From contig JAPLDN010000265.1 of NCBI GenBank assembly GCA_026391755.1, positions 1-37,490 of the forward strand: 37,490 nt of DNA. Direction: 5' to 3'. This document shows positions 1 through 37,490 of this stretch, piece by piece. The translations under genes and the position numbers were made by a program. Every line of letters starts with the position of its first letter. Within the stretch, counting starts at the first letter, position 1. Below the pieces are notes generated by a model. It saw nothing but the letters and a program-made list of their open reading frames with translations. It was not told the origin of the DNA and made no database searches. The DNA comes from Bacteroidota bacterium (GTDB lineage: Bacteria; Bacteroidota; Bacteroidia; Bacteroidales; FEN-979).

Positions 1-856
1 TGGTAAACCCGTCACCCTCGGCCTGCTTGAAAAAGAGCATACCGTGCGTATCATTGCAAGAAACACAGCTAAAACAAAGGAACTCACCGATAAAGGAGCC
101 ATCCTCCTCCAGGGCAATATCAGTGATGCGGCATTCCTGAAAAATGTTTTTGAAGGTGCCGACGCGCTCTACACTCTTGTAGCCATCGATCCACAGGCTG
201 TTGATTTTTATGCAACCCAGGTAGCACAGGTTTCGGCTGTAGCTGAAGCCCTGAAGAATTCAACAATCAAACATGTGGTAGCGCTCAGCAGCGTTGGAGC
301 CCACCTGAAATCCGGAGCCGGAGTCGTTCAGGGGCTCCAGAAAATGGAAGAACTGTTCAACGAGATCCCAGGGATCAACATGCTTTACTTGCGGGCAAGT
401 TATTTCCTCGAAAACGGATTGAGTATGGCTGGTATGGTGAAAATGCTGGGCCTCCTAGGGACACCTTTGAAGGCTGACCTGAAAATCCCCATGGTTGCAA
501 CAAAGGATATTGCTACAGTCGCCCTGAAACACCTGCTGGCCCTTGATTTTACTGGTAAGAGCCATGAATATATTCTCGGAGCCAGGGATTATACCTATGA
601 GGAAATCACTTCCATTTATGGGAATGCAATTGGGAAACCTGGTTTGAGATACATTCAATTCCCATATGATGATGCCAAAAAGGCCTTCATGATGATGGGC
701 CTGGGCGAAAGCTTCACCGACCGTATGATCGAATTCACCAAAGCCCTGAATGAAGGACATGCAGGTGCTGCACATCAGCGGACAGCCGAAAATACAACAC
801 CTACCACGGCAGAGGACTTCTCCCTGGTGTTCAGGGATGTTTATGAAAATTCGTAA
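1..856 (+). CDS. NmrA-like / NAD(P)-binding Rossmann family protein, 5' truncated by window edge
   Basis: Open frame runs to base 2 (GKPVTLGLLEKEHTVRIIARN...) upstream of the called GTG at 44; NmrA-like composition (SSVGAH, LRASYFLENGL). Confidence 0.85.
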   Translation, partial: GKPVTLGLLEKEHTVRIIARNTAKTKELTDKGAILLQGNISDAAFLKNVFEGADALYTLVAIDPQAVDFYATQVAQVSAVAEALKNSTIKHVVALSSVGAHLKSGAGVVQGLQKMEELFNEIPGINMLYLRASYFLENGLSMAGMVKMLGLLGTPLKADLKIPMVATKDIATVALKHLLALDFTGKSHEYILGARDYTYEEITSIYGNAIGKPGLRYIQFPYDDAKKAFMMMGLGESFTDRMIEFTKALNEGHAGAAHQRTAENTTPTTAEDFSLVFRDVYENS

Positions 857-909
857 ACCTTGACTCGCGAATCATGATTCGTGAACCGGAATCCGGGAAC
901 TGTGTTGAG

Positions 910-1087
910 GGAGGCTGGAATTTCTCCGGGTGAGCGCCTTAGAAAAACTGCGTTAAGAAAGTCGAGGTCTGAGCTGTAGAAATTCATCCTTTTTAAGGCC
1001 TGAAAGGCCGGTATATGAATTTCAGGCGAAAACCGAAGAGTTTCAGCAGTTTTTCGTCAGCGCGAAAGCGGAGAAATTCCAGCCTCC
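910..1087. repeat. Nested inverted-repeat element (possible MITE/REP-like hairpin)
   Basis: 19-bp perfect terminal IR ggaggctggaatttctccg (910-928) / cggagaaattccagcctcc (1069-1087), inner IR gaaaaactgc/gcagtttttc (942-951/1046-1055), inner IR gaaattcat/atgaatttc (979-987/1015-1023). Confidence 0.8.
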
Positions 1088-1107
1088 TGAAAATATAACA
1101 TTTCCAG

Positions 1108-1896
1108 TCACGGTTCGCGAACCTTCCAGTGAAGTTTTGCACGGAACACCACCTGCCCGTCCTCCCGCCTTACACCTTTTAAAAGCGTAATTCCCTGTCC
1201 TTGAATTTCAGGGTAACCGGGATTTTCGTTTATAAACCCCTGTCCGAAAATATCGACTTCGTTCCCCAGTTTTGTCTCCTGCAGGAATTCGATGGTGAAC
1301 CCACTTATAAAATTCTGTTTATGGATCTGGGGACGGATTGCGTTCAGTATCCATTCAACGTAACGGGTATTGTTCACATGCCCGTACATATCGATCTCGG
1401 CGAACCTGGCCTTTTCGGTGGAAAGAAATTCAACCGGACCTGCTATCTGGATTTTTTCGGGTTGCTCCTGCATAACCGGCTCATGGCGGGTCATATGCAG
1501 GATCTCACGGTCTACAACCGCCTGCTGGGGACGTCTGGTCACAGGATCCAGTATGAACCATTGTGAAGTTGCACAACCTATCCTGTTTCCCGAAGCATCC
1601 AGTATCTCGAAATCCCTCATTGCGAACAAACCTTCTGTGCCTCTATGCCAGGTTTTGACCGAAATGGTATCGGTCCAGCCGGGATATTTTTCGAGTTTCA
1701 CCATCAGTCGAACAAGGGCCCATATGAATTCAAATTCATTTCCTTTTCTCAGTCCGAAATTCAGGTGGTCGGCATGATGCCAGGCTGTCTCCTGGAGGTA
1801 ATTGCAGATAGCAGCAAGATTGGCCGATTTAGTGATGTCAGTATCATACCAGCCCACAGAATAATGGTCGGTCCAGATACTTTTTTTCTCTTCCAT
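1108..1896 (-). CDS. Acyl-ACP thioesterase (double hot-dog fold)
   Basis: 262 aa; YSVGWYDTDITKSANLAAICNYLQETAWHHA and YGHVNNTRYVEWI motifs typical of bacterial acyl-ACP thioesterases. Confidence 0.88.
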   Translation of the reverse strand: MEEKKSIWTDHYSVGWYDTDITKSANLAAICNYLQETAWHHADHLNFGLRKGNEFEFIWALVRLMVKLEKYPGWTDTISVKTWHRGTEGLFAMRDFEILDASGNRIGCATSQWFILDPVTRRPQQAVVDREILHMTRHEPVMQEQPEKIQIAGPVEFLSTEKARFAEIDMYGHVNNTRYVEWILNAIRPQIHKQNFISGFTIEFLQETKLGNEVDIFGQGFINENPGYPEIQGQGITLLKGVRREDGQVVFRAKLHWKVREP

Positions 1897-1943
1897 GGGG
1901 GCAAAATTAATGTTTACTTTTGTGGACCGGTAAAATTCTTTTT

Positions 1944-2504
1944 ATGGAACTCAATCGTGAATCAGCACTTGTACTCCTTCATCAGTACGTTAAGAATGAA
2001 AAAATGATCGCCCACTGCCTGGCTTCTGAAGCTGTCATGCGCGGATTGGCCAGAAAACTCGGGCGTGATGAGGAAAAATGGGGACTGGCCGGGCTTCTTC
2101 ACGACCTGGATGTTGAAACTACCAATGCCGAAGCCAGTGTTCACGGAACTCAAACCGAAGTTTTGTTAAAGGATTATAATGTTGATCCTGAAATCCTCGA
2201 TGCTATCCGCATGCATAATGAATATTCATCGGGGAAAGAAAGAAGCACCGAATTCCAGTATGCACTGGCTGCGGGAGAGACCATCACGGGGCTCATTTTC
2301 GCGACTACTTACGTTTATCCCGATAAAAAGCTGGCCAGCGTGAAACCGAAATCCGTCGTCAAACGGATGAAGGAAAAAATGTTTGCAGCTTCAGTCAAGC
2401 GGGAGAATATACTCGAATGCGAGAAGATCGGCATTCCTATCGATGAATTCGCAGCAATCGCAATTGATGCAATGCTGCCATCGGCGGAAGCCATGGGATT
2501 ATAG
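1944..2504 (+). CDS. HD-domain (HDIG-type) hydrolase-like protein
   Basis: ALVLLHQYVKNEKMIAHCLASEAVMRGLARKL...GLLHDLDVE motif; probable start ATG 1944 (MELNRESAL) rather than 1920. Confidence 0.85.
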   Translation: MELNRESALVLLHQYVKNEKMIAHCLASEAVMRGLARKLGRDEEKWGLAGLLHDLDVETTNAEASVHGTQTEVLLKDYNVDPEILDAIRMHNEYSSGKERSTEFQYALAAGETITGLIFATTYVYPDKKLASVKPKSVVKRMKEKMFAASVKRENILECEKIGIPIDEFAAIAIDAMLPSAEAMGL

Positions 2505-2548
2505 CGAAACCGTATCCGGCCACAATATTGATTCAACCACACTGCAGA

Positions 2549-2986
2549 TCAGGGTTTCATGCTAAGTATGTTCTTCAGGGCGCCATAATCCAAACCAGCG
2601 CTTATCTCCCTTATCACGGCAGTTTGCTCTGTCTTCGCGCTGATGAGCCCGTCTCTCAGCATGAGGGTCATGTAATCATGGTCTATCCCTCCGAAATATG
2701 TACCCAGGACACATCCTGTGGCACTTAACCCGCAAAGAACAATAGTATTCACCCCCAGCAGTTTTATCTTCAGGTGAAAGATAGAGATCGCCTTGTTGAT
2801 CGTATCCATGGCTGATTTCCTGTCGGTTTCAGACATATAAGGCAGATAGTCGTTCTGTATGTCAATAACCAGAAGGGCCAGGTTTAGTTTTTTAATATCC
2901 TCCTCATTCAAGGACCTTTCCTGGGCCTTCAGGTTTGAAGAAAACATGCAAAGGCAAATCAGGATTGCGGTAAGAACATTTTTCAT
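2549..2986 (-). CDS. Exported isochorismatase-fold (cysteine hydrolase) protein with apparent internal deletion
   Basis: Signal peptide MKNVLTAILICLCMFSSNLKAQE; ALLVIDIQNDY and NTIVLCGLSATGCVLGTYFGG motifs, but the segment normally between them is missing. Confidence 0.7.
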   Translation of the reverse strand: MKNVLTAILICLCMFSSNLKAQERSLNEEDIKKLNLALLVIDIQNDYLPYMSETDRKSAMDTINKAISIFHLKIKLLGVNTIVLCGLSATGCVLGTYFGGIDHDYMTLMLRDGLISAKTEQTAVIREISAGLDYGALKNILSMKP

Positions 2987-2990
2987 ATAC

Positions 2991-3020
2991 TTTATCTCAG
3001 AATTTAAATTCTGAGATAAA
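2991..3020. promoter_or_regulatory. 30-bp perfect palindrome, candidate operator or 5'UTR hairpin
   Basis: TTTATCTCAGAATTTAAATTCTGAGATAAA is its own reverse complement; ends 4 bp upstream of the ATG (2984-2986, minus strand). Confidence 0.75.
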
Positions 3021-3128
3021 AATAAAACTAAAAAACCATAATGCAAACAGCAATCCGTCACCCGGCAGCTGTATCCGGTGAAATGCTCTGCATCTCAGCC
3101 CTGCCGGCTCCCTGTTTTTATGAAATAC

Positions 3129-3317
3129 TTATAGGAACTGTGAAAATTTCTCGTCTATATGTTCATTGAACCAACGGTCGATGACCGTTTTCCTGAACCT
3201 CCATTCCTTTCCCAGCTTGGCCGCCGGGATCTTTCCGTCCTGGGCCCAGGTGTATATCGTCTGAGGTTTGACCTTCAGGTATTTTGCAACCTCTTCAAGG
3301 GTCATTATATCTTCCAT
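3129..3317 (-). CDS. Small MerR/BldC-like (HTH_17, excisionase-family) DNA-binding protein
   Basis: 62 aa; MTLEEVAKYLKVKPQTIYTWAQDGKIPAAKLGKEWRFRKTVIDRWFNEH winged-HTH signature. Confidence 0.9.
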   Translation of the reverse strand: MEDIMTLEEVAKYLKVKPQTIYTWAQDGKIPAAKLGKEWRFRKTVIDRWFNEHIDEKFSQFL

Positions 3318-3320
3318 GGC

Positions 3321-3827
3321 CTATTTTGCGCTTTTACGTAAGAGTGTAATTGTATCGGCCGGAGTTGAGGTTATGTTGTTTCCCCGATCAGCAGGCTGGG
3401 GCGGTTTCTCAACCGGCTTTGCCGGGGTAACGATCTGTTCCACCGAATATACTATGGCTGTATAAAAATTCCCCTCGTATTTCCTGAACCATTTGAATTC
3501 CTCGTTCTTTTCGCAGAGGAACGGGCGTAGGTTCCATGCAAGCTGAATTCCCACAAAAGCCAGGATTATCACCCATATCCTGAAAACGGTGACGCCGATC
3601 TGCGGATAAATATTTTTCTGGTCACAGGCATATTTCAGGGCATCCACCATCAGTTTCATACCGAAAATTCCTGCGAAAATAAAGATCGCAACATGAAGCA
3701 GCTGCAGGAAATGATAGTTCCCCCCGGTGACCTGGAAGACGATCACTATCGGCGCAAATGAAAGGGCGATTGTGGCTGTAAGCACCACCCCTCCAAGCAC
3801 TATCATCGTCATCTGCCTGAAGCTCAT
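3321..3827 (-). CDS. Multi-TM membrane protein of unknown function, operon partner of the HTH protein
   Basis: 168 aa with several hydrophobic helices; stop is 3 bp from the HTH start; frame stays open upstream (SGKFIIQQVLGSKMSFRQM), so the true N-terminus may be longer. Confidence 0.75.
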   Translation of the reverse strand: MSFRQMTMIVLGGVVLTATIALSFAPIVIVFQVTGGNYHFLQLLHVAIFIFAGIFGMKLMVDALKYACDQKNIYPQIGVTVFRIWVIILAFVGIQLAWNLRPFLCEKNEEFKWFRKYEGNFYTAIVYSVEQIVTPAKPVEKPPQPADRGNNITSTPADTITLLRKSAK

Positions 3828-3908
3828 CTTTGACCCCAGGACTTGCTGGATGATGAACTTCCCTGATGTCGGTCGAAGATTTCATAAGCTGATTTTTTTG
3901 TATACTGA

Positions 3909-3939
3909 CAAAGATAGTACATTTATAATCGTTTGTCAA
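3909..3939 (-). promoter_or_regulatory. Bacteroidota-type -33/-7 promoter of the membrane protein/HTH operon
   Basis: Minus strand TTG-N20-TATCTTTG (CAA at 3937-3939, CAAAGATA at 3909-3916 on plus), matching TTG/TANNTTTG. Confidence 0.65.
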
Positions 3940-3970
3940 TGTTTTTTACTGTTTTCTATTGTTTAGTACT
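3931..3970 (+). repeat. Four 10-bp-phased direct repeats GTTTnnnAnT (candidate regulator array), plus a degenerate fifth at 3921-3930
   Basis: GTTTGTCAAT GTTTTTTACT GTTTTCTATT GTTTAGTACT head-to-tail with no spacer; preceded by ATTTATAATC. Confidence 0.75.
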
Positions 3971-4041
3971 GCGGATTAGATTAGGGATTAGTCCATCCGC
4001 CTTCAATAATATTGGTAATTTTACGGCCCTAAACCTAAGAA

Positions 4042-5421
4042 ATGAGCAAACAGATAACATTAGCCCTGGCCTTCATATTGCCGGTAATGATACAGGTTTC
4101 CCAGGCCCAGAACCAGGATTCCATTGTCATCCGAAAGATGTATACCGAAGCCCTGACCAATCCTGCCGGATATAAAAGCCTGGAATATTTATGTACGAAG
4201 ATCGGGGGGCGGATTTGCGGCACAGCCAAAGCGGAGGAAGCGGTGCGGTATGTGAAGAAGTTGCTTGAGAGCATGAAGCCCGATACTGTTTACCTCCAGC
4301 CTGTAATGGTGAAGCATTGGGAAAGGGGCAATAAGGAAATTGCACAGATCATTTCCAAAAAGAAAGGGAAAAAAGAACTGCATGTTTGTTCACTCGGGAC
4401 TTCTATTGGCACTGGAGATGCAGGGATAACAGCGGCTGTTATCGAAGTTCACAATTTCGACGAACTGAGGACTATAGGCAAAAAGGGAATTGAAGGGAAG
4501 ATAATCTTTTTCAACCGGGCCGCCGATGAATCACGTATCAACACTTTCGATTCCTATGGAGGAGCCGTCGACCAGCGTGCCCGGGGCGCCATGCAGGCGG
4601 CCCGATTCGGAGCATCGGCCGTCATTGTGCGCTCGGCAACCACCTCCCATGACAATTTCCCGCATACAGGGGTTCAGCATTATGCCGATACCGTTAAGCC
4701 TATCCCGGCGATGTGTGTGAGTACTAATGATGCAGACCTGTTGTCGGCCTGGCTTAAAGAAGATCCCTCCCTGAAACTGTTCATGAACATGAATTGCAGC
4801 AATCTTCCCGAAGTTCAGAGTGCCAACGTGGTCGGCGAGATCAGGGGAAGTGAACACCCTGAGGAAGTCATCGTATTCGGGGGCCATCTCGATTCCTGGG
4901 ATATAGGTGAAGGGGCGCATGACGACGGAGCAGGGATGATACAGGGCCTTGAGGTCCTCAGGATCTACAAAGCCCTTGGAATAAAACCGAAACATACCAT
5001 CAGGGCGGTTGCGTTCATGGATGAGGAGATAGCCCAGAGAGGGGCCGCAGCGTATGCTGAAGCAGCAAAAAAGAAAGGTGAAAAACATATCGCAGGTATC
5101 GAGGCCGACCGGGGGGGGGCAAGCCCCTGGGGCTTCTCAATCGATGCACCAGATCCGCAGTTAAATAAAATTAAGAGTTGGAAACCCCTGTTCTCGCCTT
5201 ACAACCTCTGGTTCTTCGAAAAAGGCGGCAGCGGGGTTGACATCAGCAACCTGAAAAAACAGGGAAGCCCGCTGATTGGATACGTGACCGATCCCCAGCG
5301 CTATTTCGATTATCACCACAGCGCCAATGACACTTTCGATAAAGTCAATGTTCGTGAACTTGAACTAGGCGCTGCTGCGATGTCAGGACTGGTGTACCTG
5401 ATCGACACATATGGGTTATAA
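4042..5421 (+). CDS. Secreted M28 family zinc aminopeptidase
   Basis: 459 aa; signal peptide; FGGHLDSWDIGEGAHDDGAG, FMDEEIAQRGAAAYAE and DYHHSANDTFDKV motifs. Confidence 0.92.
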   Translation: MSKQITLALAFILPVMIQVSQAQNQDSIVIRKMYTEALTNPAGYKSLEYLCTKIGGRICGTAKAEEAVRYVKKLLESMKPDTVYLQPVMVKHWERGNKEIAQIISKKKGKKELHVCSLGTSIGTGDAGITAAVIEVHNFDELRTIGKKGIEGKIIFFNRAADESRINTFDSYGGAVDQRARGAMQAARFGASAVIVRSATTSHDNFPHTGVQHYADTVKPIPAMCVSTNDADLLSAWLKEDPSLKLFMNMNCSNLPEVQSANVVGEIRGSEHPEEVIVFGGHLDSWDIGEGAHDDGAGMIQGLEVLRIYKALGIKPKHTIRAVAFMDEEIAQRGAAAYAEAAKKKGEKHIAGIEADRGGASPWGFSIDAPDPQLNKIKSWKPLFSPYNLWFFEKGGSGVDISNLKKQGSPLIGYVTDPQRYFDYHHSANDTFDKVNVRELELGAAAMSGLVYLIDTYGL

Positions 5422-5445
5422 TTAAGCGGGATAACTGGATAACTG

Positions 5446-5475
5446 GATAACTGGATATCCAGCGATCCAGTTATC
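5446..5475. terminator. Hairpin between convergent genes (likely bidirectional terminator), seeded by an 8-bp tandem repeat
   Basis: gataactggat (5446-5456) / atccagttatc (5465-5475) perfect 11-bp stem; left arm is the last unit of (ataactgg)x3 starting at 5431. Confidence 0.55.
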
Positions 5476-5490
5476 TAGCAATCCAGACCC

Positions 5491-7632
5491 CTACTTCACC
5501 CCCATCTCCTCCAGCAAAAATCCTGCCTTCCCCACCTTTTCGGTGATGAAAAGCACATAATGGATATCGACGTTGATACAGCGCTGCAATGCATAATCGT
5601 ACTGCCAGTCACTGATCATCGATTCGTAATTCCCGTCGAATGCCAGTCCGCAGATCTCTCCCTTTGCATTCATGACCGGGCTCCCGCTGTTGCCGCCGGT
5701 GATATCACACTGGTTGAGGAAAGCGATGGGTACATCTTTCATGGCAGGGTTTACCCAACGCCCAAAATCCTTTTTTGTATAAAGATCTACCAGGGCAGGC
5801 GGGGCATCGAATGGTTCAACATCTTTATTCTTTTCAACCATACCTTCCAGGGTAGTGAAAGGATAATACCAGACTGCATCGGCAGGCTTGTATCCCTTGA
5901 TCTTCCCGTACGAAAAACGCTTGGTGCCATTTGCATCGGGATACATGCTGGTACCTTTCCATTCAAATAAACCATCGAGATAAATTTTGCGTATTGCAGT
6001 GACGTTTACATTGAACCTCCCCGCGGTTTCCTGGATCTCAATAGCCATGGGATCAATGCTGTATGCCATATTGATGAATGGATCGTTCAAAGCCTGGAGT
6101 TCCTTTGTTGACATTTTAAACAGGGTCTTTACATAATTCTGATCGGTCAGCTTTGTGGCTTTGTAGGCTTCGTCCACAAACTGATCAACAGTCTTTGTAG
6201 AACTGAAAACATACTCCAGGCCCGTGATCCTCTGTTCCCGGGGTAATTCCCCGGCCATATTCAGTGTGCGGATCATCAGGGCTTTATCAACAGGTTCGAA
6301 ATAATTGGCATAAGCAGACTGCAATCCTTCAATAGCCTGATTTATTGCATCATCCGAGGCCCCTGGGTCTCTTTCACTTTCAGGTTTGTCCCTTTCCTGG
6401 GCAAAGTAAATGATCCTCTGTGCAATATTGACAGGAGTTCCGGCAAGACCATGGAAATTCCCGAAAACCTCGTCCCTCAGTTTTGTACCTTCAATAAGCT
6501 TGTATTCGGCCTTTTCCTTTTCCAGTATATCGGCATACTTTGCTTTGGTCTCAGTCTTGCTGTTGGCCCATTTCACAAACTCCTTTTCGAATTCAAGTTT
6601 CTTTTCATAGAAATGGGTCTTCTTCATCCCGTCAACTTTTCCCTGGTAATTCTTCATCACATTGGCCAGTCCCCTGACTAGATTTGCTTCCTTGATCTGA
6701 CCTTCCCTGTTGCCTTTTGTAAGCTGATCGCAGAGATCGATGATTTCCTGGTAATTTTTAATAGTAAAAGGATAATTGTAATGTTCATTGAAATAAACCG
6801 AGGTGGATGAACGGTAACGGGTTGTCTGGCCGGGATATCCAATGATAAAGTTAAAGTCTCCATCTTTTAAAAAATCCTTTGCAACCCTCAGCCATACTTT
6901 GGGATGATATGGAACATTATCAGCAGAATATGCCTTTCCTGTTCCATCGGGAGCGCAGTACACTCTCATGAACGAGAAGTCTCCCGTATGCCTGGGCCAC
7001 ATCCAGTTGTCGATCTCCCCTCCGTAATTGCCAATAGCAGAAGGCGGGGCATAAACGATACGGACATCCCTGAACACTTTATGCACATAGAGGATGTACT
7101 GCCGGCCATTGTACATTTGAGAAACCGAGGCTTCGATATCGTCCTTACCCTTTGTATATGGTTCCGTGATAGTAGTGATCTTTTCATTTATCTTTTTATT
7201 TTTTTCGGCCGGATCGCTGATCCCCTTTGCGGCATCGAGAACTTCGGCTGTTACATCCTTCATTTCCATAAGAAGCCTGGCGCGGTACCCCGGTGCCTTG
7301 ATCTCATCGCTTCGCTTGGCAGCCAGGAACCCCTTAGCCAGGTAGTCGCTGTTGACGCTGGAGGTCCTCTGTATTGCCGTATATGCCACATGATGGTTCG
7401 TGATAAGCAATCCGTCTTTAGAGACAAATGAAGCTGTTCCTCCGCCTAATTGCACAATGGCATCAGAGACCGAGGGTTTGTCTTTGCTGTAAACTTCGCC
7501 TAAGGGAATTTGCAGGCCCTTTTTGGCAAGATCGAGTTGGTTGAGCTGGGTAAGCAGCCACATCCCTTCCTGGGCGTGGACCTGAATGATGAATGTAAAT
7601 AGTAATAAAATCATTAATGTTGATTTTTTCAT
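5491..7632 (-). CDS. S46 family serine peptidase (dipeptidyl-peptidase 7/11-like)
   Basis: GEVYSKDKPSVSDAIVQLGGGTASFVSKDGLLITNHHVAY and CDITGGNSGSPVMNAKGE motifs; start at 7632 (MKKSTLMILLLF) preceded by aggagg. Confidence 0.93.
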   Translation of the reverse strand: MKKSTLMILLLFTFIIQVHAQEGMWLLTQLNQLDLAKKGLQIPLGEVYSKDKPSVSDAIVQLGGGTASFVSKDGLLITNHHVAYTAIQRTSSVNSDYLAKGFLAAKRSDEIKAPGYRARLLMEMKDVTAEVLDAAKGISDPAEKNKKINEKITTITEPYTKGKDDIEASVSQMYNGRQYILYVHKVFRDVRIVYAPPSAIGNYGGEIDNWMWPRHTGDFSFMRVYCAPDGTGKAYSADNVPYHPKVWLRVAKDFLKDGDFNFIIGYPGQTTRYRSSTSVYFNEHYNYPFTIKNYQEIIDLCDQLTKGNREGQIKEANLVRGLANVMKNYQGKVDGMKKTHFYEKKLEFEKEFVKWANSKTETKAKYADILEKEKAEYKLIEGTKLRDEVFGNFHGLAGTPVNIAQRIIYFAQERDKPESERDPGASDDAINQAIEGLQSAYANYFEPVDKALMIRTLNMAGELPREQRITGLEYVFSSTKTVDQFVDEAYKATKLTDQNYVKTLFKMSTKELQALNDPFINMAYSIDPMAIEIQETAGRFNVNVTAIRKIYLDGLFEWKGTSMYPDANGTKRFSYGKIKGYKPADAVWYYPFTTLEGMVEKNKDVEPFDAPPALVDLYTKKDFGRWVNPAMKDVPIAFLNQCDITGGNSGSPVMNAKGEICGLAFDGNYESMISDWQYDYALQRCINVDIHYVLFITEKVGKAGFLLEEMGVK

Positions 7633-7888
7633 AGTAACCTCCTGTTTATGGATGAATATTTGCGAATAGTAATGGATTGGTCGCCTGATTTCATTGAAAG
7701 TTACAATCCGGGGCATTATAAAACCACATTCACTCGCCCATCAGTGGAAATGATCCGGTAACCCGTGAAAAATATTCTGCAATAAAAATTCTTCCGGCGA
7801 TTAATCAAGCAAAGGATCTTTAAACATTTTTTACCTTCGATTCCAACTTTCGTAATAAACGGGTGTCTTTTCATTAAACAAATCGGAA

Positions 7889-8446
7889 TTGGCGGCAAAC
7901 ATACCGGATATAAACCAGGATCTCATTGGATTGTGCATCCGGGGTGACCGCGTAGCCCAGTACCGTTTGTACAAACAATATTCCCGTACCATGTACAACC
8001 TGTGTTTACGAATGGTTCCAAACAAATCTGAAGCGGAAGACATACTGCAGGATGCTTTTGTGAAGATGTTCAAGGAGCTCCCCTCGTTTCTCGGGCAAAG
8101 CACCCTTGGAGCCTGGCTGAGGCGCATTGTGATCAACCAATGCCTCAACCATATCCGTAAACAAAAACCGGTATTTGTGGAGCTTGACCCACAGGATGTC
8201 CCCGAGGTTCCGGAGCAAGATGTTGACTTTAATGATATCACGGCGGATGAGATCCACCAGGCTATCCTTCGCCTTCCTGAAGGTGCAAGGCTGGTTTGTT
8301 TACTTCACCTGCTCGAGGGGTACCGTCATTCGGATATTGCAGTAATGCTGGGCATTTCGGAATCCACCTCGAAATCGCAGTACAGGAGGGCCGTGGGAAT
8401 GCTGCAGGAATCTTTAATGAAGAGGGTGTATGAAAAGCAAGTTTGA
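7889..8446 (+). CDS. ECF-type RNA polymerase sigma factor (TTG start)
   Basis: Sigma-70 region 2 (LCLRMVPNKSEAEDILQDAFVKMFKEL) and region 4 (LPEGARLVCLLHLLEGYRHSDIAVMLGISESTSKSQYRRA). Confidence 0.92.
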   Translation: MAANIPDINQDLIGLCIRGDRVAQYRLYKQYSRTMYNLCLRMVPNKSEAEDILQDAFVKMFKELPSFLGQSTLGAWLRRIVINQCLNHIRKQKPVFVELDPQDVPEVPEQDVDFNDITADEIHQAILRLPEGARLVCLLHLLEGYRHSDIAVMLGISESTSKSQYRRAVGMLQESLMKRVYEKQV

Positions 8447-8984
8447 AGAGGTTCTGGATGCAAGATGCAGGATGCAGGATGACGATTCCCGGTTCCCGGA
8501 TGTCGAGGTTCCTGATGATGAAAAGATATGGAAGGGGATCTCGGCTGAACTGGGGAAAACCCGGAGGCTCAGGATCGGCCTGCTCAGCGCGGCAGCCTTG
8601 ATCCTGCTGCTTATCTCATCTGCAGTCACTATTACATTAGTTATAAAACAAAGGGGAACTACGGATTCAGAGTATTCACTGTTAAATGTATCAAAACAGA
8701 TGGGAGAGGAAGAGGCATTTTTCCGCTTGACTGTTTATCAGAAGATGGATGAAGTAAAGAAATCAGGTGTTAGGGTGGATGATTATAATGAGATGATGGA
8801 CCAGCTCCGCCAAATCGATCTTCAGTACCAAACCTATATAGTCGACCTGCAGGAGCTTGGAAATCAGCCGAAAATATTAAAAGGCATCATCCGCTGTTAT
8901 GAAATGAAGATCCGCGTTATTGAAAAAACATTAAATGAAATTGCAAAGACCAAACACAATGAAAATGAAAAGCATATTCTTTAG
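8430..8984 (+). CDS. Putative membrane-anchored anti-sigma-like protein
   Basis: Overlaps the sigma gene end; single central TM (IGLLSAAALILLLISSAVTITLV); acidic N-terminal region, coiled C-terminus. Confidence 0.7.
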   Translation: MKSKFEEVLDARCRMQDDDSRFPDVEVPDDEKIWKGISAELGKTRRLRIGLLSAAALILLLISSAVTITLVIKQRGTTDSEYSLLNVSKQMGEEEAFFRLTVYQKMDEVKKSGVRVDDYNEMMDQLRQIDLQYQTYIVDLQELGNQPKILKGIIRCYEMKIRVIEKTLNEIAKTKHNENEKHIL

Positions 8985-10269
8985 CCTGCTATTACCGGGA
9001 TTGTTGGCAACCCAACTACAGGTTGCGGCCAGTGAAATGAAAGAAAGAAAAGAAACCTATTCTTTTGAAAGGATCATTAAACCCGAGACCATGATCAGTT
9101 TCGAGAATAAAGTGGGACCCCTGAAAGTTGAAACCTGGGAAAAGAATTCTGTAAAGGTTGACGATAGCGTGTCGATCGACGGGGAATAAGACCAGGTTCA
9201 GATAGTTTTGTCATACATAAAAAAAATGAATTTTATCCAGGAAGGCGATAAAGTAAGTTTCAACACCAGGTTTTATAAAAGCATGTCGGGGATGATACCG
9301 GGAAAGTTCACCATTATTCTTCTTGATGGAAGCACTGCAAAACTTTATAAACTTGATCTCTCCTTTGTGCTGACTATGCCGAAAGACAACCCTCTTTCCC
9401 TTACACAGGCATATGAAAACGTGACCCTGCCTGATCTGAATGGCAAGATCACATTGGATATTTACGAAAGTAACCTGGTTGCAGGAAAGCTTCCGAACTG
9501 CCAGCTGCTAACGGCTAAATACGGGAAGGCCGAGATCGATTCGGTGCAGAATATTGTTATGACACTTTATGAGAACAAGCTGGTACTGAGGCATGCCGGC
9601 GATGTGACCATGGATTCAAAATATTCCGAAACCGAGATCAGCAATGCAGGCAAAATGAGCATTAATTCATATGAAGATAAATTGCATATACTCAGCCACG
9701 GAGTACTGGGAGTCAAGGGAAAGTACACTACCTTCACCCTGGGAGATTTCACCAAAGGGGCTTTTGATCTTTATGAATGTACTCTGACTGCAGGTAGTAG
9801 CGATGTTGTTGCAATGACTGCCAAATACTGCAATATTAAATTCATCTCCTGCAAGGGCGCAGCGATTACTTCGTATGAAAACAAATTTAGCTTTGATAAG
9901 GTGGGCGATCTGAAAGCCGGATCCAGTTACAGTTCCTTTAAGATCACCCAGCTCGACGGCAGCCTGGTGCTCACCAACAGTAACGAAGACAAGGTCAGCG
10001 TGATGCAGGTGGGTAAGGCATTTACAGGCATTGAACTGGTTTGCAAATACACTGATGTGGACCTGGTGTTTGAACGTGGAACTGCCTATAAACTCGATGC
10101 CGACCTCAAATACAGCAGCTTCGATTATCCAAAATCCTCGTTCAGGGAGATTCGTTACCATAAGGAGGATGACGTTTTCCAGTACCAGGGAGTGACCCAG
10201 GGAGGCGATGAAAATACAGTTCCCCTGGTGAAATTGCAGATGTATGAAGGAGGGGTCACCCTGAAGTGA
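8959..10269 (+). pseudogene. Exported DUF4097-like/beta-repeat protein split by one in-frame TAA
   Basis: MKMKSIFFSLLLPG...SVSIDGE then TAA at 9187-9189, then the same frame continues DQVQIVLSYIKKMNFIQEGD... to 10269. Confidence 0.75.
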
Positions 10270-10485
10270 TCACTGCCGGTTTTTTTTCTTCCTTTTCCTT
10301 TGAAATTCAGTTGCATTAATCCCGGGGAAAGCCCGGAACCCGGGTTCCGCCATAGGAGCGGTTGAGAATTGGCTAAAAGAGATTAAAACTTATTTTATCC
10401 CGTTCACCGTCAAATCAGCTTGTTATAACGATTACATTTTATTTGGCTGACTGCGGATAATATCTTGCCGTAAAATCCCATAGCC

Positions 10486-11979
10486 ATGAAAAAGACATTG
10501 ATTTCCATCCTGATGGCCCTGGCTTCAGGAATTGCGTTTTCGCAGCAAGCACTACTGGTTTCTCCCGGGATCGCCAAATCCTCTCCCGCCGAGGACTCTA
10601 TTAGAACCGCTGCACTCGATTATGCCGACGGATACTATTCCGGAGATGCTGAAAGAATGAAAAAGGCCATTCATTTTGATATTAACAAAGCTTTCCCCCG
10701 TTTTATCTCCAAAACCGGGCAGGTGGCTTTATCCTATTCCACATACAGCATGCTGGTCGGGTTGAGCGCTGCAAAAACGGGTTACAAACCCGATACGGCC
10801 CGTCACATCGGCACAGAAATTCTCCAGGTCACCCCCGAAATTGCCGTTGTTAAGGTCAGGTCGGTCGAATTCAACGATTACCTGGAGTTGGCCATGATAG
10901 GCCATGAATGGAAGATCATTAATGTTCTTTGGAATTCCCCGAAAAATGCAGCCTGGCTTAAGGATTTCAGCCTTGGGAACGAAAAGAAAGGCATTGAGTC
11001 GGCCGTGAACGGATACATACAAGGGACCCAGAATGCCGACGTGGAAAAGCTGAATGAATTCCTTACTGCTGACTTCAACAGGGTAAACCTGGTACCGATA
11101 GGGAAAGACGGGGCGCTTGCCGTTCAAAGGGTCCGCTTCGACGGGCTGGAGAAAAATGCCTGGGCCGGAGCTGGAAAACTGGACGAAACCCAAAAGGATA
11201 ATTCCAGCGAGATCCTTGATGCCATGGACGGCCTGGCCATGGTGAAACTCACAACGGGAAGAAACAACGAATACCTTCAACTTTACAAGGACAGTGGGGG
11301 CTGGAGGGTGTTTAACAGCCTTCTCATCCCAAGGAAAGATATTGGACTGAGCCAAATGCTGGCGGCAACATCAGGCGAGCTTATGCCCGGTTTCAGCCTG
11401 CCGGTACACGGGGGAGGGAAATACACCCTGAGCGATCATAAAGGTAAAAATATCCTTCTGATGTTCCCCAGAGGATGGGTGGGCAACTCCTGGTGCGCCT
11501 TTTGCCCCTACCAGTACCTGGACCTGGCGGACCTTGAGAAGAAAGAGCAGATCATGAAAAAATATAATATCGAGATCGTTTTCGTGATGCCATACAATGA
11601 CGAAAGGATCACCGACTGGATGGCAAAATTTCCCGAAACCATGAAGACCCTTGAAGGCATAAAAAACCCAGCTGCCGGGACTTCCTCACTGCAAAAAGAA
11701 TTTGCCGACTGGACGAAAGCGCATTATCCGCATAACTTCGATCTTTCGGGTGGTTTCCCGAATACCTTCCCGGTACTTTGCGATGAGCAACGCACACTCT
11801 CAAAGCAGCTGAAACTCTTCACCGCATTCTGGGACGGGGCAATCTCGGAACAAAACGTTGCAGCCATTTACCTTATCGACAAAAATGGAATCCTTCGATG
11901 GAAATATATCAGCCAGATGACCGAAGACCGTCCTTCAAGCGAGCATCTGATGCAGGTTATCAGGGAGACCCTGAAATAA
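10486..11979 (+). CDS. Exported fusion: two NTF2-like (lumazine-binding-like) domains plus C-terminal redoxin (AhpC/TSA-like) domain
   Basis: Two repeats resembling DSIRTAALDYADGYYSGDAERMKKAI / GIESAVNGYIQGTQNADVEKLNEFL, then GELMPGFSLPVHGGGKYTLSDHKGKNILLMFPRGWVGNSWCAFCPYQ. Confidence 0.8.
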   Translation: MKKTLISILMALASGIAFSQQALLVSPGIAKSSPAEDSIRTAALDYADGYYSGDAERMKKAIHFDINKAFPRFISKTGQVALSYSTYSMLVGLSAAKTGYKPDTARHIGTEILQVTPEIAVVKVRSVEFNDYLELAMIGHEWKIINVLWNSPKNAAWLKDFSLGNEKKGIESAVNGYIQGTQNADVEKLNEFLTADFNRVNLVPIGKDGALAVQRVRFDGLEKNAWAGAGKLDETQKDNSSEILDAMDGLAMVKLTTGRNNEYLQLYKDSGGWRVFNSLLIPRKDIGLSQMLAATSGELMPGFSLPVHGGGKYTLSDHKGKNILLMFPRGWVGNSWCAFCPYQYLDLADLEKKEQIMKKYNIEIVFVMPYNDERITDWMAKFPETMKTLEGIKNPAAGTSSLQKEFADWTKAHYPHNFDLSGGFPNTFPVLCDEQRTLSKQLKLFTAFWDGAISEQNVAAIYLIDKNGILRWKYISQMTEDRPSSEHLMQVIRETLK

Positions 11980-12036
11980 GATTAAGAGCTCCGGGGAATT
12001 TTTACCTTTACCATCCCGAACCTAATTTCTATTTAT

Positions 12037-13539
12037 ATGAAAAAACTTTTCTTCCTTTTGGCTCTTGCAGGGATCATGATTTCATGCAGGCAACCGGTAA
12101 AAGAGCAGGCCTCTTCTGCGGCTTCCGATTCAACAAAATCTGAAATAAAAATCGTTGATAATGGGAATGTCACATTCGACAAGTATTTCAGCGATAAGAC
12201 CATGCGTTTGGACTACAATCACAGCGGCTCTTCCAAAGAAGAACATTTTGCTGTTGACGGTATTGTTTCCGATGGTGCATGGCCGGGAAGTAAATTTGTG
12301 CTGATCGATAAGCTGGAAATGGGGCCCTACTTTTTCAGCGTGATCGACAAGGAAAGTAAAATTCTGCTGTTTTCTCGGGGATTTGCCAGCATTTTCGGCG
12401 AAGGGCAGAGCACCCCGGAGGCCGATAAAACCTGGGGTTCGTTCAATGAGTCGGTGCGGTTTCCCTGGCCATTGAAACCGGTAACCGTGATCATCGGTAT
12501 CCGTGATCCGCAGACAAATAAATTTAAAACAACATGGACTACAGATATCGATCCCGCTTCGAGGGTGGTAAATCCGGCAGATCTTGTGCACACCAATGTA
12601 GTAGATGTGATCCAGGATAACGGTCCGGCAGCTGAAAAGGTCGATATCGTGATCCTTGGCGATGGGTATACCAAAATTGAGATGGGGAAGTTCAGGAAGG
12701 ACGCCAAAAAACTTTCGGCTTTCATGATGGACCAGGAACCGTATATATCGCGGAAAAAAGACATTAATATACGCGCCGTTGAAACCCCCTCGGAAGTTTC
12801 GGGAGTTTGCAAGCCGCATCCCGGAGTATTTAAGCGAAGTGCACTGGGCGTTCAATACGGCGTCTTTGATTCGGAACGCTATGCGCTCACCTTCGATAAT
12901 AAGACCGTGAGGAATGTGGCCTCACAGGTGCCATATGATTTTATGATCATCCTGGTGAATGAGCGAACCTACGGTGGAGGCGGGATCTATAACCTGTACG
13001 CTACTGTTTCGGTCGATAACAAATTTGCTAATTATATGATAGTGCATGAGTTTGGCCATCATATGGGAGGACTGGCCGATGAATACTACACATCTTCCGT
13101 ATCCTATGAAGCCCAGGATATCAAACTCGAGCCCTGGGAACCCAATGTTACTGCCCTGCTTGATAAAAACAACCTTAAATGGAAAGACCTTGTGACGGCA
13201 GGTACGCCTGTCCCCACTCCCTGGAACAAGGAGCCTTTCGATAAATTCGGTTATGAAGTGCAGAAACAGCGTGACAGCCTGCGACATGCTAAAGTCCCCG
13301 AAGAAGTCATGGAAGCCTTGTTCATGAGGCAATATAAGCAGGAGGACGAATATTTTTCAAGGGAAAAATACAAGGATGCGGTGGGCGCTTTTGAGGGGGC
13401 CGATTATACCCAGAAAGGATTATTCCGTTCCCAGCTGGATTGTATCATGTTCACCCGGCATATTCATTTTTGCAAGGTCTGCCAGAGCAGCCTGATCAGG
13501 GTGATGGAACAGTATACGGCAAAGGGACCGGGGAAATAA
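12037..13539 (+). CDS. M64 family (IgA peptidase-like) metallopeptidase, lipoprotein-like signal
   Basis: VDIVILGDGYTKIEMGKFRKDAKK and HEFGHHMGGLADEYY motifs; N-terminus MKKLFFLLALAGIMISC lipobox. Confidence 0.92.
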   Translation: MKKLFFLLALAGIMISCRQPVKEQASSAASDSTKSEIKIVDNGNVTFDKYFSDKTMRLDYNHSGSSKEEHFAVDGIVSDGAWPGSKFVLIDKLEMGPYFFSVIDKESKILLFSRGFASIFGEGQSTPEADKTWGSFNESVRFPWPLKPVTVIIGIRDPQTNKFKTTWTTDIDPASRVVNPADLVHTNVVDVIQDNGPAAEKVDIVILGDGYTKIEMGKFRKDAKKLSAFMMDQEPYISRKKDINIRAVETPSEVSGVCKPHPGVFKRSALGVQYGVFDSERYALTFDNKTVRNVASQVPYDFMIILVNERTYGGGGIYNLYATVSVDNKFANYMIVHEFGHHMGGLADEYYTSSVSYEAQDIKLEPWEPNVTALLDKNNLKWKDLVTAGTPVPTPWNKEPFDKFGYEVQKQRDSLRHAKVPEEVMEALFMRQYKQEDEYFSREKYKDAVGAFEGADYTQKGLFRSQLDCIMFTRHIHFCKVCQSSLIRVMEQYTAKGPGK

Positions 13540-13570
13540 CAGGATAACGGGATAAGGAAGATATTCTGTT

Positions 13571-13927
13571 TTACTGCCTGGTTGCGGTATAAGTTCCGTT
13601 TGTTGCAACAGGGGGATTACCTGAATAACCAACGAAATTGCCGACCAGTTTAAGCGTGTCGAGGTGGTATACCCCGGCGATCGTGGACTGGTTCGGAGCA
13701 TTGCCATCCAGGAAAATATAAAATGAAGTTCCTGCCATCTGGTAAAGTCCGCTGCTGCTGTATTTAACAATTGAAGCAGTATCCCCCGGGCCTGCCGAAT
13801 ATTTCAGGTTGACGTAAGTAACATAAAGATCCCCTCCGTTGTTTGCAACATCGACTTCAATGGGGATATTCTGGCTTGTTTTTCCCTTCCAATTCCCAAC
13901 CAGCTGTGGATAAGCGGCATCTTTGAC
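13571..13927 (-). pseudogene. 5'-truncated coding remnant or ATG-less ORF
   Basis: 119 open codons with protein-like composition (VKDAAYPQLVGNWKGKTSQNIPIEVDVANNGGDLYVTYVNLKYSAG...NGTYTATRQ*) bounded upstream by an in-frame TAG (13928-13930) and no start near the N-terminus. Confidence 0.6.
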
Positions 13928-14058
13928 CTATTTAAATATTTCACACATAAAAAATGGCATTTCAGCGATAAATTTCCGGGCTGCTCCTGAACTGCATACC
14001 TTTTAGCGATAATCTATAGAATTATACGATTGCTTTATGCTTCCACACCGATCTGTTT

Positions 14059-14089
14059 TTGATCACAGTATTGGCCTGAATTACCTTTG
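14059..14089 (+). promoter_or_regulatory. Bacteroidota-type promoter upstream of the small exported protein
   Basis: TTG (14059-14061) - N20 - TACCTTTG (14082-14089). Confidence 0.55.
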
Positions 14090-14199
14090 TTTCAAGACCT
14101 CGGGATGTGTTAAACTGTTGTTAAATAATATAATAGACTGTAACATTACCGGATTTTGAACGACCAATTGAATACAAATTATATATGGAGGAACCAACC

Positions 14200-14550
14200 A
14201 TGAAAACCAAAAGCTTAGTAAAATTCGTTTTTATTCTGATCTCTCTTCTCATCCTCGGAGGCTCGTCCTTTGCCGGGAAAACTATTAAAGACACCGCAGC
14301 TACCATCAGGGAAGCCATTCAGCAACAGGTCAAGCATCCCGGTTATATAAAGGTCCAGGATAATCTCTGCTGCGCCGATATCCTTTTCACTGTTACCACC
14401 GATGGCAAACTGCTTATTAAACGTATCATTACTGATAATGATGCCCTGAGTGACTACATTAAAGAAAAGTTCAGCGAGATCAGTTTTTCCAAACTCGGAA
14501 GCCCCCTGAACCAGTATTATCGCATAAAACTCTCTTTCCGTCTTATCTAA
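14200..14550 (+). CDS. Small exported protein of unknown function
   Basis: Signal peptide MKTKSLVKFVFILISLLILGGSSFA; ggagg 7-8 bases upstream region; C-terminal half resembles a TonB-C-like fold (weak). Confidence 0.7.
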   Translation: MKTKSLVKFVFILISLLILGGSSFAGKTIKDTAATIREAIQQQVKHPGYIKVQDNLCCADILFTVTTDGKLLIKRIITDNDALSDYIKEKFSEISFSKLGSPLNQYYRIKLSFRLI

Positions 14551-14586
14551 GGCATGTACCGTTGATTAGTTACCTGATTGCATGGG

Positions 14587-14618
14587 AGCTGCTTTCCTTA
14601 AGGAAGGCAGCTTTTTTT
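14587..14618 (+). terminator. Rho-independent terminator
   Basis: AGCTGCTTTCC-TTAA-GGAAGGCAGCT hairpin followed by a T run (14612-14618). Confidence 0.85.
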
Positions 14619-14675
14619 ATTCTGTCGGGGAGTTTTATATATTTGCCATTCGTTGATCACCCTGACAAACATTCC

Positions 14676-15827
14676 ATGGAAGCAAAAAAACTGAACATCC
14701 CCAAACTCCTGCCCGTGTTAATGGCTTTTATCGTCATGAGTTTTGTCGACCTGGTCGGCATCGGCGTTGACCGGGTGAGCAAAGACATGAGCCTGAGCGC
14801 AACACTGGGACAGCTTATCCCTTCAGCTGCCTTTCTCTGGTTTTTGCTGTTATCGGTTCCCGTGGGAATCATGCAGGCCAAGATCGGCAAACGGAAGATG
14901 CTGAATGTCGGGATTATGGTGACTGCCTTCGGACTGCTGTTCCCGTTCTTCATGTATTCCTTTTCGATGGTGCTGTTCGGGTTTGCATTGCTGGGGATAG
15001 GGAATACGATCGTACAGGTGTCGGCCAACCCCCTGCTGGTAGATGTCGTGCCTTCGAACCGCACTTCAAGTTTTCTGAGTTTTTCCCAGTTCGTCAAAGC
15101 CATCGGCTCCATGATAGGCGCCCCGCTTGCAGGTTACTTCGCCCTGAAGTTCGGCGACTGGAAGCTGCTATTTCTCGTCTTCGGGATCGTATCTATACTT
15201 ACGGCCATCTGGCTTGGATTTACAAAGGTGGATGAGCGCAGGCAGGAAGACATCAAAGTGACTTTCGGTTCGGCCTTCAGCCTGCTTGGCAACGGGTTCA
15301 TTTTCATGATGGTACTTGCAATTTTCGTAGTCGTTGGGATCGATGTCGGGTTCAACTCGAACTCAGGACAGTTCCTGATCAAGCATTTCGGGATTGAGCA
15401 GACCGCCGCAGAATCGGGCCGCAGCGTGTATTTTTTCGGACGTATGCTGGGAACCTTTGCCGGTGCAATAATGCTTACAAAATTTTCTTCACGTAAATTC
15501 TTAATGGGGACATCGTTTCTCGGTATACTGGCCCTGATTGCCATACTGGTCATTCCCTCTGCTGTTGCAGCCTGGATCCTGGTATTCCTTATCGGGATGT
15601 TCGTTGCCAACATCTGGCCCCTTGTATTTTCCATAGCCGTTGAAAAATATCCCAACCGCACCAACGAGATCTCCGGGCTCATGATGAGCGCAATATCCGG
15701 CGGAGCTGTCATTCCCCTGATCATGGGATGGGTAAGCGACCTCAGCACTGTTGCTGCAGGGATCTACGTGTTGATCGCATGCATGCTTTACCTTTTCTGG
15801 GTGGGGGTGTACAGCCTGAAGAAATAG
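14676..15827 (+). CDS. MFS transporter (sugar transporter-like)
   Basis: About 12 hydrophobic segments; start placed at MEAKKLNIPKLLPVLMAF because the terminator lies inside the longer called ORF. Confidence 0.85.
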   Translation: MEAKKLNIPKLLPVLMAFIVMSFVDLVGIGVDRVSKDMSLSATLGQLIPSAAFLWFLLLSVPVGIMQAKIGKRKMLNVGIMVTAFGLLFPFFMYSFSMVLFGFALLGIGNTIVQVSANPLLVDVVPSNRTSSFLSFSQFVKAIGSMIGAPLAGYFALKFGDWKLLFLVFGIVSILTAIWLGFTKVDERRQEDIKVTFGSAFSLLGNGFIFMMVLAIFVVVGIDVGFNSNSGQFLIKHFGIEQTAAESGRSVYFFGRMLGTFAGAIMLTKFSSRKFLMGTSFLGILALIAILVIPSAVAAWILVFLIGMFVANIWPLVFSIAVEKYPNRTNEISGLMMSAISGGAVIPLIMGWVSDLSTVAAGIYVLIACMLYLFWVGVYSLKK

Positions 15828-15833
15828 CGAGGT

Positions 15834-15980
15834 AGCGAAGTATAATGCAAAAGCTGCCTTGGCTTCCAGGAGCGAACCTGGGGAAAGACTCAAACTATGT
15901 GAATGTTTGTGTGAGGGACGCAGAAGGCGCAGCAGCGTTGTATTAATACGAGCTACAGCAGCGGTGTAAAGATGCGAGCT
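15834..15980. repeat. Dispersed modular intergenic repeat, copy A
   Basis: Shares agcgaagtataatgca.aagctgccttgg, agcgaacctgg and gacgcagaaggcgcag blocks in order with 17058-17252. Confidence 0.75.
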
Positions 15981-15982
15981 AG

Positions 15983-17008
15983 TTATACTTTCGGTACTCT
16001 TCCATCCGCCTGTCGCTCGACCATCCAGCCGGGATATTCCTTGCCAAGTTCACTCACGTAATCGAGGCGGGACATTTCATCCGCAGTCAACATTAAAGTC
16101 GTGGAAGCGATATTCTCGCGAAGCTGGTCTTCTTTCTTCGCCCCGATGATGATACTGGTGACTCCTTTCTTGCGGAGCATCCAGGCGAGTGCGACGCGGG
16201 CTACAGCAACACCGTGGGCCGAGGCAATTTCCTGCATCAGTTCGATGATTTCATAAGCCTTTTCTTTGTTTACCGGCGGAAAGTCGAATTCGTCACGCCT
16301 GCTGTTCCCGGCTTTTTGGGTTTTCCTCGTGAACTTTCCCGAGAGGAAACCCCCGGCCAGCGGGCTCCAGGGCATGATGCCAAGGTTTTCCGACAGGGCC
16401 ATGGGAACGATCTCGCGTTCGATGTCGCGGCCTGCGATGCTGTAATAATTCTGGAGGGCGACGAATTTGTTCCATCCCATCTTTTCCGCTATGGCATTGG
16501 CTTTGACCACCATCCATGCGGGATGGTTGCTGATGCCGAGGTAGCGCACCTTCCCCGACCTGACCACTTCCTCGAGTCCGTGCATCGTTTCTTCAAGTCC
16601 GGTCACCGGGTCCACCCCGTGGATGTACAACAGGTCGATATGGTCGAGGCCCAGCCTTTGCAGGCTGTCATCTATGCTGTATTGTATGTGAAGCCTGGAT
16701 AATCCCACCTGGTTCACCCCTTCGCCCATGCGTCCCCTCACCTTGGTGGCAATGAATACATCCTGGCGGTTGGTTCCCAAGCCTTTCAGGGCATTGCCAA
16801 GGAGGATCTCCGATAAGCCTTCAGAGTAAACATTGGCTGTATCTATGAAATTGATCCCGCTTTCGAGGGCGATCCTGACAAGATTGGTGACTTCTTCCTG
16901 GGGCAGTTTCCCGATATTCGTCCAGAATCCTTTTCCGCCGAAAGTCATCGCTCCAAGGCAGAGTTCAGATACCAGGACTCCCGTGTTGCCAAGTGTGTTG
17001 TAACGCAT
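15983..17008 (-). CDS. Aldo/keto reductase
   Basis: 341 aa; LCLGAMTFGGKGFW, FIDTANVYSEGLSE, DHIDLLYIHGVDP, LGISNHPAW motifs. Confidence 0.93.
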   Translation of the reverse strand: MRYNTLGNTGVLVSELCLGAMTFGGKGFWTNIGKLPQEEVTNLVRIALESGINFIDTANVYSEGLSEILLGNALKGLGTNRQDVFIATKVRGRMGEGVNQVGLSRLHIQYSIDDSLQRLGLDHIDLLYIHGVDPVTGLEETMHGLEEVVRSGKVRYLGISNHPAWMVVKANAIAEKMGWNKFVALQNYYSIAGRDIEREIVPMALSENLGIMPWSPLAGGFLSGKFTRKTQKAGNSRRDEFDFPPVNKEKAYEIIELMQEIASAHGVAVARVALAWMLRKKGVTSIIIGAKKEDQLRENIASTTLMLTADEMSRLDYVSELGKEYPGWMVERQADGRVPKV

Positions 17009-17057
17009 TGTTTTACTTTTTGTTTACAAATAAACGATTTCCATGAAGAAATATTTT

Positions 17058-17252
17058 AGAGCGAAGTATAATGCACAAGCTGCCTTGGTATTTAGAGCGA
17101 AGCAACTTACATAAGCGGCCTTGGCTTCAAAGAGCGAACCTGGTGTAAGATTCTAACTTGGAGAATGTTAATGTGAGCGACGCAGAAGGCGCAGCCGCGA
17201 TGTAAGGTTGCGAGCGATAAGGTGCAGCAGCGTTGCATTTATACAAGCGATC
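17058..17252. repeat. Dispersed modular intergenic repeat, copy B (one module duplicated)
   Basis: Same orientation as copy A; two tandem agagcgaag...gccttgg modules, then agcgaacctgg...gcgacgcagaaggcgcag tail. Confidence 0.75.
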
Positions 17253-17253
17253 G

Positions 17254-19317
17254 CTACTTCTTCTCCGCTAGCTTCTTCAGCACCTCTTCCTGCAATGCTT
17301 TCGGCAGGGCCTGGTACTGGTAAAACTCCATTGCGTAGTTGGCGCGTCCGGAGGAGACATTTCGGAGCTGGTTGGAATAACCGAACATTTCCATCAGGGG
17401 AACAAATACATTGATCTTCTGGGATCCTTTGCGGTAACGGCGCATTCCCTCAATTTTTCCACGGCGGCGGTTGAGGTTGCCCACGATATCGCCAATGTAT
17501 TCGTCGGGCGTGTTAACTTCGACCTTCATGATGGGTTCCAGCAGAATAGGGTTGGCTTTCATGAATCCCTGCTTGAAGCCGATGGCTGCACAGGTCTGGA
17601 ATGCCATATCCGAAGAGTCAACCGCATGGAAGCTTCCGTCGAGAAGGGTTACCCTCACGTCAACAATGGGATATCCTGCAAGAATACCCCTGTCGAGACT
17701 CTTTTCAAGTCCTTTTCTGACCGAAGTAATAAATTCGGCCGGGATAGCCCCGCCTTTGATATGTTCCACAAATTCAAAGCCTTTACCCGGGTTAGGTTCA
17801 ATACGCATCACGGTATGTGCGAACTGGCCCTTGCCGCCGGTCTGCTTAACATGTCTGTAATTCGATTCCACTTCCTGGGTGATTGTTTCGCGGAAGGCAA
17901 CGGAAGGTTCACCAACAATGGCATCGACCTTGAATTCAGTTTTGAGCCTGTCGACTATGATCTCGAGATGAAGCTCGCCCATCCCTGCGATCACGGTTTC
18001 TTCGGTTTCCTCGTCATACCTTACATTGAAAGAAGGATCTTCGGTAGTAAGCTTATGAAGTGCTTCGCCAAGTTTAGACTGGTCTCCCCGCTTTGAAGGT
18101 GTTATCTTCAATTCAATCACTGAAGGTGGAACATGAATGTTTTCAAGCAGTAAACGATGCTCATCACTGCACAGAGTGTCGCCTGTCTTTGTAAGTTTAA
18201 GGCCGATAAGCGCTACGATATCGCCCGGGCCTGCTTCTGCAACTTCCTCCCTTTCCTTGGCATGGATCTTCATGATACGGCCGATGCGTTCGTGTTTTTT
18301 CTTGGTGGCATTGTACACCTGCATCCCGCTTTTGAGGGTACCTGAAAAGACCCGGGTAAACGTTTGTTGTCCGACGTAAGGGTCATGAATAAGCTTAAAT
18401 GCAAGTGCCGAAAAAGGTTCCTTGGGTGAAGGATGGCAGCTGTGCAGTTTTTCAGGATCATCCAGGTCGGTACCTGTTACGGCTCCTTTATCAATGGGTG
18501 AAGGAAGATAGTCGGTAACAGCATCGAGGATCAGTTGAACTCCTTTATTTTTATAGGCCGCACCGCAGAAGACCGGGGTAATGAGGAGTTTGAGCGTGGC
18601 TTCGCGGGCAACACGTTTCAGAAGGTCGGCTGGCACCTCCTTTTCTTCAAAGAACAACTCCATGATCTCTTCGTTGAATTCGGCAACCTTTTCAACAACC
18701 TTCGCCCTGGCCTGTTCAACTTTCACTTTATATTCTTCCGGGATGGGGATCTCTATCCTCTCCATTTCCTCAAACCTGTATGCCTTCCGCTCTATCACGT
18801 CGACGATGCCCTCAAAATGTTCTTCATCCCCCATCTGCACCTGGAAAGGAAATGCGTTGGCGTCGAGGTATTTGTTCATCTGTTCAACCACCGCAGGGAA
18901 ATCGGCCCCTACCCTGTCCATTTTGTTGATGAATGCAATACGTGGCACCCTGTAACGGTCGGCCTGGTTCCATACTGTTTCACTCTGGGGCTCAACGCCA
19001 CCTACTGCGCAAAAAACGGCGATCATACCGTCGATAACGCGGAGGGAGCGTTCAACTTCGATGGTGAAGTCAACATGGCCCGGGGTATCGATGAGGTTGA
19101 TTGCATGGTTGTTCCATGAACAGGAGATCGCTGCGGATGCAATGGTGATTCCTCGCTCCTGCTCCTGTTTCATGAAGTCCATTGTAGCCTGTCCGTCGTG
19201 AACTTCGCCCATCTTACGGGTTTCACCTGTAAGAAACAGGATACGTTCTGTAACTGTGGTCTTGCCTGCGTCGATATGAGCTGCAATCCCTATATTTCTA
19301 ACTCTGTTTAATGCCAT
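17254..19317 (-). CDS. fusA: Translation elongation factor G
   Basis: [49 protein letters not shown]; full domain IV/V; start set to MALNRVRN at 19317 downstream of TACCTTTG. Confidence 0.93.
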
Positions 19318-19539
19318 GATTTTCAAATTGGGGTGCAAAGGTACGATTTTTTTGAGAATGTGCGGAAGATCGTGGAAAAGAACATGTTGGCGGTCACGGT
19401 GAAGGGCCTGTATAAGGGGGTATTTGAGAGCGAAAATGAATCTAATAATTGATATGGCAGTCTTTGGGGACCTTTGACTATTTGCATTCTTTCAAATTCA
19501 CTAAAAGATTTTTATCTTTGAATCATCTATCAATCCAGC

Positions 19540-20391
19540 ATGCAATTCACTGCCAAAACTCGTGAGATCGTTAAGTTCCTTCTCATTACCATGGGGATTT
19601 ATACATTTCTGATTTTCATGTTTGCCATATTGTATTATCAGACAGGAAGTATTGGATTTTACAGGCCTATCCAGAGGGTATATGAACCCATTGATTTTCA
19701 AAAAGCCATTTACTTCAGCATAGTTTCATTTCATACGATAGGATATGGCGATATTTATCCCCTGACAGCCACCGGCAGGTATATCCTTATGACCGAGGCT
19801 TTTTCATCCCTGTTTTTCACTTCGATATTTTCGGGCTTCCTGGTTTATTTTGTGATCAGGAGAAGGGATGATATTTTCACTACCCGTTTTGTTTATATCC
19901 GCCTTCGCAAGGAAAAGTGGTTCCTCTCAATACGGCTTGGGAATAAAGGCAGGACCCTCATCGACATGAAAGGCAAGTTTGAAGCATGGATTGTTCAGGA
20001 CAATTCAAGGGTAAGGATCTTTCAGCATGAAGAAGAAATGGCCGATATGGAAAGTATTTTATACTATGATATATTCCTTGATGAACACGGAACATCCAAA
20101 CTGAGGCATGCTTTGGTGGATTCAATCAGCGGGAAAATACTTTTACATATTAAATATGCATTCATTGGGAATGATATCAGCACCGGTGAACAGGTGGCCC
20201 ACGCAGTGTATTACGATTCCTCCAAATTCAGGTTCGGCAAGATGTTCGACAATGTTTATTCCTGGGATGAACACGGAAAAAGGGTTAATTTCAGGTGGAA
20301 GAATTTCGAAAAGATCGAGCCTCTCGAAGACAATTTCCTGCAGGCTTTTACAATGAATGCAAAAATACCTCAACCTGGATCTGACATCTGA
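19540..20391 (+). CDS. Two-TM potassium channel-like protein with cytoplasmic C-terminal domain
   Basis: Two TM helices around the selectivity filter SFHTIGYGDIYPLTATGR, then about 180 aa cytoplasmic beta-rich region. Confidence 0.82.
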   Translation: MQFTAKTREIVKFLLITMGIYTFLIFMFAILYYQTGSIGFYRPIQRVYEPIDFQKAIYFSIVSFHTIGYGDIYPLTATGRYILMTEAFSSLFFTSIFSGFLVYFVIRRRDDIFTTRFVYIRLRKEKWFLSIRLGNKGRTLIDMKGKFEAWIVQDNSRVRIFQHEEEMADMESILYYDIFLDEHGTSKLRHALVDSISGKILLHIKYAFIGNDISTGEQVAHAVYYDSSKFRFGKMFDNVYSWDEHGKRVNFRWKNFEKIEPLEDNFLQAFTMNAKIPQPGSDI

Positions 20392-20412
20392 TATCTGAAA
20401 GCAGATGTCAGA
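20380..20412 (+). terminator. Hairpin overlapping the channel stop codon
   Basis: tctgacatctg (20380-20390) / cagatgtcaga (20402-20412) perfect 11-bp inverted repeat; no strong T run. Confidence 0.5.
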
Positions 20413-20448
20413 GAAACTATTTTAATTTCATACCTTTGCCTTACTTCC

Positions 20449-20523
20449 GGGATGTTAGCTCAGCCGGTTCAGAGCGCGCGCCTCACACGCGCGAGGTCAC
20501 TGGTTCGAATCCAGTACATCCCA
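20449..20523 (+). tRNA. tRNA-Val (CAC anticodon)
   Basis: GGGATGT/ACATCCC acceptor stem, CGCGC-CTCACAC-GCGCG anticodon arm, ACTGG-TTCGAAT-CCAGT T arm; TACCTTTG at 20431-20438. Confidence 0.92.
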
Positions 20524-20723
20524 CAAGCAAAAGCAAGGCATTTTGTATCCTGATCTCCTTGATCATTTCCCTCCCTTAAATTATTCCTGTCCCCGGCTAA
20601 AACTCGATTTTTTCCCGATCCGGTTGAAAACAATTTGATAAATAATACAAATTCAGGCATAACCGGGTATTTTGTATATTTAAGTTTGTTTCAAATCGTA
20701 TTTTGAATAAAAGAATCTGAATC

Positions 20724-21077
20724 ATGAGACCTGTTCTGGTTTTCTTTTTCCTCTGTATTGCATTGCTTATGAACGCCCGGTCAAATCCTGATCAGCAAAA
20801 GGGATCAGTAAAAGTCCCGGATAGAAAAATGCCGAAAAATGCCAGTTACACCTACACTCTTATTCCGGCAGAAAACAAAACTTGGTGTTATGATATTTAC
20901 ATTGATAAAAAGTTGTTTATCCATCAACCCAGCATCCCCGGTTTGCCAGGTAACCATGGTTTTAAAACCAAAGTCGATGCCGAAAAAATAGCGAAACTGG
21001 TGATTGATAAAATTACAAAGGGCGAAATGCCGCCAAGTATTACTATTGAAGAAATGAAGAAATTAAAAGTCCTGTAA
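20724..21077 (+). CDS. Small exported protein, DUF4907-like
   Basis: Signal peptide; TWCYDIYIDKKLFIHQPSIPGLPGNHGFKTKVDAEKIAKLVIDKI resembles DUF4907; located directly upstream of the kelch protein. Confidence 0.7.
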   Translation: MRPVLVFFFLCIALLMNARSNPDQQKGSVKVPDRKMPKNASYTYTLIPAENKTWCYDIYIDKKLFIHQPSIPGLPGNHGFKTKVDAEKIAKLVIDKITKGEMPPSITIEEMKKLKVL

Positions 21078-21093
21078 CACAATTAATATTCGT

Positions 21094-24000
21094 ATGAATA
21101 AGTTATATGCTCCTTTTATTTTCCTGGTTTTATGCATCTTGGCTCATACAAAAACTTTTTCCCAGGCACCTAATTCATGGGTGCAAAAACACGACCTGGG
21201 GCTGAATGTTTCTGGTGCCCCCAGTCCAAGATCTTATAGTGTGAGTTTTTGCATAGGCACAAAAGGGTACTTGGGAACAGGCTATGATTTCACAATTAGT
21301 AATATTAAAAAAGATTTCTGGGAATATGATCCAACAGCTGACACCTGGACACAAAAAGCTGATTTCGGTGGTACGGCAAGATATAACGCCGTTGGTTTTT
21401 CTCTTGGGTCGAAAGGATACATCGGAACAGGTTATGATGGAACTAATAATCTCAAAGACTTTTGGGAATATGACCCTTCCTCCAATACCTGGGTACAGAT
21501 GGCCGATTTCGGGGGAACGGCAAGATTTGGTGCTGTTGGATTTTCTCTAGGGTCTAAAGGATATGTCGGAACTGGTTATGACGGAAGTGATTTTCTCAGG
21601 GACTTCTGGGAATTTGATCCTTCGGCTGATACCTGGACTCAAAAAGCTTATTTCGCGGGAACTGCAAGAGCTTATTCAATCGGGATCAGTGCAGGGGGAA
21701 AGGGATATGTGGGAACAGGATATAACAGCGGCAATTTTTCCGCCGACTTTTGGGAATATGATCCATTGACCGATGTATGGACGCAAAAAGCAGATTTCGG
21801 CGGAGGTGCGAGGGCCAGTGTGGCTGGTTTTTCCATCGGCAGCAAAGCTTATATTGGAACAGGTATAAATACTTTGTATGAAGGTACAAAAGATTTCTGG
21901 GAGTATGATCCTTCAACCGATACCTGGACACAAAAATCAGATGAGGGAGGATTGGAAAGATATAGTGCTTTCGGCTTTAGTATCGGGACCAGGGGTTTCC
22001 TGGGGGGAGGCGAATATGTTAATCCAATGAATGACTTCTGGGTATTTGACCCTTCCGCTGATACCTGGACTCAAAAAACCAGCTTCAATACCTATACAAG
22101 ATCTAATGCTGTGGGTTTTAGTATCGGCACAAAAGGATATATCGGTACCGGTTATCAGGGTTATGGCCCTTTTACTAATGATTTCTGGGAGTATGATCCT
22201 TCGGCTGATACCTGGACACAAAAAGCTGATTTCGGAGGAACTGCAAGAGCAGGAGCAGCCGGCTTTAGTATTGGAGGTAATGGGTTTATCGGGACTGGTT
22301 ATGATAATAATTTCAACGCCAGGAATGACTTTTGGGAATATGATCCATTGACCGATGTATGGACGCAAAAAGCAGATTTCGGAGGAAGCGTACGGTCTGA
22401 TGCCGTCGGATTCAGTATAGGGACAAAAGGATATATAGGTTTGGGGTTTGACGGCAATTCGTTAAAAGATTTTTGGGAGTATGATCCTTCTACTAATGCC
22501 TGGACGCAAAAAGCTGATTTCGGGGGCGTGGGGCGATATAATGCCGTCGGATTCAGTATAGGGGCTAAGGGATTTATAGGGACGGGCAATAGCGGAAGTG
22601 GTTTTCTGAACGACTTTTGGGAATATGATCCTTCGACTGATACATGGTCACAAAAAGCTGATTTTAGCGGATCGGCCAGGTATTATGCTGTTGGTTTTAG
22701 TATCGGAGCCAACGGGTTCATCGGTACAGGATATGATAACAGTGGAAATACGAAAGATTTTTGGGAATATGTTCCTTCGTTAAATACCTGGATAAAAATT
22801 GCTGATCTCGGAGGGACAGCGAGGACTTTTGCCCTTGGTTTCAGCATTGGAAATAAAGGCTTTGTTGGAACCGGCAGGGATTCCGGATTATTAAAGGATT
22901 TTTGGGAATACACCCCCTGTGCTTTACCTTCCGTTCCTGTTAATACGACGCCTTCTACAAACCTGACGGTATGTTCAGGGCACAGTACAATCCTCAGCGC
23001 AAGCGGTAGCGGAATCCTGGGTTGGTATGATTCTCCCGCAGGAGGCAACTGGCTTGGGGGCGGACAGAATTTCACGACACCTGCGCTAATCAGCAGCACG
23101 ATGTATTTTATCCAGGATAGTACCTGTTTTGCCGGTAGTTCAAGAACCCCCGTCTTTGTATCGGTCAATCCATCGCCATCGGCATACACCGGGCCAGACA
23201 TTTCTATATGTCTTAATTCAAGTACAACCTTAGGAACTGGCCCGGTTCCCGGAAGTACATACCATTGGACTTCTTTCCCTGGTACATTCACTTCCAACCT
23301 GGCAAATCCAATAGTTACACCCCTGGCAACAACCAGGTATACACTGACTGAAACAATCAATGCTACGGGATGTACAAGAAGAGATAGTATCATTGTAACT
23401 GTTAATCCGCGACCTGCAGCAATTACAGGGGCCAGCAGGGCCATTTGCCTGAATGCAACCACACAGCTCGGAGCTGCCCCTGTTGCCGGTAATACATACA
23501 ACTGGACTTCTTTCCCCGGCACATTCACTTCAACTCTTTCAAATCCAATAGTTACACCAATTGTTACAACCCTGTATACTTTAACTGAATCGATCACTGC
23601 CACCGGATGCACAAATACCAACAGCGTCATTGTGACTGTTAATCCCCTGCCCTCTGCTCCTTCCATCACCGGCCCGGCATCTATATGTGCTGGGACTACT
23701 GGGAATGTCTATTCAACTGAACCGGGGAAGGCTGGTTACCAATGGTACATCTCATCAGGGGGAACCATTCTCTCTGGTCAGGGAACTCCCGCTATCACGG
23801 TTCGCTGGGATCTGGAAGGGGCACAGTTTGTTTCTGTTAATTATGCCAATTCCTTCGGCTGTTTCGCCCTGGCCCCGGCAGTTAAAAACGTTACAGTGAA
23901 TCCTTTGCCCATCCCTTCCATTGCAGGACACGACAGCCTGTGTATGAACGAAACAGGAACATATGTAACCGAAAGTGGTATGCATAACTATTCATGGGTT

Positions 24001-25410
24001 ATCTCCCCGGGAGGGAGCTTCGTGTCGGGCATCGGAACAAATACCATTCATGTGACCTGGACCAGTTCCGGGCCCCGCAGCGTTTCGGTGAATTACCTCA
24101 ACGCAAACAACTGCACTGCTGCCTCTCCCACCGTGTTCAATGTTATTGTTTTCCCCCTGCCCGTTCCTTCCATCCAGGGGAATACTTCCGCTTGTGAAAA
24201 CTCAACAGGAGAGGTCTATTCCACCGAAAGTGGCATGAATAATTACCTTTGGACCATATCCTCCGGCGGGACTATCACTTCGGGCCATACTTCTGACTCT
24301 GTTACTGTCAGCTGGGGTAACGCTGGACCCGGAACCCTTTCCGTCACCTATACTTCTCCAATGGGATGTAATCCCCTGTCTCCGACTTATAAAACTATCA
24401 CTATCCATCCCCGCCCTCTCCCGAGTATTTCAGGCAATAACATCGTTTGCATCAATTCAGGGGCTAAAGCCTATTTCACCGAGGCAAACCAGCAAAATTA
24501 CACCTGGAACATCTCGTCCGGGGATACTATCCTTACAGGTCTAGGTACATCATCCGTGACTGTACAATGGAATAATGCGGGCAATCGTTTTATCTCTGTA
24601 ACATATTCCGATGCATCGGGATGCGAGGCGGCTGTACCCGACTCTCTTCTTGTAATTGTAGGACCGCTGCCTTCATCTCCTTCAATCATTGCAGGACCTG
24701 CCCTGCTCTGCACTCCGGCATTCTGGGAGGAATACTCCGTTTCCCCAATTGCCAATTCCAGCGGATACTACTGGACCCTGCCTGCAGGGGCAATGTTTCA
24801 AGGCAGTTTCAACAGCGATGTAATCCATGTCACCTATCTGCCCGACGCTCAATCGGGCAAAATTACAGTATATGGGACCAATGCATGCGGAAATGGAACT
24901 TCCTCAAGCCTTTTTGTCACATTAAATCCGGTTCCGGCTCAACCTGTTATTTCACTGGTGCAGAACGACACCCTGGTCTCCAATGCCCCTTATGGTAATC
25001 AATGGCATTTTAATAACCAGCCTTTACCAGGCGACACCCTCGATCGCCTCTTTGTCTCCCTTACCGGGAGCTACTATACCATTGTCTCAGTGGATAATTG
25101 CATTTCCGATACTTCGAATATCATCCATGCGGTCGCAGTCGGAATCAAAGATCAACCTGCATTCACGGTTAACATTCATCCAAATCCTACAAACGGGAAG
25201 CTATTTCTTGATTTTACGAATCCCATGGAAAATGTTTTCAAAGTTTGCATGGTAAATGAACTTGGGGCAACTTTGTATTTAGCAGAAAAACAGCTTTCTC
25301 AAGGCGAATCCGAATGGGTCATCAACCTTGCTGGTCTTTCCCCTGGAATTTTTCTGCTTACAATACAGTCATCCGAAAGAATAGTAAAAAAGAAAATAAT
25401 CAAGAACTAG
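21094..25410 (+). CDS. Giant secreted kelch-repeat / Ig-like protein with T9SS type A sorting domain
   Basis: 1438 aa; 12 DFW-containing kelch-like repeats (DFWEYDPxxDTWTQKADFGG...GFSIGxKGYIGTG), repeated Ig/PKD-like modules, C-terminal NIHPNPTNGKLFLDF...GIFLLTIQSSERIVKKKIIKN. Confidence 0.92.
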   Translation: MNKLYAPFIFLVLCILAHTKTFSQAPNSWVQKHDLGLNVSGAPSPRSYSVSFCIGTKGYLGTGYDFTISNIKKDFWEYDPTADTWTQKADFGGTARYNAVGFSLGSKGYIGTGYDGTNNLKDFWEYDPSSNTWVQMADFGGTARFGAVGFSLGSKGYVGTGYDGSDFLRDFWEFDPSADTWTQKAYFAGTARAYSIGISAGGKGYVGTGYNSGNFSADFWEYDPLTDVWTQKADFGGGARASVAGFSIGSKAYIGTGINTLYEGTKDFWEYDPSTDTWTQKSDEGGLERYSAFGFSIGTRGFLGGGEYVNPMNDFWVFDPSADTWTQKTSFNTYTRSNAVGFSIGTKGYIGTGYQGYGPFTNDFWEYDPSADTWTQKADFGGTARAGAAGFSIGGNGFIGTGYDNNFNARNDFWEYDPLTDVWTQKADFGGSVRSDAVGFSIGTKGYIGLGFDGNSLKDFWEYDPSTNAWTQKADFGGVGRYNAVGFSIGAKGFIGTGNSGSGFLNDFWEYDPSTDTWSQKADFSGSARYYAVGFSIGANGFIGTGYDNSGNTKDFWEYVPSLNTWIKIADLGGTARTFALGFSIGNKGFVGTGRDSGLLKDFWEYTPCALPSVPVNTTPSTNLTVCSGHSTILSASGSGILGWYDSPAGGNWLGGGQNFTTPALISSTMYFIQDSTCFAGSSRTPVFVSVNPSPSAYTGPDISICLNSSTTLGTGPVPGSTYHWTSFPGTFTSNLANPIVTPLATTRYTLTETINATGCTRRDSIIVTVNPRPAAITGASRAICLNATTQLGAAPVAGNTYNWTSFPGTFTSTLSNPIVTPIVTTLYTLTESITATGCTNTNSVIVTVNPLPSAPSITGPASICAGTTGNVYSTEPGKAGYQWYISSGGTILSGQGTPAITVRWDLEGAQFVSVNYANSFGCFALAPAVKNVTVNPLPIPSIAGHDSLCMNETGTYVTESGMHNYSWVISPGGSFVSGIGTNTIHVTWTSSGPRSVSVNYLNANNCTAASPTVFNVIVFPLPVPSIQGNTSACENSTGEVYSTESGMNNYLWTISSGGTITSGHTSDSVTVSWGNAGPGTLSVTYTSPMGCNPLSPTYKTITIHPRPLPSISGNNIVCINSGAKAYFTEANQQNYTWNISSGDTILTGLGTSSVTVQWNNAGNRFISVTYSDASGCEAAVPDSLLVIVGPLPSSPSIIAGPALLCTPAFWEEYSVSPIANSSGYYWTLPAGAMFQGSFNSDVIHVTYLPDAQSGKITVYGTNACGNGTSSSLFVTLNPVPAQPVISLVQNDTLVSNAPYGNQWHFNNQPLPGDTLDRLFVSLTGSYYTIVSVDNCISDTSNIIHAVAVGIKDQPAFTVNIHPNPTNGKLFLDFTNPMENVFKVCMVNELGATLYLAEKQLSQGESEWVINLAGLSPGIFLLTIQSSERIVKKKIIKN

Positions 25411-25419
25411 AATGTAAAA

Positions 25420-26088
25420 ATGCCGCGAAACTTTGTCATTGGCGATATTCACGGGAATTACACCGCCCTTATGGAGATTTTTCGTAAAGCAGGGTTCGAT
25501 TATGAAAAAGACCTCCTGGTAAGCCTTGGCGATCTTGTTGACCGGGGGCCCGAGCCGGTGAAAGTCGTTGATGAATTAATGAAGCTCCGTAACCTGGTCT
25601 ATGTTCAAGGGAATCATGATTATTGGTGTTTCGAATACCTGAGGACAGGTATAAAGACGCCCGACTGGCTGTTCCAGGGAGGGCAGTTTACCATTAACGA
25701 TTATGAGAAACATCCGGATGCAGTGAGTCGCCATATGGATTTTTATTCAAAGGCCCGTCTCTATTATATCGATAAGAAAAACAGACTTTTTGTTCATGCC
25801 GGGTTTGATCGTTTCAGGCCTTTTGAAAGCCAGAAGAGAGACAGGCTCACACTGCTGTGGGACCGCTCACTTTACCACGGAGCGATAGATTACCAGGAGG
25901 AAGGAAAAGTATTCGGGGAGTTCAGCGAAATATTTATAGGGCATTCTCCTACCCAGCTGATCATGCAGGATAAACCCACCAAACTGGCTAACCTCTGGAT
26001 GATGGATACAGGCGCCGGACACAGGTGCCTTTTGAGCATGATGGACCTTGACACCAGGGAATTCTGGCAGGTTAAATGTGATTTCTAA
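25420..26088 (+). CDS. Metallophosphoesterase (PPP-like serine/threonine phosphatase family)
   Basis: GDIHGNY, SLGDLVDRGPEP, VQGNHD, FVHAGF motifs. Confidence 0.92.
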   Translation: MPRNFVIGDIHGNYTALMEIFRKAGFDYEKDLLVSLGDLVDRGPEPVKVVDELMKLRNLVYVQGNHDYWCFEYLRTGIKTPDWLFQGGQFTINDYEKHPDAVSRHMDFYSKARLYYIDKKNRLFVHAGFDRFRPFESQKRDRLTLLWDRSLYHGAIDYQEEGKVFGEFSEIFIGHSPTQLIMQDKPTKLANLWMMDTGAGHRCLLSMMDLDTREFWQVKCDF

Positions 26089-26186
26089 GATTCACTGCGT
26101 GAAAGTAAAACGCAATATTCTGCCTTTTTCGGCAGAGGATGAAAAGCATGCATCTCCTTCCGGGTCTTTCCGGGCAATCTGAAGTA

Positions 26187-29100
26187 TTAAATTCCCGGAT
26201 TCTTTTGTTTTATCAGTACATCTATTTTCGCACTGAGTTTTGGCTGTTTGTATTGGTCCGCAGAAGCTTTAAGCCTGTTCAGGACCTCAACAGCAGTCTG
26301 TATATCCTCACTGAACACGGTTTTATCCGAAGCTGAAAACGAACCATAATAATCAAGGTTCTGACCCATGACATCAGCAATCCTGCTGCTGAGTTTTACT
26401 GCAGAAGCTGTGTCGCCTGTCTTATAATACATATCGACAAAGGGCAGGTTGTACATATCATACACGAATTTTGGATCAGGGAATTGGCTCATGTACTGGT
26501 CGGCCAGCGCTTTGCATTCCTTCTTCATTCCCTTTTCGAGAAGCATCTGGCCAACAAACAATGCATCCATCTTGGGTCTCATTGAATTATTATAGCTTTC
26601 GGGGTCAACATAGACCTTGGGATCATTAAGATTGCCCCATTTGCATTTATTCATCGCGATATTGTAAGAGCCAATTGCATCAATGCTTCCAAGCGAGGGT
26701 ATATAATTGCTCGAATCAGGTTTAACAGGCATGAACTTATATATCCAGCCTTCCATAAAGCAATATTTTTCGATGTCGAGGAAATTGCGGACTGAATTCG
26801 GGGCGGCAAAATAGATTGGCCGTTTCCAATCACTGCTGGCAATCATATCGAGCGTCATGATATCATTCTTGTAAAGCAGGTTCGACTTGATATTAAACGT
26901 AATCGAATCCACCATTTTATCTTTGAAATATTCAGGAACGATGCCATATTTCAGACAATTTTCCTTATTCACGGTGATCTTGATCTTCTTGGCAGGGAAG
27001 AACTTGACCTTCTCGCCGCTCTGAACGGTTATATAGGTTTGGGGGTCGCTGCTCCTTATGAAATCTATAAAGTCCTTCAACTCCACGTAACCCTGGAAAC
27101 CCACATCATAGAACATGACGATGTCGTTGGTTCCGGGCTGATACTTTTCAATTGGAATAGTGAATGCAACAGGATCCGATTCGTACATCTTTTTATACAA
27201 CTGTTCAATATACCATGCGCCTGAGGCAAGTTCCCTGTTGACGATCCTGACATCAGTTCTTACACCTTCCACTTCCTGGTTATACCAAAGCGGGAAGGTG
27301 TCATTGTCGCCATTAGTAACAAGTATAGCGTTTTTGTCACATGAGTTCAGGTAGTTTGCCGCAAAGTCCCTGGCTGCAAATTTGCCGCTCCTGTCATGAT
27401 CTTTCCAGTTTTGCTGGGCAACAATTACTGGAACCAGAAGGGTTGAAAATACCGTTACCAGGATCACCGGGAGAAGCCCCTTAAGCTTTATTTTGCGCTG
27501 GAGGAAATCAACCAGCGCGATGACTCCAAGGCCTATCCAGATCGAGAATGCCATGAATGAGCCCGCGTAGGAATAATCCCTTTCCCTGGGTTCAAACGGC
27601 TTCTGGTTCAGATACAGGGTTATGGCCAGTCCTGTCATGAAGAATAGCAGGATTACAATAACGCTGTTCCTGGAATCTTTTTTCAGCTGGAAGAAAAACC
27701 CAATAAGCCCAAGAATCAAAGGCAGCATGAAGTATTTATGCGAAGCTCTTGCTTTCACGCTGTCGGGAAGATCGCTTAAAGAATTCCCAATATGGTATTT
27801 ATCAATAAAGGGGATTCCGGTAATCCAGTTGCCGTTCTTTATACTTCCGAAACTCTGGACATCATCCTGCCTCCCTGAGAAATTCCAGAGGAAATAACGC
27901 AGGTACATCCAGTTAAGCTGGTAGGTGAACATAAATTTCAGATTCTCACCGAAAGTTGGTTTGTTGACAGTCTCCGTTTTGCCATCCTGTCCGGTAATTT
28001 CCATCGGGACACCGGGTCCTCCCCAGTTCTTAAAGAATTCAGAACTTCCGGGTCTTTCCTGATTCGTACAGTACATTCGAGGTAAAATCGTCGTGAACCG
28101 GGGATCATAAACAGGAATTGTACCCTTGCGGTCATCCACAACCTCATACTTGCCTGTGGTAGTGTTTTTTTTATAAATAGGACTTCCGTCGGCATAGGAG
28201 ATGACAGGTGCCGTATAATACTGACCGTAAAGGAAAGGCCAGGTGCCATATTGTTCTCGGTTCAGGAATGAGACCAGTGTAAGCGCATCTTTTGGTTTGT
28301 TTTCATTGATAGGAGTATCGGCATTTGCCCGGATTACAAGAGAGATAAATGCAGAATAACCTATAAGTAAAAAAGAAAGCGAAAGGAGGATGGTGTTTGC
28401 AACTGTTTTTCCTTTCTGCCTGGTATACCATAATCCCCAGATCAGCAGGCCGAAGAAAATCAGGAAATAAACAATAGTCCCCGAATTGAATGGCAGTCCA
28501 AACCCGTTCACAAATAAGAGCTCGAAATAACTTGCCAGTTTGGGAATCCACGGGATCACGAAATACATCAGGGTGGCAACAAGTACGAATGAAATACCCA
28601 GGGCAATTACAATACCCCATTTTGTGGGCTTGTATTTCCTGAAATAGTAAACCATGGAAAGTGCCGGGATGGTAAGCAGGTTCAGGAGGTGTACGCCGAT
28701 TGAAAGACCGATCATGAATGAGACGAAGATCAGCCAGCGGTAATGGTGTTTTTCATCAGCCACTTCTTCCCATTTAAATATAGCCCATACCACCACCGAA
28801 GTACAGAAATATGACATGGCAAATACGTTTGCTTCAACTGCCGAAAACCAGAAAGAGTCGGTGAATGTAAAGGTCATTGAACCAATGAATCCGGCGGCAA
28901 GTATAGTCCACATCTTCTCATTAGTCATCTCTTTTCCCTTAGGAACAACAAGCTTTTTCGCGATCATAGTTATAGTCCAGAAAAGGAACAGGATAACGAA
29001 AGCGCTGCTGAGAACCGAAATCATATTGATCATTAATGCGACTTTGCTTGTATCCCCGAAAGCAAAAAGCGAGAGAACACGTGCAGCCAGCTGGAAGGTA

Positions 29101-29264
29101 GGTGCCCCGGGAGGATGTCCGATCTGCAGTTTGTACGATGTGGCAATGTGTTCGCCCGGATCCCACCAGCTTACAGTGGGCTCTACAGTCTTGATGTACA
29201 CGATAGCGGCAATGGCAAAAACCACCCAGCCGGCAATGGTATTAAGCTTTCGGAACTGGTTCAT
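26187..29264 (-). CDS. DUF2723 family multi-TM membrane protein
   Basis: 1025 aa; N-terminal EPTVSWWDPGEHIATSYKLQIGHPPGAPTFQLAARV motif typical of DUF2723; C-terminal soluble domain. Confidence 0.9.
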   Translation of the reverse strand: MNQFRKLNTIAGWVVFAIAAIVYIKTVEPTVSWWDPGEHIATSYKLQIGHPPGAPTFQLAARVLSLFAFGDTSKVALMINMISVLSSAFVILFLFWTITMIAKKLVVPKGKEMTNEKMWTILAAGFIGSMTFTFTDSFWFSAVEANVFAMSYFCTSVVVWAIFKWEEVADEKHHYRWLIFVSFMIGLSIGVHLLNLLTIPALSMVYYFRKYKPTKWGIVIALGISFVLVATLMYFVIPWIPKLASYFELLFVNGFGLPFNSGTIVYFLIFFGLLIWGLWYTRQKGKTVANTILLSLSFLLIGYSAFISLVIRANADTPINENKPKDALTLVSFLNREQYGTWPFLYGQYYTAPVISYADGSPIYKKNTTTGKYEVVDDRKGTIPVYDPRFTTILPRMYCTNQERPGSSEFFKNWGGPGVPMEITGQDGKTETVNKPTFGENLKFMFTYQLNWMYLRYFLWNFSGRQDDVQSFGSIKNGNWITGIPFIDKYHIGNSLSDLPDSVKARASHKYFMLPLILGLIGFFFQLKKDSRNSVIVILLFFMTGLAITLYLNQKPFEPRERDYSYAGSFMAFSIWIGLGVIALVDFLQRKIKLKGLLPVILVTVFSTLLVPVIVAQQNWKDHDRSGKFAARDFAANYLNSCDKNAILVTNGDNDTFPLWYNQEVEGVRTDVRIVNRELASGAWYIEQLYKKMYESDPVAFTIPIEKYQPGTNDIVMFYDVGFQGYVELKDFIDFIRSSDPQTYITVQSGEKVKFFPAKKIKITVNKENCLKYGIVPEYFKDKMVDSITFNIKSNLLYKNDIMTLDMIASSDWKRPIYFAAPNSVRNFLDIEKYCFMEGWIYKFMPVKPDSSNYIPSLGSIDAIGSYNIAMNKCKWGNLNDPKVYVDPESYNNSMRPKMDALFVGQMLLEKGMKKECKALADQYMSQFPDPKFVYDMYNLPFVDMYYKTGDTASAVKLSSRIADVMGQNLDYYGSFSASDKTVFSEDIQTAVEVLNRLKASADQYKQPKLSAKIDVLIKQKNPGI

Positions 29265-29466
29265 AAATAACCTGGTGTTTTAATGAAATGTTGAAATGAC
29301 CGGGCAAAAGTACAAAAAGAGAGCTGACGGCCGGAGATTAAGACACAATATTAATGAGGACTTTATACCAAATACCTTATTTTTGCCCGCCATTAATACT
29401 ATTCAGCATACAGTGCCTAATAAATACCTTTGCTGCAAAATTTTATGCCTGCTTGTTATACTGCGG

Positions 29467-30804
29467 ATGACATGCCTGGTTGAGCCGGCCAGGGCCCAGT
29501 TTATACTTTCGGGCGATATCGACGGAAGGCTTTCACAGATGAACCTTCACCGGACCATCTCGGATTCACTGAACAGCAAAACATTGAATTTTGCCGGATT
29601 TGCGGAACTTGACCTGAAATACCTGCGAAAAAAATGGAACGCTTACACCTCTTTATTTGTGACCTATAATAAGGGAACAACCCTTTCTTCGATCCAGCCA
29701 CCGGGTTTGGTTAACGCCGGATTTTATGAAGCCTGGTTCAGATATTATTTTTCCAAGTATTTTTCCCTCCAGGCCGGGAGGATAGAAATCAGTTATGATG
29801 ATCAGCGCTTTTTCGCGGCCCGGGACTTTAACGGCCTTGTTACAAGCCATAACGCGATCATTGCCCATTATCTTGATCCCGATACCAGCTTCATGGCCGA
29901 CCTGGGATTTGCTGCGAATAAGTTTGACCCTGGCGTAGGAATTTTCAGCACAAACCGTTTAGTCAACAGTTACAGGTACATGTCTTATCTGTATGCTTAT
30001 AAGCGCTTATTCGACGACCAGCTTTCTCTCACCTTGATGAATATTTTCACTGCCGATGATAACGGGTATGACAAGACCCTGCTTTACGGCCGCAACACCC
30101 TTGGAGGTTCCGGATGGCTGTCGCTTGATGACTGGGACTTCAACCTGGCCGGGTATTACCAGTTCGGGCATGTGAACGACGGCCGCTTACTGAGCGCTTG
30201 GTATGTTGCTGCATATGTAAGTTACAGAGCCACACCATGGCTGAACCTGATGCCTGCCTTTGAGCATATGAGCGGTGATAATTACTCCGATACAGCGGAA
30301 AATAAATGGATGGTGCACGGGTTCAGCATGCTCTACGGGAATATGACCCGTTCATTAGGCAATGGAAGTCCTCTTCTTAATACCTACCGCCTTAACCTTC
30401 ACCCCGGCCTTAACAACCTGTATTTTGTTGCAACCTTCGATATCACTCATAATTTCTGCATTGAAGCCGCATATCACTGGTTCAGCCTGGCCCATCCTTA
30501 TGTCCGTGAATTCAATCCCGACAGCCTCAGGATCATGGTGGTCAAGGTTCCCAAGAGTTTTTTGCACCAGGCTGAAATTACGTTCACTTATTCACCGGTC
30601 CATACAATTGCATTAACCCTTGACTACCAGCTTCTTTTCCCGGGAGCGGCATTGGAAAACTATAATGGCTGGAATTTCAACCCTAATATTCCGGTTTCCG
30701 CCGCTTATATTGAAGTGGAATGGACTCCTGTTTTTTATCCCCGTAAAAAGAAACATAAGGAAGTGCAACCCTGGAGCCCGGGTAATGGACCAATTGAAAA
30801 ATAA
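29467..30804 (+). CDS. Outer-membrane beta-barrel porin (alginate-export-like)
   Basis: Alternating aromatic beta-strands, FSLQAGRIEISYDDQRFFAARDFNG; start uncertain (ORF track 29296; promoter-like TACCTTTG at 29425-29432). Confidence 0.75.
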   Translation: MTCLVEPARAQFILSGDIDGRLSQMNLHRTISDSLNSKTLNFAGFAELDLKYLRKKWNAYTSLFVTYNKGTTLSSIQPPGLVNAGFYEAWFRYYFSKYFSLQAGRIEISYDDQRFFAARDFNGLVTSHNAIIAHYLDPDTSFMADLGFAANKFDPGVGIFSTNRLVNSYRYMSYLYAYKRLFDDQLSLTLMNIFTADDNGYDKTLLYGRNTLGGSGWLSLDDWDFNLAGYYQFGHVNDGRLLSAWYVAAYVSYRATPWLNLMPAFEHMSGDNYSDTAENKWMVHGFSMLYGNMTRSLGNGSPLLNTYRLNLHPGLNNLYFVATFDITHNFCIEAAYHWFSLAHPYVREFNPDSLRIMVVKVPKSFLHQAEITFTYSPVHTIALTLDYQLLFPGAALENYNGWNFNPNIPVSAAYIEVEWTPVFYPRKKKHKEVQPWSPGNGPIEK

Positions 30805-30905
30805 TGCATTCAAACTTAAAACCCCGATAGTATTGTTAATAATCCAATGATATCTTAGGAGAAGCATTCATGATATTTTTCTCAAAAGCATTATATTTGC
30901 CTTCC

Positions 30906-32012
30906 ATGAAAAAGTGTATTGTCTTAGCCGTTCTATTGATTATCATTGTGATACCCCTGTTCTGCGGTGCCCAGAAAAAGGCTGCTGCCAAAACTCAGGA
31001 TAAGACCGGCAAGAACCCAAACGACAAACAGGGGAAAGATCAGATACCCCCGTTAAGAGAACTCTGTATTTTGGAATATAAAACAGATTTTTCCACACTG
31101 GCCGATAAATACAAGGATGACCTGTTCCCTAAAAGCAACGCCAAAAGCGCAATTCATTTTTACCGTGGCATCAGCCTGCTTAAACAGGGAATGTATAATG
31201 AATCTATCCGCGATTTCAAGATTGCAAGGCAGGATACGAATATCAACCGTAATATGTGCAACTTCTTCATCGCCCTTTCTTTTATGCAGCTGCACATGAA
31301 GGACAGCATCCTGAGCATCTGTGGCGCCACATTGAATGTTCCCGGTCAGGAACTTATGAAACCCGATTACTGGAATAATGCTGAATTCACTAAAGAAAGA
31401 GTCTTTATCTCCTATATCCTTGGTACCAACCAGGTGCTGAACAAACCCACCGATACTCTTCTTATCGATGCCCTGTATGGGTTCTGTATAAGGGAGGAAA
31501 AATTTCTTGAAGCTTATTACAATTATGGGACTTACAGCTACAAGCTTGGACGGTACAAGAAATCTATCGATATGCTAGTCAAAGTGCATGACCTGAAGAC
31601 GCCCGAAGACACCCTGATCCTTCTCGACCTGGGTTATATGTACAGGCTTTCGGGTGACAATATTCAGGCTATGAAGTCCTATAACCTGCTTCTCGGCGGA
31701 ACCCGTTCATACATGGGGTACAATAACAGAGGCTGCCTATACGCATTTATGGAAAAATACGGAAAAGCTCTCTCTGATCTCTCGGCCGCTATACGGAGAA
31801 ATTCAAAGGGTATTGATGCGCTGTGTAACCGCGGACTTGTTTACCTGAAAATGCTTGAATATAAAAAATCCGTTGCGGATTTCAATACGGTGGTCCAATT
31901 AAAACCCGACTACTCCGATGGTTATTATTACCGTGGTTTTGCCCTTAAAGCCACGGGAGACTATGCAAACTCTGTGACCGATTTTACACGGGCCCTGCAG
32001 CTGAAGAAGTAA
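30906..32012 (+). CDS. Exported TPR-repeat protein
   Basis: Signal peptide MKKCIVLAVLLIIIVIPLFCGAQ; C-terminal TPRs (ALSDLSAAIRRNSKGIDALCNRGLVYLKMLEYKKSVADFNTVVQLKPDYSDGYYYRGFALKATGDYANSVTDF). Confidence 0.88.
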   Translation: MKKCIVLAVLLIIIVIPLFCGAQKKAAAKTQDKTGKNPNDKQGKDQIPPLRELCILEYKTDFSTLADKYKDDLFPKSNAKSAIHFYRGISLLKQGMYNESIRDFKIARQDTNINRNMCNFFIALSFMQLHMKDSILSICGATLNVPGQELMKPDYWNNAEFTKERVFISYILGTNQVLNKPTDTLLIDALYGFCIREEKFLEAYYNYGTYSYKLGRYKKSIDMLVKVHDLKTPEDTLILLDLGYMYRLSGDNIQAMKSYNLLLGGTRSYMGYNNRGCLYAFMEKYGKALSDLSAAIRRNSKGIDALCNRGLVYLKMLEYKKSVADFNTVVQLKPDYSDGYYYRGFALKATGDYANSVTDFTRALQLKK

Positions 32013-32104
32013 CAATGGGCTGTTAATAAAGTTCTTGAAACAACTATTTTTCCCCTTTCTTATGCGAGTATCTTTACGCCAGATCTTAATCCAGCGGGTA
32101 CTCC

Positions 32105-32762
32105 ATGCATAAACAAACTCCATTCCTAATCCTCCTCTTTTTGCTGTTTTTAGGCTCCAGGGTGGAATCCCAAACTATTGGCACTCTTGGCAAGCGGTTT
32201 TTCGATAATTGGTCAATTAGTATCAGCGGGGGTCCGAATATTTTTTTCGGCGATATAAAAGAATATAAATACCTGCCCGCAACCAGCCCAATTAATGAGA
32301 TTCGCTATGCCGGGACATTGTCATTAAACCGGCAGTTGAGCCATGTTTTCATGTTAAGGGGCCAGTTTCTCTGGGGCCAGTTAGCCGGCGAAAAGCTTAA
32401 GTATAAGGACGGCAGCCCCTGTAACCAGTACTTTACAAGCACTCTTTTTGAATTAAACCTGAATACAACCATTAACTTTTCAAACCTCATACTTAGATAC
32501 AATCCCAAGCGGTTTTTCTTTGTTTACGGGACTATAGGTGCTGGCGCTGTGAATTGGATTACCAAGAAAAAAGATATCACAACAGATGCAATTATCGCAA
32601 CTGACGGAAGCTGGGAAAAAATTAATCCCCATATTGTAATTCCGGCAGGTCTCGGCGCCTATTTCAGCATAAAAGATAAAGTAAACCTTGGGCTCGAATG
32701 GACTGTCAGAAGTCTGGCTATAGACCGGCTTGATGCTACGGTTGGCGGATTTCCATTATCCT
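32105..32762 (+). CDS. Outer-membrane beta-barrel-like protein, probably truncated by frameshift
   Basis: Signal peptide, WSISISGGPNIFFGDIKEYKY...NLGLEWTVRSLAIDRLDATVGGF then an abrupt stop (PLS*). Confidence 0.7.
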
Positions 32763-33221
32763 AAGCTTCCGCCGCCCTTGCCTTCACAAGATACTCTTAA
32801 GCCGGCTCAACCCATCCTGGTACCCAATATTCCTCCGCCTTCGGAGGAAAACAATGAAGATACCAATATCATGGTCGCTCCGGTTAAAGGCATTTCATAC
32901 AGGGTTCAGGTCTTCGCTTTCAAAGAGGATACATATAGTGCAGAACAGATACGCGAGAAACTAAAACTAAGCCAGACTGTTTCAAAAGAATACTCCGGCG
33001 GCTGGCACCGTTATACCATTGGTTCGTTTACCGATCTTGCTGAAGCAAAAAAGCTGATGTCTGAGCTTCGCACTTCAAAAGAAATTCCGGATGCTTTTAT
33101 AGCAAAATACATCAATGGCAAAAGAGCCACCCCGGCACCTCCGCATACTATTAAACACACAAAATATTCAAAAAGTGCCAAAGGGAAGATCTATTATCAC
33201 AAACCCGTCCATAAAAAATAG
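32733..33221 (+). CDS. Proline-rich linker plus SPOR-like domain; probably the 3' part of the preceding gene
   Basis: KLPPPLPSQDTLKPAQP..., then SYRVQVFAFKEDTYSAEQIREKLKLSQTVSKEYSGGWHRYTIGSFTDLAEAKKLMSEL (SPOR-like); no signal peptide. Confidence 0.65.
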   Translation: MLRLADFHYPKLPPPLPSQDTLKPAQPILVPNIPPPSEENNEDTNIMVAPVKGISYRVQVFAFKEDTYSAEQIREKLKLSQTVSKEYSGGWHRYTIGSFTDLAEAKKLMSELRTSKEIPDAFIAKYINGKRATPAPPHTIKHTKYSKSAKGKIYYHKPVHKK

Positions 33222-33279
33222 GCTGCTTTTTCTTCTTTGATCCTATCACTTTTTCTTCCTTCCCGGATTAAGCATAAAA

Positions 33280-35745
33280 ATGCTTATGAAGGGGAAAAAA
33301 ATTTCAGGAGCAGTGGCATGCTTGCTGCTGACCTGGGTTTCTGTCAAAGGGGTAGCCGCGGATATAGTAACGGCACAATCGGGTTCATGGACAAGTATCA
33401 GTACCTGGGTTGGAAGCGTTGTCCCTGTCCAGGGCGACAATGTGACCGTCAAAGCGGGCCATACGGTCACCATTCCAAGCAGCGGAACAAAATCCTGCAC
33501 AAACCTTATTGTTGAAACAGGTGGAAAGCTCTATGCGAATACCAGCGGAAGCCAGAGGTATGTTGATATTTACGGGAATATCATCTGCAACGGGATTATC
33601 GGGAACGGAAATATTTACGACGGGATATCGTTTAACATTGAAGGTAATAACTGCCTGATCAGCGGAAGCGGGTCATTTGATGCATCGAGGATGAGGAAAA
33701 ATACGGGCCTGAATTCTTCCACTTCACTCACTCTTGCAATGAATGTCAACCTTAGGTTTAACGGAACTGCATTCTTCAACAATAAATCAGCGTCAAATTT
33801 CCACCTTATAATAAATCCTGGAAGTACCCTGAATTGCCCTGGGAACTCAGGGAGTCCTGGAAATGTTTGTATTGACGGCACCAATGCCTCTAACGGCTCA
33901 AGCTACGGGGGTTCCATCACAGTGAACGGCAGTCTTTCGGTTGGAGGGATACTGTACCTCACCACCGACAATAACTCCACGGCATACACTGTTTCTTTTA
34001 CCGTCAACAGCGGAGGTACTGTGAATACGGCTTCCGTAATCTGCACAAACAGCGGTACCGCATGTCATACCACAACCATCAATGATGGAGGTCTGTTCAA
34101 CTTTACCTCCGGCAGCTGGGGGACGATCGGGTTTTCAAATAATTCCTACGTTTTCGGACCGGCTTCAACAGTGGAGTATTCAGGTAGCGGCGATCAGGAT
34201 GTTGGGAATCCTGCATCTTACGGGCATCTGATCCTCAGCGGTTCGGGAGACAAGACGGCAAGTACGGGAGATATTACTATCAATGGGGACCTGGACATCC
34301 AAAACCCTTGCCGCTTTGTAATTCCTCAGAACCGGGCTGTCAGTTTAAATGGTAACCTTAATTTGAATACTGCGGATGGGCTGTTCCTTCAAGCCGGAAG
34401 CAGCACTGCTGCAACGGGTTCCTTCATTCACTATGGTTGTATAACCGGCAGCGGAACAGTGAGAGCCGAGAAATTTATTTCACAATACCTGACTGAAAAT
34501 GACGCCAATTATCATTTAATTTCTTCCCCTGTTTCGGCTCAGAACATCCAACCCGGATTCGTGGCTGATCCTCCCGATCGCAGTACCGATTTCTATCGCT
34601 GGGATGAATCTTTTGAACTCTGGGTGAACTCAAAAACCGAATCAGGCAGTTGGAACACTTCTTTCCAGCCAGCCGACGACCGCAGCTTCCGTCCCGGCGT
34701 CGGATATCTAATGGCTTCGGCATCGGATGAAATCAAGACTTTTTCGGGGACTGTAACCAACTCCAACCTGGCTGTGCCGGTATCGTTCACAGCAGGGAAT
34801 TACCCTGGTTTTAATCTCGTTGGTAATCCTTACACCTCGGCTTTATTTGCCGACATTCAAAGCTGGAATAAAACCGATATAAGGAATGCCGTATGGGTTT
34901 GGGACCCCGCTTCGGGAAATTATAAAACCTGGAACGGGCTTGCCGGGACTCTTACCGATGGGATTATTCCTGCGATGCAGGGATTTTTTATCCGGGCTTA
35001 CGGTCCATTCCCTTCTATCGTCATCCCTGCCTCTTCAAGGACCCATAGCAATCAGCAGTCATATAAACAACACGGCGGTATGGGGCTGAGGATTTCTCTC
35101 TCAGGTGGTTCTTATAAGGATGAAAGCGTTTTACATATCCCGAAGCAGCGGCCTGAATTTCCTGATTCCATGTTTAACGTCTCAAAAATGTTTGGATTTA
35201 AATATGCACCACAATTGTATTTTCTGATGAAATCAGGAATGTATTCAATTTTGCAGGATTTTATCCCTGCGGGAAGCAGGACTATCCCTATTGGAATAAA
35301 AAAGGGGGAGTCCGACACCCTGACATTTCATTTCACAGGTATTGAAACGTTATCAAACGAGGATGCCGTATACCTGGAAGACAGGCTTGAAAACCATAAT
35401 GTCAACCTCAGGGCAGATGACACATATATTTTTGTAAGCAACCAGGACTGCGAAAATGACAGGTTTTTCCTGCATTTCAATAATACTACCGGCAGCAGCA
35501 TGCCCAATGCCTCGAAAACGATCAGGCTGTTTTCCGAAAAAGGAGATTTAAGGATAGAAGGACTGGAGGCTTTCATGGGTTGTGAGATGCTTTGCATCTA
35601 TGATATGGCAGGCAGAATGGTGATGGAACAACACATCCCCCCCGGAATTAATAAAGTCGGACTTAATCTCGCCCCTGCATATTATGTAGTGCGCCTTAGC
35701 ACAGGCAATTCCTCTGTTTCGAAGAAGCTTTTATTCATTAAATAA
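33280..35745 (+). CDS. Secreted beta-helix/G8-like protein with T9SS type A C-terminal domain
   Basis: Signal peptide; SISTWVGSVVPVQGDNVTVKAGHTVTI; C-terminal LCIYDMAGRMVMEQHIPPGINKVGLNLAPAYYVVRLSTGNSSVSKKLLFIK. Confidence 0.88.
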   Translation: MLMKGKKISGAVACLLLTWVSVKGVAADIVTAQSGSWTSISTWVGSVVPVQGDNVTVKAGHTVTIPSSGTKSCTNLIVETGGKLYANTSGSQRYVDIYGNIICNGIIGNGNIYDGISFNIEGNNCLISGSGSFDASRMRKNTGLNSSTSLTLAMNVNLRFNGTAFFNNKSASNFHLIINPGSTLNCPGNSGSPGNVCIDGTNASNGSSYGGSITVNGSLSVGGILYLTTDNNSTAYTVSFTVNSGGTVNTASVICTNSGTACHTTTINDGGLFNFTSGSWGTIGFSNNSYVFGPASTVEYSGSGDQDVGNPASYGHLILSGSGDKTASTGDITINGDLDIQNPCRFVIPQNRAVSLNGNLNLNTADGLFLQAGSSTAATGSFIHYGCITGSGTVRAEKFISQYLTENDANYHLISSPVSAQNIQPGFVADPPDRSTDFYRWDESFELWVNSKTESGSWNTSFQPADDRSFRPGVGYLMASASDEIKTFSGTVTNSNLAVPVSFTAGNYPGFNLVGNPYTSALFADIQSWNKTDIRNAVWVWDPASGNYKTWNGLAGTLTDGIIPAMQGFFIRAYGPFPSIVIPASSRTHSNQQSYKQHGGMGLRISLSGGSYKDESVLHIPKQRPEFPDSMFNVSKMFGFKYAPQLYFLMKSGMYSILQDFIPAGSRTIPIGIKKGESDTLTFHFTGIETLSNEDAVYLEDRLENHNVNLRADDTYIFVSNQDCENDRFFLHFNNTTGSSMPNASKTIRLFSEKGDLRIEGLEAFMGCEMLCIYDMAGRMVMEQHIPPGINKVGLNLAPAYYVVRLSTGNSSVSKKLLFIK

Positions 35746-35753
35746 TATTGATT

Positions 35754-36047
35754 ATGAACACAATGGTAAAGTTGATTGTTATGGGATGCGGATTAATGCT
35801 GGGAACTGCTTTACCTGCAGTAAGTGATGATCCGGGGCCCCCTCCTCCTCCTTCTGAACATGGAATGGGCGGGGACCAGGGTCCGGCAGGCGCTCCCATT
35901 GATGGAGGACTGGGAATCCTCCTGGGAATCGGGGCAGCATACGGGGGTAAAAAGTATCTGCAGTCAATAAAAATGAAAAAAGAAATAAGTGCTGAGAATG
36001 AAGAAGGCAATAAGGAACCCGGTTTTACAAATGGTAATGCTGCCTGA
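35754..36047 (+). CDS. Small exported protein with Pro-rich centre and APIDGG-TM-KK C-terminal region
   Basis: MNTMVKLIVMGCGLMLGTALPAVSDDPGPPPPPSEHGMGGDQGPAGAPIDGGLGILLGIGAAYGGKKYLQSIKMKK; immediately downstream of the T9SS gene. Confidence 0.75.
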   Translation: MNTMVKLIVMGCGLMLGTALPAVSDDPGPPPPPSEHGMGGDQGPAGAPIDGGLGILLGIGAAYGGKKYLQSIKMKKEISAENEEGNKEPGFTNGNAA

Positions 36048-36897
36048 TCTCAGCAATTTCCTCATCAGTCAGTCCATCGGGCTCTAATCCGGTACGGGCA
36101 CAACTGAGGAATATACCAGCAGCCTTTGCAGCCAGATCAAGTTCATCAAAGGCTTCCGAAATAGTTTTCCCTATGGCCATAGCACCATGCTTTTCCCAGA
36201 TCACCACAGGGTTCTTCTCGAAACAACGGGCTGTCAGTGTTGCGATCTTTTCAGTACCGGGAATGGTGTGAGGCACGAACCCGTATCCTTTTGGCTGAAA
36301 CATAACCGTTTCGGGATGCATTTTCCAAAGTATCCCCGTCAGTGATTCGGCCGAAAGAAACTTTGGGTTATGTGTAAGGGCGATAAGCTCGGTTACATGG
36401 GAATGAACCAGGGCCTTTTCCGGAGCGTTAGTCCTGCATAGCATTTCATGAATAGCAAGATGTGTGGGAAGTTCCGAAGTGGGCATAGGTTTTTTCTCTA
36501 TTCGCTCAGGCGCAATGATATGGTATGCTGTAGCCGAATCACTGATATACACCAGGCATAATTCCTCCAAAGGATCCTCGGCAAGATCCCTCATCCTGGA
36601 TCCTGCTGCGGTGATAAGAAGGAGCTGCCGCTTTAGTCCTGCATATTCCCTGGGAAGAGGCAGAAAAGGATACGTCGAAAATTTATCCAGGTCCTTTATC
36701 GAAAACAATGAAGTGATATTAACCGAAATATTGCCTGCATTCCTCTCGGCCCATCTTCTGTCCCAAAGAAATCCAGCGACCCTTGAGAGTTCCTCTGTAA
36801 TGATTTTTATTTCTTTCTTCTGAAAAATACCCTGTGTGAAATTGATCAGTGGGTCAAGGTTCACTTTTAAATCAACATTGATTATTTTCTGTTTCAT
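36025..36897 (-). CDS. Class II aldolase/adducin family protein (rhamnulose-1-phosphate aldolase-like)
   Basis: WAERNAGNISVNI, HLAIHEMLCRTNAPEKALVHSHVTELIAL, KHGAMAIGKTISEAFDELDLAAKAAGI. Confidence 0.85.
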   Translation of the reverse strand: MKQKIINVDLKVNLDPLINFTQGIFQKKEIKIITEELSRVAGFLWDRRWAERNAGNISVNITSLFSIKDLDKFSTYPFLPLPREYAGLKRQLLLITAAGSRMRDLAEDPLEELCLVYISDSATAYHIIAPERIEKKPMPTSELPTHLAIHEMLCRTNAPEKALVHSHVTELIALTHNPKFLSAESLTGILWKMHPETVMFQPKGYGFVPHTIPGTEKIATLTARCFEKNPVVIWEKHGAMAIGKTISEAFDELDLAAKAAGIFLSCARTGLEPDGLTDEEIAEIRQHYHL

Positions 36898-36904
36898 CAC
36901 TGTA

Positions 36905-37366
36905 TTATTTATTCCTCTTCCGGGCAAAAAATAATTTAAGCAAGCGCTGGCATTCAAGCTCTAATATCCCGCTTGCCATAGTCGTCTTTGGGTGCAGGAG
37001 CGGCTGCCCTGTAAGTGTAAATCCTCTCTTCTCATCCCGTGCTCCATAGGTTACCTTCCCGATCCGGGTCCAGAAAGAAGCCCCTGCACACATGACACAA
37101 GGCTCTAAGGTTACAAACAAAGTGCATTCATTCAGGTACTTCCCTCCCAGGAAATCAGCAGCTGAAGTAAATGCCTGCATCTCGGCATGGGCAGTGACAT
37201 CATTCAGGGTTTCGGTCATATTGTGGGCACGGGCGATTATTCGCTTATCGCATACTATTACAGCCCCAACGGGAACTTCGTCTTTTTCAAAGGCTTTCTG
37301 TGCTTCTTTTAGCGCTTCATTCATGAAGTACTCATCGGAAAATAAAGGATAGGAAACCGTTTTCAT
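36905..37366 (-). CDS. tadA: tRNA-adenosine deaminase-like nucleoside deaminase
   Basis: HAEMQA and TLFVTLEPCVMCAGA zinc-deaminase motifs; VPVGAVIV; YGARDEKRG. Confidence 0.88.
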   Translation of the reverse strand: MKTVSYPLFSDEYFMNEALKEAQKAFEKDEVPVGAVIVCDKRIIARAHNMTETLNDVTAHAEMQAFTSAADFLGGKYLNECTLFVTLEPCVMCAGASFWTRIGKVTYGARDEKRGFTLTGQPLLHPKTTMASGILELECQRLLKLFFARKRNK

Positions 37367-37490
37367 GAGCCTTTCAATTCATCATTTGTAAATAAAAACC
37401 GGTTTATGTTTTCCATTTCCCATGCATCCCTGAGAAAGTAAGTCCCGATACGTGTACGGCAAAGTTCAGTGAGATGTGCGCCGCAGCTTA
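37363..37490 (-). CDS. truB: C-terminal fragment of tRNA pseudouridine synthase B, truncated by window edge
   Basis: CGAHLTELCRTRIGTYFLRDAWEMENINRFLFTNDELKGS*; TruB-like C-terminal motif; stop overlaps the tadA start (TCATGA). Confidence 0.6.
   Translation of the reverse strand, partial: SCGAHLTELCRTRIGTYFLRDAWEMENINRFLFTNDELKGS

Follow-up and report, generated by a model that had tools for sequence, protein, structure and literature searches.

In the 37,490-nucleotide stretch of Bacteroidota DNA analyzed here (the window), an array of 10-bp repeats lies at the promoter of an operon that encodes a membrane protein and a 62-aa HTH_17 protein. Comparison with relatives suggests that this tiny HTH protein very probably binds the array to control its own operon. 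In the reading that we consider likely, the array serves an autoregulated two-gene module as its dedicated operator, on which the HTH protein would bind as a cooperative head-to-tail chain that is gated by the membrane protein.

The array and the two-gene module

The 10-bp repeat array is real. It consists of four contiguous units at positions 3931 to 3970, GTTTGTCAAT GTTTTTTACT GTTTTCTATT GTTTAGTACT, with a period of exactly 10 bp, and the preliminary description of this DNA was exact in both the sequence and the coordinates of the head-to-tail arrangement. On the minus strand, from which the operon is read, the units follow each other as AGTACTAAAC (unit 1, 3961 to 3970), AATAGAAAAC (unit 2, 3951 to 3960), AGTAAAAAAC (unit 3, 3941 to 3950), and ATTGACAAAC (unit 4, 3931 to 3940), and then come GATTATAAAT, GTAC, and TATCTTTG. 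The unit consensus on this strand is A(A/G)TAnnAAAC. Units 1 to 3 are present in relatives too, and unit 4 is invariant across the six module-bearing genomes of the window's genus (g1). Six of the 10 columns are invariant across the four units, as compared to a maximum of four in 30 first-order Markov windows of equal length and of five, reached four times, in 2000 shuffles of the local AT-rich 160 bp. The fourfold pattern has a single match in the window, and pattern searches of the 3.16-Mb genome found two consecutive units (GTTTNNNANT) only as three overlapping positions of the array itself.

The array extends into the promoter. The -33/-35 element TTGAC (3939 to 3935, minus strand) is 1 bp from the last base of unit 3 and falls inside unit 4; thus, this element is immediately preceded by three full units and is overlapped by the fourth. 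Unit 3 ends 24 bp from the Bacteroidota -7 element TATCTTTG (3916 to 3909, minus strand). A degenerate fifth unit had also been proposed at 3921 to 3930 (ATTTATAATC on the plus strand, GATTATAAAT on the minus strand), but the conserved motif model did not pick it as a member of the array, and this segment is the promoter spacer between -33 and -7.

The module consists of a gene for a multi-helix membrane protein of about 260 aa, followed directly by the gene for the 62-aa HTH_17 protein. In the window, the membrane-protein gene (3321 to 3885, minus strand) is broken: it begins with the ATG at 3885 to 3883 (MKSSTDIREV...), lacks about 218 bp near 3850 to 3860, and continues as an in-frame remainder from 3860 to 3324, which matches positions 82 to 262 of the membrane-protein model. 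As compared to all close relatives, 218 bp are missing from the window between this ATG and the ATG at 3827, which disrupts the reading frame, and relatives carry intact frames of about 260 aa that begin with MKxxxxIREVFxIFQNKES at the equivalent of the ATG at 3885 to 3883. Thus, the 168-aa product initially taken for the full membrane protein is only its 3' fragment. The loss at 3850 to 3860 is a genuine lesion or an artifact of assembly. About 45 internal codons are also apparently absent from an isochorismatase-like gene (2549 to 2969), as compared to a relative from the same genus (L087, 199 aa), and these two nearby internal losses point to either local decay or faulty assembly. A perfect 30-bp palindrome, TTTATCTCAGAATTTAAATTCTGAGATAAA, is located between the HTH and isochorismatase genes (2991 to 3020).

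In the structure model of the membrane protein (pLDDT 82.6), long helices form a bundle; the C-terminal part is less certain, and some parts have low confidence. The motif QLAWNLRPF...F..FR...GNFY is almost invariant. We found no credible or consistent match in Pfam, NCBIfam, or PDB by either sequence or fold. DUF1686, DUF6057, and Yip1 gave weak, scattered matches that were inconsistent between members and were rejected as the identity of the protein.

The HTH gene directly follows the membrane-protein gene in all 20 genomes of the window's family that carry the latter (two genera, window counted) and is complete in 19 of them; in the other, L015, the contig ends within the HTH gene. In the order-wide sample, the membrane protein is patchily distributed (9 of 295 genomes), and all seven genomes with an HTH match at E<1e-30, out of 247, also have the membrane protein. 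One copy (G090, loci L030 / L137) has a membrane-protein gene with a damaged N terminus and no recognizable HTH gene downstream, while array-like repeats are still found upstream; it looks like a decaying module. No neighbor genes conserved across lineages were found, only lineage-specific ones. Among the latter is the divergent M28 peptidase gene (4042 to 5421, plus strand), which lies outside the module. It is a neighbor in genus g1 only, and the arrays of other lineages have no adjacent M28 gene. Because of this limited distribution, the earlier proposal that the array also controls the peptidase is unsupported. Just downstream of the peptidase gene, positions 5429 to 5486 contain a tandem repeat, (GGATAACT)3.6 followed by (ATCCAGCA)n. 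Elsewhere in the window are two arrays of imperfect tandem repeats of about 141 to 144 bp (21310 to 21669 and 22323 to 22664), which may encode tandem protein repeats since their period is a multiple of three.

Conservation, specificity, and phase of the array

We scanned the membrane-protein alignment against 85,462 species genomes, which gave 108 relatives, and fetched 80 of them. The fetched relatives are labeled Bacteroidota, Ignavibacteria, Zixibacteria, GN15, KSB1, and Planctomycetota, with a patchy distribution. The HTH gene comes after the membrane-protein gene, mostly at a spacing of no more than about 35 bp, in almost every locus that offers enough sequence, and nearly every copy of the module has three to five clear units of A(A/G)TA-A-n-AAAC at its promoter. 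The gene pair and the array are both present in a plasmid copy from Chondrinema litorale. We compared 78 non-identical upstream regions, 20 of which come from the window's family; they include related genomes and are not all independent. The best self-match lag was 10 in 73 of them. Three AAAC at a period of 10, with a match of at least 11 of 12, were found in 63 of these regions, as compared to 0 to 4 for other periods and 1.2% in shuffles. A motif derived from Bacteroidales only located the best array of the locus less than 300 bp upstream of the membrane-protein gene in 22 of 23 non-Bacteroidales loci, and in the sole exception (L138), the upstream region is masked. Phased repeats are conserved upstream of orthologous HTH/membrane-protein pairs in several phyla, which was the point on which the preliminary description had staked its reading.

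The array is also specific to the module. In 44 genomes of the family, the exact double unit gave 22 matches, 21 of them at the module, while the reversed pattern gave 10, and no double unit was detected in those family genomes that lack the module. An exact two-unit match on contig 29 of G018 (L042), at a locus without the module, fits chance. In 37 module-bearing genomes, reached via the fetched loci, all 17 matches (in 14 genomes; control, 5) were at the module. No second array was found in these 37 genomes, and the output of the "sensory" module is for this reason not apparent. A three-unit pattern with one mismatch showed no clear excess over the reversed control in 295 genomes of the order, where the AT-rich background swamps the signal. 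Exact three-unit matches were found at modules in G000, G049, G219, and G310 and away from modules in G082, G106, G132 (contig 64), and G289; L062, L075, and L080, which cover the matches of three of these off-module genomes, contained no HTH or membrane-protein match. The restriction of the array to the module is the pattern of a dedicated auto-operator; it is evidence against a global regulator as well as against a generic promoter feature.

Of the 25 loci with a TTGAC element, 22 have it starting 0, 1, or 2 bp past the three-unit core, and in most loci examined, the array either adjoins -35/-33 or overlaps it. In most Bacteroidota loci, the distance from the array to TAnnTTTG is 4, 14, or 24 bp; this corresponds to a phase of 4 mod 10 relative to the -7 element, which is seen in 26 of 35 loci, and lineages differ by whole helical turns. 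For 27 loci outside the window's family, the phases are grouped around 3.7 (R = 0.79, Rayleigh p ~5e-8, relatedness ignored); these distances were taken by hand to the nearest TAnnTTT[GA], and L115, whose array lies a long way from the start codon, was omitted. The array of genus g2 lies over the -33 position and replaces this element instead of sitting upstream of it. In L032, L033, and L161, which form one membrane-protein subgroup, the orientation of the array is reversed relative to the operon. The fixed helix face suggests a contact with RNA polymerase; steric occlusion alone would not require a defined phase.

The HTH protein and the probable control of its promoter

The presumed ligand of the array, the 62-aa HTH_17 protein (3129 to 3317, minus strand), is a BldC-like mini-MerR regulator. 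Its scores exceed the cutoffs for HTH_17 (PF12728; 67.3 bits versus 27) and for the excisionase-family DNA-binding protein (TIGR01764 "excise"; 56.1 versus 28.8), while the curated cutoffs for the BldC family (NF033787; 32.9 bits versus 77) and the MAD1 equivalog (NF047737; 72.2 versus 80) are missed. In a profile search of PDB, BldC (6AMA, 6AMK) was the sole match. The AF2 model (pLDDT 88.7) shows a wHTH with one C-terminal helix and neither a coiled-coil dimerization domain nor an effector domain. The closest folds found by Foldseek were BldC-smeA and then BldC-whiI, and RdfS and Pukovnik Xis were among those that followed; the E-value of 0.016, at probabilities of 1.00, is weak because the domain is short. 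The likeness to BldC that had been noted before is borne out by both sequence profile and fold, although the protein falls below the curated BldC cutoff.

The positions that form the BldC interface are retained in 55 homologs from several phyla: W31 is W in 55 of 55, L43 is L or I, E16 is E or D, R22 is K or R, and F21 is L. According to the HTH-BldC profile alignment and the numbering of PMC5859096, F21, R22, E16, W31, and L43 of BldC correspond to L14, K15, E9, W24, and L35 of the window protein, and the base-reading R30 is replaced by T23. Because the interface residues are kept while R30 is replaced, the protein probably assembles like BldC but reads a different sequence. The recognition region PQTIYTWAQ...IPAAKLGKEWRF is almost invariant among the homologs, as expected if the operator site is likewise invariant.

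The specificity of the array and its conservation across phyla strongly support autoregulation by the HTH protein through a BldC-like direct-repeat operator. Together with the likeness of the HTH protein to BldC, the restriction of the repeats to the module makes this predicted mode of control, which had been put forward from the window alone, the best explanation. The accompanying idea of a Bacteroidota analogue of BldC regulation is supported as to the BldC-like character of the system; it is no Bacteroidota speciality, as the module is also found in other phyla. From the fold, the interface, and the period, we infer cooperative filament assembly, in which the HTH_17 protein would form a head-to-tail chain on the 10-bp A(A/G)TAnnAAAC units with one protomer per helical turn, like BldC. 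The chain would occupy one fixed face of the DNA, against the -35/-33 of its own promoter, and would in this way control it. The strict pairing of the two genes suggests that the membrane protein most likely gates the HTH protein, which might occur by sequestration or by relay of an envelope signal and would result in a membrane-gated feedback loop. We slightly prefer activation over repression because of the fixed phase, the abutment to -35, and the precedent of LytTR Regulatory Systems; the array over -33 in genus g2 suits occlusion, and thus repression, as well as activation. Several other observations weigh against this overall account: the reversed arrays of L032, L033, and L161, the threonine in place of R30, the short fold match with its weak E-value, the lack of a second array in the genomes searched, and, for the membrane protein, a model with low-confidence parts and no fold match that points to a function.

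Plain negative autoregulation would use the same operator as this membrane-gated loop and differs in sign and in the role of the membrane protein, which would be a dose-controlled product and not a gate, while the HTH polymer occludes -35/-33. It is a serious possibility, to which we give somewhat less than an even chance. In most loci examined, the array touches or overlaps -35/-33, and no further targets were found in the 37 module-bearing genomes, both of which fit simple occlusion; however, the fixed phase of 4 mod 10 is not needed for it, and LytTR systems of similar layout are activators (PMC6193735).

The operon-strand A-runs, spaced by 10 bp directly upstream of the promoter and in fixed phase to it, could form a phased A-tract UP element, that is, bent A-rich DNA that raises basal promoter strength with no dedicated regulator. 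We think this improbable, given that non-A positions (T at 3, C at 10) are kept across phyla, that the array is found at only one promoter per genome searched, and that in genus g2 it takes the place of -33 instead of an upstream position; the three loci with opposite orientation (L032, L033, and L161) are likewise hard to explain by bending alone. Co-encoding is no proof of binding, and a different, unlinked regulator could occupy the array. Such a protein would need to travel with the module, as the operator is kept across phyla only beside the HTH and membrane-protein genes and is missing from module-free family genomes, so that there is little probability in this reading either. The least probable alternative, in our view very unlikely, is that the HTH protein serves as an excisionase (recombination directionality factor), with the array as one arm of a mobile-element attachment site. 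The TIGR01764 score, the patchy distribution with one plasmid copy, and the binding of Xis, RdfS, and phage 186 Apl to repeats one helical turn apart would agree with such a role, but there is no conserved recombinase neighbor, an integrase-like gene is near only three closely related loci, and the array is at a promoter in fixed phase.

A wider extension of the membrane-gated loop, which we advance tentatively and think rather doubtful, is a cross-phylum class, not described before, in which a membrane protein of no known fold controls a BldC-type filament-forming mini-HTH whose sole array-type genomic site is the phased 10-bp array at its own promoter. Cooperative assembly of the filament against RNA polymerase at -35 would then determine the state of this promoter. 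The module represents a natural family with a short, strongly conserved, exactly periodic, and promoter-phased operator that is near-identical from Bacteroidota to Planctomycetota. As such, it is an unusually clean system for the question of how head-to-tail wHTH filaments read DNA and contact RNA polymerase, and it extends to Bacteroidota -33/-7 promoters too. The operator also provides a regulatory handle on an uncharacterized membrane-protein family of several phyla.

Comparison with known systems

Filament-type wHTH regulators on direct repeats are already known. In the literature searched, to which subscription papers are largely external, we did not find this HTH family, its operator, the fixed promoter geometry, or the pairing with a membrane protein, and the same search gave nothing on MAD1 operators or on Bacteroidota HTH_17 proteins with 10-bp operators. 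BldC is, to the knowledge of the authors who described it, the only MerR-like regulator that binds direct repeats by the wHTH alone, and its sites are loose and variable (PMC5859096). Its head-to-tail contacts involve F21, W31, L43, E16, and R22, and on the AATTXXXX(C) repeats, Arg30 reads the C-G pair (PMC5859096). Similarly to BldC of Streptomyces (smeA-sffA and whiI operators; 6AMA, 6AMK), the HTH protein described here is a small effector-less MerR-like wHTH associated with direct repeats of about one turn, and it retains the hydrophobic interface and the E/R(K) pair. In contrast to BldC, the operator is A(A/G)TAnnAAAC instead of AATTXXXX(C) and has a period of exactly 10 bp, R30 is replaced by T, the curated BldC score is missed, and the wide BldC regulon is replaced by one dedicated auto-operator and a membrane partner.

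RdfS, Pukovnik Xis, and phage 186 Apl are also wHTHs that assemble on repeats one turn apart, and the first two are among the closest folds to our HTH model. Their sites of action are attachment sites and, for Apl, phage promoters too, whereas the array described here is at a host promoter with no linked recombinase. MAD1 (methylation-associated defense; NF047737) is the best NCBIfam match of the HTH protein (72.2 bits), and NF047737 and the PADLOC mad1 model each match all 55 HTH homologs; the module differs from it by its membrane-protein partner and by the lack of conserved defense genes nearby. Because the MAD1 models match all 55 homologs while defense neighbors are not conserved, automated defense calls could mislabel these HTHs.

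Judged by layout, the closest architectural analogue is provided by the LytTR Regulatory Systems (HdrRM and BrsRM), in which a membrane inhibitor restrains a regulator that activates its own operon via direct repeats located just upstream of -35 (PMC6193735). Both have an operon of a membrane protein and a DNA-binding protein, with repeats just upstream of -35. The regulator of the module, however, is HTH_17/MerR-like with no LytTR domain, its operator has three to five 10-bp units in direct succession, where LytTR systems have two 9-bp repeats spaced by 11 to 13 bp, and in the module, the membrane-protein gene comes first.
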